Origin: Verrucomicrobiota bacterium
Lineage (GTDB): Bacteria > Verrucomicrobiota > Verrucomicrobiia > Limisphaerales > UBA8199
Direction: 5' to 3'
Assembly: GCA_029974925.1 (NCBI GenBank)
Contig: JARKQH010000146.1
Coordinates: forward strand, 1 to 48,030
Length of the DNA: 48,030 bases
Shown here: piece by piece, positions 1 to 48,030 of the stretch
Position numbering within the stretch: the first letter of the stretch is position 1
How the letters are laid out: each line of letters starts with the position of its first letter
The notes under the pieces: generated by a model
Databases searched by the model: none
The model's input: the letters and a program-made list of their open reading frames with translations, nothing else
Told to the model about the DNA's origin: nothing
Program-made: the position numbers and the translations under genes

Positions 1-4
1 CGCG

Positions 5-2392
5 ATGCCTGTTGACCTTAAATTCGTGGATGAAACCCTGGAGCGCATCGGGCGCAAACCCGAGGCGGTCATCCCGATTCTTCAGGCCCTCCAGGACCAT
101 TACGGTTTCCTGCCCGAAGAAGCCCTGCGCCGGGTGTGCGACCAAAGCGAAATCACCCCTGCCGCGGCGGCCGGCGTCTCCTCTTTTTACGACATGTTTC
201 GCCATCAGCCCATGGGCAAGCATGTCATCCACATCTGCCGCGGGACCGCCTGTCACGTCAACGGCGCCGACCGGGTCGAGGAGGCCTTGCGGCGCTACCT
301 GAAAATCCCCAAAGGGCAGGATACGGACCCCGCGGGCGAGTTCACAGTCGAGCAGGTGGCGTGCCTGGGCTGCTGCACCCTTGCCCCCGTGGTGCGCATT
401 GACCACACCACCTTCGGCCATGTCGCCGCGGAAAAAGCCGATGGTGTCGTGCGGGAATTTCTATCGGCGCGCGAAGCCGGCCACGCCCCGCGCTCGACCG
501 AGGAGCTGATGCGGGTCGAAGACCGCCAGCCCCAGATTCGCATCGGGCTGGGCTCCTGCTGCATGGCCAAGGGCAGTGACGACATTTTCCATGTGCTGCG
601 CGAGGCCGTCGAGCGCAGCGGCGCCCCCGTTGCCGTCAAGCGCGTGGGCTGCGTCGGCATGTGCCATCGCACCCCGATGATCGAAATCGTCCGGCCCGGC
701 CAACCCAGCGTTTTCTACGCCGGGCTGAGTCCGGAGGAGGCGCGGGAACTGGTCGCGCGCCATTTCACGGGCCGCTGGCGCTGGCGTCTCTCGCGCTGGT
801 GGTCCCGTGCGATGGAAAGCCTGCTATTGGAGGAGGAGGACGGCACGCTCGAGCGCTCGGCCATGGACGAGCGCGAGCCGTCGGTCAGCTCCTTTCTGGG
901 TCGCCAGGTCCACATCGCCACGGAGTCTTTTGGAAAAGTGGACCCGCTTGACCTGGACGAGTACGTTGCCCACGGCGGTTTTTCCGCCCTGGCCCGCTGC
1001 CTTGGCGTGCCAGCGCCGGCCGGCGACGGCGGCGCGGGTGCCCAAGCCCCGTTGGAAGCGCCTCAGCTCATTGAAACCATCGAAAAATCCGGTCTGCGTG
1101 GGCGGGGTGGCGCCGGCTTCCCCACCGCCGCCAAATGGCGCCTCGCCCGGCAGCAGCCCGGCGACGTCAAATACGTTATCTGCAATGGCGATGAGGGGGA
1201 CCCCGGAGCATTCATGGACCGCATGTTGCTGGAGTCCTTCCCCTATCGCATCCTCGAGGGGTTGGCGATTGCTGCCGTGGCCATCGGGGCGCACGAGGGC
1301 ATTTTCTACATCCGTCACGAGTACCCGCTGGCGGTCAAACGAGTCCGCGCTGCCATTAAAATCTGCCGGCAACGCGGCTGGCTGGGCGACCGCCTGCTGG
1401 GTGCCGACTATCCCTTTCACGTCAGCATCAAGGAAGGCGCCGGCGCGTTTGTCTGCGGCGAGGAAACCGCCCTCATCGCCTCTCTGGAAGGCCAGCGCGG
1501 CATGCCCCGCCTGCGCCCGCCCTTTCCCGCCCAACAGGGACTCTGGGGAAAACCCACGGTCATCAACAACGTCGAGACGCTGGCCTTGGTGCCGTGGATC
1601 ATCCGGAACGGCCCCGCCGCCTTCGCCGCCCATGGGACTGCCACCAGCAAAGGGACCAAGGTGTTCGCCCTGGCCGGCAACGTGCTCCGCGGCGGTCTCA
1701 TCGAAATCCCCATGGGGACCACCATCCGCGAGATTGTTGAAGAGATTGGCGGGGGCGTGAGGCCCGGTCGAAAGTTCAAGGCGGTTCAAATTGGCGGCCC
1801 CTCGGGCGGTTGCGTGCCGGCCCGGCTGGCGGACACGCCGGTGGATTTCGAATCACTTCGCGCGGTGGGCGCGATCATGGGGTCGGGCGGGCTGGTGGTG
1901 CTGGATGATTCGGCTTGCATGGTGGACATCGCCCGGTACTTCCTCCAGTTCACCCAGAACCAATCCTGCGGCAAATGCACCTTCTGCCGCATCGGCACCC
2001 GCCGCATGCTTGACATTCTGGACCGGCTCTGCACCGGCAAGGGCCAGCCGCGCGACCTGGGCGAACTGGAGCGCCTGGCGCGGCAGGTGGGCGCCGGCAG
2101 CCTTTGCGGGCTGGGCAGGACAGCGCCCAACCCCGTGCTCACCACGCTCGAACACTTCCGCGGCGAATACGAGGCCCACCTGCGGGGACGCTGCCCCGCG
2201 GGCAAATGCACCGCCCTCATCCAATACCACATCAACGAGCGCTGTACCGGCTGCACCCTCTGCGCCCAGCATTGCCCCGTGGACGCCATCCCGCTGACCC
2301 CCTATGCGCGGCATGTGATTGATCCGGCCAAATGCACCCGTTGCGACTCCTGCCGGCAGGTTTGTCCCCACAGCGCGGTGGAGGTGCGGTGA
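5..2392 (+). CDS. NuoE-NuoF fusion: NADH-binding iron-sulfur flavoprotein subunit
   Basis: This 795-residue protein joins several redox modules. Residues 1-155 are a NuoE-like thioredoxin-fold [2Fe-2S] domain with ligands C78, C83, C120 and C124. Residues 175-255 are a second thioredoxin-like ferredoxin with C185/C186 and C216/C220. Residues 300-710 are NuoF: the Gly-rich FMN/NADH loop GRGGAGFPTAAKW at 366, the GEGAGAFVCGEET-like stretch near 477, and [4Fe-4S] ligands C655, C658, C661 and C701. Residues 745-790 carry two CxxCxxCxxxC ferredoxin motifs. The family oxidises NADH and passes electrons to a partner, as in NAD-linked hydrogenases, formate dehydrogenases and complex I. Its stop overlaps the next start (TGATG), so the two are translationally coupled. 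A catalytic hydrogenase or formate dehydrogenase subunit is not in view; it could lie left of the window. The module call is firm, the substrate is not. Confidence 0.9.
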   Translation: MPVDLKFVDETLERIGRKPEAVIPILQALQDHYGFLPEEALRRVCDQSEITPAAAAGVSSFYDMFRHQPMGKHVIHICRGTACHVNGADRVEEALRRYLKIPKGQDTDPAGEFTVEQVACLGCCTLAPVVRIDHTTFGHVAAEKADGVVREFLSAREAGHAPRSTEELMRVEDRQPQIRIGLGSCCMAKGSDDIFHVLREAVERSGAPVAVKRVGCVGMCHRTPMIEIVRPGQPSVFYAGLSPEEARELVARHFTGRWRWRLSRWWSRAMESLLLEEEDGTLERSAMDEREPSVSSFLGRQVHIATESFGKVDPLDLDEYVAHGGFSALARCLGVPAPAGDGGAGAQAPLEAPQLIETIEKSGLRGRGGAGFPTAAKWRLARQQPGDVKYVICNGDEGDPGAFMDRMLLESFPYRILEGLAIAAVAIGAHEGIFYIRHEYPLAVKRVRAAIKICRQRGWLGDRLLGADYPFHVSIKEGAGAFVCGEETALIASLEGQRGMPRLRPPFPAQQGLWGKPTVINNVETLALVPWIIRNGPAAFAAHGTATSKGTKVFALAGNVLRGGLIEIPMGTTIREIVEEIGGGVRPGRKFKAVQIGGPSGGCVPARLADTPVDFESLRAVGAIMGSGGLVVLDDSACMVDIARYFLQFTQNQSCGKCTFCRIGTRRMLDILDRLCTGKGQPRDLGELERLARQVGAGSLCGLGRTAPNPVLTTLEHFRGEYEAHLRGRCPAGKCTALIQYHINERCTGCTLCAQHCPVDAIPLTPYARHVIDPAKCTRCDSCRQVCPHSAVEVR

Positions 2393-4035
2393 TGAGCGCC
2401 TCAATCACCATTGACAACGTGCGGGTGCCGATCACGCCCGGTCAAACCGTGCTGCAGGCGGCGCGCTCGATCGGTTTGGACATCCCCACGCTCTGCTACC
2501 TCGAGAAGTGCGGCCCGCTCAACTCCTGCCTGGTCTGCCTGGTCAAAATCAACGGGAAGCTGGTGCCCTCCTGCGGCCTTGTGGCCGAGCCGGGGATGGT
2601 GATCGAAAGTGAAACCGAGGAGGTGCATGAAGCGCGGCGGACCGCCCTCGAGCTGCTGTTCAGCGACCACGTGGGCGATTGCCTCTCGCCGTGCAACCGC
2701 CTCTGCCCGCTCGGCCTGAACATCCCGCTGATGCTCCGGCAAATCCAGGCGGGGCAACTGCCCGACGCCAGCGCAACCCTGCGCGCCTCGCTCCCCCTGG
2801 CGGGGGTCCTGGGCCGGCTGTGCCACCATCCCTGCGAACAAGGCTGCCGGCGCGGGCATTGGGATGAGCCGGCTGCGATCCGCGACCTCGAACGCCACGT
2901 GGCCGATTGGGAAATGGGACTGGCCACGACCCCGGCGGCGACCGGCACAACTCAGACCCAACCGCTCAAGCACCGCGAGCCCGCCCCCGGTCCCCAGCCC
3001 GTTCCGCCCTTCTGTCCCTCACCCACCGGGAAGTCCGTAACCGTTGTCGGCGCGGGGCCGGCGGGTCTGACCGCCGCCTATTCTCTTGCGCGCCAAGGGC
3101 ACCGCGTCATGGTCGTGGACCGCCAGCCGCGCGCCGGGGGCAGCTTGCTGAAACTGCCCGAGGCGGAACTGCCGGCGAAGGTCCTGGAGGCTGAAACGGC
3201 TCTGCTGGCCCGCCTGGGCATCCAGTTCCGGCTTGGGCTCGAACTGGGCACGACGGTCACGATGGACACCCTCCTGGGCGAATGCGACGCGGTCTTGCTC
3301 GCCGTGGGTGAACTCCCTTCCGTCGAGGCTGCCCGCTTGGGGCTTGCGATGTCCGGACCCCATCTGCGCTGTGACCCAAACACGGCGCGGACCTCCCTGG
3401 CCAACGTGTTCGCCGCCGGCGCGGCGGTCAAATCGGTGCCCCAACTGGTTCGGGCCATGGCGGACGGGCGGAGCGCGGCCGAGTGCGTTCACCGCTTCCT
3501 CACTGGTCAGCGCGTGCGCCGCCCCGAAAAACCGTTTTCGAGTGTCATGGGCCGGCTCAGCCCGGGGGAACTCAAACAATTCCTCGCCACGGCCAGCGCC
3601 GCCCGCGGGGTGAGTCCCTGCGACCGTTGCGCGGGTCTGAACCGGGTTGAGGCTGTCCACGAAGCCGCGCGCTGCCTCCATTGCGATTGCCGCTCGTCAG
3701 GCAACTGCGTGCTCCAGCATTACGCCCAGGTTTACGGAGCCGATGCCGGCCGATTCCGCGCCGAGCGCCGGCCCTTCGAGCAGCAGGCCCAGCCCGGCGG
3801 TGTCATCTTCGAGCCCGGTAAATGCATTCTCTGCGGCATTTGCGTTCGCCTGACCGAGCTGGCCCGCGAACCGCTCGGCCTGACCTTCATCGGCCGCGGT
3901 TTCGAGGTCCGCGTGGCCGCTCCCTTCAATGCCGCCATCGAGGAAGGTCTCCGCCGCACCGCTGAAGAGTGCGTCCGCCACTGCCCCACCGGCGCGCTGG
4001 CCTTCTCCGACAAAGCCCAACCTTCCAGTCCCTAG
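2392..4035 (+). CDS. Ferredoxin / GltD-like FAD protein lacking the NAD(P)H domain
   Basis: This 547-residue protein starts at ATG 2392, overlapping the upstream stop. Residues 1-65 form a plant-type [2Fe-2S] domain as in NuoG/HydA (C35, C46, C49, C61). Residues 90-175 resemble the Fe-S N-terminus of glutamate synthase small subunits (Cys at 97, 101, 105, 144, 148, 152). Residues 215-370 hold the FAD Rossmann motif VVGAGPAG at 218 and the closing NVFAAGA at 338. Residues 470-535 contain a further cluster site with CILCGIC at 478. In GltD/NfnB relatives an NAD(P)H-binding Rossmann domain sits inside the FAD domain; here only about 30 residues separate AVLLAVGE from NVFAAGA, so that domain is absent. 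The protein probably gets its electrons from the fused NuoEF partner. Likely role: electron-transfer or bifurcation subunit (inference). Confidence 0.82.
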   Translation: MSASITIDNVRVPITPGQTVLQAARSIGLDIPTLCYLEKCGPLNSCLVCLVKINGKLVPSCGLVAEPGMVIESETEEVHEARRTALELLFSDHVGDCLSPCNRLCPLGLNIPLMLRQIQAGQLPDASATLRASLPLAGVLGRLCHHPCEQGCRRGHWDEPAAIRDLERHVADWEMGLATTPAATGTTQTQPLKHREPAPGPQPVPPFCPSPTGKSVTVVGAGPAGLTAAYSLARQGHRVMVVDRQPRAGGSLLKLPEAELPAKVLEAETALLARLGIQFRLGLELGTTVTMDTLLGECDAVLLAVGELPSVEAARLGLAMSGPHLRCDPNTARTSLANVFAAGAAVKSVPQLVRAMADGRSAAECVHRFLTGQRVRRPEKPFSSVMGRLSPGELKQFLATASAARGVSPCDRCAGLNRVEAVHEAARCLHCDCRSSGNCVLQHYAQVYGADAGRFRAERRPFEQQAQPGGVIFEPGKCILCGICVRLTELAREPLGLTFIGRGFEVRVAAPFNAAIEEGLRRTAEECVRHCPTGALAFSDKAQPSSP

Positions 4036-4079
4036 CCCCCGACCGGGCCGGTCGTTCCCTCCGTCCGGCTGACCCCGGC

Positions 4080-5372
4080 TCAGTCCCGCGCCCGCGGCAG
4101 GAAACAGGCGGCCGCCGCCGCGGGAAGAAAAAGGAATCCTGCGTAGAACAGGGCCGCCCGGTGGTCGCCCACTTTCGAGAACAAGCCGAAAAACACGGTT
4201 CCGAACGCGGCGATGACGCGCCCGATGTTGTAGCAGAAGCCCGCTCCCGTGGTGCGCAGCAGCGTCGGAAACAGCGGGGGCAGATACATCGTGAACAAGG
4301 CAAACGCTCCCTGGCAAAAGCCGATGGATGGCAGCCACCAAAGGATTGCGGCATGTTCCCGGGGCGCATGATAGGCCCCGCACAGGACGAGGAAATAGGC
4401 CAGGAACATCCAGATAATGGTGGCACGGTACCCAATGAAGCGAGCCACCCAGGCGGCAAAGAAGTTGCCCAGAATGGAGGAACCAATCACCAGGTACATG
4501 GCGGCGCTGGCCAGCTTGTTCTTTTCCGTGTGGGTCCATTCCAACACCTCGGGCAGGTTGCGGAGGTGCTGCTGATGCCAGAACATGAAGGCCCAGTGGG
4601 CGGTGAGGGACACGCCGCACACGACGATCACCCAAAACGTCACCCGCTTCACCTCGCCCTTGAAAAGGTCCCGCACCCGCGGTTCATTCTGCCGCGCCGC
4701 CGCCTTGGCCTCGCGCCATTCCGCCGGCTCCGGCACGGCTCGCCGAATCCAAAACACCAGCAGCGCCGGCAGCACTCCCACTAAAAACAGGTAACGGGGC
4801 GGCGCCGCGGCCAAAACAAAGTTTGCCAAACCGGCTCCCAGGATTCCCACGTTCACCCCCGTTTGCAGCACGGCGGCAATCCAGGGCCGCCACCGGCGCG
4901 GCCAGGTCTCCGAAAGCAACGAGGCTCCAACGGCCCATTCTCCGCCAATCCCAAGGGCAGCCAGAAACCGAAAGATCAACAAGTGCCACCATGCCTGGGC
5001 AAAGAACGACAGCCCGGTAAACGCCGCGTAAGTCAGAATCGTCAGGCTCAACGCCCGCGCCCGCCCAAGCCGGTCCCCGATCCGGCCGAAAAATCCGCCC
5101 CCCAGCGCCCAGCCCAGAAGAAACGCCCCCTGGATGAGGGACCCGTAGTGCCCCACGCGCGGATCGGTGGTGGAGCTGGCGCCCAGCAGTTGCATGACAA
5201 AGGGCGCGGCCACCAAGGTATAAAGGTGCATGTCCAGCCCGTCGAACGTCCACCCCAGCCACGCCGCCGCCCCCGACCGCCATTGTTGTGGCGTCAGTGC
5301 GCGCAGGCCGGCCGGCGCCTCCTTCGCGCCCGCCGCTCTGTCGGGAACCCAAGCCGCCGGATCATTGCTCAT
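4080..5372 (-). CDS. MFS transporter, metabolite:H+ symporter type
   Basis: A 430-residue, largely hydrophobic protein with about 12 predicted membrane segments. The first segment carries GWTFDGLDMHLYTLV, the DxxD-like signature of the aromatic-acid/sialate/sugar-acid symporter branches of the major facilitator superfamily. The loop between segments 2 and 3 holds GRIGDRLGRARAL, the classic MFS G-x-x-x-D-R-x-G-R motif. I chose ATG 5372 because the frame open upstream of it is proline/arginine rich and not membrane-like. It is transcribed leftwards, away from the small membrane protein at 5561 and towards the redox operon at 5-4035. The substrate cannot be told from sequence; an organic acid is the most likely class. 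Confidence 0.85.
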   Translation of the reverse strand: MSNDPAAWVPDRAAGAKEAPAGLRALTPQQWRSGAAAWLGWTFDGLDMHLYTLVAAPFVMQLLGASSTTDPRVGHYGSLIQGAFLLGWALGGGFFGRIGDRLGRARALSLTILTYAAFTGLSFFAQAWWHLLIFRFLAALGIGGEWAVGASLLSETWPRRWRPWIAAVLQTGVNVGILGAGLANFVLAAAPPRYLFLVGVLPALLVFWIRRAVPEPAEWREAKAAARQNEPRVRDLFKGEVKRVTFWVIVVCGVSLTAHWAFMFWHQQHLRNLPEVLEWTHTEKNKLASAAMYLVIGSSILGNFFAAWVARFIGYRATIIWMFLAYFLVLCGAYHAPREHAAILWWLPSIGFCQGAFALFTMYLPPLFPTLLRTTGAGFCYNIGRVIAAFGTVFFGLFSKVGDHRAALFYAGFLFLPAAAAACFLPRARD

Positions 5373-5560
5373 ATCAAGGGCGAGAGGAATTCTTGGCGAA
5401 CCGGTCGCCCCAGGCGAGGCAAAACCACTCGGGCTGCCGGCTCCCTCCGCACCAAAACCCCGCGCCCAATCTTGCGGCGACAGGGAAAATCGGCCAGAGT
5501 CGGTTGTCAGCCTGTGGTGCCGGAGCGCCAAGGTGTCGGTGCGCCTGATTTGACCAAACC

Positions 5561-5989
5561 ATGCTAACGATTCGAGTCATCACCCACAGTCTGCTGCTGG
5601 TATTGGCGGACCTGGCGGGAATTGGCGGCGCGGCACTGGCAGCGTTTTGGATTCTGAGGATGCCCAACCAGGTTTGGCTGCAAGTGCCCATCGCGGTGCT
5701 TTTGTCGGTCGGCTTTTTCCTGGTTTGGCTGATCGCGGTGCGAACGCTCAGAATAAAAGCGCTTTGGCCCGTCGGCACAGGCGAGTCTTGGACCTGGCTG
5801 GCGGCATCGCTCCTCTGGGCCCCCTTGGTTTTCGTTCCGCTCCACTATTTCACTCAGGGCTACCTGACCAGCCTCGGCAATGTCGTGGCGCTGGCGTTCT
5901 ATCAATTGCCCGTCAACGCCCTGGCCTTGGCGGCCGGGCGGCTGGTCTGGAAGTCGCTCGCTCCGGGTGCGAATCAGCCCCGGCAATGA
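5561..5989 (+). CDS. Small integral membrane protein, function unknown
   Basis: This encodes 142 residues with four likely membrane segments at about 6-30, 38-62, 74-98 and 104-128. I recognise no catalytic motif. The short hydrophilic C-terminus ends GANQPRQ. It lies alone between a divergent MFS gene and a convergent carbonic anhydrase gene. Coding is supported by the regular spacing of hydrophobic stretches and by a start codon just downstream of the divergent intergenic region. There is no obvious Shine-Dalgarno sequence. The role is unknown. Confidence 0.65.
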   Translation: MLTIRVITHSLLLVLADLAGIGGAALAAFWILRMPNQVWLQVPIAVLLSVGFFLVWLIAVRTLRIKALWPVGTGESWTWLAASLLWAPLVFVPLHYFTQGYLTSLGNVVALAFYQLPVNALALAAGRLVWKSLAPGANQPRQ

Positions 5990-6115
5990 CCATCCGGGAT
6001 TCGGCCGGAGGCGGTATCAAATTCTCAGGTTTCAGGTTGCGCAGGCCGTCCCTCTTCAGCGTTGGCCCCCTGCCGGCGCAACCGATTCCAGCCCCATCGA
6101 ACCCCAGCCGGGACC

Positions 6116-6733
6116 CTACACCCGGGGCAACTCATCGGGAGCGATTACGCAAAGCCCAAGGTCCCGGAGCAGACCGTCGTTGATGGAATAAATCCAGCCG
6201 TGAACGGCCAGGGGTTGTCCTCGAGCCCACGCTTCCCGCACGGTGGGGGCTTGACACACATTGACCACCTGTTCGATGACGTTCAATTCACAAAGCCGGT
6301 CCAGTTGCGCCTGTTCATTTCCCAGCGCCAGCAATTGGGCCTCATGCTTGCGGCGAACCTCCTCCACCGGTTTGAGCCAGTGGTCCACCAAACCCAACCC
6401 GAGCCCCTGCAACACGGCACGCACGCCGCCGCAGCCATAGTGGCCGCAGACGATGATGTGGCGCACCTTGAGCACTTCCACGGCAAATTGCAACGCCGCG
6501 GAACTGTTGAGATCGCCCGGCGGAACCACATTGGCCACATTGCGGTGGACGAACATCTCGCCCGGAAGCAGGCCGGTGATCTGCGTGGCCGGCACCCGGC
6601 TGTCGCTGCAGCCAATCCAAAAGTACTCCGGGGCCTGCTGCCGGGACAATTTGCTGAAAAAACCGGGGTCTTCACTCTGAAGCCGGCTCGCCCACGCCCG
6701 ATTATTCGCGAATAAATGGCTCAGTTGCCGCAT
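6116..6733 (-). CDS. can: Beta-class carbonic anhydrase
   Basis: A 205-residue enzyme that interconverts CO2 and bicarbonate in the cytoplasm. The beta-class zinc site is complete: C42, D44 and R46 in GCSDSRVP, and H98 and C101 in CGHYGCGG. The HRNVANVVPPGD stretch at 63 is also family-typical, and the length matches the family. The gene starts 25 bases after the stop of the leftward Gfo/Idh/MocA gene, so the two may share a transcript, although they have no obvious functional link. Bicarbonate supply would serve the acetyl-CoA carboxylase whose accB and accC genes lie about 5 kb away (inference). Confidence 0.95.
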   Translation of the reverse strand: MRQLSHLFANNRAWASRLQSEDPGFFSKLSRQQAPEYFWIGCSDSRVPATQITGLLPGEMFVHRNVANVVPPGDLNSSAALQFAVEVLKVRHIIVCGHYGCGGVRAVLQGLGLGLVDHWLKPVEEVRRKHEAQLLALGNEQAQLDRLCELNVIEQVVNVCQAPTVREAWARGQPLAVHGWIYSINDGLLRDLGLCVIAPDELPRV

Positions 6734-6758
6734 AAGGTCAGGGGTGGAGAAAAGGGGG

Positions 6759-8033
6759 TCACAATTGGTACTGCGGAATTTTCAGCAACTCGCCCTCTTT
6801 GAGGGCGGACTGGTGGGCGACAATGCCGGCGACGGTCATATTGAGAGCCCAGGCGATATTGACCAGAGGCTGGCGGTTCTGAAGCACCGCCGTTACAAAC
6901 TCGTCGGTCAGGTACCCGTGGGACCCGCCGTGCCCGCCCGCGCTCACGCGGGGCGGCAGGGGCGGGCGCTGAAGGGGCGGCAGCTTCTTCTCCAGCCCCT
7001 CGTATTTGCCGTAAAAGGAGCCTTTTTGACCGCGGATTCGCCCCATTTCGCCGGATACTCCGGGCGTGTCCCAACTCACGGCCATGCGTGCCGTGCCGCC
7101 CTCGCTGGTGCGAAACAGCGCGATTTCGGTGCCAAAAGCATTCCGATAGCGGTTGTTCGCAGGCCGCAAATGCGGAATTACACTCGGCATCCCCATGCAT
7201 GAAACTTCCGTGAAACTGCCTCCGGTCACCCCGATGTAATAGGCGTTCGAGTGCGTGGGATACCATTGCGGCGGAAGGCCCACCCGCCAATCCTTATAAG
7301 AGGGAATGGGCTCCGGCATGTAATGGTAGTATTCGCCCTCGGAATAGACCAGTTTGCCCAGTCCTCCCCGCGAGTAAATCTGGCGCATGGCGTGGAGGTC
7401 CTCGTGAAAACACGAAGTCTCGAACATCATGTAGGCCTGGCCGCTCTTTTTAACCGCTTGAAAGAGTTGCTCGGCCTCCTCCAGCGACCCAAACACCGCC
7501 GGTACTGCCGAAGCGACATGCTTGCCATGCTTGAGCGCTTCAATGCAATGCCGCGCATGACTCGGAGCGTCGGTAGCCACAAACACCGCCTCGATCCGCT
7601 CATCTTTCACCAGTTCCTCCAGTGAGGGATACGTCTTGGAGCAACGGCAGGCTTGGGCCAGTTGCACGCACCGTTCCTCAATCAGGTCGCTCACCGCCAC
7701 TACCTCGACGTTGGGATGGTCCTGAAAACCGAACGCCGCCCCAAACTTGCAGACTCCGTAGCCCACAATGCCAACCCGCAGCTTGCGGTCCGACACCGGC
7801 TTCCACCCCGCCGAGGCCTGCGGGTTCTCCGGTGCCTGCTCAAAGCCTTGGATGGTCGTCTCCGCCGCGGTCGCAACGGCCGGCAGGCCCAGCAAGCCCG
7901 CGCCAACACTCAAGCTTCCCAGAAAAGCGCGCCTTGTTTGCTTAAAGCCTGCGATGCGTTCCACCTCGGTTGCTTCTGCGCTTTGACGGGATTTTGCCTT
8001 GTTTTTCATGGCCTGTAATTGCTTTCCAGCCAT
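6759..8033 (-). CDS. Tat-exported Gfo/Idh/MocA-family protein (GH109-like)
   Basis: A 424-residue protein. The N-terminus holds a twin-arginine signal (TRRAFLGSLSVGAGLLGLPA at about 33-52), so export is likely. The NAD-binding Rossmann motif VGIVGYGVCKFGAAF starts near residue 88. The usual EKP catalytic motif of Gfo/Idh/MocA dehydrogenases is replaced: GKHVASAVPAVFG stands where GKHVxxEKP is expected. A following stretch (MMFETSCFHEDLHAM and LVYSEGEYYHYM) resembles the GH109 glycosidase branch, which uses NAD in a redox-assisted hydrolysis. A role in glycan degradation outside the cytoplasmic membrane is therefore plausible but unproven. The start could be ATG 8033 or ATG 8009; the signal peptide fits either. 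Confidence 0.85.
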   Translation of the reverse strand: MAGKQLQAMKNKAKSRQSAEATEVERIAGFKQTRRAFLGSLSVGAGLLGLPAVATAAETTIQGFEQAPENPQASAGWKPVSDRKLRVGIVGYGVCKFGAAFGFQDHPNVEVVAVSDLIEERCVQLAQACRCSKTYPSLEELVKDERIEAVFVATDAPSHARHCIEALKHGKHVASAVPAVFGSLEEAEQLFQAVKKSGQAYMMFETSCFHEDLHAMRQIYSRGGLGKLVYSEGEYYHYMPEPIPSYKDWRVGLPPQWYPTHSNAYYIGVTGGSFTEVSCMGMPSVIPHLRPANNRYRNAFGTEIALFRTSEGGTARMAVSWDTPGVSGEMGRIRGQKGSFYGKYEGLEKKLPPLQRPPLPPRVSAGGHGGSHGYLTDEFVTAVLQNRQPLVNIAWALNMTVAGIVAHQSALKEGELLKIPQYQL

Positions 8034-8141
8034 GATGCCCCGAGCCCGCCAGGATGCCCAGTCTTATTCGCCACGCCGCGCCCGCTCGCAGCGGGAAAAT
8101 AGGTTGTTCCAGCGTGCCATTATCCTACATTGAGCGCGACG

Positions 8142-9227
8142 ATGGCGTTTCGCGATTTTCCGAAAGACGAACCGGGCATTCAGTTGCTGCAGCGCTCCCT
8201 GAGCCGGGGCCGGCTCGGTCACGCCTACCTGTTCACCGGCCATTCCCTCGACGGGCTCGAAGCCGTCGCCCGGACCCTGGCCAAGGTGCTGAATTGCCGG
8301 CAGCCGGTGAAGGACAACGGCACGGCCGTGGACTGTTGTGACCAGTGCGTTGCCTGCCGCAAAATTGACCACGACAACCATGCCGATGTGTTCTGGGTCC
8401 GGCCCGAGTCGCGCTCACGCCAAATCCAAATCGGCCAACTGGTCCCTCGCGAAAACAGCCCCCCGCGCGTCCTGCTCGACTTCGTCAACCTCAAGCCCAC
8501 CGAAAGCCAGTTCAAGGTCGGAATCATAGTAGCGGCCGACCGAATGAACGAGCAGGCGGCCAACGCCTTTCTCAAGACGCTCGAGGAGCCGCCAGCGCAA
8601 TCGGTGCTGATTCTGCTCACGACAGACCCCACGCGGCTGCTGGAAACCATCCTTTCCCGTTGCCTGCGTCTGAGCTTTGGCGAAACCGGGCCTGCCCAAC
8701 TGGCGGCCGCGGACCTCGAATGGCTCAACGCCTTTGCCTCGCTGGCTGCGGGCAGTCAGAAAACCTTGTTTGGACGCTACCGCCTGCTGGATTTGCTGCT
8801 CCGACGCCTGGCCGGGGCCCGGCAGCAAATCGAGTCTTTGCTTAAGAGCCGTTCACTCTTGGAGAAGTATCCTGATGCGGACCAGGAGCTTCGGGACCAA
8901 TGGGAGGAGGAGCTCAAGGCGGCCATCGAAGCCGAATACCGCCGCCAGCGCGCGGACACGCTGGCCTTGGTCCAGCGATGGTTGCGCGAGGTTTGGCTTC
9001 ATACTCTGTTCGCCCAATCCGCCCTCCCCGACGGCAGCGCCGCCCCCGGACGCCAGGAACTCTTGGGGCTGCCACAGGTCGCCGGCACCGCGCAGGTGGC
9101 CCGGCGTCTTACCCCGCCAGAGGCAGCCGAGAATCTCGAGCTCATCGAGGAGCTGCAGCGATGGCTGCACAGCAACGTTCAGGAAGCCCTGGCTCTGGAG
9201 GTCACTCTCCTCAAACTCCACCTTTAA
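8142..9227 (+). CDS. holB: DNA polymerase III subunit delta'
   Basis: This encodes about 361 residues of a clamp-loader AAA+ subunit. A degenerate nucleotide-binding loop lies near residue 30 (GHSLDGLEAVAR in place of a true Walker A, as expected for delta'). A zinc-binding Cys cluster follows (CCDQCVACRKID). Then come the helix with ADRMNEQAANAFLKTLEEP and the sensor region TTDPTRLLETILSRC carrying the SRC arginine finger. Together these are diagnostic of HolB/DnaX-type loaders. The start is ATG 8142; an in-frame TTG at 8130 would add four residues. The stop is 11 bases ahead of the O-antigen-ligase-like gene. A TATCCT box at 8121-8126 could be the -10 element. Confidence 0.9.
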   Translation: MAFRDFPKDEPGIQLLQRSLSRGRLGHAYLFTGHSLDGLEAVARTLAKVLNCRQPVKDNGTAVDCCDQCVACRKIDHDNHADVFWVRPESRSRQIQIGQLVPRENSPPRVLLDFVNLKPTESQFKVGIIVAADRMNEQAANAFLKTLEEPPAQSVLILLTTDPTRLLETILSRCLRLSFGETGPAQLAAADLEWLNAFASLAAGSQKTLFGRYRLLDLLLRRLAGARQQIESLLKSRSLLEKYPDADQELRDQWEEELKAAIEAEYRRQRADTLALVQRWLREVWLHTLFAQSALPDGSAAPGRQELLGLPQVAGTAQVARRLTPPEAAENLELIEELQRWLHSNVQEALALEVTLLKLHL

Positions 9228-9238
9228 TCCCGACCGGA

Positions 9239-10624
9239 ATGAAACACCCTTCGGCATCGGTTGCGCCTCCGTCGAGGAATTTCTCCCACCGGCTGCTTTC
9301 CATTCTCTTGGGCCTGTTCCTTGCCCTCTGCCTGCTGAAGTTTGGGAATCCGCCCATCATGGAGAAATACGTGACTCCCCCCGGCAACATTTACGAGCTG
9401 TTGCTGGGTTTCCCATGGCCCATTACGTGGGCGTACCTCGGGCTGGCGGGGTTATTGGTTGTTGGGTGGCGCACCGCCCGATGGGAGCTCCCGGCTCCAC
9501 CATGGCTCGCCCTGCTGCCTTTTTTCTGGCTGGCCTGGCAGGTGCTGGCGGAATGGGATTCCGTCTCGCCGACCCTCTCGATCCCGACCGTCCGGCACTT
9601 CATTGCCTGCGTCGCTTGCTACGCCCTCGGTCTTTTCTGTTTGGGGCCGCGCGGCCCGCTGAGCGCCGGCTTCCTCGCCGCTCTGACCGCCGGCATTCTC
9701 CTGGTGGTCATCGCCGGTTGGGAACAACATTTCGGGGGGCTCGAAGCATCCCGAAAATACTTCTTCCAGTACCTCTATCCCGAACTCAAAGAGGTGCCGC
9801 CCGAGTATTTGAAGAAAATCTCCAGCGACCGGATTTTTGCCACGCTTTTCTATCCAAACACTCTGGCAGGGGCGTTGTTGCTCATTTATCCCCCCGTGTT
9901 GTGGTTTGTCTGGAGTGTGGGCGGAGAGGGCAGAATGACCCTGCCCGCGCGCGCCACGCTTCTCGCGATGGTTGCCCTTGGAGGGGCGGGCTGTTTGTAC
10001 TGGTCGGGTTCCAAAGGGGGGTGGCTCATCGCCTTGGTGCTTGGCTTGATCGCCCTCCAGCGATCCGGCTTCAGCCGCCAGCTCAGACTAGCACTCGTTT
10101 TGGGCATTCTCGTGGCCGGCTTGGCTGGCTTTTTCTGGAAATACTCAGGTTTCTTCCAAAAGGGCGCCACCAGCGTCGGAGCCCGTTTCGATTACTGGCG
10201 TGCGGCGGTGGAGACCGCCCGCAACCACCCCTTTCTGGGCACCGGTCCGGGCACGTTCGCTTTGGCTTACGAGAAGATCAAACGCCCGGAGTCGGAAATG
10301 GCTCGCCTGGCGCATAACGACTATCTGGAACAAGCGTCGGACTCGGGCTTGCTTGGAGCGTTATTGTATTCGGTTTTCGTTGTCGGCAGTCTGGCTGTCG
10401 GATGGCGGCGAATACATCGCGCCGGCCCATCTGCGATGGATTCCATTGCGGGCCAACGCTTTGCAGTCTGGCTGGGGGTCTTTGCCTGGGCTATCCACAG
10501 CCTGATTGAGTTCGGACTTTATATTCCAGCGCTTGCCTGGCCAGCCTTCACGCTGCTTGGCTGGCTTTTGGGCCAACCAGAAAAGGGCGGCAATCCGCAG
10601 GGAAAACCCTCACAAAACCAATAG
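9239..10624 (+). CDS. O-antigen ligase / Wzy polymerase family membrane protein
   Basis: A 461-residue polytopic membrane protein with roughly ten to twelve hydrophobic segments. The Wzy_C region shows FYPNTLAGALLLIYPPVLW, GSKGGWLIALVLGLI, and a large periplasmic loop with ARNHPFLGTGPGTF followed by ARLAHNDYLEQASDSGLLG. The HND(Y/F)L signature is typical of enzymes that ligate or polymerise lipid-linked glycans at the outer face of the inner membrane. ATG 9239 is preferred because the frame upstream overlaps holB. It follows holB by 11 bases and probably shares its transcript. Whether it acts as ligase or polymerase cannot be decided here. Confidence 0.88.
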   Translation: MKHPSASVAPPSRNFSHRLLSILLGLFLALCLLKFGNPPIMEKYVTPPGNIYELLLGFPWPITWAYLGLAGLLVVGWRTARWELPAPPWLALLPFFWLAWQVLAEWDSVSPTLSIPTVRHFIACVACYALGLFCLGPRGPLSAGFLAALTAGILLVVIAGWEQHFGGLEASRKYFFQYLYPELKEVPPEYLKKISSDRIFATLFYPNTLAGALLLIYPPVLWFVWSVGGEGRMTLPARATLLAMVALGGAGCLYWSGSKGGWLIALVLGLIALQRSGFSRQLRLALVLGILVAGLAGFFWKYSGFFQKGATSVGARFDYWRAAVETARNHPFLGTGPGTFALAYEKIKRPESEMARLAHNDYLEQASDSGLLGALLYSVFVVGSLAVGWRRIHRAGPSAMDSIAGQRFAVWLGVFAWAIHSLIEFGLYIPALAWPAFTLLGWLLGQPEKGGNPQGKPSQNQ

Positions 10625-10650
10625 ACAAGCGGACTCGGGATGACTAGTCT
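10622..10650 (+). promoter_or_regulatory. Predicted promoter of aroQ, near-leaderless
   Basis: TAGACA at 10622-10627 and TAGTCT at 10645-10650 are separated by 17 bases. The second element ends 11 bases before ATG 10662, so transcription would begin only a few bases ahead of the start codon. This is inferred by eye and shares the TANNNT pattern with several other starts in the window. Confidence 0.4.
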
Positions 10651-10661
10651 CCGCCCCGGCG

Positions 10662-11111
10662 ATGAGAATCCTGTTCCTGAATGGCCCAAACCTGAACCTG
10701 CTCGGCCAGCGCGAGCCCGAGGTCTATGGCCATGCCACCCTGGCAGATATCGAAGCGATGGTCCGGCAGCGAGCTCGGGAGTTGGGAGTCGAGATTGATT
10801 TCCGACAGACCAATCTCGAGGGCGAGCTGGTCACTTGGATTCAAAAAGCGCGTGGCCAGTTTGAGGTCGTCGTTCTCAACGCCGCTGCTTATACCCACAC
10901 CAGCGTTGCAATCCGCGATGCGATTGCGGCGGCTGGTTTGCCCGTGATTGAAATTCACCTGTCAAATATCCACGCCCGGGAAGAGTTCAGACACAAGTCA
11001 TTAATCGCACCCGTTTGCGTGGGGCAGATCAGCGGATTTGGGCCATTCTCGTATGTTCTGGCGGTTGAAGCCGCTGTTAACGTTAAAGGTGTCAAGAGAC
11101 GCCCCAAATGA
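10662..11111 (+). CDS. aroQ: 3-dehydroquinate dehydratase, type II
   Basis: A 149-residue dodecamer-forming dehydratase of the shikimate pathway, converting 3-dehydroquinate to 3-dehydroshikimate. Hallmarks are all present: [17 protein letters not shown] at the N-terminus with R17 and catalytic Y22, NAAAYTHTS with N73 and H79, and [15 protein letters not shown] with catalytic H99 and R110. The length is normal for type II enzymes. It lies directly ahead of accB-accC, an arrangement known in many bacteria. The start is ATG 10662; no Shine-Dalgarno sequence is evident. Confidence 0.96.
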
Positions 11112-11148
11112 TGCTCATTTCACGAATTATTCGATAAAAAAATCAGGC

Positions 11149-11177
11149 TTGACCTCCCAAATGTCTTTATCTAGCCT
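11149..11177 (+). promoter_or_regulatory. Predicted promoter of accBC
   Basis: TTGACC at 11149-11154 and TAGCCT at 11172-11177 are 17 bases apart, in the AT-richer gap between aroQ and accB. The -35 is close to consensus, while the -10 matches only the TANNNT pattern. The leader to GTG 11300 would be about 115 bases. Confidence 0.4.
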
Positions 11178-11299
11178 CCCGTCAGTCTGATTTAGTGGTC
11201 TGAGCAGTGTTCGAGAAGCGGTCACTGCTTTTTTGCTAATTTCGAGCGAAAAGTAAGTTGAAAAGACGTGTCGGAAAACACTCTAACGATATAAATCTC

Positions 11300-11770
11300 G
11301 TGGACCTCAAAGATATCAAAGCCATCATTGACCTGATGAAGAAGAACTCCGTCTCGGAATTCGAGCTGGAGAAACAAGACTTCAAGATCAGGCTTAAGCG
11401 GGGTATCAACGGTGGGGTGCCCGTCATGCCATCCTATGAGGAACAGCCCCAAATGGCAGCCTTTCCGGCTGCTCCAGTGGCTCCGGCTCCGCTGCCCCCT
11501 CCCTCCGTTCCTCCCCCTCCAGCCACCAACGAGACGGAGATCAAATCTCCCATGATTGGCACCTTCTATCGCGCTCCATCGCCGGAATCGGCTCCTTATG
11601 TCGAGGTTGGGTCCGAGGTGAACCCAGAGACCGTTGTTTGCATCATCGAAGCCATGAAAGTGATGAACGAGATCAAAGCCGAGGCCAAAGGAGTCATTAC
11701 GCAGGTGCTGGTCGAAAACGCCAAGCCGGTCGAGTTCGGCCAGCCGCTGTTCCGAATTCGTCCGGCGTGA
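11300..11770 (+). CDS. accB: Acetyl-CoA carboxylase biotin carboxyl carrier protein
   Basis: A 156-residue carrier for the carboxyl group in the first step of fatty-acid synthesis. The N-terminus DLKDIKAIIDLMKKN matches the family's conserved start region. A Pro/Ala-rich flexible linker spans about 45-78, and the biotinyl domain begins at IKSPMIGTFYRAPSP. The biotin-accepting lysine is K120 in EAMKVMNEI. I prefer GTG 11300 because family members begin just there; an in-frame TTG at 11258 would add 14 residues. It is followed 58 bases later by accC on the same strand. Confidence 0.93.
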   Translation: MDLKDIKAIIDLMKKNSVSEFELEKQDFKIRLKRGINGGVPVMPSYEEQPQMAAFPAAPVAPAPLPPPSVPPPPATNETEIKSPMIGTFYRAPSPESAPYVEVGSEVNPETVVCIIEAMKVMNEIKAEAKGVITQVLVENAKPVEFGQPLFRIRPA

Positions 11771-11828
11771 GAGGCGCCGGCCTGGCTTGGCTCTTTAGTG
11801 GCCCAGAAACAACCGGCTCGAATCACTC

Positions 11829-13211
11829 ATGTTCGAAAAAATCCTGGTCGCCAATCGCGGCGAAATCGCAGTGCGCATCATTCGCGCCTGCAAGGAACTC
11901 AACATCCGCACGGTTGCCGTGTATTCCGAGGCAGACGCCAACTCGATGCACGTCCAGTTGGCGGACGAAGCGATCTGTATCGGCAAGGCTCCCGCCAGCG
12001 ACAGCTACCTCCGCATTGACCGCATCGTCAGCGCCGCTGAAATCGCCGATGTGGATGCGATCCATCCGGGCTACGGTTTCCTTTCGGAAAATGCGCATTT
12101 TGCGGACGTCTGCGAGAGCTGCAACATCCGGTTCATCGGGCCCAGTTCGCGCGCCATGAACGCCTTGGAGGACAAGGCGGTCAGCCGCGCCCTGGCCCGC
12201 AAAGCAGGCGTCCCCACGCCCCCCGGCTCGGATGGGGTGGTGGATACCGAGCAGGATGCGCTCGCAGTGGCCAAGCGAATTGGCTACCCGGTCATGATCA
12301 AGGCGGTGGCGGGGGGCGGAGGCCGCGGCATGCGGGTGGCCCACAACGACATCTCCCTGGTCAAGGGTTACCACACGGCCCGCTCCGAGGCCGAAAAGGC
12401 CTTTGGCAATTCCGGGGTTTACATCGAGAAATTCATCGAAAACCCGCACCATATCGAGTTCCAGATTCTCGCCGATAACAAAGGGCACATCATTCACCTT
12501 GGCGAACGGGATTGTTCCATCCAGCGGCGGAATCAAAAGGTGGTCGAGGAAAGCCCGTCGCCGCTCATCGAAAACAAGTTCAAGAAGCTCCGTGAAAAAA
12601 TGGGCAAGGCGGCCGTGCGCATCGCCGAGGAGGCCAACTACACCAACGCCGGAACCGTCGAGTTCATCGTGGACAACCACGGCAACTTTTACTTCCTCGA
12701 AGTCAACAAGCGCATCCAGGTCGAGCACCCGGTCACCGAGGAGGTCACCGGCCTGGATTTGGTTCGGTACCAAATCCTGCTGGCCATGGGCGAGCCGCTC
12801 CGCTTGTCCCAAAGCGATGTCCAGTTTAAAGGCCACGCCATCGAATGCCGCATCAACGCCGAGGACCCCTTCGACGATTTCCGTCCCAGTCCCGGGCGCG
12901 TGGAAATGTATTATCAACCAGGGGGACGGGGCGTTCGCGTGGACACACACGCCTATGCCGGTTACATCATTCCGTCGGCCTACGATTCCATGATTGGCAA
13001 GCTCATTACCTACGGCAAAGACCGTCGGGAGGCCATGGACCGCATGAGCCGGGCCCTCGGCGAATATATGATTACGGGCATCAAGACCACCATTGCGTTC
13101 CAGCAGGCCATTCTTCAGGATCCCAATTTTCGCCGGGGGGTTTACTCCACCAGTTTCATCGAGCAGTTGCTCAGCGGCGCCCGGCGCGAATTGATCGAGG
13201 AAAAAGCCTGA
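11829..13211 (+). CDS. accC: Acetyl-CoA carboxylase, biotin carboxylase subunit
   Basis: A 460-residue ATP-grasp enzyme that carboxylates biotin on AccB. Visible features: [16 protein letters not shown] at 8, the [10 protein letters not shown] signature at 79, ATP-binding K116 and K158, the Gly-rich loop AGGGGRGMR, and [15 protein letters not shown] near 227. Metal ligand E278 and catalytic E291/N293/R295 sit in [15 protein letters not shown]. The residue between N293 and R295 is lysine, where the well-studied enzymes have threonine (MNTRIQVEH). The length is normal. It forms an operon with accB. Confidence 0.96.
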
Positions 13212-13225
13212 AGCGCCCGCGGGAT

Positions 13226-13243
13226 CGGACTGTCCGTTTTTTT
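13226..13243 (+). terminator. Possible weak terminator after accC
   Basis: A short stem CGGA/TCCG with a three-base loop is followed directly by seven T (13237-13243), 15 bases beyond the accC stop. The stem is short, so this is only a candidate. Confidence 0.35.
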
Positions 13244-13257
13244 CCGCGAATCCCCTG

Positions 13258-13285
13258 TTGACGCCGGTGGCCGTTTTGCTATGAA
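13258..13285 (+). promoter_or_regulatory. Predicted promoter of the RRM protein gene
   Basis: TTGACG at 13258-13263 and TATGAA at 13280-13285 are 16 bases apart. This is one of the best sigma-70-like promoters in the window. The start codon is at 13418, so the transcript would have a leader of roughly 125 bases. Confidence 0.5.
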
Positions 13286-13417
13286 TTCGTCGTTCGTTCA
13301 ATGAACGCGCGTGTCGGTGTCAGAAGACAGATTGTCCGTGAATTCGTTAGTGACATTCAGTGATCCTGCCGGTGCAGTCCTCCCCACTTGTCTTTCTTGA
13401 GCGAACGTACATAGCGT

Positions 13418-13690
13418 ATGAACCCAAACAGGCTCTTCGTGGGCAACCTGTCGTACCAGACCATGGAAAACGACCTTCAGGACTATTTCTCCCAAGCCGG
13501 AGTTGTCACGTCCGTTCACCTGATGCTGGACAAAATGACCGGACGGTCCCGGGGCTTTGCTTTCGTTGAGTTCGCCACCGCTGAAGAGGCTGCCAAGGCC
13601 GTCGAGAAGTTCCACAACCAGCCGTTCCAAGGCCGCAACCTGACCGTGAACGTCGCCCGGCCGCGCGAGGAGCGCGCCCCGCGCAGTTAA
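13418..13690 (+). CDS. RRM-domain RNA-binding protein
   Basis: This 90-residue protein is a single RNA-recognition motif. RNP2 is LFVGNLSYQT at residue 6 and RNP1 is RGFAFVEF near residue 46, both with the aromatic residues that stack on RNA. The C-terminal tail is short and basic (ARPREERAPRS). Such proteins are common in cyanobacteria, Verrucomicrobiota and proteobacteria, where some are cold-induced. It stands alone, with its own promoter and a long leader upstream. The RNA targets are unknown. Confidence 0.93.
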   Translation: MNPNRLFVGNLSYQTMENDLQDYFSQAGVVTSVHLMLDKMTGRSRGFAFVEFATAEEAAKAVEKFHNQPFQGRNLTVNVARPREERAPRS

Positions 13691-14164
13691 GCGGTTTGCG
13701 CGTCAGTTTGCCTCCCTCCTTCAAAGGTTCAGTGGCCGGGAAGGAGACGATGGCGTTTTGGCGGCTGGCGAAGGGGGGCCGGGCTGCGGGAAAGGAAGCC
13801 TCTGGCTCAGGCAGCGGCGCCTGTGAGTCAGGCCGGCGGAGCCGAAGCTTCCAAGGAGCGCCCGCTCGCACCGTCCTGCGCCTCCGGAATTGTCCGCGCA
13901 AGACTTGGAGGGAGCTGCGGCGCGAAGAAGGCCGTTTGCCCTGCCATGGCGGAGTGCCGGCTTCCCTCGAATCGCCGGTCCGCGAGTGGGGAGCGTCTCA
14001 CGCGGACGGCGGCAGAGGGGACCCGGTGGGCAACGGCTTGGGGCGCTTGGAGGTCTTCCGAAAGGCCTAAAATGAAGTTGCACCCCCAATCCCCGCGGCA
14101 TTAGCCTTCCTCCGCACGGTTCGGCGCTGCAAGCCAGCGCTGGATTCGGCAGCCATCGTATCCT
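13691..14164. other. Non-coding gap with a long hairpin
   Basis: No convincing gene is present in these 474 bases. The frames that stay open are arginine/proline rich and resemble no family. An imperfect inverted repeat lies at 13974-13984 and 14001-14010 (10 pairs with one bulged base) around a 16-base loop. It looks like a dispersed intergenic repeat unit, but a second copy was not found in the window. TTGCAC at 14078 and TAGCCT at 14102 (18-base spacer) may be the promoter of the gene at 14165. Confidence 0.5.
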
Positions 14165-15118
14165 ATGAGCAAGAAAACCCGACCCACTCCGGGAGGTTCC
14201 TCCCCACGTGCCACTTCGCCTCGTTCCGCCGCGCGCCGGGCCAGAATTCATCCCGTCGTTATTTACCCTTTCGTGCAGCCTCGCGATTTCACGGACGTCG
14301 AGGCGCTCTTCGACCTGGTGGGCCGGCTGGACGGCGATCGGGCCCGGTATGCCCGCCCCATCACGGTCATGGACAAAAAGACCTGCCGGGCGCCCGCATG
14401 CGCCCGGGCGCTGGCGAAGTTTCGCGCGCAGGTGGTCGAACGGCACTCGGACGTCCTGGATGCCTGGTGTGTGGACACCTGCCAGATGTGGTATGCGGGG
14501 TTGGGCCTGGCCCACGAACGGGGCCGGCCGGGGGATGTCTATTGGCTCATCCCAGGGGATTTCAACTACGGCAGCGCGGTGGGACGCGAGGTGCTCGACC
14601 GCCTGCACGACCTGCCCGAGATTGTGTTGGAGCTCAAACAGGACCTGTGCATCGGCGAAATCGCCACCGACCACCGCAATTCCAAACAATTGATAGACAC
14701 TTACGGCACGTTCGCCCTCCTGTACAACTGGTTCCCGGTCGAGGCGCGGGAAATCCGCGAGTACACCGAGCGGCCCCGTTCCGAGTTTTTCGCCGTGGAG
14801 CACCGGTTCCTCGACCGTTGCCTTCTGCAGCGCTGGTATCCTTATGAGCAGACCGTTGTCATGCTGCTGCAAGCGGTTTTCAACCAGAGAAAAATCAGCC
14901 GGTTTTTTGTCGGGGACATCACCGACCTGCCCGAAGGGGGAGAGTCGCTCACTTCCGCCATGCAGCAGGTGGAACGCACCGAGCGGGTGCTTAAGAATGT
15001 CTGGCGCGACCGCCATCAGGGGCGAAAGGATTGGATTCAGGCTTATCGAAGCCTGGAAACCCAGTCGGATCGGGTCCGCCGGACGGCACTAATGATTCTG
15101 GAAAACCTGTTGCACTAA
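14165..15118 (+). CDS. Conserved-looking protein of unknown function
   Basis: This encodes 317 residues, apparently soluble, with no signal peptide and no membrane segment. The first 28 residues are basic and low complexity; the rest looks globular. Notable stretches are HPVVIYPFVQPRDF near 29, DKKTCRAPACARAL near 70, GDVYWLIPGDFNYG near 122, and IGEIATDHRNSKQLIDTYG near 163. The nucleotide-sugar-enzyme look of the DVYWLIPGDFN region is suggestive only; I do not recognise the family. A CBM48 gene follows 45 bases downstream on the same strand, so a link to glycogen or glycan metabolism is possible. Confidence 0.7.
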   Translation: MSKKTRPTPGGSSPRATSPRSAARRARIHPVVIYPFVQPRDFTDVEALFDLVGRLDGDRARYARPITVMDKKTCRAPACARALAKFRAQVVERHSDVLDAWCVDTCQMWYAGLGLAHERGRPGDVYWLIPGDFNYGSAVGREVLDRLHDLPEIVLELKQDLCIGEIATDHRNSKQLIDTYGTFALLYNWFPVEAREIREYTERPRSEFFAVEHRFLDRCLLQRWYPYEQTVVMLLQAVFNQRKISRFFVGDITDLPEGGESLTSAMQQVERTERVLKNVWRDRHQGRKDWIQAYRSLETQSDRVRRTALMILENLLH

Positions 15119-15146
15119 TCCTTCCCGCAACAGGCCCTGTGCCGGG

Positions 15147-15152
15147 TATGAT
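15147..15152 (+). promoter_or_regulatory. Predicted -10 element of the CBM48 gene
   Basis: TATGAT ends 11 bases before ATG 15164. No good -35 hexamer is seen at the right distance. The short distance again suggests a near-leaderless transcript. Confidence 0.35.
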
Positions 15153-15163
15153 ATTTTGAGTTT

Positions 15164-15448
15164 ATGTCGTGGTCCGATTATCGTAAGCCGCTTCGCGCGA
15201 TCAATTTCATTTGTCACGCGCCCCAGGCCAAGAGTGTGAGCTTGGTGGGCGATTTCAACCAGTGGAATCCTTCGTCCCATCCGATGAAGCAGATGCCCGA
15301 CCGTTCCTGGCTGCTGACGGTCGAACTCAAGCACGGGCATCACCGGTACGCGTTTCTGGTTGATAACGTTCTGACGCTTGACCCCAAGGCCCAGGGGGTA
15401 ACCCGCACTGACAAGGGTGAACGCGTTTCGCTGGTGCCGGTCAGTTAA
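15164..15448 (+). CDS. Stand-alone CBM48 / AMPK-type glycogen-binding domain protein
   Basis: The whole 94-residue protein is one glycogen-binding beta-sandwich: INFICHAPQAKSVSLVGDFN followed by QWNPSSHPM, then WLLTVELKHGHHRYAFLVD. The GDFNxW motif and the YxFxVD strand are hallmarks of AMPK-beta and isoamylase N-terminal domains, which bind alpha-glucans. There is no catalytic domain, so it may be an adaptor that targets a partner to glycogen. glgC at 33208 shows that glycogen synthesis is likely in this organism. Confidence 0.9.
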   Translation: MSWSDYRKPLRAINFICHAPQAKSVSLVGDFNQWNPSSHPMKQMPDRSWLLTVELKHGHHRYAFLVDNVLTLDPKAQGVTRTDKGERVSLVPVS

Positions 15449-15509
15449 CGGACCCTCCCCCCGCGCTGTTTGTCCCGTCCTCTGCGGCGGTCCGCCGGCC
15501 CCGCGGGCG

Positions 15510-16901
15510 TCAGGGCTTTTTCTTTGGTGGAGCATGGATCGCTTCGCCGTGCACGGCGTGGGCGGCCTCGAGCCAGGCCTCGCTGAACGTGGGATGGGCG
15601 TGAATGGTGCGGCCGAGCTCCTGCGCGGTTAGTTCCGCGCGAATGGCCGTCGCCGCCTCGGCGATGAGTTCCGTGGCGTGCGGGCCGACGGCGGCCGCGC
15701 CGAGCAGTTGGTCGGTGGTCGCGTCCGCAACCCACTTGACAAAACCGGTCGTGTGGCCGGCGGCCAGCGCCTTGCCGAGCGCGGCGAACCGGAATTTCCC
15801 GGTCTTGACGGGCCGTTGAGCCTTTTTCGCCTCTTCCTCGCTCAAGCCGACCGTTCCGATTTCAGGGGAGGTGAAAATGACGTTGGGGACGAGGGTTTCA
15901 TGGGCTCGGGGCCTTTTGCCGAAGGCGTTTTCTGCAGCCGCCAGACCTTGGGCGGTGGCATAATGAGCCAGTTGGGCTTTGCCGGTCACATCGCCGATGG
16001 CGAAGATCGAAGGCACGCGGGTGCGGCAACAGGCATCGGCGGGAATAAACCCCTGCTCGTTGGTTTCCAGTCCGGCCTTTTGAAGTTCAAGACCGGCTGT
16101 CACAGGTTTGCGCCCCACGGCGCTCAACAGGAGGTCCGCCCGCAAGGTTTCCTCGCCGAACCGGCCCTGCACCGACTGCTCGTCCGCTTCGATGTTTTCC
16201 AAAGCCTTGCCCGTGAGAATGCGAATGCCCAGGTTCCGCTCCATGGCCGCGCGAACTTCGCGGCGGACGTCGGGGTCGAGCAGCAGCAGAATGTCCGAGA
16301 GCAGCTCAACCAGGGTCACTTTCACGCCCAAAAGGGCGGCCATGCAGGCCAGTTCGCAGCCGATGAATCCGCCCCCCAGCACCAGCAGGCTTCCCGGCAA
16401 TTGGTCGCGATCGAGAAACCCTCGGCTTTCGACTACTCGCGGGTGTCTCGGCAGGAAAGCGGGCATGGCTGAGGTCGAACCGGTGGCGATGACAACCTTT
16501 TTTGCCCCCAGCAACGTGCCGTCCTCCAACGCGAGGGTCTGGCGGTCCCTGAATGCCGCTGTGTCGGTAAACAGTTTGACGCCGTTTCCGGCCAGGAGTT
16601 GCCTGACGCCGGTTTGAAGCTGGCGAACGACCTGGTTCTTGTGCGCGATCAGGGCGGCGTAATCCAGCGATGCGTTTTGGACGCGAATGCCCAGGCGCGC
16701 CCCGTGCTGGATTTGGGCGAAAGCCTCGGCGGCCGCGATGAGGGCTTTCGTCGGAATACAGCCCCAATTGAGGCACGTGCCTCCCAGTTGCTCTTTTTCC
16801 ACCAAGGCAACCGACGCCCCGAGTTGCGCGCCGCGGATGGCGGCAGGATAACCGCCGGGACCGGCGCCGATAACCACCAGATCGAAGTGTTCCATATTCA
16901 A
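15510..16901 (-). CDS. lpdA: Dihydrolipoyl dehydrogenase (E3)
   Basis: A 463-residue flavoprotein that reoxidises lipoamide and reduces NAD+. FAD-binding GAGPGGYPAAIR is at 12, redox-active C43 and C48 lie in GGTCLNWGCIPTKAL, the NAD-binding motif is LVLGGGFIGCELA, and FAIGDVTG marks the second FAD site. The C-terminal HAHPTFSEAWLEAA carries the active-site His-Glu pair. The start may be the first or third codon (both Met). It is the last gene of the leftward pyruvate dehydrogenase operon, 63 bases after the polyol dehydrogenase stop. Confidence 0.96.
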   Translation of the reverse strand: MNMEHFDLVVIGAGPGGYPAAIRGAQLGASVALVEKEQLGGTCLNWGCIPTKALIAAAEAFAQIQHGARLGIRVQNASLDYAALIAHKNQVVRQLQTGVRQLLAGNGVKLFTDTAAFRDRQTLALEDGTLLGAKKVVIATGSTSAMPAFLPRHPRVVESRGFLDRDQLPGSLLVLGGGFIGCELACMAALLGVKVTLVELLSDILLLLDPDVRREVRAAMERNLGIRILTGKALENIEADEQSVQGRFGEETLRADLLLSAVGRKPVTAGLELQKAGLETNEQGFIPADACCRTRVPSIFAIGDVTGKAQLAHYATAQGLAAAENAFGKRPRAHETLVPNVIFTSPEIGTVGLSEEEAKKAQRPVKTGKFRFAALGKALAAGHTTGFVKWVADATTDQLLGAAAVGPHATELIAEAATAIRAELTAQELGRTIHAHPTFSEAWLEAAHAVHGEAIHAPPKKKP

Positions 16902-16964
16902 GCGATTTGTTTTTGTGTCTGCCCCCGCCAGGCGAACCGCGACCCCCGCGCTCGCCGCGGAGGA

Positions 16965-18206
16965 TTAGCTGAATTCCAACTGCAATTTGCGCCGCCCCTC
17001 GGCGACCAGGCCGCACAGCTCGGCCTTTCGTCCGGGCGGCTCGTCCGGCCCTCGCCACAGTTGCGCCAGGGTCGCGCGGGCATCCGCGCCGCCGGGAATC
17101 GTGTCCAGCGCGGCCGCCACGCCCAGCGCGAAACGCCAGGGCCGTATGCCGTGGTCCAAGGCCAGGCGCATCGTGCCCACCAGCCGGTCGTCCCAACCTA
17201 GTTTTCGTTGCGGGTCGCGAATAACGCGGTCCACACGATCCCGCAAGTAGGGACTGGTCATGCGCTCCAGGAGGTCCTCGGCGTAGGCCCGGTAACCGGC
17301 TGGCGTAAACAGCGGGTCGAATCCGCCGTAACGCGCAATCAGCGGCGCCCCCGATTCCTCCAGAAAAGCCTCCAAGGCAAGCTTCATGAGCTGCGCGTCC
17401 CCGCCGACCTGCGACATTAACTCATAGCGTTTGCGTTTGGCCAGAAAGCCCAGGAGCGCGTGAACGGCATTGTGGCCGTACAGCTTGGCCTCCTCGAACG
17501 GCAGCAGGTCCGGCTTTTCAACGAAGACGGGGATGCCGCGTTGGAAGTCCGGCAGGGTGATGCGTGAAATGAGAATCCGGTTGAATTCCTCGACCAGAAA
17601 CGCCCGGGGCAACGTCGGCGTCAGCGGAGCAAGGTCCGCGCCGGCGACCACCCCGCTCATTTTGCCAATGACCGTGTTGAGAAATTGCACTCGTCCCCAC
17701 CATCGGCCGCCAACCTCCCCGCCGGACCTCAAATTCTTCAACTGCTGGCGGCAGAGGCCCTCCAGAATTTCAGCGGCATGATTGTGGTTTTCCGCTGTAT
17801 AGACGACGCAAGGCGGCAGGTCGGGCCGCCGAATTTTCTCCTCGAGGGCGACTGCCAGCAGCCGGGCCACCGACGGTTCGCCGCGGTCGTAAAACTCGAC
17901 ACTGGGCAGCGCCGTGGCGATTTCCGATGCCTGAGCCAGGGCGGCGGCCAGCTCCCGGGCGTCTTCCGGAACACTCGGGTTGAAAACCTCCACCCCCTGA
18001 ACCTCGACGGTCTCGATACCGGTGCGGGTGGCGATATTGACCCGGTAGGCGCCCTCCGCGCGGCGCACGGCTTCGACGGTCTCCGGCGCGATTTCAGCCA
18101 CAACCAGGCGCTGGAAGTTGCCCGAGCGAAAGGCCTCATACAGAAACAAACCGCTCTGGATGGCGCCAAAGCCGAAACCGACGAAGATATGGGGGAGGGC
18201 ACCCAT
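16965..18206 (-). CDS. Mannitol/polyol dehydrogenase-family protein
   Basis: This encodes 413 residues. The N-terminal Rossmann region reads HIFVGFGFGAIQSGLFLYEA, and the C-terminal domain has KLYGHNAVHALLGFLAKRKRY, resembling the K-x(3)-N-x(2)-H active site of mannitol-1-phosphate 5-dehydrogenase-type long-chain dehydrogenases. The family oxidises hexitols or their phosphates with NAD+. ATG 18206 is 10 bases after the E2 stop, so it is clearly part of the operon. A polyol dehydrogenase between E2 and E3 is unusual; with the upstream DeoR regulator it suggests coupling of sugar-alcohol oxidation to pyruvate oxidation (inference). The substrate is unknown. Confidence 0.75.
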   Translation of the reverse strand: MGALPHIFVGFGFGAIQSGLFLYEAFRSGNFQRLVVAEIAPETVEAVRRAEGAYRVNIATRTGIETVEVQGVEVFNPSVPEDARELAAALAQASEIATALPSVEFYDRGEPSVARLLAVALEEKIRRPDLPPCVVYTAENHNHAAEILEGLCRQQLKNLRSGGEVGGRWWGRVQFLNTVIGKMSGVVAGADLAPLTPTLPRAFLVEEFNRILISRITLPDFQRGIPVFVEKPDLLPFEEAKLYGHNAVHALLGFLAKRKRYELMSQVGGDAQLMKLALEAFLEESGAPLIARYGGFDPLFTPAGYRAYAEDLLERMTSPYLRDRVDRVIRDPQRKLGWDDRLVGTMRLALDHGIRPWRFALGVAAALDTIPGGADARATLAQLWRGPDEPPGRKAELCGLVAEGRRKLQLEFS

Positions 18207-18216
18207 GCTTCCGGGC

Positions 18217-19602
18217 TCAGGCGGCCAGCATTCTCCAAAGCTCAAGGTCTTCCAACTTCCGTTTCACGGCATTACTGAAACGGGCGGCCATCGCGCCGTC
18301 AATCAGACGGTGGTCCGACGAGAGGGTCATCTTCATGATCGAGCGAATCACCACTTTCTCCTCCCGCACCACGGGCTTCCGAACCGTGCTCGAGACGGCG
18401 AGGATGGCGGCCTCGCCCGGATTGATAATGGCGGTGAAGTTCTCCACCTCGAGCATCCCCATGTTCGAGATGGTAAAGGTGCTGCCGGTCATTTCGTCTG
18501 GGCCGAGCCTGCCCGCGCGGGCTTTCTCAGCCAGCTCTTTGGACCGCGCGCTGATCTCACCCAGCGTCAACAGGTCCGCATCGCGAATCACCGGCACCAC
18601 CAGCCCTTGCTCGAGCGACACCGCCAAACCGAGGTGAATCCGGCTGTTCCAGCGCACCGTCCTGCCATCGGTCGAGCTGTTGACCTCGGGAAACTCTTTG
18701 AGCGTCAATACCACCGCCTGGGAGATGAAGTCCGTGACCGTGTACGGGGCCCCGGCTTCCTTCAGCCGTGCCCGAAACTGGATCAGATCGGTCATGTCCA
18801 CCTCCACGGTGACGAAGAAGTGGGGGGCGGTCACCACACTCTGGCTGAGCCGTTGTGCAATGATTTGGCGCATGCGGCTCATCGGCTTTGGCCGCTCTGC
18901 CAGGGCGCGCTCCACATCCCCCACCGTGATGCGTCCGCCGTCGCCCGTACCGCGGATGGTGAGGAGGTCCAGTTGGTTCGCGGCCGCCAATTGTTTGGCG
19001 GCGGCCGAAATCCGCAACCGGTCGTATCCCCGCGCCTGCAGGTAGGCGCGCACGTCTCTTTCGACGATGCGTCCGCCTGGGCCTGTGCCTTGGATCTGAC
19101 CGGGGTCAATCACCGAGTTGCGCGCGAGCGCCGCGGCGCGCGGGCTGATCCGAAGCCGGGTGGGCGCGGCCGGAGCGGGCGGAGGCGCAGCCAGCTTCGT
19201 GACTTGAACCTCGGGTCGTGAACCCTGAGTCAGACCCGGCACGGGCGCGCCCGCCGAAGGCGCCCTCTGTGCTGGCGGTTGAACCTCGGCGGCTTTGGCT
19301 GGAGACTGGGAACCCGCAACCGGCGGCGGGGCAGGGGGGGGCGCCACCTCCGGCACCGGCTCGCCGGGCTGGCCCAGAAAACCGACCGTGGTCTGGACCG
19401 GTACACTCACGCCGGGCTTGACCAGAATCTTGAGCAGCGTTCCGGCCTCAAAACTTTCGACCTCCATGACCGACTTGTCGGTTTCGACGGTGAACAGAAT
19501 ATCCCCCTTGGCCACAGTGTCCCCCTCCTTCTTGCACCATTCGACGATGGCGCTTTCTTCGGTCATTTGCCCGAACTTGGGCATGATGATGGGAGTAGCC
19601 AT
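18217..19602 (-). CDS. pdhC: Dihydrolipoamide acetyltransferase (E2) with two subunit-binding domains
   Basis: This 461-residue E2 starts at ATG 19602, eight bases after the E1 stop. Residues 1-80 are a lipoyl domain with the lipoyl lysine K43 in ETDKSVMEVES. A Pro/Ala-rich linker follows. Then come two peripheral subunit-binding domains, at 151-187 (RISPRAAALARNSVI start) and 197-234 (RISAAAKQLAAANQL start). The catalytic acyltransferase core fills the rest, with H431 and D435 in SSDHRLIDGA. E2 transfers the acetyl group to CoA and forms the core of the complex. Two binding domains instead of one may allow separate docking of E1 and E3. Confidence 0.95.
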   Translation of the reverse strand: MATPIIMPKFGQMTEESAIVEWCKKEGDTVAKGDILFTVETDKSVMEVESFEAGTLLKILVKPGVSVPVQTTVGFLGQPGEPVPEVAPPPAPPPVAGSQSPAKAAEVQPPAQRAPSAGAPVPGLTQGSRPEVQVTKLAAPPPAPAAPTRLRISPRAAALARNSVIDPGQIQGTGPGGRIVERDVRAYLQARGYDRLRISAAAKQLAAANQLDLLTIRGTGDGGRITVGDVERALAERPKPMSRMRQIIAQRLSQSVVTAPHFFVTVEVDMTDLIQFRARLKEAGAPYTVTDFISQAVVLTLKEFPEVNSSTDGRTVRWNSRIHLGLAVSLEQGLVVPVIRDADLLTLGEISARSKELAEKARAGRLGPDEMTGSTFTISNMGMLEVENFTAIINPGEAAILAVSSTVRKPVVREEKVVIRSIMKMTLSSDHRLIDGAMAARFSNAVKRKLEDLELWRMLAA

Positions 19603-19610
19603 AACAAGCC

Positions 19611-21917
19611 TCAGAGGATGGCGTTGGCGGCCGCCAGGATGTCGTTTGCGTTGGGCAGGAAGGCCGCCTCGAGAATGTGGGATTGGGGCGCGATGCCGTT
19701 CTTGGCGCCCACCCGCTTGACGGGCGCATCGAGGTAGTCGAAGGCTTCGTCCTGGATCGTGGACGCAATTTCGGCGGTGTAACTGCCGATATGCACGGCC
19801 TGGCTGGCCACCACACAACGCCCTGTTTTCCGCACCGAGTGGAGCACCGTCTCGAGGTCCAGCGGCACCAAACTCCGCAGGTCAATCACCTCGGCGCTGA
19901 CTCCCCGGTCGGCCTTGAGCTTTTCCGCAGCCTTGAGACAGTCATGAACCACCGGCCCCCAGGCCACCAGGGTGATGTCACTGCCTTCCCGTTTCACATC
20001 GGCCACTCCCAGCGGCACCAGGTAATCGCCCTCCGGCACCGGCCCCTTCATGCCATAGAGCGCCTGGGACTCCACGAACAGCACGGGATTGTTGTCCCGA
20101 ATGGCGGCTTTCAACATGCCTTTGGCGTCATAGGGAGTGGCGGGATAAACAACATACAGTCCAGGGATGTGGCAGAAAACGGATTCAAGCGTTTGGGAAT
20201 GCTGTCCGCCGTAGCCCTTGCCGGCGCCGGCCGAGGCCCGAATGACCAGCGGCACCTCGGTTTGGGCGCCGCTCATGTAATGCCACTTCGCCGCCTGGTT
20301 GCTGATCTGGTCCGACGACATCAGGGCAAAATCGAAATACATGAGCTCCACCACCGGCCGCAGACCGTTCATCGCGGCCCCGCAGCCAGTCCCGCAAATG
20401 CACGCCTCGCTGATCGGCGTGTTAAACACCCGGCTGCGTCCAAATGCCTCCAGCAGTCCCTTGGTCACTTTGAACGCCCCGCCGTAGTCCGCCACGTCCT
20501 CCCCGTAGAAGATGACCCGGCGGTCCCGCGCCATTTCCTGCGCCAGCGCCTCCTTCAGCGCGTCCTTGTAGGTGATTTCGCCGTTCACACGCTTGATCTC
20601 CGGCAGCGGCCCCACCAGCGGCGGATTCGCAAATTCCTCAGGCACCGTTTCGCACTTCGTGTCGGTGTACATGAACGTCAGCACTTCCGCCGCGGCCGGG
20701 TCTGCCGCTGCCGCGGCGCGTTTGGCGGCGCGAGCATTGCGCTCGGCCACCCGCTTTTCAATCGCGGCGAGACCCGCGGCATCAAGCACGTTGGCCGCCA
20801 GCAACTCCTTCTTGTAGGATTCTATCGCGTCGATCGCTTTCCAGGCGGCCTCCTCCTCCTTGGTGCGATACTCGTTGCGCGGATCGCTCAATGAGTGGCC
20901 CCAGTAACGGTAGCAATCCACATCCAGCAACACGGGACCCCGGCCCTCGCGGCACAGCTTCGCCGCCCGTCCCACCGCGTCCCGCACCGCCAGAACGTTC
21001 ATGCCGTTGACCACCTCGGCGTGCATATTGTTGTTGGCAAAACCGGCCGCCCGGCGCGCCAGCCGGTCCACGCCCATCACCTCGTCGTCGCTGCGGTGGG
21101 TCATGCCGTAATGGTTGTTGCACACCAGGAAAATGATGGGCAGGCCGCCCTTCAGATGGTCCGCCAGGTGATTCGTAAACTGGGCCTGGGCGGCAAAGTT
21201 CAAGGACTCCAGCACCACGCCGTTGGCGTACGCACCGTCGCCGGCGAAGCAGCAGACAACGTTGCCCCGCTGCAAATAGCGGTTGGCCAGCGCCGCTCCC
21301 GTCGCGATCGGCACGCCGCCCCCGACGATGGCATTGGCTCCAAGGTGACCCACCGTGAAGTCGGCAATGTGCATCGAACCGCCCCGGCCACGGCAATAAC
21401 CGTCGTCCTTGCCGAACAACTCGCAGATGGTGCGATAGACATGCTCCTCCAGCGCGGCCTCGACCAGTTCCGCCCGGGTTTGGGCGCCGCACCGCGGCAC
21501 CCGTTTGCGGAGCTGTTCCTCGGTCATTTGGCGGATGGCAACCGTGCCCTTGGCCAGGCTTTCGCCGTGGCCCCGATGCGTGCTGGTGATGTTGTCGGCC
21601 AGCCGCAGCGCGGCGCACGCGCCCGCCGCCGTGCCTTCCTGGCCCACCGACACATGGGTGGGACCGCGATAATTGAAGTCGCGAATCGGCTCATAAGCGC
21701 CAGACCGGAGCTTGACGATCATCTCCTCCAACTCCCGGATAACCAGCATATCTTCGAGGATCGCCACGGCTTCCTCCGCGGTGATCGTCCCCGCCGCCAG
21801 CTCGGTCCGGAGGTTGCCCTTGTAAGTGTAGGCCGGAATCCGGCCGCAATCTATTTCATACGGCTCAAATCGCGGCCGCGAATCGCTCAAATAAACAGGT
21901 GATTTTTTCATGTGCAT
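19611..21917 (-). CDS. pdhAB: Pyruvate dehydrogenase E1, fused alpha and beta subunits
   Basis: A 768-residue fusion. The alpha part (about 1-400) has the thiamine-diphosphate motif beginning GDGAYANGVVLESLNFAAQ at 226 and ending NN at 267-268, with about 12 extra residues inside compared with common E1 alpha proteins. RGRGGSMH at 176 and the phosphorylation-loop-like YRYWGHSLSDPRNEYR are also E1 alpha features. An Ala-rich linker near 395-405 leads to the beta part (about 430-768), with FYGEDVADYGGAF, TPISEACICGTGCGAAMNG and DLRSLVPLD. It decarboxylates a 2-oxoacid, most likely pyruvate; a branched-chain or acetoin role is not excluded. The start may be ATG 21917 or ATG 21911. The DeoR stop lies 13 bases upstream. 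Confidence 0.93.
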   Translation of the reverse strand: MHMKKSPVYLSDSRPRFEPYEIDCGRIPAYTYKGNLRTELAAGTITAEEAVAILEDMLVIRELEEMIVKLRSGAYEPIRDFNYRGPTHVSVGQEGTAAGACAALRLADNITSTHRGHGESLAKGTVAIRQMTEEQLRKRVPRCGAQTRAELVEAALEEHVYRTICELFGKDDGYCRGRGGSMHIADFTVGHLGANAIVGGGVPIATGAALANRYLQRGNVVCCFAGDGAYANGVVLESLNFAAQAQFTNHLADHLKGGLPIIFLVCNNHYGMTHRSDDEVMGVDRLARRAAGFANNNMHAEVVNGMNVLAVRDAVGRAAKLCREGRGPVLLDVDCYRYWGHSLSDPRNEYRTKEEEAAWKAIDAIESYKKELLAANVLDAAGLAAIEKRVAERNARAAKRAAAAADPAAAEVLTFMYTDTKCETVPEEFANPPLVGPLPEIKRVNGEITYKDALKEALAQEMARDRRVIFYGEDVADYGGAFKVTKGLLEAFGRSRVFNTPISEACICGTGCGAAMNGLRPVVELMYFDFALMSSDQISNQAAKWHYMSGAQTEVPLVIRASAGAGKGYGGQHSQTLESVFCHIPGLYVVYPATPYDAKGMLKAAIRDNNPVLFVESQALYGMKGPVPEGDYLVPLGVADVKREGSDITLVAWGPVVHDCLKAAEKLKADRGVSAEVIDLRSLVPLDLETVLHSVRKTGRCVVASQAVHIGSYTAEIASTIQDEAFDYLDAPVKRVGAKNGIAPQSHILEAAFLPNANDILAAANAIL

Positions 21918-21930
21918 TAAAATCTGTCAG

Positions 21931-22710
21931 TCAGGCGCGAACCAGCCTCGGCCCTTTTTTTGCCAGTTCGCGCGCAAACGCGCCATCCACCTGGCGGTCG
22001 GTGACGACCACGTGAACTTCGTCCCAGCTCCCGGCCCGCGCAAAGGATACCTTGCCGGCTTTCGAACTGTCCGCCAAAAGAATAACCTGCCGGGCCTGCC
22101 GCATGACCAGTTGCTTGGTGAACGCCTCGCTGGGGTCGGTCGTCGTCAGCCCCTCCTCCAGCGCAAAGCCAATCGTTCCCATAAACGCCTTGTCGAGGTG
22201 CAGTTCCCCCAGTACCAACCGCGTGAGCGGCCCCACCAGCGTCTGCGACAGCCGCCGCAGCTCTCCACCGATGACGATGAGCCGCGGTCCCCGCCCGGAC
22301 AGCTCCAGCGCCGCTTGTAGCGAATTGGTCACCACCGTCAGGTTCGTCCGGTCCCGCAGCAGCCGGGCCAGCTCCAACACGGTGCTTCCGCCGTCCAGAT
22401 AAATCGTGTCTCCCGCCGCAACCATGGCTGCGGCAACTTCGGCAATCCTCCGCTTTTCCCGTGCTGCCAGGGACCGTTTGTCGGCAAACAACGGCTCGTC
22501 CAGGCGGCTCTCCACACTCATCGCGCCCCCGTGCACGCGCCGAATCCCGCCCCGCCGCTCCAATTCATCCAGGTCCCGGCGGATGGTGGCCGCGGAAACC
22601 CGCAGCTCCCGCCGCAAATCCTCGACGCGAATCACCCCGCGGTCGCGAATCAGCGCGCGGAGGGCTTCCCAGCGTTGCGGCGCCAGGGTCTTGTTGTCAG
22701 TCGCAGGCAT
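21931..22710 (-). CDS. DeoR-family transcriptional regulator
   Basis: A 259-residue regulator. Residues 1-60 form a DeoR winged helix (RVEDLRRELRVSAATIRRDL, then RGGIRRVHGGA). Residues 75-259 form the sugar-phosphate-sensing domain, with the phosphate-binding stretches YLDGGSTVLELARLL and VTNSLQAALEL. DeoR proteins usually repress sugar or polyol catabolic genes and respond to phosphorylated sugars. It is the first gene of the leftward operon that encodes the pyruvate dehydrogenase complex and a polyol dehydrogenase. ATG 22710 is chosen because it immediately precedes the family-like N-terminus. It probably regulates itself and the operon. Confidence 0.93.
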   Translation of the reverse strand: MPATDNKTLAPQRWEALRALIRDRGVIRVEDLRRELRVSAATIRRDLDELERRGGIRRVHGGAMSVESRLDEPLFADKRSLAAREKRRIAEVAAAMVAAGDTIYLDGGSTVLELARLLRDRTNLTVVTNSLQAALELSGRGPRLIVIGGELRRLSQTLVGPLTRLVLGELHLDKAFMGTIGFALEEGLTTTDPSEAFTKQLVMRQARQVILLADSSKAGKVSFARAGSWDEVHVVVTDRQVDGAFARELAKKGPRLVRA

Positions 22711-22730
22711 GAGCACCGTTTGATCGAATA

Positions 22731-22767
22731 TGATTGAATCTAGATTATTTCTGTCCCAAATCAATCA
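22731..22767 (-). promoter_or_regulatory. Predicted promoter and operator of the deoR-pdh operon
   Basis: On the minus strand TTGATT (22759-22764) and TAGATT (22737-22742) are 16 bases apart. The -10 overlaps a perfect 10-base palindrome AATCTAGATT at 22737-22746, and inverted arms TGATTG (22731-22736) and CAATCA (22762-22767) flank the whole promoter. This symmetry suggests a repressor site, most simply for the DeoR protein itself. Confidence 0.5.
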
Positions 22768-23113
22768 CAATCTTTCACCGCGTGTCAAGCGCCGGAACCT
22801 CCGGCGCCACCGCCTGCCGCCCCGGGCGGTGGCGCCCCGCTTCGGACGGCGCCCCCTGGTGCCCGGTGCACGCCGGCGGAAGGCCTGTCCAGGCGGCCGG
22901 CCTGTCCGGCGCCTGCATTGGAGCGGCGGCTGAGGCCCTGCCCGGCGTGCGGTCGGAATCTGTATGGAAGTTGTTCTTGCTGGCGGCCTCCAGGTGGGCA
23001 ATGCTGGCCAGGAAACCGTTGGATGCGTCGGGTCCCCGTCGGCGAAATTCGATCGGCAGGAGGTGCCGGCTTGCGATGGGGAACCGCGGATGCATCCGTA
23101 ACACAGGACAGCT
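22768..23113. other. GC-rich intergenic stretch with strong hairpins
   Basis: No gene is supported here. A perfect 12-base-pair inverted repeat lies at 22803-22814 and 22825-22836 with a 10-base loop. A competing stem is formed by 22789-22795 and 22801-22807 around five bases, so the two hairpins are mutually exclusive. Neither is followed by a T tract. A partial direct repeat (GGCCTGTCC) occurs around 22883-22911. Confidence 0.5.
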
Positions 23114-23587
23114 ATGAAGAAAGCAATGACCATTCTTGCACACTTGTGCCTCGCGGGAGCGTTGGCTGGTGTCCTCACCGGCTGTGGCAAGAGCGATTCA
23201 GGGGGCACTGCCTCACCGGCCACGCCGTCGGAATCCTCCGGTTCCGGCACTACGCAGGACTTGGGTGCGGCTGCGAAAGCAACCATGGATAAGGCCGCAA
23301 AGGTTGCGGCGGAACATCAGGCCGAGGTTCAGCAGGTCGTCAGTAATGTCGCCGCGTCAGCGCAAACCGCAGTCGGCGAGGCTTCCACCCAGGCCCAGGC
23401 TCTGATCAGCCAGGCCACGAATCTGATCTCGGAAAAGAAGTTCCAGGATGCCTCCCAAATCCTCCAACAACTGGCCAGTCTGAAGCTCACCCCCGAGCAA
23501 CAAAAGCTTGTCGAGGACCTCAAGGCCAAAATTCAGGCGGGCTTGGCGGGCTCGGGATTGCAGAATGTGCTGGGCGGCAAGAAGTAA
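23114..23587 (+). CDS. Small alanine-rich lipoprotein
   Basis: This encodes 157 residues. A signal peptide ends in the lipobox LTGC with the lipidated cysteine at 24. A Ser/Gly/Thr-rich spacer (25-48) is followed by an amphipathic, Ala/Gln-rich helical region likely to form a coiled coil (50-145), and the protein ends GGKK. It is anchored to a membrane facing the periplasm. The family is not recognised. A DUF481 protein gene follows 105 bases later on the same strand. Confidence 0.75.
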   Translation: MKKAMTILAHLCLAGALAGVLTGCGKSDSGGTASPATPSESSGSGTTQDLGAAAKATMDKAAKVAAEHQAEVQQVVSNVAASAQTAVGEASTQAQALISQATNLISEKKFQDASQILQQLASLKLTPEQQKLVEDLKAKIQAGLAGSGLQNVLGGKK

Positions 23588-23692
23588 GGCATCCATCAAA
23601 GGATTCTCGTCCCAAACGAAATCCAGCCACGCAAGCACCAAGAATCTCGATCAAACACCAAATCACTAACCAACCGTACTAACGCAAAGTCT

Positions 23693-24427
23693 ATGAAAAT
23701 CCAAAGTTGCATGATTGGAATGATGGTCCTCGGGCTCGGCGCCTCCGCGTTCGGGCAGGGAGCCCCTGAGGAACAGAAGAAGTCCACTTGGGAGAGCAGC
23801 GCTGCCTTGGGGCTGACCCTGACGGAGGGCAACAGCCGCACCTTGCAGATCAACGGCCAGGTTCAAAGCATGAAGAAATGGGATCAGAACGAGCTCAACC
23901 TGGGAGCGTCCGGCACTTATGGCAAGGACCGGGGCGAAAAGAGCGCGGAATCCCTGCGCGGTTACGCCCAATACAACCGGCTGTTCAGCGAACGGGTCTT
24001 TGGCTACCTCCGCGTGGACGCGTTGCATGACGCCATCGCGGATATCGAGTATCGCGTCGGCATCAGCCCGGGCGCCGGCTATTATTTCATCAAGAACCAA
24101 ACCACCGGCCTTCGCGGCGAGGTCGGTCCGGGCGTCATCTTCGAAAAGCAAGGCGACGACACGGATACTTACATGACGCTGCGTTTCGCCGAGCGCTTCG
24201 ATCATAAATTGAACGAGCGGGCGACGCTCTGGCAGACCCTCGAGTTTCTGCCGCAGGTGGACCGATGGGGAAACTTCATCATCAACGCCGAAATCGGCAT
24301 CGAAACCGCGATTACCAAGAGTCTCAGCCAGCGCACGTTCGTCCAGGACACCTATGACAACGAGCCGGCGGCGGGGCGTCGGAAGAACGACGTGAAACTG
24401 GTTGCCGCCATCGCCTATAAATTCTGA
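23693..24427 (+). CDS. DUF481 outer-membrane protein
   Basis: A 244-residue protein with a signal peptide (cleavage likely after ASAFG near 21). The mature part has alternating strands rich in aromatic residues, including ALGLTLTEGNSRTLQINGQ, and a C-terminus ending VAAIAYKF with a terminal aromatic, as expected for beta-barrel outer-membrane proteins of the YdiY/DUF481 family. Function in the family is not settled. A strong terminator follows at 24456. Confidence 0.85.
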   Translation: MKIQSCMIGMMVLGLGASAFGQGAPEEQKKSTWESSAALGLTLTEGNSRTLQINGQVQSMKKWDQNELNLGASGTYGKDRGEKSAESLRGYAQYNRLFSERVFGYLRVDALHDAIADIEYRVGISPGAGYYFIKNQTTGLRGEVGPGVIFEKQGDDTDTYMTLRFAERFDHKLNERATLWQTLEFLPQVDRWGNFIINAEIGIETAITKSLSQRTFVQDTYDNEPAAGRRKNDVKLVAAIAYKF

Positions 24428-24455
24428 GCTCTGCGGCTCAACCTGTTCCTCCACG

Positions 24456-24490
24456 ACCCCGGTCACCCGCTGGCCGGGGTTTGTCTTTTT
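24456..24490 (+). terminator. Intrinsic terminator after the DUF481 gene
   Basis: A 10-base-pair stem (24456-24465 with 24471-24480, one G-T pair) around a five-base loop is followed by TTGTCTTTTT at 24481-24490. This is the clearest rho-independent terminator in the window, and it separates the DUF481 gene from the aminopeptidase/radical-SAM operon. Confidence 0.85.
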
Positions 24491-24521
24491 GCTCCGCGCC
24501 GAAGTGCCGGGCAGAACCGCC

Positions 24522-24549
24522 TCGACAATGCGGCGAATTGGACTAGCTT
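24522..24549 (+). promoter_or_regulatory. Predicted promoter of the aminopeptidase-radical SAM-KS operon
   Basis: TCGACA at 24522-24527 and TAGCTT at 24544-24549 have a 16-base spacer. The -10 ends 12 bases before ATG 24562, so the leader would be only a few bases long. Confidence 0.45.
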
Positions 24550-24561
24550 GGCGCTAACTGT

Positions 24562-25674
24562 ATGACCGATCCGCGTTATCAAAAGCTGGCTCGTTTACTG
24601 GTGGATTACTCCACCCGCCTGAAGCGAGGCGACCGGGTGCTGCTCGACATGATTGATGTGCCCGATGAGTTTACCGTGCAACTCGTGCGTGAGGCGCGAC
24701 GAGTGGGAGCCATCCCCATCGTCGAGGTGCGCCACACCCGCGTCAACCGCGAGTTGCTGCGGGAGACCAACCAGACCCACGCCAGCCTGATCCGCGACCT
24801 CGAGCTGGCGCGCATGAAGAAAATGCAGGCTTACATCGCGGTGCGGGGCAGCGCCAATGCGAACGAGAACGCCGATGTGCCCGGCGACCGAATGGCGCTG
24901 TACTCGCGCGTGACCCGTCCGGTTCTGAATTACCGGGTGGGCAAAACTCGCTGGTGCGTTTTGCGCTGGCCGACGCCCAGCATGGCCCAGGGCGCCGGCA
25001 TGAGCACCGAGGCGTTCGAAAACCTCTATTTTGACGTTTGCACGATGAATTATCGGAAGATGGCCCGGGCCATGATTCCCCTCCAACGCCGGATGCAGCA
25101 CGCCGACCAGGTCCATTTGAAGGGGCCGGGCACCGACTTGCGCTTCAGCATCAAAGGCATCGGCGCCCAAATGTGCAAGGGCGACCGGAACATCCCCGAT
25201 GGCGAGGTCTTTTCCTGCCCCGTCCGCACCTCCATCAATGGCGTGATTCAGTTCAACACGCCGACGCTTTACTCGGGCACCCGCTTCGAAAATGTCCGCC
25301 TTGAATTCAAAGACGGCAAAATTGTCAACGCCACCTGCAACGACACCCGGCGGCTGAACGAAATCCTTGATACCGACGCCGGCGCGCGGTACACGGGCGA
25401 GTTCTCCCTCGGGTTCAACCCCTACATCCTCAATCCGATGTGCGACATTCTCTTCGACGAGAAGATCGCGGGCTCCCTCCACCTCACCCCCGGCCAGGCC
25501 TACAAGGAATGCGACAACGGCAATCGCTCCGCCGTGCACTGGGACATGGTCTTGATTCAGCGCCCGGAATGGGGCGGGGGGGAAATCTGGTTCGACGGCG
25601 AACTGATTCGCAAGAACGGGAAGTTCATTCCCCGGGACCTCCGCCCCCTGAACCCGGAGAATTTGCGGGGTTGA
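24562..25674 (+). CDS. M29-type metallo-aminopeptidase
   Basis: This 370-residue protein matches the thermophilic-aminopeptidase (AmpS/PepS, M29) fold. The putative metal and catalytic residues are in order: E215 in IPDGEVF, E280 in YTGEFSLGF, H307 in GSLHLTP, Y314, and H326 with D328 in AVHWDMVLI. Family members remove N-terminal residues from peptides in the cytoplasm using two metal ions. It is slightly shorter than the usual 400-410 residues. The next gene begins 19 bases after its stop, and the following three genes are contiguous, so it heads the radical SAM/KS operon. Why a peptidase is there is unclear. Confidence 0.88.
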   Translation: MTDPRYQKLARLLVDYSTRLKRGDRVLLDMIDVPDEFTVQLVREARRVGAIPIVEVRHTRVNRELLRETNQTHASLIRDLELARMKKMQAYIAVRGSANANENADVPGDRMALYSRVTRPVLNYRVGKTRWCVLRWPTPSMAQGAGMSTEAFENLYFDVCTMNYRKMARAMIPLQRRMQHADQVHLKGPGTDLRFSIKGIGAQMCKGDRNIPDGEVFSCPVRTSINGVIQFNTPTLYSGTRFENVRLEFKDGKIVNATCNDTRRLNEILDTDAGARYTGEFSLGFNPYILNPMCDILFDEKIAGSLHLTPGQAYKECDNGNRSAVHWDMVLIQRPEWGGGEIWFDGELIRKNGKFIPRDLRPLNPENLRG

Positions 25675-25693
25675 GTTCTCCCGGGTTGGCGTC

Positions 25694-27115
25694 ATGTCCA
25701 GCCGCGTCCTGTTGATCAGCCCGAACCGTTGCTCGGTTCCCGACCCGGTTTTCCCCCTGGGTCTGGCGCATCTGGGCGCGGCTTTGCGGCGGGCGGGACA
25801 CCAGGTCCGCTGGCATGATGCGCTGGTGGAATCCGAGCGCTTGGAAACGCTTCTGGCTGAGTTTCAACCAAACCTGGTGGGCATCTCCCTCCGCAACGTG
25901 GATAACGTTTTGTTGCGCACTCAGGAAGTTTACTTCGAAGAATTAAACTCCCTCTGCTCGCGAATCCGGCAAGTGGTCCGCTGCCCGATTGTGCTCGGCG
26001 GCAGTGGATTCAGCATTTTTCCCGAGCCGCTCTTGCGCTGGTCCGGAGCCGAGTACGGCATTTTCGGGGCAGGGGAGGCGCCGCTGGTTTCGCTGGTGGA
26101 AGCCCTCGAATCAGGCGCGGAGCCCCGCGGCATTCCCGGCCTGGTTTACCCCTCGAATGGCGCTGTGCGCCGCAATCCGCCCCGGTGGCTGCAACCCTCG
26201 CTGCCACTGAGTGAGGCCGACCTGCCGGCCGAGGTGGTTTCCTATTACGTGAACAGCACCGGCACGCTAAACCTCCAAACCCAGCGAGGCTGTTCCTTCC
26301 GTTGCTGTTACTGCACCTATCCCCTGATCGAGGGCCGGGCGCACCTCCGCCGGGCCCCCGAGGAAATTGCCGAGGACTTCGCGTTGGCCGCGCGTTTGGG
26401 CGCGCGCTGCCTCTTTGTGGTGGATTCCGTTTTTAATTCCTCGCCCCGGCACGTGCAGGAAACCTGCGAGGCCATCCTCCGCCGGAATGTCCGTCTTCCG
26501 TGGGCTTGCTTCCTGCGCCCGCAGGCGCTGAATGCGGACCTCATGAACCTGATGGTCCGCGCCGGACTCACCTACGTCGAGTTCGGTTCCGACAGCCTTT
26601 CGGACGAAGTCCTGGCAGCCTACCAGAAGGGCTTGGGCTTCGACGACATCCGCCACGCCCACCAACTGGCCCGCGCGGCCGGTATTGATTGCTGCCACTT
26701 CCTGATTTGCGGCGGACCGGGCGAGACAGCACAAACCCTCCGGGAGAGCTTTGATCGTTCAGCACAGCTTGAGGGCGCCGTGTTCATGACGGTCGTCGGC
26801 ATGCGGGTTTATCCCGGCACCCCGTTGTTCGAGCGGGCGCTGGCCGAAGGCCGATTCGGTCCGGAAACCTCCCTTCTCGAGCCTGTTTACTATATTTCGC
26901 CCGCTCTCACCCCCGGCGAAATCACCCGGCATCTCAGCGACTTCGCCAGCCGGTCTCCCAACTGGATTGTGGGCGATCCCTCGCCAGCCTTTGCCAAAAT
27001 GGTTCGGCGCCTCCGCGAGCGGGGCGTTGTTGGCCCCTTGTGGAGTTATGTTTCGCTCATTCAGCGCCTTTGGCCGCAGGGTTTCAACTGGCCCGCCAGC
27101 CATCCCGTTTCCTGA
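25694..27115 (+). CDS. B12-binding-domain radical SAM enzyme
   Basis: This encodes 473 residues. The N-terminal domain (1-150) has the B12-binding fold (VLLISPNRCSVPDPVFPLGL, PNLVGISLRN, CPIVLGGSGFSIFPE). The radical SAM core starts with QRGCSFRCCYCTYP, with cluster ligands C200, C204 and C207, followed by the SAM-binding region FLICGGPGETAQTL. Class B radical SAM enzymes methylate or rearrange unactivated carbons. The stop abuts the start of a beta-ketoacyl synthase, which points to action on a fatty-acyl or polyketide chain (inference). No second iron-sulfur motif was seen in the C-terminus. Confidence 0.92.
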   Translation: MSSRVLLISPNRCSVPDPVFPLGLAHLGAALRRAGHQVRWHDALVESERLETLLAEFQPNLVGISLRNVDNVLLRTQEVYFEELNSLCSRIRQVVRCPIVLGGSGFSIFPEPLLRWSGAEYGIFGAGEAPLVSLVEALESGAEPRGIPGLVYPSNGAVRRNPPRWLQPSLPLSEADLPAEVVSYYVNSTGTLNLQTQRGCSFRCCYCTYPLIEGRAHLRRAPEEIAEDFALAARLGARCLFVVDSVFNSSPRHVQETCEAILRRNVRLPWACFLRPQALNADLMNLMVRAGLTYVEFGSDSLSDEVLAAYQKGLGFDDIRHAHQLARAAGIDCCHFLICGGPGETAQTLRESFDRSAQLEGAVFMTVVGMRVYPGTPLFERALAEGRFGPETSLLEPVYYISPALTPGEITRHLSDFASRSPNWIVGDPSPAFAKMVRRLRERGVVGPLWSYVSLIQRLWPQGFNWPASHPVS

Positions 27116-28366
27116 GTGGCTCCGATGCTCTTTCCTCGACCAACTCCGCCCAGCACCAGCCCGCGGGTTGTGGTCACCGGGGCAGGCATTGTCACCGCCC
27201 TGGGATGCGGCTGGTGCCCGAATGCGGACGGCTTCCGCGAGGGCCGAACGGGGTTTCGTCCCGTGCGCCATTTCGACGTGAGCCGCCAGCGGGTCAAAAC
27301 CGCGGCCGAGGTGGACCTGCCGGGGGTCCCGCCCGCCTGCCGGCTGAGTGCCCGCCGCCTGGCGCGCCAGTCACGAGCGGATCATCTGTTGCTGCTGGCG
27401 GCACACGAGGCCTGGCAGCAGTGCGGTTGGGATACCGTGGCCCCCCTGCCTCTGGTCCTTGGTACCACCGCCGCGGGCATGGCTTTGGGGGAGGCGTATT
27501 ATCAGCACGCCTTGGCACATCCGCAGCGGCACAGGCGTCAGCCCACTCGCGCCCTGCATTACCAAGCTCAGGTTCAGGCGCTCGACTTGGCCGAGGCCTT
27601 GGGATTTTCAGGTCCCTTTACCGTGATTTCCAACGCCTGCGCCACAGGCGCCAATGCCATTGGCCACGCGTGGGAATTAATCCGTGCCGGCGTCTGCTCC
27701 CGCGCCTTGACGGGGGGATACGACGCCCTGAGTCCCATGCTCTTTGCCGGATTCGACGCGCTTCAATCCCTCTCTTCCACCACCTGCCGTCCCTTTGACG
27801 CGCGGCGTGACGGCCTCGCCTTGGGCGAAGGCGCCGCAGTCCTTGCGCTCGAGACGCTCGAGTCTGCCCGGCGCCGTGGCGCCACAATCCTCGGCGAGCT
27901 GCTGGGCTATGGCACCACCCTTGACCTGCACCACCTGACCCAGCCCCACCCGGAGGGGGAGGCCGCGCTCCGGTCCATGACTCTCGCCTGTGCCAATGCC
28001 GGCATCGGGCCCGAGGAGGTGGACTATGTAAACGCCCATGGCACGGGGACCCCTCTCAACGACGCGGCCGAAGCCCTCGCCATCAACCGCTGGGCCGGGC
28101 CCCGGGCGGCCACCCTCCCGGTCAGCTCCACCAAAGCCAGTGTCGGGCACTTGCTGGGCGCCGCCGGCGCGGTGGAAGCCGTGATTTGTCTCATGGCGCT
28201 TCGGGAGGGGTTTCTTCCCCCGGAACGGGCGCTGGAAACGGTTGACCCGCTGTGCCGGTTTCCGGTCGTTCGCGAGCCTCGGGAAAGCCCGATCCAGATC
28301 GCCTTGTCCAATTCGTTCGGTTTCGGCGGGGTGAACGCCACCTTGATATTCAAGCGATGGAATTGA
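27116..28366 (+). CDS. Beta-ketoacyl-ACP synthase (FabF-like, KS-alpha)
   Basis: A 416-residue condensing enzyme with an intact active site: C175 in SNACATGANAIG, H308 in VNAHGTGTPLND, K340 and H345 in STKASVGHLLGAAGA, plus the C-terminal SNSFGFGGVNATL. It extends an acyl chain on acyl carrier protein with malonyl units. The start may be GTG 27116, touching the previous stop, or ATG 27125. The stop overlaps the next gene by 10 bases. No acyl carrier protein, ketoreductase or dehydratase gene is close by, so it probably uses partners encoded elsewhere. Confidence 0.93.
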   Translation: MAPMLFPRPTPPSTSPRVVVTGAGIVTALGCGWCPNADGFREGRTGFRPVRHFDVSRQRVKTAAEVDLPGVPPACRLSARRLARQSRADHLLLLAAHEAWQQCGWDTVAPLPLVLGTTAAGMALGEAYYQHALAHPQRHRRQPTRALHYQAQVQALDLAEALGFSGPFTVISNACATGANAIGHAWELIRAGVCSRALTGGYDALSPMLFAGFDALQSLSSTTCRPFDARRDGLALGEGAAVLALETLESARRRGATILGELLGYGTTLDLHHLTQPHPEGEAALRSMTLACANAGIGPEEVDYVNAHGTGTPLNDAAEALAINRWAGPRAATLPVSSTKASVGHLLGAAGAVEAVICLMALREGFLPPERALETVDPLCRFPVVREPRESPIQIALSNSFGFGGVNATLIFKRWN

Positions 28367-29415
28367 ACGGGCCAAAGCTTTACATCTCCGGTTTGGGGGC
28401 GGTTTCGCCCGCGGGTTGGACCGTGCCGGCGCTCCTGCAGGCGCTCGGCCTTCAACAACCTCTCCCCGCCCAGCCCCTGAACCGCCCCGGCTGGGGTCAG
28501 TCCTTGAAAGTTTGCGCGGTTCCGCCTCCGCCGGAGCGTCCCGCTTTTCTGAGTCACCCGCGCTTGCGTCGAGCCAGCCCGCTCACTCACTACGCAGCGG
28601 CTGCCACGCTCGAGGCGGTGGCCGGCCTCTCGAGCGAAGTCCGCCAATGCGGCCTTGGGTTGATCTTTTGTCTCCAGACTGGCCCGGTTCAGTACGCCGC
28701 GCGTTTTCTTCACGAAGTCATTCAGGACCCGGCCACCGCCAGCCCGTTGCTTTTTCCGGAAACTGTGTTCTCCGCTCCGGCCAGCCACGTCGCTGCCCTC
28801 CTGGGGCAGCCGCCGTTGGTGCATACATTGCTGGGCGACCCGGGCGTGCTCCTCAAAGGGGTGGCAATGGCAGCCGGATGGCTGGCGGCGGGGCGGGTTT
28901 CAGCCTGCGTTGTGGTAGGGGCGGAAGAATTGAACTGGGTGCAAGCCGACGCGATCCGGCATTTCAATCGGGCGGCGGTTTTCAGCGCGGGAGCCGCCGC
29001 GGTTTGCCTCAGTTTGAACCCCGCCTGCAGCATCGGCGCTGCCTTTGCCGCCATCACCGACCCTGAACGCGTAACGGCGAAGCGCCGGCAGCGGGACGCT
29101 GCGGTTGCCATGCGGCGCCAGCTTGGACAGGCAGCTCCCGGCGAGTTGTTGTGCGACGGGCTGGGCGCTGCCCCCCGCCTTTGCAAGGCGGAGGCGGATG
29201 CCTGGCAGGATTGGGCGGGGCCGCGTTTGAGCCCGAAAGGCGTCCTGGGTGAGGGTCTGGTGGCGGCGGGGGGCTGGCAAATTGTCGCCGCGGCGGCCAA
29301 GGTCGCGGCTGGCGAATATGAAAGCGCAATCATCAGCCTTGTGACCTGCGCGCAGGAAGCGATCGGGGCGCGGTTGGTTCGATCGGTTGCCGGCCGTCAG
29401 GCTTCCGCGAAATGA
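28357..29415 (+). CDS. Catalytically incomplete ketosynthase homologue (chain-length-factor-like)
   Basis: This 352-residue protein has a thiolase-fold pattern: YISGLGAVSPAG at the N-terminus, FPETVFSAPASHVAALLGQ at 133 and ACVVVGAEELNWV at 183. The nucleophile region, which should read like TACASG, reads TLLGDPGVLLKG, so the cysteine is missing. The HGTGT histidine motif is also absent, and the protein is about 60 residues shorter than a normal KS. This is how KS-beta/chain-length factors pair with KS-alpha partners in type II polyketide systems. It overlaps the KS-alpha gene by 10 bases. Its 3' end also overlaps the convergent response regulator gene by 19 bases. Confidence 0.78.
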   Translation: MELNGPKLYISGLGAVSPAGWTVPALLQALGLQQPLPAQPLNRPGWGQSLKVCAVPPPPERPAFLSHPRLRRASPLTHYAAAATLEAVAGLSSEVRQCGLGLIFCLQTGPVQYAARFLHEVIQDPATASPLLFPETVFSAPASHVAALLGQPPLVHTLLGDPGVLLKGVAMAAGWLAAGRVSACVVVGAEELNWVQADAIRHFNRAAVFSAGAAAVCLSLNPACSIGAAFAAITDPERVTAKRRQRDAAVAMRRQLGQAAPGELLCDGLGAAPRLCKAEADAWQDWAGPRLSPKGVLGEGLVAAGGWQIVAAAAKVAAGEYESAIISLVTCAQEAIGARLVRSVAGRQASAK

Positions 29416-29849
29416 TTTAGCGTGAGCCAGTAGTGGCAGGTACTCCCAAGCACTTCAACCAATCCTTCGAAATGGATCGGCTTGACCAAGTAGGAGTTGG
29501 CGCCCATATCGTATGCTCGCTTCACGTCGGTGGCATGATTCGAGGAGGAGAGCACGATGACCGGCGTCCGCCGGAACTGCTCTTGCTGGCGGATCCATTG
29601 GAGAACTTCAAACCCGTTGACCCGCGGCATTTTCAGATCCAGCAGCACCAGTTGGGGCAGGGGATGGCGCTCCCGGTTGCTGAAGGGGTCCTCGCCTTTG
29701 AGATAGGCAATGGCTTCCTCGCCATTGGCCACCGTCTCCACCCTCGGTTTGACGGCGAGCCTGCGGCAGGCGTATTGCACCAACAGCACGTCATTGGGGT
29801 CATCCTCAACGTGGAGAATGGTTCCGCAGTCGTTCATGGTGGCAAACAT
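29397..29849 (-). CDS. Single-domain response regulator (CheY/Rcp1-like)
   Basis: This 150-residue receiver domain has no output domain. The acidic pocket is E15/D16/D17 (HVEDDPND), the phospho-acceptor is D71 in VLLDLKMP, the signalling residue is S101/S102, and the conserved lysine is K123 in YLVKPI. The long loop after residue 50 (GEDPFSNRERHPLP) is typical of Rcp1-type regulators paired with phytochrome-like or hybrid kinases. No kinase gene is adjacent. The start may be the first or fifth codon. Confidence 0.92.
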   Translation of the reverse strand: MFATMNDCGTILHVEDDPNDVLLVQYACRRLAVKPRVETVANGEEAIAYLKGEDPFSNRERHPLPQLVLLDLKMPRVNGFEVLQWIRQQEQFRRTPVIVLSSSNHATDVKRAYDMGANSYLVKPIHFEGLVEVLGSTCHYWLTLNHFAEA

Positions 29850-29955
29850 TTCCAGGACGCAAGATAAGTCACTTGGGTCCTCGAGACAAGCAGGGTGCGA
29901 GCCCCGAGGACGCCGCCTCTGGCACTCCGGTTTTCAGGACCCGCCGGTTTCAAGT

Positions 29956-29982
29956 TTGCATCCAGTTGGATTGGGTTACACT
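29956..29982 (+). promoter_or_regulatory. Predicted promoter of the PQQ-repeat protein gene
   Basis: TTGCAT at 29956-29961 and TACACT at 29977-29982 are 15 bases apart. The -10 ends eight bases before ATG 29991. Confidence 0.35.
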
Positions 29983-29990
29983 GCCGGCGA

Positions 29991-31541
29991 ATGAAGCGAC
30001 ATGCGCATTGGCTGGGCCTGACCTGGGCGGTTGCATTCCTGGGCGCCGGACCGGCTTCACCGGCGGCCGATCAACCGCAGTGGGGCCAGGCCTGGTCGCG
30101 CAACCAGGTTTCCTTGGAGCGTGGCCTGCCCACCCGCTTCGATCCTGTCTCAGGCAGCAACCTGGTCTGGTTCGCGGAACTCGGCACGGAAACCCACAGT
30201 TCGCCCATCATTGCCGGCGGCCGCGTTTACATCGGCACCAACAACGGGCATCCCCGAGACCCCCGCCACCAAGGCGACCGTGGCGTGCTCTTCTGCCTCG
30301 ATGAAAAGGACGGGCGCCTGCTTTGGCAGTTGGTGGTGCCGAAACGGACGGGCGACATTTACCTGGACTGGCCCAACAGCGGTATTTGCTCGCCGGCCAC
30401 GGTCGAAGGCGACCGGGTTTACCTGGTCAACAACCGGGGCGAAGTCCTTTGTTTGGACGCGCGAGGAATGAGCAATGGCAATCAGGGGCCATTCTTGGAC
30501 GAGGCTTCGCACGCCTCGCCTCGGACGGAGACAAACACCTCCGGTGTGGTTCCCGAATGCGGCCCGCTGGATGCGGATATTCTGTGGCTTTTTGATCTGA
30601 CTGGCGGCGCCGGCATCTACTCCCACGATGCCGCGCACAGTTCCATCCTGGTCCGCGGGGACCACCTGTATCTTAACACCGGCACCGGCGTGGATAACAC
30701 GCATCGGAAAATCCGGACGCCGGACGCGCCCAGCCTCGTCGTTCTGGACAAGCATACCGGCCGTTTGTTGGCCCGGGAACAGGAGGCCATCGCGCCCAAC
30801 ATTTTCCATTCCACCTGGTCCGCGCCCTCGCTGGGCGAAGTCCAGGGGCGGCCGTTGATCTTCTTTGCCGCGGGCAACGGCTTGCTTTACGCCTTCGAGC
30901 CCCTGGCCGCCCATCCCGCCCAGGTCCCGACGGCGCTGGCCAGAGCTTGGATGTTCGACTTCGACCCGGACAGTCCCAAAACCGACGTGCATAAGTATGT
31001 CGGGAATCGGCGTGAAAGCCCGAGCAACTTCTATGGCATGCCCGTGTTCCATGACGGCAGGATTTACCTTGCCGGTGGTGGGGATATTTGGTGGGGCAAA
31101 AGGGAGGCGTGGTTGAAGTGCGTGCGGGCGGACGTTTCCGCCCCTGACGAGCGCAAGCGGCTGGCTTGGGCGTATCCGCTCCAGAAGCATGTGCTTTCAA
31201 CCCCCGCCGTTTGGAACGGCCTGGTGTTCATCGCCGACTGCGGTCCCACGCTTCATTGCGTGGATGCCGAAACCGGTCAGGCCGTGTGGACTCACAGCTT
31301 GCAAGGGGAGGTGTGGGCGTCGCCGCTGGTCGCGGACGACAAGGTGTATCTCGGCACGCGGCGCGGCCACTTTTACGTATTTGCCGCCAGCCGGGAGAAG
31401 CGGTTGCTCAACACGGTGTCACTTGGCAGCCCCATCAGCGCCACCGCGACTGCCGCCAACGGTGTGCTTTTCGTCGCCACCATGAACCGCCTCTACGCGG
31501 CCAAAGAAGGCGCCCGGACCACCCCCGACCCCGGAAGTTGA
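29991..31541 (+). CDS. Exported PQQ-like beta-propeller repeat protein
   Basis: This encodes 516 residues with a signal peptide (cleavage near ASPAADQ, about 26). Repeated propeller blades are visible as SSPIIAGGRVYIGTNNG, CSPATVEGDRVYLVNNRGE, STPAVWNGLVFIADCG and ASPLVADDKVYLGTRRG, each followed by a V/L-D-x-x-T/D-G-x-x-x-W-type strand such as CLDEKDGRLLWQL. The fold is that of PQQ dehydrogenases and BamB, but PQQ ligands could not be confirmed, so it may be a non-enzymatic propeller. It is periplasmic or extracellular. ATG 29991 is chosen because the signal peptide begins there. Confidence 0.87.
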   Translation: MKRHAHWLGLTWAVAFLGAGPASPAADQPQWGQAWSRNQVSLERGLPTRFDPVSGSNLVWFAELGTETHSSPIIAGGRVYIGTNNGHPRDPRHQGDRGVLFCLDEKDGRLLWQLVVPKRTGDIYLDWPNSGICSPATVEGDRVYLVNNRGEVLCLDARGMSNGNQGPFLDEASHASPRTETNTSGVVPECGPLDADILWLFDLTGGAGIYSHDAAHSSILVRGDHLYLNTGTGVDNTHRKIRTPDAPSLVVLDKHTGRLLAREQEAIAPNIFHSTWSAPSLGEVQGRPLIFFAAGNGLLYAFEPLAAHPAQVPTALARAWMFDFDPDSPKTDVHKYVGNRRESPSNFYGMPVFHDGRIYLAGGGDIWWGKREAWLKCVRADVSAPDERKRLAWAYPLQKHVLSTPAVWNGLVFIADCGPTLHCVDAETGQAVWTHSLQGEVWASPLVADDKVYLGTRRGHFYVFAASREKRLLNTVSLGSPISATATAANGVLFVATMNRLYAAKEGARTTPDPGS

Positions 31542-31640
31542 AAATTTCCCGAATGGCGGACCGGGAAGGAACGATTGCGGTGGCGAGTCGCCGCAGGCCG
31601 CCCCGTGGTTTTTCACCGCTCGATTTGGCCGCCCGGCCGG

Positions 31641-33197
31641 TCAGGGGCTGTCGGCGGTCTCGACCTCAAAATCGTCGAATAAAGTCACCGCGTCGGCTTT
31701 GGTCCATAGCCCGACTTGGCCTGCGCCGGAGAGGGTGCCGTCCTGGGCTTGAAACAACGGTCGCCCGTCGAGCCATACGGTGAACACGCTGCCGCGGGCC
31801 TCGAGACGAAGCGTATGCCAGTCCTTTCCCAGGGGGCCCACCTTGACGCCGTAGGTGCGCCCTTGGCCGGTCACCGGCAGGTCGGTGCGGGTGCCCTGAA
31901 CCATCTTGTAGGCCACCACGTTATCCTCGAGGGGATTGGCCCGAACAATGTAGTGATTCTTTTCGTCCTGATATCGCCAGACCAAGCCGCCGCCCTGGTC
32001 ATGGGCGCCGCGGACGGCTTTCCAACGCGCTTGCAGCGTCACGTTGGTGCACCGAATCGAGTCCACGACCGCCAGGTTGAAGTGTTTGTTTGGATTGGTG
32101 GCCTCCACCTGGGCGAGCACCCTGCCTTCCCCGGTCTCAACTACCTCCCACCGCGCTTGGCCTTCCCCAAGATGGTGTTGGGACCAGCCCGCCGGGAGCG
32201 CTCCCGGGCGGTCGCCCTCGAAGTCGAAGCGCCACGAGCGCGGCGGGCTTGGGGCTGGGGGGGCGGCGCCGGCTTCCGGCGCTTTTGTGAGGAGCCCGCG
32301 GCTGCGCAGCCAGTCCGCCGCCCGCTCGGGCCAGGTGGTGACGGGCGCCGCGGTCCGGCGCAAACCGTAACCGTGGCCTCCATGATCATAGACGTGCAGC
32401 TCCCAAGGCACGCCGGCGCGGCGCAGTGCCAGACTGTAATACAGCACATTTTCCACGCGCACGGGGTCATCCTGCGCCATGACCATGAAGGTGGGGGGAA
32501 TATTTGAACTGAGGATCAGCTCCGGGGCGATTGCGTCGGATTTCTCCTTCACCGTCAGGTAGGCGGGGTAAATCAGCAGGGCGAAATCCGGCCGGCAACT
32601 GGCCGCGTCCGCGCCATCCACCTCCGGATAACTCCGTTCCGAAAACCGCGTGCTCAGCGTGGCGGCCAGGTGGCCGCCGGCCGAAAAGCCCAGCACACCG
32701 ATCCGGTCCGACGCGATGCCCCAGCCGGCAGCGCGGTGGCGGAGGAGACTCAACGCCCGCTGAGCATCCTGCAGCGGCGGCTCGTGTTTCTCCAACCCGG
32801 GGCGCTTCGGGACGCGATATTTCAACAGCGCGGCGGTCACGCCAATCGAATTGAGCCAGTCGCAGACCTCCTCGCCCTCGAGGTCCCAGGCCAGGATGTT
32901 GTACCCTCCGCCCGGGCAGACCAGCACGGCGGTGCCGGTGGCGCGGTCTGCCGGAGGAGAGTAGAGGGAGAGGGTTGGCAGTGAAATGTTCCCCAGCCGG
33001 ACAACGGGCCGGCCGGCCACTGCCCGGTCCGACGGCTTGGTTGCGTTGGTTTCCACCCCGACGCTTTCGGTCTCGCCGGGCGCCGGCCCCGGCCAGAGGG
33101 GTTCCACGACTCGCGGGGTTCCACCGAGGGCGGCCAAGGCGGCTGCCACAACGCCAACACCGCCCAACCGCAGGGCAAATCGTCGCATGGCAAGCAT
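31641..33197 (-). CDS. Exported alpha/beta hydrolase fused to a lectin-like domain
   Basis: This encodes 518 residues. A signal-like hydrophobic N-terminus (to about 27) is followed by an alpha/beta-hydrolase domain (60-300) with the oxyanion stretch VCPGGGYN at 93, nucleophile S172 in GFSAGGH, acidic D243 or D244 in AQDDPV, and H275 in HGGHGYG. This is the BD-FAE/acetylxylan-esterase pattern. A Pro/Ala linker (305-322) leads to a concanavalin-like domain (323-518) resembling DUF1080/LamG modules, ending TLFDDFEVE. Deacetylation of plant or microbial polysaccharides is the likely role. It follows glgC by 10 bases on the same strand. Confidence 0.87.
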   Translation of the reverse strand: MLAMRRFALRLGGVGVVAAALAALGGTPRVVEPLWPGPAPGETESVGVETNATKPSDRAVAGRPVVRLGNISLPTLSLYSPPADRATGTAVLVCPGGGYNILAWDLEGEEVCDWLNSIGVTAALLKYRVPKRPGLEKHEPPLQDAQRALSLLRHRAAGWGIASDRIGVLGFSAGGHLAATLSTRFSERSYPEVDGADAASCRPDFALLIYPAYLTVKEKSDAIAPELILSSNIPPTFMVMAQDDPVRVENVLYYSLALRRAGVPWELHVYDHGGHGYGLRRTAAPVTTWPERAADWLRSRGLLTKAPEAGAAPPAPSPPRSWRFDFEGDRPGALPAGWSQHHLGEGQARWEVVETGEGRVLAQVEATNPNKHFNLAVVDSIRCTNVTLQARWKAVRGAHDQGGGLVWRYQDEKNHYIVRANPLEDNVVAYKMVQGTRTDLPVTGQGRTYGVKVGPLGKDWHTLRLEARGSVFTVWLDGRPLFQAQDGTLSGAGQVGLWTKADAVTLFDDFEVETADSP

Positions 33198-33207
33198 GAC
33201 CCTGGGT

Positions 33208-34515
33208 TCAAATGACCGTGCCGTCAGGAATGACGCCGTTCTTGGGAATGATCACGATCCCATCCCGGATGTAGTAAAGAGGATGGTCCACCGTATCGGC
33301 CTTGCCGGCCGGGGAAATGACCACGTTGTCGCCGATGCGTGCGTTCTTATCCACGATGGTGTTTTCGATGCGGGTGTTGGTTCCAACACCAATCCGGGGC
33401 TTGCCCGCCTGCTTATGGGCCTCAATGGATTCCTGCGACTCGTAGTAATCGCTGCCCAGCATGATGGTCCGGTGCAGCACCGAGCCGGCCCCCACAATGC
33501 AACGCAGGCCGATGATGCTCTGTGAAATGGTCGCGTAGTTCAAAATGCAGCCGTCTGAAATCACCGCGTGATCAATCCTGGCCCCGTTGATTTTGGACCC
33601 CGGTAGAAAGCGCGGCCGGCTGAAAATCGGCGCGCTCATATCGAAGAAATTGAAGCGCGGCAGCTCGCTGGTGAGGTCGAGGTTGGCCTCGAAAAAGGCG
33701 CGGATGGTCCCGATGTCTTCCCAGTAGTCCTGAAAGACAAAGGCAAACACGCGGTAATTGGGAATCGCATCCGGAATGATGTGCTTGCCAAAATCGGTGA
33801 GGTTGTTGTCCAGCAGCTTGAAAATGACATCGCGCTTGAACACATAAATCCCCATGGAGGCCAGAAAGAACTCCCCCTCGCCCTGGATGCCCAGCCGGTC
33901 GTACCACGACGGGTCCAGCCGCAGCGAATCCTGCACGGCGGGATCGCTGGGCTTCTCCACAAAGCGGGTAATCCGGCTGTCCGCCTCCATCTGCATGATG
34001 CCCAGCGCCGGCACCTCCGAACGCCGCACCGGGATCGTCGAAATGGTCACGTCCGCGTTGTGCTCGATGTGGTGATTGATGATGTGGCGGAAGTCCATGC
34101 GATACAACTGGTCGCCGCTCAGAATCAGCAGGTGTTCCCAGTCGTGGTTGCGGAAATGGATCACGTTTTTTCGCACCGCATCGGCGGTTCCCTGATACCA
34201 CGACGTGTCCTGGTACGTTTGCTCGGCCGCCAGGATCTCGACAAAGCCACCCGTGAAATGGTCGAACTTGTACGATTGCGAAATATGCCGGTGCAGCGAA
34301 GCCGAATTGAATTGGGTTAGAAGGTAAATTCGGCGCAGCCCGGAGTTGATGCAGTTCGAGATCGGCACGTCCACCAGCCGGTACTTCCCGGCCAGCGGCA
34401 CGGCAGGCTTCGAGCGCTCTTTGGTGAGGGGGAACAGGCGGGTGCCCTGGCCTCCTCCCATGATGACTGAAAGCACGTTGCTGGTGTTGAGTGACTGGCG
34501 GCCGGTTCTTGACAT
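33208..34515 (-). CDS. glgC: Glucose-1-phosphate adenylyltransferase
   Basis: A 435-residue ADP-glucose pyrophosphorylase, the committed step of glycogen synthesis. Features: the nucleotide-binding loop MGGGQGTRLFPLTKERSKPA, KYRLVDVPISNCINSGL, the catalytic region LSGDQLYRMD, and a C-terminal left-handed beta-helix with hexapeptide-like repeats ending DGTVI. ATG 34515 has AAGGA a few bases upstream, one of the better ribosome-binding sites in the window, and opens the conserved N-terminus. The frame upstream of it lacks homology. Confidence 0.95.
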   Translation of the reverse strand: MSRTGRQSLNTSNVLSVIMGGGQGTRLFPLTKERSKPAVPLAGKYRLVDVPISNCINSGLRRIYLLTQFNSASLHRHISQSYKFDHFTGGFVEILAAEQTYQDTSWYQGTADAVRKNVIHFRNHDWEHLLILSGDQLYRMDFRHIINHHIEHNADVTISTIPVRRSEVPALGIMQMEADSRITRFVEKPSDPAVQDSLRLDPSWYDRLGIQGEGEFFLASMGIYVFKRDVIFKLLDNNLTDFGKHIIPDAIPNYRVFAFVFQDYWEDIGTIRAFFEANLDLTSELPRFNFFDMSAPIFSRPRFLPGSKINGARIDHAVISDGCILNYATISQSIIGLRCIVGAGSVLHRTIMLGSDYYESQESIEAHKQAGKPRIGVGTNTRIENTIVDKNARIGDNVVISPAGKADTVDHPLYYIRDGIVIIPKNGVIPDGTVI

Positions 34516-34781
34516 ATCGTTGTCCTTCGTTGGTTCTGGACCTGACCTTCTTTTAACGCCAGAAGTGCCCGGAGGCAAGCGGCTTCGGATTGTCCCGGCA
34601 TTCCCGAATGGCCCCCGTGGTCTCATGGGAACCAAGGGGGGTGGGCAAACAAGGGGCTGACTTGTTAAGCAAGAGAGGCAAGAGGGCCGGCCGTGCAGAG
34701 TCTGCCGGACGGCCGACCCGCCTCTTCGATCAGTTCAGTCTCCGTCGGCCACGCGCGGCGCCCATCCGGCGCAATGCGACC

Positions 34782-37700
34782 TCAACTGCACCCCTGGCTT
34801 TCGCCGCAATTGAGGCATTTGTAGCAGGCGCCATTGCGGACGGTTACGGCGCCGCAATTGGCGCACGTCGGGGCGTCCTGCTGGAAGTGCGCAACGGAAT
34901 CACTGATGTTGGTGATTTTGCGTCCGGGTTGGTGGCCATTGCTGCCCGCCGCGGCGCCTTCGACTTCGACAACGTCGGTGTCTTCGGCGATGGGCAGCTC
35001 GGGGACAGGCCGGTTGACCTTCTTCTTGATTTCCTCCTGCAGGCCCGGGATGGCGAGCTCGGGCTGGTTGCGGTTGGGAGCGTTCTCCTCGCGGTAACCC
35101 GGCACGAACTGGCAGGCGAGCCAGCGGAAGACGTAGTCGGTGATGGAGGCGGCGTTGGGAATGTCGCGGTTCTTGGTGAAACCCGAGGGCTCGAACCGGA
35201 CATGGGCGAACTTGCGGGCGAGGGCTTCGAGCGGAACCCCGTATTGGAGGGCAAGGCTGGTGAGGGTGCCGATGCCATCCATCAGTCCGCCGATAGTGGA
35301 GCCTTCCTTGGCCATGGTGATGAACAGCTCGCCAGGCTGGCCGTCTTCAAACAGGCCGACGGTCAGATAGCCTTCATGACCGGCGATGTCGAATTTATGC
35401 GTAATGGCGGTGCGGGTCTCCGGCAGGCGGCGTCGCGGCGGCTTGGCCGTCTGGGGGGCGAGCCGGCGAACCTCGGCTTCGAGTTCACGGATGCGGGCTT
35501 CGAGTGCGGATTCAGTGGAGCCATCCGCGGCGGAGGACTCGCTGGTGCGGCGGGTGTTGAGTGGCTGGGACCGTTTTGAACCGTCGCGATAAATGGCCAC
35601 GCATTTGAGGCCCATTTTCCACGCCTGAATGTAGGCGTCGCGGATGTCCTCGACAGTGCTCTCCCTGGGCATATTGACCGTCTTGGAGATGGCGCCGCTG
35701 ATGAAAGGCTGGGCGGCGGCCATCATGCGGAGGTGCGCCAGGTAGTGAATGCTGCGTTTGCCTTGGTAGGGCTTGAAAGCGCAATCGAAGACGGGCAAAT
35801 GCTCGGGCTTGAGGCCGCTGCGGATCGTCTGGCCGCCGGCCTCGATGTCTTCAATGGTGTCGTATTTCTCGATGTGGGCCACGATGCCCTCAATTTCCTT
35901 CGGCGAGTAGTTGAGCCGGCGCAGCGCGTCGGGCACGGTGCGGTTGACAATCTTGAGCACGCCGCCGCCCGCCAGAACCTTGTATTTGACCAGCGCAATA
36001 TCGGGCTCGATGCCGGTGGTGTCACAGTCCATCAGGAAGGCAATGGTGCCGGTCGGGGCGAGAACCGTGACCTGGGCGTTGCGGAAGCCGGCCTGCCGGC
36101 CGCGGCTGAGGGCGTTATCCCACACTTTGCGCGCTTCCTGTTTGAGGTAGTCGAACTCCGCGCTGGGTTGAATCGCCTCGACCGCGTCCCGATGCTGTTT
36201 GATGACCTGGAGCATGGATTCCACGTTGTTCGGCGCGAGCGGCTTGGGGACGTGCGCGCACGCGGCGTTGTGGTAGCCTTGGAAGGGCCCAAGCACGGCG
36301 GCCAGCTCGGCCGACTGCTCGTAGGCATGGCCGGTCATGATGGCCGTGATGGCGCCGGCCAGGGCGCGGCCCTCGTCCGAGTCGTAGGGCAGGCCGTAAT
36401 CCATGATCAACGAGCCAAGATTGGCGTAGCCCAGCCCCAGGGTCCGGAAAATGTGCGAATTTTCCGCAATTTCCGGCGTCGGGTAGCTGGCGTTATCCAC
36501 GAGGATTTCCTGAGCGGTGATGAAAAGACGCACGGCGGCTTTGAAGCGCTCAACGTCAAACCGGCCATCCTCGCGCTTGAACTTCATCAGGTTGAGGGAA
36601 GCCAGGTTGCAGGCGGTGTTATTCAGGAAGACGTATTCCGAGCAGGGGTTGGTCGAATGAATGGGTTCGGTGCCCTTGCAGGTGTGCCATTTTTGGATGG
36701 CGCCATCGTACTGGAGGCCGGGATCGCCGCAAATCCAGGTGCCTTCGGCAATCTTGTTCAGCAGCGTGGCCGCGTCCTTCTTCTCGAGCGGCTGGCCGGT
36801 GGTCACCGCCCGGGTCCACCATTCCCTCCCTTCGAGGGCCGCCTGCATGAACTCATCACTGACCCGGACCGACAGGTTTTCGTTCTGGTACATCACGCTG
36901 CCGTAGGCTTCACCGTTGTACGAGCCGTCGTAGCCCTGCTCGATGAGCGCCCAGGCTTTCTTCTCTTCCTTCTGCTTGGCATCAATGAATTCCTCGATGT
37001 CGCCGTGCCAGTCGCGCAGGGTGTTCATCTTGGCCGCGCGGCGGGTTTTGCCACCGGATTTGACCACATTGGCCACCTGGTCATAGACGCGCAGGAAGGA
37101 CAAGGGGCCGCTGGGGCGCCCGCCGCCGCTGAGTTTTTCCTTGCTGGAGCGGATGGGCGACAGGTCGGTGCCGGTGCCGGAGCCGAACTTGAAGAGCATG
37201 GCCTCGCTGTAGGCCAGGTGCATGATGGACTCCATGTTGTCTTCCACCGACTGGATGAAACAGGCGCTGCACTGCGGATATTCGTATTGCGTCCGGCCGC
37301 GTTCGGGCTTGCCGGTTTTGCGGTTGTAGTACCAGTTGCCGCGGCTGGACGAATTGCCTACGTGGTACTGATGGTAGAGCCCTACATTGAACCAGACCGG
37401 AGAATTGAACGCCCCATACTGGTTCAAGCACAGCCAGGCCAGCTCATCGTAGAACACTTCGCCGCCAGCCCGGGTGAAGTAGCCGTCCTTGACTCCCCAA
37501 TCCGCGATGGTCCGGCAGATGCGGTGAATGAGCTGGCGGACGGAGGTTTCACGTTCCGGGGTGCCTTGCTCGCCGTAGAAATACTTGGAGACGACGACCT
37601 TGGTTGCCAGGTGCGACCAGAACTTGGGCACCTCGACGTTCTCCTGCCGGAAAATCACCTTGTTGTTGTCGTCGGTGATTTCCGCCGTGCGCTTTTCCCA

Positions 37701-37874
37701 TTCCACCTGGTCGAAGGGGTTGACGTTCGGATCGCTGAACACCCGCCGGATGGTCAACCGTTTGCGGCCGGCCGGGTCGGCGGCCTTGGGGTTTCGGGAC
37801 GACGCGCCCGGGGTGGAGCGCCGACGGCTCCGGGGAGCAGCAACGGGCAAAACTTCTTCGCTAAATTCAATCAT
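34782..37874 (-). CDS. nrdJ: B12-dependent (class II) ribonucleoside-diphosphate reductase
   Basis: A 1030-residue class II enzyme that makes deoxyribonucleotides using adenosylcobalamin, without oxygen. Signature stretches include NQYGAFNSPVWFNVG, CSACFIQSVEDNMESIM, FKFGSGTGTDLSPIRSS, the active-site region STNPCSEYVFLNNTACNLAS, and VLAPTGTIAFLMDCDTTGIE. The C-terminus carries a four-cysteine zinc ribbon (CANCG, CYKCLNCGE) as in long NrdJ proteins. The length shows no intein. It stands alone on the minus strand, behind a promoter with NrdR-box-like sequences. No cobalamin riboswitch is evident. Confidence 0.96.
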   Translation of the reverse strand: MIEFSEEVLPVAAPRSRRRSTPGASSRNPKAADPAGRKRLTIRRVFSDPNVNPFDQVEWEKRTAEITDDNNKVIFRQENVEVPKFWSHLATKVVVSKYFYGEQGTPERETSVRQLIHRICRTIADWGVKDGYFTRAGGEVFYDELAWLCLNQYGAFNSPVWFNVGLYHQYHVGNSSSRGNWYYNRKTGKPERGRTQYEYPQCSACFIQSVEDNMESIMHLAYSEAMLFKFGSGTGTDLSPIRSSKEKLSGGGRPSGPLSFLRVYDQVANVVKSGGKTRRAAKMNTLRDWHGDIEEFIDAKQKEEKKAWALIEQGYDGSYNGEAYGSVMYQNENLSVRVSDEFMQAALEGREWWTRAVTTGQPLEKKDAATLLNKIAEGTWICGDPGLQYDGAIQKWHTCKGTEPIHSTNPCSEYVFLNNTACNLASLNLMKFKREDGRFDVERFKAAVRLFITAQEILVDNASYPTPEIAENSHIFRTLGLGYANLGSLIMDYGLPYDSDEGRALAGAITAIMTGHAYEQSAELAAVLGPFQGYHNAACAHVPKPLAPNNVESMLQVIKQHRDAVEAIQPSAEFDYLKQEARKVWDNALSRGRQAGFRNAQVTVLAPTGTIAFLMDCDTTGIEPDIALVKYKVLAGGGVLKIVNRTVPDALRRLNYSPKEIEGIVAHIEKYDTIEDIEAGGQTIRSGLKPEHLPVFDCAFKPYQGKRSIHYLAHLRMMAAAQPFISGAISKTVNMPRESTVEDIRDAYIQAWKMGLKCVAIYRDGSKRSQPLNTRRTSESSAADGSTESALEARIRELEAEVRRLAPQTAKPPRRRLPETRTAITHKFDIAGHEGYLTVGLFEDGQPGELFITMAKEGSTIGGLMDGIGTLTSLALQYGVPLEALARKFAHVRFEPSGFTKNRDIPNAASITDYVFRWLACQFVPGYREENAPNRNQPELAIPGLQEEIKKKVNRPVPELPIAEDTDVVEVEGAAAGSNGHQPGRKITNISDSVAHFQQDAPTCANCGAVTVRNGACYKCLNCGESQGCS

Positions 37875-37979
37875 GGTTTTCCTCTTAACGACTCGGTCTG
37901 GCAGGGGCTTTATGGGCTGTCGGGCCTAAACCTTAGCCCCACTCCAGATCTGGTTCAAATTCTCGACTTTCAAGACAAC

Positions 37980-38001
37980 CGGGCCTCTGGTGGGAGGCCC
38001 G
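37980..38001 (-). other. Hairpin in the nrdJ leader
   Basis: A perfect eight-base-pair stem (37980-37987 with 37994-38001) around a six-base loop lies in the predicted leader of nrdJ. It has no T tract on either side, so it is more likely an RNA structure or protein site than a terminator. A further 10-base palindrome, CCAGATCTGG, lies at 37944-37953. Confidence 0.5.
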
Positions 38002-38008
38002 TCGCACA

Positions 38009-38060
38009 CCCCATTAGTTGGGGAACATTTTGAACTTATCCACCATATATGGGGTGGCAA
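38009..38060 (-). promoter_or_regulatory. nrdJ promoter with two NrdR-box-like palindromes
   Basis: On the minus strand TTGCCA (38055-38060) and TAAGTT (38033-38038) are 16 bases apart. The spacer is filled by CCCCATATATGGTGG (38040-38054), which resembles an NrdR box. A second box-like element, CCCCAACTAATGGGG (38009-38023), follows after 16 bases, giving a 31-base repeat distance, three helical turns. NrdR boxes occur as such pairs over reductase promoters and repress them. Confidence 0.55.
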
Positions 38061-38126
38061 GGTTTTTTTGAAAAAATTTACGCAAACGTTATTGCCTTGG
38101 AAAAATGGCCGAAAAAGTCCCTGCCA

Positions 38127-38151
38127 AACCGGTCTTGGGCACCGGTTTTTT
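38127..38151. terminator. Hairpin with T tract at the 3' end of the liv/PaaK-like operon
   Basis: A seven-base-pair stem AACCGGT/ACCGGTT (38127-38133 with 38141-38147) encloses seven bases. The T run lies on the plus strand, while on the minus strand, where the operon ends, a T5 run follows only after a GC-rich gap. It touches the last gene's stop codon and is probably part of its transcription end. Confidence 0.5.
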
Positions 38152-39328
38152 ACCGCTTGGGTTCGACGAAACGGACTTCGGCTTCCAGCCCCAGCCGGGC
38201 CAGTAATTCGAGCTCAATTTGGCGCCTCGGATTCTCAGCGGAAGTCAAGGTGTTTGCGAAGAGGTCCTGGGAGATTTCGATGGCAATGGTGAGCTGTGTT
38301 TCAGTGAGTTGGACCTCGAACCGATGGCCTGCGGCGGGGGTTTGGGCCAGCACGTGGGCAATCTGGGCTTCGTAGAAGGTGATTTCACGGAATCGAAACT
38401 GCCGGTCGAGCCGCTGGCCAGGCTCCACCAGGGCGCCGGTGCGTCCGCAGATACATTTTTCGCGGCGCAAGCTGGCGGCGAGGCGGGTTCGGTAACGCAG
38501 GAGCGGCAGGGCTTCGCGGGCGAGCGTGGTAATGACCAGCTCACCATCGCAAATCTCGGGCAGAAACTGATCTTCATTGATGTGGAACTGGCCGGCTTCG
38601 CATTCCACGCACAGTCCGGGGTCGAGGATTTCGCCCAACCCAAAGGTGCAGCGAACGGACGCGAAGAGCCCGCTGGCGACCTGCTCCCGGATTTGCGGAT
38701 TGACATTGCGGGAAAGCAGCACGCTGCGGAGGTGGAGGGACTGGGGGTCAATGCGGCGCTGTTCGAGGCACCGGGCAAAATCCAGGGCGTGGGTGGGGGT
38801 GGTGATCAGGACCGTGGGCCGGTAGTTCTGCAGCATGGCCAACTGGTAATCCAGGTGGAGGGGGTCCTCGGCGATGACCGAAGCTTCGATGAGCTCGGCT
38901 CCGAGGAGATAACCCGAGGCGGCGGCGGCCGCGGCGCGGCCGCGGGCAATTTGAATGACGTCGTTGGCGGTCATGCCCGCTGCGGCCAGCTGCCGGGCTG
39001 CCAGGCGGCTCCATTGCGTCAGGTCGTTGCGCGTGTGACCGATGACCATCGGGCGCCCCTCGGGGCCGACGGCGGAGTGAAGGCGGATGATTTCACGCAA
39101 CGGAAAAGCAAACAGGCCGTAGGGGAAGGCGTCGGCCAGCGTTTCGGGCGTGGTGAAGGGCAGCCGGGCCAGGTCATCGAGGGATTCGACCCGCAGGTCG
39201 GCGAGGCTCTCGCGGTAACGGCGGACCTTGCGGCGCAGACGCGCCAGGAGGGCCTGAAGGCGTTCGAGTTGCAGTTGCTCGAGCTCCGGCCGGGGCATGG
39301 TTTCGTAACGGCGGTCAAAGATATTCAT
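38150..39328 (-). CDS. Divergent phenylacetate-CoA ligase (PaaK)-like protein
   Basis: This encodes 392 residues, shorter than the usual 430. It clearly follows the PaaK pattern (ECEAGQFHINEDQFLPEI, GELVITTLAREALPLLRYRT, zinc-site CICGRTG). However, the ATP-binding loop that normally reads SSGTTGKPT is SAVGPEGRP at 85-93, and the later GRSDD-type motif reads GRTGA. It may therefore be inactive or changed in substrate. It lies 29 bases after livF, at the end of the transporter operon, so a link to acyl or aromatic acids taken up by the transporter is plausible. Confidence 0.8.
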   Translation of the reverse strand: MNIFDRRYETMPRPELEQLQLERLQALLARLRRKVRRYRESLADLRVESLDDLARLPFTTPETLADAFPYGLFAFPLREIIRLHSAVGPEGRPMVIGHTRNDLTQWSRLAARQLAAAGMTANDVIQIARGRAAAAAASGYLLGAELIEASVIAEDPLHLDYQLAMLQNYRPTVLITTPTHALDFARCLEQRRIDPQSLHLRSVLLSRNVNPQIREQVASGLFASVRCTFGLGEILDPGLCVECEAGQFHINEDQFLPEICDGELVITTLAREALPLLRYRTRLAASLRREKCICGRTGALVEPGQRLDRQFRFREITFYEAQIAHVLAQTPAAGHRFEVQLTETQLTIAIEISQDLFANTLTSAENPRRQIELELLARLGLEAEVRFVEPKR

Positions 39329-39357
39329 GGGTCAAAAAATCGGGCGACATGGCCGGT

Positions 39358-40080
39358 TCAGCCTTCCCAGCCCTCGCGGCCGGCGGCGCCCAGATAAGCG
39401 CGCTTGACTTCCGGATTGTGGAGCAGGTCGGCGGCCTGGCCCTCCAGGGTGATTTCGCCGGTCTCCATCACGTAGGCGCGGTCGGCGATGCGGAGGGTGG
39501 CCATGGCGTTTTGTTCAACGAGCAGCACGGTGACGCCCAGGTCCTTCATCTTGAGGATTTCAGCGAACATTTCTTCAACCAGCCGTGGCGCCAGCCCCAT
39601 GGAGGGTTCGTCCAGCAGCAGGATTTTAGGCCGGGCCATCAGCGCCCGCGCGAGCGCGAGCATTTGCTGTTCGCCGCCCGACAGGGTGCCACCGAGCTGA
39701 TGAAGCCGTTCGGCCAGGCGCGGATAACGCTGCAGGACCAGCTCAAGCTGCAGGTTGCGGTCCGGGTTGTGGTAGCCGCCCATCAGGAGGTTTTCCCTGA
39801 CCGTCATGTCCGCGAAGATCATCTTGCCTTCGGGCACCAGCACCAGGGAATTGCTGATGCAACGCCAGGCCGGCTGGCCGCGGGTTTGACGCCCCTCCAA
39901 ACAGATTGACCCCGCCCAGGCCGGCAGCAGCCCCACCATCGCCTTGAGCAGCGAGGATTTCCCCGCGCCGTTGGCGCCCAGCAAGCCGACAATCTCGCCC
40001 GCGGCGACGTGGAGGCTGACGCCGTGGACGACCTCGAGGCTGCCATAGCCGCATCTAAGATTCCTGACTTGAAGTAGCAT
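39358..40080 (-). CDS. livF: Branched-chain amino acid ABC transporter ATP-binding protein LivF
   Basis: A 240-residue ABC ATPase. Walker A is GANGAGKSS at 35, the ABC signature is LSGGEQQMLALARALM, and Walker B is ILLLDEPSMGLAP. The MGLAP ending after Walker B is typical of LivF. It energises uptake together with LivG. Its start overlaps the livG 3' end by 26 bases, so translation is coupled. Confidence 0.95.
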   Translation of the reverse strand: MLLQVRNLRCGYGSLEVVHGVSLHVAAGEIVGLLGANGAGKSSLLKAMVGLLPAWAGSICLEGRQTRGQPAWRCISNSLVLVPEGKMIFADMTVRENLLMGGYHNPDRNLQLELVLQRYPRLAERLHQLGGTLSGGEQQMLALARALMARPKILLLDEPSMGLAPRLVEEMFAEILKMKDLGVTVLLVEQNAMATLRIADRAYVMETGEITLEGQAADLLHNPEVKRAYLGAAGREGWEG

Positions 40081-40909
40081 GGTCCAGATTACCGCCCAAA
40101 TAAACGTTGATCACGGTCGGGTCATTCTGAATGACTTGAGGCGGGCCTTCCGCGATGCGCGCGCCGTGGTGAAGCACGACGATCTCGTCCGCCAGGCGCA
40201 TGACCAGCGACATATCGTGCTCGACCAGCAGGAGGGTGATGCCACGGTCCCGGATTTGCCGGATCAGGTCGGCGAGGTCCTCTTTTTCCTTCGTGTTGAG
40301 ACCACTGGCTGGCTCGTCCAGCAGCAGCATCCGTGGTTCGGTGGCCAGCGCGCGGGCCAGCTCGACGAGCCGTCGCTGGCCAAACGGCAGGGAACCGGCG
40401 GGAAACATGGCCAGGTGCGCCAGGCCGACGACCTCAAGCTGCTGCATCGCCGCCTGCCGGATGGCGCGTTCCTCAGCCGCCTGGCCCGGCAGGCGCAAGG
40501 CGCAGCCAAGAAACCCGCGGCGCGCCCGGCGGTGGCGTCCCACCATCACGTTTTCCAGGACATTCATCTGCAAGAAGAGGCTCGGGTTCTGGAACGTTCG
40601 GGAAATGCCCGCCCGGGCGATTCGATAGGGCTTCCAACCCTCGATCGGCCGGCCTTGAAACGCAATGCGGCCGGCGTCGGGCCGCAGCAGGCCGCACACC
40701 AGGTTGAACAAGGTGGTCTTGCCTGCTCCGTTGGGGCCGATCAGCCCCTTGATCTGACCCGGAAGGACTCGGAAACTCACTCCGTCCACGGCGACGAGGC
40801 CCCCGAAGCTGCGCCGCACATTCTCAACCTCAAGCAGCGGCTGGACGGCTGTCGAGGCGGTGGAGGGGCCGTCCGAGGCGAAGGGGGTGGAAGAGAGGGC
40901 CGGGTTCAT
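40055..40909 (-). CDS. livG: Branched-chain amino acid ABC transporter ATP-binding protein LivG
   Basis: A 284-residue ABC ATPase. After a 23-residue extension comes LLEVENVRRSFGGLVAVDGV, with Walker A GPNGAGKTTLFN, the signature-region sequence LPFGQRRLVELARALA and Walker B MLLLDEPASGLN. The C-terminus ends with EGPPQVIQNDPTVINVYLG, typical of LivG. The start codon overlaps the livM stop by four bases (ATGA). Confidence 0.95.
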   Translation of the reverse strand: MNPALSSTPFASDGPSTASTAVQPLLEVENVRRSFGGLVAVDGVSFRVLPGQIKGLIGPNGAGKTTLFNLVCGLLRPDAGRIAFQGRPIEGWKPYRIARAGISRTFQNPSLFLQMNVLENVMVGRHRRARRGFLGCALRLPGQAAEERAIRQAAMQQLEVVGLAHLAMFPAGSLPFGQRRLVELARALATEPRMLLLDEPASGLNTKEKEDLADLIRQIRDRGITLLLVEHDMSLVMRLADEIVVLHHGARIAEGPPQVIQNDPTVINVYLGGNLDHATSSQES

Positions 40910-42003
40910 GAGCGCTCCAATCGCTCTTCAGAGAGGTTGCGCAACCCCAGGATTCGGCGGAGCCACGCGCCGAGCGGTTTCAGCGGCCCCTGGGGCGCCA
41001 GAGTGATGATCACAATCAGGAGGATGCCGAACACCGCGTTATCCAGGCTGCCAAACCAGCCGCGCAGCGACGCGTAATTCAAGGCGGTGCTGACGACCGT
41101 GACACCCCACAAGTTGGCCATGCCGCCGGCGGCGGCCAGCGCCACATAGCGGACGGACTTGAAGGCGCCGGCTTCCGAGGGCCCGATGCCGCCGGTAAAA
41201 TGAGTGAAGAACACGCCCGCCAGCGCCGCCAGCCAGGCGCTCAGAAGAAACACCTTGAGTTTGTAGGCGGCGGTGTTGATGCCCATGGCGTTGGCGGCCG
41301 TCTCGCGGTCGTGGATGGCCTGGAGGGCGCGGCCAATCCGCGACCGCAGCAGGTTGCGCAGCAACAGGAGCAACAGCAGCACCAGCGCGCAGGCAATGTA
41401 GTAATTCTGAACCCGGGCGGCGGTTTTGCCCGTGACCGTGAGGCTGCCCGCCAGGGGCCAGGGCGGCACGCCGTTGATGCCGTCGGCCGCGCCGGTCAGC
41501 GTGCTGCCCACCAGCAGCTTGCTCACAATCAGCCCAAAACCGAGCGTCGCCATGGCCAGGTAATGCCCCCGGAGGCGGAGGGCCGGATAGCCGATCAGTA
41601 AAGCCACGAGGGTGGTCAGCAGCATGGCCGCCAGGAACGCGGCCCAAGGCGAAACGGTCAGGATCGCATTGCCGAACACGTCCTCCTTGGCAATGAGCAC
41701 CCGGCCCTGCTGCAGCCACCCCCCCAGCGATGAATGGCCCCACGCCGAGAAATTGTGGGTCGTGAGCACCGCCGAGGTGTAACCGCCGATGGCGAAAAAC
41801 GCGCCGTGGCCAAGCGAGACCTGGCCGGCATGGCCCATGAGCAGGCACAGCCCCATCACCACGATGGCGTAATACAGGGACATGGTGAGCTGCGTCAGGC
41901 AATACTGCGTGCCGGTTGCGCGCATGAGCTGCTGCAACGACACCATCACTCCGGCGCACAGGAGGAAAGGAAGCAGGGGCGGAATCCGGCGCATCAGGTT
42001 CAT
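40906..42003 (-). CDS. livM: Branched-chain amino acid ABC transporter permease LivM
   Basis: A 365-residue polytopic permease with about ten membrane segments. The family motif appears as GHAGQVSLGHGAFFAIGGYT, and the cytoplasmic coupling loop as SRIGRALQAIHDRETAANAMG. ATG 42003 overlaps the livH stop by one base (TGATG); the frame open upstream of it is arginine rich and lies over livH, so it is not used. Confidence 0.94.
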   Translation of the reverse strand: MNLMRRIPPLLPFLLCAGVMVSLQQLMRATGTQYCLTQLTMSLYYAIVVMGLCLLMGHAGQVSLGHGAFFAIGGYTSAVLTTHNFSAWGHSSLGGWLQQGRVLIAKEDVFGNAILTVSPWAAFLAAMLLTTLVALLIGYPALRLRGHYLAMATLGFGLIVSKLLVGSTLTGAADGINGVPPWPLAGSLTVTGKTAARVQNYYIACALVLLLLLLLRNLLRSRIGRALQAIHDRETAANAMGINTAAYKLKVFLLSAWLAALAGVFFTHFTGGIGPSEAGAFKSVRYVALAAAGGMANLWGVTVVSTALNYASLRGWFGSLDNAVFGILLIVIITLAPQGPLKPLGAWLRRILGLRNLSEERLERS

Positions 42004-42896
42004 CAGTGTTCCCTCACTTGGGCGCCTGCCGGAGCGCCGAACAACCCGTGCGGCCGCACAAACACGACCAGCAACAACATGGCAAACGCCGACACGTCGT
42101 TGTAGGCGGCGGGCAAATACCGGACGCTCGCAGCCTCCAACACCCCGACCAGCAACCCGCCAACCACCGCAGCCATGGGGTTGCCCAAGCCGCCCAGGAT
42201 GGCGGCCGCAAAACCTTTGATCGCCAGCCCGCCGCCCATCTCGTAGTGCGTCATGGTGATGGGCGAAATGACGCATCCGGCCAGCGCCCCCAAACCCGCG
42301 CTCAGACCAAACGCCAGTGTCCGCATGTTTGAAATGTTTATCCCCGCCAGCATCGCCGCCTCGGGGTTCGACGAGCAGGCTCGCATCGCCCGCCCCTTCA
42401 AGGTGTATCGCAGGAAAACATGAAGGCCGGCCACGCTCACCCCCACCGCGCCCAGCACCCAGAGCACCTGCGGCGAAATGGCCGCGCCGAACACCCGGAC
42501 AGACGAGATTTCATTTCCGGTAAAATAGGGCAGGGACCGGACCTTCTCATCCCACAGATGCAGCGCTGCCTCCTGAATGACGATCGAGAGCCCGATGGTA
42601 ATGATGATCAGGTGGAGGATCGAATGATGCCGCAGTTTCCGAAAGAACAGCAGCTCCAGCAAGCAACCGACGACGGCCACGGCGAGAATGGCCCCCGCCA
42701 CGGCAACCGGCAGCGGAACGAACTGAGCCAGGGTGACGGCCACCATCCCCCCCAGCATGACAAATTCGCCCTGGGCAAAATTCAGCACGCCGGTGGCGCT
42801 GTAGATGAGGTTGAAGCCGATCGCCACCACGGCATAAATGCTGCCTTTGGTGATCCCGGACAGGAAGTATTGAAGCGCTAAGTTACCAGGGTCCAC
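42003..42896 (-). CDS. livH: Branched-chain amino acid ABC transporter permease LivH
   Basis: A 297-residue permease with about eight membrane segments. Characteristic stretches are GSIYAVVAIGFNLIYSATGV, LNFAQGEFVMLGGM and the coupling loop LKGRAMRACSSNPEAAMLAGI. The start is GTG 42896. It follows the first binding-protein gene by 51 bases and pairs with LivM to form the membrane channel. Confidence 0.94.
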   Translation of the reverse strand: MDPGNLALQYFLSGITKGSIYAVVAIGFNLIYSATGVLNFAQGEFVMLGGMVAVTLAQFVPLPVAVAGAILAVAVVGCLLELLFFRKLRHHSILHLIIITIGLSIVIQEAALHLWDEKVRSLPYFTGNEISSVRVFGAAISPQVLWVLGAVGVSVAGLHVFLRYTLKGRAMRACSSNPEAAMLAGINISNMRTLAFGLSAGLGALAGCVISPITMTHYEMGGGLAIKGFAAAILGGLGNPMAAVVGGLLVGVLEAASVRYLPAAYNDVSAFAMLLLVVFVRPHGLFGAPAGAQVREH

Positions 42897-42947
42897 GGCG
42901 AGCGAGGGCCAGCGAGCGGAAAATCACAGCGAATAACGGCCTTGGGC

Positions 42948-44108
42948 TTACTTGCGATAGACGGTGAATTTCCCGTTCTTGACCGTAATCATTTCAAAGG
43001 CGTCCAAGCTCAAGCCGGTGTGATCCGTGGCGGAGAAATTGAATACGCCGGCCGTCCCCACGAGGCCCTGGATGCCTTCAATCGCCTGGCGCACCTTCTC
43101 GCGGTCGGGCCCTCCCGCTTTCTTCAGCGCCTCGACAATGACCAGCAGGGCGTCGTAAGCATGGCCGCCGAAGGTGCTGACATCTTCGTTGAACAGCTTC
43201 TCGTATTCCTGTTTATAGGAGGTTACGACCCTTTTCTGGGGGTGGTCGTCGGCGAGTTCGTCGCCAACCACGATGCGGCTGGCGGGGAACAAGGTGCCTT
43301 CGGCCGCGACGCCCGCCTGCTCGGCGTACTTGCGGTTGGCGAAACCGTGGCTCTGGTAGAGCGGGACGTTCAGGCCGATCTGCCTCATGTTTTTGGCGAC
43401 AATGGACTGGGCCGGAACGATGGACCAGTTGACGACCGCCTGAACGCCCGGCTGGCTTTTGACCTTGGTGAGAATATCCGTCAGGTCGGTGGCCTGTTTG
43501 TCATAGACCTCGTTGACGAGGATTTCCATGCCTTCGGCCTTGGCCAGGTCCTCGAGCTGTTTCTTGCCCGCCGCCCCGAAGCCGTCATTGCTGCTCAACA
43601 CGGCGACTTTGCGGATGCCGTGGTCCTTCATCGTCCGATAAATCAGGACGGCGGCATGGCTGTCCTTGGGCGCGACCTTGAAGACATGTTTGGCCAGGGG
43701 ATTGACGATGACCTCCGCGGCGGCGCAGGAAATGAGGATCATCTGGTTCTCCTCGCACAGGGCTTTGATTTGCATGGTCTCGCCGCTGGTCGAGGGGCCG
43801 ATGATCGCCAGCACCTGTTCCTCTTCAATCAATTGCTTGGCGAAGGACACCGCTTTTTCCGGGCTGCCAGCGCTGTCCTTGAGAATCAACTGCAGTTTGC
43901 GGCCGTTGACGCCGCCCTCGTTGTTGATTTTGTCCACCAGCATTTTGGCCGTTTTGGCGGCCGGCGCCCCCAGAAAGGAGGCCGGGCCGGTTACCGAAAA
44001 AATGGCGCCGATCTTGATCGGTCCCGAGTTGGCGGCGGCGAGGGAGGACGCGGGAGCAAGCAGGCTCAGGCCGAGGCCGAGGGTGAGAATGGCGGTCAGG
44101 GGGTTCAT
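42948..44108 (-). CDS. Liv-type substrate-binding protein, copy 1
   Basis: A 386-residue periplasmic binding protein of the LivJ/LivK class with a signal peptide (about 1-26, ending SSLAAA). Key stretches: KIGAIFSVTGPASFLGAPAA, IGPSTSGETMQIKALCEEN, SSNDGFGAAGKKQLEDLAKA and STFGGHAYDALLVIVEAL. It is closely similar to the gene just upstream at 44121-45281, so the two are tandem duplicates, now divergent in about a fifth to a quarter of residues by eye. The ligand could be an amino acid, an amide or an aromatic acid. Confidence 0.92.
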   Translation of the reverse strand: MNPLTAILTLGLGLSLLAPASSLAAANSGPIKIGAIFSVTGPASFLGAPAAKTAKMLVDKINNEGGVNGRKLQLILKDSAGSPEKAVSFAKQLIEEEQVLAIIGPSTSGETMQIKALCEENQMILISCAAAEVIVNPLAKHVFKVAPKDSHAAVLIYRTMKDHGIRKVAVLSSNDGFGAAGKKQLEDLAKAEGMEILVNEVYDKQATDLTDILTKVKSQPGVQAVVNWSIVPAQSIVAKNMRQIGLNVPLYQSHGFANRKYAEQAGVAAEGTLFPASRIVVGDELADDHPQKRVVTSYKQEYEKLFNEDVSTFGGHAYDALLVIVEALKKAGGPDREKVRQAIEGIQGLVGTAGVFNFSATDHTGLSLDAFEMITVKNGKFTVYRK

Positions 44109-44120
44109 GACAGGCAGGGG

Positions 44121-45281
44121 CTAAGGTTTGTAGATGGTAAATTTGCCATCCTTGACGGTTAGCATTTCAAAGGCGTCCAGCCCCAAACCGGTGTGATCGG
44201 TGGCTGAATAGTTGAACACGCCGGCGGTGCCCACGAAGCCTCGCAGGTTTTCAATGGCGTCACGGACTTTTTCGCGGTCGGGTTCCCCGGCCTTCCGGAG
44301 CCCCTCGACCACCACCATGAGCGCGTCGTACGCGTGCCCGCCAAAGGTGCTGACTTCTTCCTTGAACAGCGTCTCGTAATCCCGCTGGTACTTGGCCAGC
44401 ACCGGCTTCTGGGGGTGGGTGTCGGGCAGCTCGGACACCACGAGCAGCCGGCTGGCGGGGAACAGGATGCCTTCGGCGGCCACCCCGGCCTGCTCGACAT
44501 ACTTGCGGTTGCCAAAGCCGTGGCTCTGGAACAGGGGAATGGTCATGCCCAGTTGCTTCATGTTCTTGGCCACGATGGACTGGGCCGGAACAATGGACCA
44601 GTTGACCACCGCCTGGACGCCGCTTTGGGCTTTGACTTTGGTCAGGATGTCGGTCAAATCCGTCGCCCCTTTGTCATAGACTTCGTTGACGACGATCTCG
44701 ATGCCCTCTGCGGGGGCCATATCCTCCAGTTGTTTCTTCCCCGCCGCCCCGAAACCGTCGTTGCTGCTGACCACGGCGATTTTTCTAATGCCCTTCTGTT
44801 TCATCGTGCGGTAAATCCAGGTGACCGCCTGGCTGTCCTTTTGGGGGACTTTGAACACGTATCGGGCCACGGGATTGACGATGACCTCGGCCGCCGCGCA
44901 GGAGACCAGGATCATCCGGTTCTCTTCGCACAGAGCCTTGATTTGCATGGTCTCGCCGCTGGTCGAAGGGCCAATAATAGCCAGCACCTTGTCTTCCTCG
45001 ATCAACTGTTTGGCGAAGGAAACCGCTTTTTCCGGGCTGCCGCCGCTGTCTTTGAGCACCAGTTCGAGCCTCCGCCCGTTGACCCCCCCGGCCGCATTGA
45101 TTTGGTCTATCAGCATCCGGGCCGTTTTGGCCTCCGGCGCGCCCAGAAACGCCGCAGGCCCGGTCACCGAGAAAATCGCGCCGATTTTGACCGGCCCCGA
45201 ATCCGCCGCGCCCCGAGCGGGGCTGGCGAGGAACGAAACGATTCCGACAACGAACGCGGAGATAAGGAGAGAAGGCTTCAT
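44121..45281 (-). CDS. Liv-type substrate-binding protein, copy 2
   Basis: This encodes 386 residues with a signal peptide ending ASPARGAADS. It follows the same pattern as the neighbouring copy: KIGAIFSVTGPAAFLGAPEA, IGPSTSGETMQIKALCEEN, SSNDGFGAAGKKQLEDMAPA. It is the first gene of the seven-gene transporter operon, with a TATAAT box upstream. ATG 45281 is chosen because the signal peptide starts there. Only 12 bases separate it from copy 1. Confidence 0.92.
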   Translation of the reverse strand: MKPSLLISAFVVGIVSFLASPARGAADSGPVKIGAIFSVTGPAAFLGAPEAKTARMLIDQINAAGGVNGRRLELVLKDSGGSPEKAVSFAKQLIEEDKVLAIIGPSTSGETMQIKALCEENRMILVSCAAAEVIVNPVARYVFKVPQKDSQAVTWIYRTMKQKGIRKIAVVSSNDGFGAAGKKQLEDMAPAEGIEIVVNEVYDKGATDLTDILTKVKAQSGVQAVVNWSIVPAQSIVAKNMKQLGMTIPLFQSHGFGNRKYVEQAGVAAEGILFPASRLLVVSELPDTHPQKPVLAKYQRDYETLFKEEVSTFGGHAYDALMVVVEGLRKAGEPDREKVRDAIENLRGFVGTAGVFNYSATDHTGLGLDAFEMLTVKDGKFTIYKP

Positions 45282-45302
45282 GGTCTTGAAGTGATTCTGA
45301 TG

Positions 45303-45331
45303 ATTATACGTTGCAGTTTGGTCAATTGACG
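45303..45331 (-). promoter_or_regulatory. Predicted promoter of the liv-type operon
   Basis: On the minus strand a perfect TATAAT (45303-45308) lies 21 bases ahead of the first start codon. A weak -35 (CGTCAA, 45326-45331) has a 17-base spacer. A perfect 10-base palindrome GTCAATTGAC at 45321-45330 overlaps the -35 and could be an operator. Confidence 0.45.
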
Positions 45332-45563
45332 CTGCCACCAAAGCCGCCCCCGCCCGCCAGTTGTGCGGAAGGGGCAGACCCCGCCAGAATGCCAAGATTC
45401 CCCACAACTTGTCAATCCGCCCCGCGCTTTTCTCCGGGATTGCGTCCGGGGGGCGGACGGTGCAGACTGCGGCATTGACCTGGAGCCCCGGATTCCGCCG
45501 GAGCAGTGCAAACGGCTGACGGGAAGGGGCTTGGTCGAACGTGTATTAACCTGAACAACGATC

Positions 45564-46250
45564 ATGGCGCAGGCCAAACCAAACCCGCCCAAGGATACCC
45601 GCACTCGCATCTTGCTCGTGGACGACCATGCAGTGGTCCGTTTCGGGATCGCCCAGCTCATCAACCGCCAGGGTGACATGCTCGTCTGCGGCGAGGAGGA
45701 GGACGCCTCCCACGCCCTCAGCGCGATTGAAAAACTCAAACCGGACCTGGTCATTGCCGACATTTCGCTCAAGGAGAGCAGCGGCCTGGAGCTGATGCGG
45801 AACATCAAAGCCCGGTTCTCCCGCCTGCCCGTCCTCGTGGTGAGTGCCCACGACGAGAATGTCTATGCCGAAATTGCCTTTCGTGCGGGCGCGCTCGGTT
45901 ACCTCATGAAACAGGAAGCGCTCGACAAGATCATTGTCGCCATCCGGCGGGTGCTCAGCGGCAATGTTTACGTCAGCGACGCGCTGGCGGCCCGCATGCT
46001 GCAGCAACAGGTTCGCGGCCAGGCCAACCTGGTGGAATCCCCCGTCAAGGGATTGAGCGACCGCGAGCTGGAAGTCTTCCAGTTGATCGGTCAATGGAAG
46101 TCCACCGGCGAAATCGCCGCCGAACTGCATTTGAGTGTCAAGACCATCGAGTACTACCGCGAGCAGATCAAGCGAAAGCTCAACCTCAGGAGCGCCGCCG
46201 AACTGACCCAGCACGCCACCGAGTGGGTCAAGCGGGAGTCGGCGGGTTAA
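45564..46250 (+). CDS. NarL/FixJ-family response regulator 1
   Basis: This encodes 228 residues: a receiver domain (14-135) with D20/D21, phospho-acceptor D66 in VIADISL and K115 in YLMKQEAL, then a LuxR-type helix-turn-helix (about 160-222) with LSDRELEVFQLIGQ and LHLSVKTIEYYREQIKRKL. The TIEYYRE in the recognition helix differs from the usual TVxxHRxN. It is divergent from the transporter operon and upstream of a second NarL-type gene. No kinase is adjacent. Confidence 0.94.
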   Translation: MAQAKPNPPKDTRTRILLVDDHAVVRFGIAQLINRQGDMLVCGEEEDASHALSAIEKLKPDLVIADISLKESSGLELMRNIKARFSRLPVLVVSAHDENVYAEIAFRAGALGYLMKQEALDKIIVAIRRVLSGNVYVSDALAARMLQQQVRGQANLVESPVKGLSDRELEVFQLIGQWKSTGEIAAELHLSVKTIEYYREQIKRKLNLRSAAELTQHATEWVKRESAG

Positions 46251-46567
46251 CGGCCGGTTCGCCGCACTCCCCCGGATTCCGAGGCTGGCGCTTTGACTCG
46301 CCCCGCCGGCAGGATGCTGCTCACGCGGCGGCCAACGGGGGCGGGCAGCCACCTGAGCAGGCGGCGAGGTTGCGGACCTTGGGCATCAAAGGCCGGTGAG
46401 CGCCCCAAGGCCCACAGCGTGGACCACCTGACACTCGCATTGCGCCCGCGATGCCTTCTTTCCCGGGGGTTCCCCGGGGCGGGATTTGGGAAAACCACCG
46501 GGACTGCGCCGCTGCCCTCCCCCGATTGTTGCGGTCTCGCCCTGCCTCTACCTTGAGGCAGCGAATT
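46251..46567. other. Intergenic gap between the two NarL-type genes
   Basis: I see no gene in these 317 bases. A weak six-base-pair stem (46303-46308 with 46326-46331) is present. GAGG about nine bases ahead of ATG 46568 is a plausible ribosome-binding site for the next gene. Confidence 0.4.
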
Positions 46568-47224
46568 ATGAGCGGTCCGGTCCGAATTCTCTTGGTGGAT
46601 GATCACCCGATTGTCCGAAAAGGCATTGCCTCCTGTTTGGCGCGTCATCCCCACCTGGCTGTCGTGGGGGAGGCGGCGGATGGTTTGGAAGCATTGGACA
46701 AGGCGCGCGAGCTGGCGCCCGAGATTGTGCTCATGGACATTGACATGCCGCGCATGACCGGCCTGGCCGCCACCGAGGCTTTGCGGCGCCAGTTGCCCGA
46801 AATCAAGGTGCTGATCCTCACCATCCACAACCACCCTGAATATGTGCTGCGCATCATCGAAGCCGGCGCCAGGGGCTACGTTCTGAAGGACGCCGCTCCC
46901 GACGAGTTGACCAGGGCCATTGAGGCCGTGCATGCCGGCCAGACCTTTTTCAGCCCGGAAATCGCACGCGTGGCGATCAACCGGCTGATGCACCAGGATG
47001 TCCCGCCCGCCGTCTCCACCGAGCTGACACCCCGCGAACGGGAAGTCCTCATCCAGATCGCCGAAGGGCTCAGCAACAAGGAAATTGCCGCCGCGCTCAA
47101 TGTCGGAGTCCGAACCATCGAGACGCACCGCGAGCGCATCATGCGCAAGCTGAACATCCACACCATCGCGGGGCTGACCAAATACGCGATCAGCAAGAAA
47201 CTGATTTCGTTGCGCGAGGTTTAA
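46568..47224 (+). CDS. NarL/FixJ-family response regulator 2
   Basis: This encodes 218 residues: a receiver domain with D11/D12, phospho-acceptor D57 in VLMDIDMP and the lysine in YVLKDAAPDEL, then a LuxR helix-turn-helix with LTPREREVLIQIAEGLSNKE and VGVRTIETHRERIMRKL. ATG 46568 begins the conserved RILLVDDHPIVRKG region. It shares architecture with response regulator 1 but is clearly diverged from it, so the pair is probably not a recent duplication. Confidence 0.94.
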   Translation: MSGPVRILLVDDHPIVRKGIASCLARHPHLAVVGEAADGLEALDKARELAPEIVLMDIDMPRMTGLAATEALRRQLPEIKVLILTIHNHPEYVLRIIEAGARGYVLKDAAPDELTRAIEAVHAGQTFFSPEIARVAINRLMHQDVPPAVSTELTPREREVLIQIAEGLSNKEIAAALNVGVRTIETHRERIMRKLNIHTIAGLTKYAISKKLISLREV

Positions 47225-47335
47225 GCCAAACCGCTTGGGCCGCAGAAGGCCTGGGTCAAGGGCCGCTGCTGGAATGTCGCGCGGGCTGATGCCCGCCCTG
47301 CCGCACTGCCCAAGCTCGGCCCGGGCAAAGCCCGT

Positions 47336-47683
47336 TCACTGCGCGGCCAGGACCTCGACGAAATATTTCAGTTCGGCCTCCACCCCGGCGTCGTCTTCGA
47401 CCGTCTGGGCCAGCTCACAACGCACCAGATCGCGGAATCGTTTGCGCAAGCGGTGTATGGCCACCTTCACCGCCCCCTCAGTCAGGCCCAGTTTGGCGGC
47501 GGCTTCCGCTTGCGGGAGCGCCGGCGCCTCGCCCACCAGCCAGGGCTTGAGTGCCGCGAACTCCTCCTCCCTCCCGTCAGCCGCGAATTCCTTGTGGAGC
47601 GCCTCAAGCGAACGCTGCATGACGGTTAGCGCCCACTCGCGGTCAAAGTAGCTGTCCGGCGGCCAGCCGGTGGGATCGGCCAC
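47336..47683 (-). pseudogene. N-terminally truncated ECF-type sigma factor
   Basis: Only 115 residues remain. They carry the linker and region 4 of an ECF sigma factor of the kind common in Planctomycetota and Verrucomicrobiota: FDREWALTVMQRSLEALHKE, ALKPWLVGE, and the helix-turn-helix AEAAAKLGLTEGAVKVAIHR. Region 2, needed for -10 recognition, is missing. The frame stays open upstream of GTG 47683, and SAETGESRLEI there still looks like the sigma linker, but no start codon or region 2 follows before the corA-type gene. A deletion is the likely cause. It could still act as a DNA-binding fragment. Confidence 0.65.
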
Positions 47684-47846
47684 TTGGATTTCGAGGCGGC
47701 TTTCTCCCGTTTCGGCAGACGGGGCATGCGGCGGCTCCGGTGTTGCAACCGGGGGACAACGCCGGCCCGCATGGATCGCGAGCGCCGATTGACAGGTCGG
47801 GTCCAGTACAATTTCCAGGCGTTCGACGAACTGCCAGAGTTCGGAC

Positions 47847-48029
47847 TCAACGCAGCCAGCCTTTGACGACGAAGAAATAGAGACAAATTACCATGGCCAG
47901 GCACACCGAAAACGCCACCTGGGAGAGCGTCAGCGGCCAGGGATTGTCAACCAGGTTCATGCCGAGCAGCCCCCCGACGATCGCGGGGATCAACCCCAGC
48001 GCGCTCAGGACGGCCAGCACCCGCATCAC
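47847..48029 (-). CDS. CorA-family divalent cation transporter, C-terminal end (cut by window edge)
   Basis: Only the last 60 residues are in the window; the 5' part lies beyond the right edge. They contain two membrane helices with the signature GMN in VGGLLGMN between them, and end YFFVVKGWLR. CorA/MIT proteins form pentameric Mg2+ or Co2+ channels in the inner membrane. The truncated sigma gene starts about 160 bases downstream. Confidence 0.85.
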   Translation of the reverse strand: MMRVLAVLSALGLIPAIVGGLLGMNLVDNPWPLTLSQVAFSVCLAMVICLYFFVVKGWLR

Positions 48030-48030
48030 C

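Follow-up and report, generated by a model that had tools for sequence, protein, structure and literature searches.

The promoter region of nrdJ in the window (the whole stretch of 48,030 nucleotides that was analysed) very probably contains an operator for the regulator NrdR. On comparative sequence grounds, we place the probability that positions 38008–38055 represent the NrdR operator of nrdJ, formed by a pair of boxes spaced by about three helix turns, at roughly 0.96. This reading draws on the spacing and conservation of the boxes, the promoter-like hexamers that accompany them, an nrdR gene whose product has the canonical DNA contacts, and a box pair upstream of nrdR itself. The nrdJ pair is an ordinary, well-known kind of feature with a minor box-specific sequence bias; it extends a nucleotide-sensing control circuit that is well characterised elsewhere to a poorly cultured lineage, for which the comparative evidence is firm. 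The features concerned are the following:

34782–37874, minus strand: nrdJ, class II (adenosylcobalamin-dependent) ribonucleotide reductase, 1030 aa; NF005122 at 1333.9 bits and TIGR02504 at 550.4 bits, both above cut-off.
38008–38023, minus strand: putative NrdR box 2, CCCCAACTAATGGGGT; GC-rich form, 3' of the -10-like element; from sequence and matrix scan.
38033–38038, minus strand: -10-like hexamer TAAGTT; from sequence, with a spacer of 16 bp to TTGCCA.
38040–38055, minus strand: putative NrdR box 1, ACCCCATATATGGTGG; within the -35/-10 spacer; from sequence and matrix scan.
38055–38060, minus strand: -35-like hexamer TTGCCA; from sequence.
38078–38093, minus strand: conserved upstream element AATAACGTTTGCGTAA, 38 bases 5' of box 1; from a pattern search.

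A single nrdR gene was detected in the genome (191.6 bits; cut-off 124.65), its presence being a check that the preliminary description had proposed for its reading of the nrdJ promoter. The encoded protein contains zinc-ribbon and ATP-cone domains, and nrdR lies on a separate contig (C8) from nrdJ (C472). Across the order, residues D15, R17, R26–29 and R37 are present in all 30 of the full-length NrdRs read, the reading pattern itself having demanded D or E at position 15. These residues are the DNA contacts in the S. coelicolor NrdR structure, according to the available part of PMC9110341, and are also named in that of PMC12176259. NrdJ itself comprises the barrel (PF02867), class II N-terminal (PF08471) and TSCPD (PF12637) domains, and a domain search detected no ATP-cone (PF03477) in it. 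Within the draft genome, which is 97.6% complete, the class I large-subunit model matched only nrdJ, below cut-off, and the search for a class III reductase was negative. To the extent of this search, which covered the class I large subunit and class III, nrdJ seems to be the genome's sole ribonucleotide reductase gene. Since neither of these enzymes was found and NrdJ has no detectable ATP-cone, the sensing of ATP and dATP by an ATP-cone may here reach ribonucleotide reduction through NrdR alone.

On the coding (minus) strand, the region upstream of nrdJ reads CCTTGCCACCCCATATATGGTGGATAAGTTCAAAATGTTCCCCAACTAATGGGGTGTG. As had been described previously, it contains two 15-mers, CCCCATATATGGTGG (38054–38040) and CCCCAACTAATGGGG (38023–38009), each of which begins with CCCCA and whose starts are exactly 31 bases apart, with the upstream one located in the -35/-10 spacer. 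When both are set in the NrdR register, with C at position 4 and G at position 13, they become 16-mers whose starts lie 32 apart and which are joined by a linker of 16 bp; the span originally given, 38009–38060, ends one base before the limit of box 2 (38008). Box 1 fills the N16 spacer between TTGCCA and TAAGTT, and box 2 is probably situated, to judge from its position, at the start of the nrdJ transcript. The pair thus lies at the promoter of a ribonucleotide reductase gene, overlapping the predicted polymerase site. NrdR boxes are quasi-palindromes of about 16 bp with the consensus acaCwAtATaTwGtgt, which box 1 matches at 12 of 16 positions and box 2 at 9 of 16, the fit of the latter being only moderate; both boxes carry C4 and G13.

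Pairs were scored by a matrix scan in place of a simple consensus scan, which had put several of them in the wrong register (e.g. in genomes G011, G021 and G045), and a gapless 58-base promoter model was dropped, as the gap between the -35-like element and box 1 can differ by one base. By the matrix, no other pair in the upstream region of nrdJ, or anywhere in the window, scores higher than the nrdJ pair. With its own row held out it scores 25.5 bits, which is 10.2 SD over dinucleotide shuffles of the upstream region, and none of 100 shuffles reached this score.

The preliminary description had taken the two elements for paired NrdR boxes and had suggested looking for the pair upstream of nrdJ and nrdR in relatives. 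This reading is borne out by a linker of the usual length, a score that beats the shuffles and the presence of nrdR, and the pair recurs at both genes. Within the order (Limisphaerales, or Verrucomicrobia subdivision 3) we searched 58 genomes, namely the window's own and 57 relatives; nrdJ was matched in 53, and 49 upstream regions were read, leaving out those of G001, G012 and G027, in which the gene start is missing, and of G042, for which there was a distant match only. With each row held out of the matrix, 45 of the 49 regions, the window's included, contained a pair that outscored all 100 shuffles. Position counts were taken from the 44 promoters scoring >12, with G047 left out. C4, A6, T11 and G13 of box 1 are invariant in 44/44, an invariance that is partly built in, the rows having been picked by the matrix; in box 2, G13 is found in 44/44 and C4 in 38/44 promoters.

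Two of the four misses, G043 and G031, are without an intact nrdR and speak in favour of the NrdR reading: no nrdR was found in the former, whilst in the latter nrdJ (G031:C10) and nrdR (G031:C46) both look broken by stop codons and there is no pair upstream of nrdJ. In the third, G028, a pair is located ∼600 bp upstream of nrdJ, and in the fourth, G019, no recognisable pair is present in the 6-kb nrdJ locus despite an intact-looking nrdR and nrdJ. A second reductase is matched distantly in G019 as well, at 25% identity. Further irregular cases, which like G019 speak against the NrdR reading, are G047, with a perfect-looking box 1 at nrdJ and no convincing box 2; G010 and G023, which have a pair at nrdJ yet no nrdR found, in assemblies that are 74% and 89% complete; and G013 and G057, in which the best pair is placed differently relative to the -35-like TTG.

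The promoter-like hexamers recur with the boxes. Among 101 distinct pair-bearing nrdJ promoters of the order, TTG is found 4–9 bases 5' of box 1 in 97, and 86 have TANNNT close to where box 1 ends; where both elements are present (84 promoters), the -35/-10 spacer is 16 in 44, 17 in 24, 14 in 13, 18 in two and 19 in one. For named genomes, drawn as the best 80 of 377 relatives, 78 had enough upstream sequence, and 76 of these 78 scored >12 and 73 >18, in a set that overlaps the genomes used to train the matrix. The same matrix was applied to other orders of the class, on which it had not been trained: 27 of 30 nrdJ upstream regions, hand-picked from a longer list and in some cases sharing a genus, outscored every one of 60 shuffles, the spacing being 31–33 in 24 of these regions.

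Upstream of nrdR in the window genome we found the pair CCCCAAGCCGTTGCGT and CCACAATATGTGGCCT, 32 apart, the first box sitting between TTGACA and TATAAA and the second ending 4 bases 5' of the ATG. From this arrangement nrdR appears to repress itself via its own putative box pair. nrdR was matched above cut-off in 53 genomes and 50 regions were read, with G015, G027 and G048 left out. Using the matrix for nrdJ box 1, with the genome under study left out, a pair above all shuffles was detected in 48/50 regions and in the right register in 46/50, these counts retaining G047 and G055, both of which were read one box too far upstream. When the spacing was left free over 20–45, the best value was 31 or 32 in 46/50.

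In order to scan the genome, a 48-position profile was built from 48 of 49 pairs (28 nrdJ, 20 nrdR), all of spacing 32 and with the window genome excluded, after removal of one misregistered nrdR pair. Against the 5.73 Mb genome, with 150 of 296 first-look candidates scored, its single match at E ≤ 10 was the nrdJ site of the window (25.4 bits, E-value 8.9e-5). The nrdR pair of this genome is weaker, with 12.0 bits and an E-value of 0.0011 by the profile within its own 3.4-kb locus, and was absent from the whole-genome results at E ≤ 10 with that same share of candidates scored. No NrdR sites outside nrdJ and nrdR were found genome-wide by the profile at E ≤ 10, a scan that missed the weaker nrdR site as well, such that weak sites could escape it. 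In a pattern search, the window site was the sole match with two mismatches to a 46-base pair pattern, which at ≤ 3 mismatches gave 10 matches versus 19 for a backwards-read control and thus separates signal from noise weakly; a single-box pattern gave 21 matches versus 19 for the control, the window site being the sole mismatch-free match.

A similar arrangement is described for S. coelicolor nrdRJ, encoding a class II reductase, in the available part of PMC9110341: as in the window, a class II promoter carries two palindromic boxes separated by about three helix turns, with conserved G–C pairs in each box and the same DNA-contact residues in NrdR. There, a base-pair inversion at the positions mapped here to C4/G13 of box 1 cuts binding ∼50-fold. 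The window genome differs in that nrdR and nrdJ are on different contigs, each with its own pair, and in that box 2 of nrdJ has the form CCCC..GGGG. According to the accessible text of PMC12176259, E. coli nrdHIEF, nrdDG and nrdAB share with the window 15–16 bp linkers and an overlap with the RNA polymerase site, and the nrdAB promoter oligonucleotide also contains ACCCCCTATATATAGTGT, a box with CCCCC; NrdR controls three ribonucleotide reductase operons in E. coli, whereas only nrdJ was found in the window genome. The 16-bp linker of the window also falls within the range of 15–16 bp that the accessible part of a survey (PMC12051234) gives for most bacteria. This part of the survey text makes no mention of Verrucomicrobia, and its Figure 3 spans ten phyla; our literature search found nothing on NrdR boxes in Verrucomicrobia, and the surveys PMC9110341 and PMC12051234, available in part, may include some.

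By analogy with NrdR of S. coelicolor, E. coli, Listeria and Streptococcus, we infer that NrdR binds at nrdJ, senses nucleotides and represses the gene. Box 1 would occupy the -35/-10 spacer and box 2 would lie at or just past the likely transcription start. Upon a build-up of dATP, NrdR loaded with dATP and ATP would assemble into a DNA-binding tetramer, which would grip each box with a pair of its zinc ribbons and kink the DNA, and RNA polymerase would be blocked, such that nrdJ would remain off until dATP falls.

The preliminary description had further proposed that the GC-shifted form of the boxes is a lineage-specific variant. Positions 3 (C) and 14 (G) are those that separate CCCC..GGGG from CCAC..GTGG. 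Within the order, C3 and G14 are found in 34/44 and 38/44 promoters for nrdJ box 2, in 11/44 and 9/44 for nrdJ box 1, in 22/50 and 5/50 for nrdR box 1, and in only 6/50 and 2/50 for nrdR box 2, which keeps CCAC..GTGG, the nrdR figures again including the misregistered pairs of G047 and G055; in the other orders, the counts are 2/24 and 10/24 for nrdJ box 1 and 10/24 and 4/24 for nrdJ box 2. The proposal thus holds as regards the lineage, with the refinement that the full GC-rich form characterises a single box of nrdJ within a single order, C3 alone being common also in nrdR box 1. With the form limited to nrdJ box 2 and missing from nrdR box 2, it need not mean a changed NrdR specificity, and a single NrdR presumably reads both CCCC..GGGG and CCAC..GTGG. 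How much freedom NrdR tolerates within a box is the small question that this bias raises. We tentatively consider, and hold to be rather doubtful, that nrdJ box 2 has been driven to its GC-rich form (CCCCAAYTARTNGGGG) by selection for a job besides NrdR recognition, making it an operator half with double duty. Candidate second jobs may be C and G runs that satisfy C4/G13 in registers 31 and 32, or a hairpin at the 5' end of the transcript.

Such a hairpin (CCCCA-loop-UGGGG) could also be thought the main role of box 2, stabilising or attenuating the nrdJ mRNA, with NrdR binding secondary. Box 2 would lie close to the mRNA 5' end, and the GC-rich form is lacking from nrdR box 2. Its longest stem, in any register, has a mean of 4.59 versus 4.22 in half-swapped controls (z 4.7), compared with 3.40 versus 3.18 for box 1 (z 1.9), and single-sequence folds gave a local box 2 hairpin in 13 of 16 leaders, those of G005, G036 and G050 being the exceptions. 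Pairing within box 2 in the register of sum 18 is above all 500 column shuffles (0.507 versus 0.473), and in that of sum 15 above 490 of the 500. These shuffles, however, ignore shared ancestry, which may itself produce the excess; pairing in the NrdR register (sum 17) barely surpassed the shuffles (0.685 versus 0.670, a value reached by 35/500), and sum 16 gave no excess (reached by 220/500). Moreover, a search of the window against Rfam gave nothing at gathering score, and the 15–16 bp linker and G13 are retained, as NrdR binding requires. We thus regard a primarily RNA-level role as improbable.

Lower still do we rate the idea that the palindromes are by-products of a conserved sigma-70-type promoter, or intergenic chance. 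Both promoter-like hexamers are conserved in their own right and short palindromes occur frequently, but the strong conservation extends to box 2 (G13 and C4 as above), which is not part of the -35/-10 region, a like pair with like spacing occurs at nrdR, and shuffles fail to reproduce it; the shuffle tests at nrdJ and nrdR, together with the genome-wide profile match, exclude chance. It is equally hard to credit that another dimeric regulator binds the nrdJ and nrdR sites. A second conserved element is found close by, and NrdR binding in this lineage is a prediction from sequence; against this, NrdR fits the spacing, C4/G13, the occurrence of the pair at both nrdJ and nrdR and the lack of one in G043 and G031.

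The neighbouring conserved element is represented by the pattern AATAACGNTNGCGTAA, which with ≤ 1 mismatch was found at -38 to -41 from box 1 in 26 of the 101 pair-bearing promoters counted above, in 10 of them free of mismatches. The window copy is the only mismatch-free match in its genome; at ≤ 2 mismatches there were 9 matches versus 12 for the control. About where this element sits, G050, G022 and G052 (L012, L017 and L029) have TGTGAATAA, which we take to be a DnaA-box-like site. DnaA controls nrd genes in E. coli. DnaA-box-like sites were present in 9/44 nrdJ upstream regions (shuffled mean 0.98, maximum 4), in 3/50 nrdR regions (shuffled mean 0.34, maximum 2) and in 0/29 control stretches; none was found at the place of the upstream element in the nrdJ region of the window. 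Finally, the nrdJ leader of the window contains a strong hairpin, GGGCCTC..GAGGCCC, 3' of box 2 (37981–38000, minus strand), and single-sequence folds gave hairpins resembling it in the nrdJ leaders of several family members.
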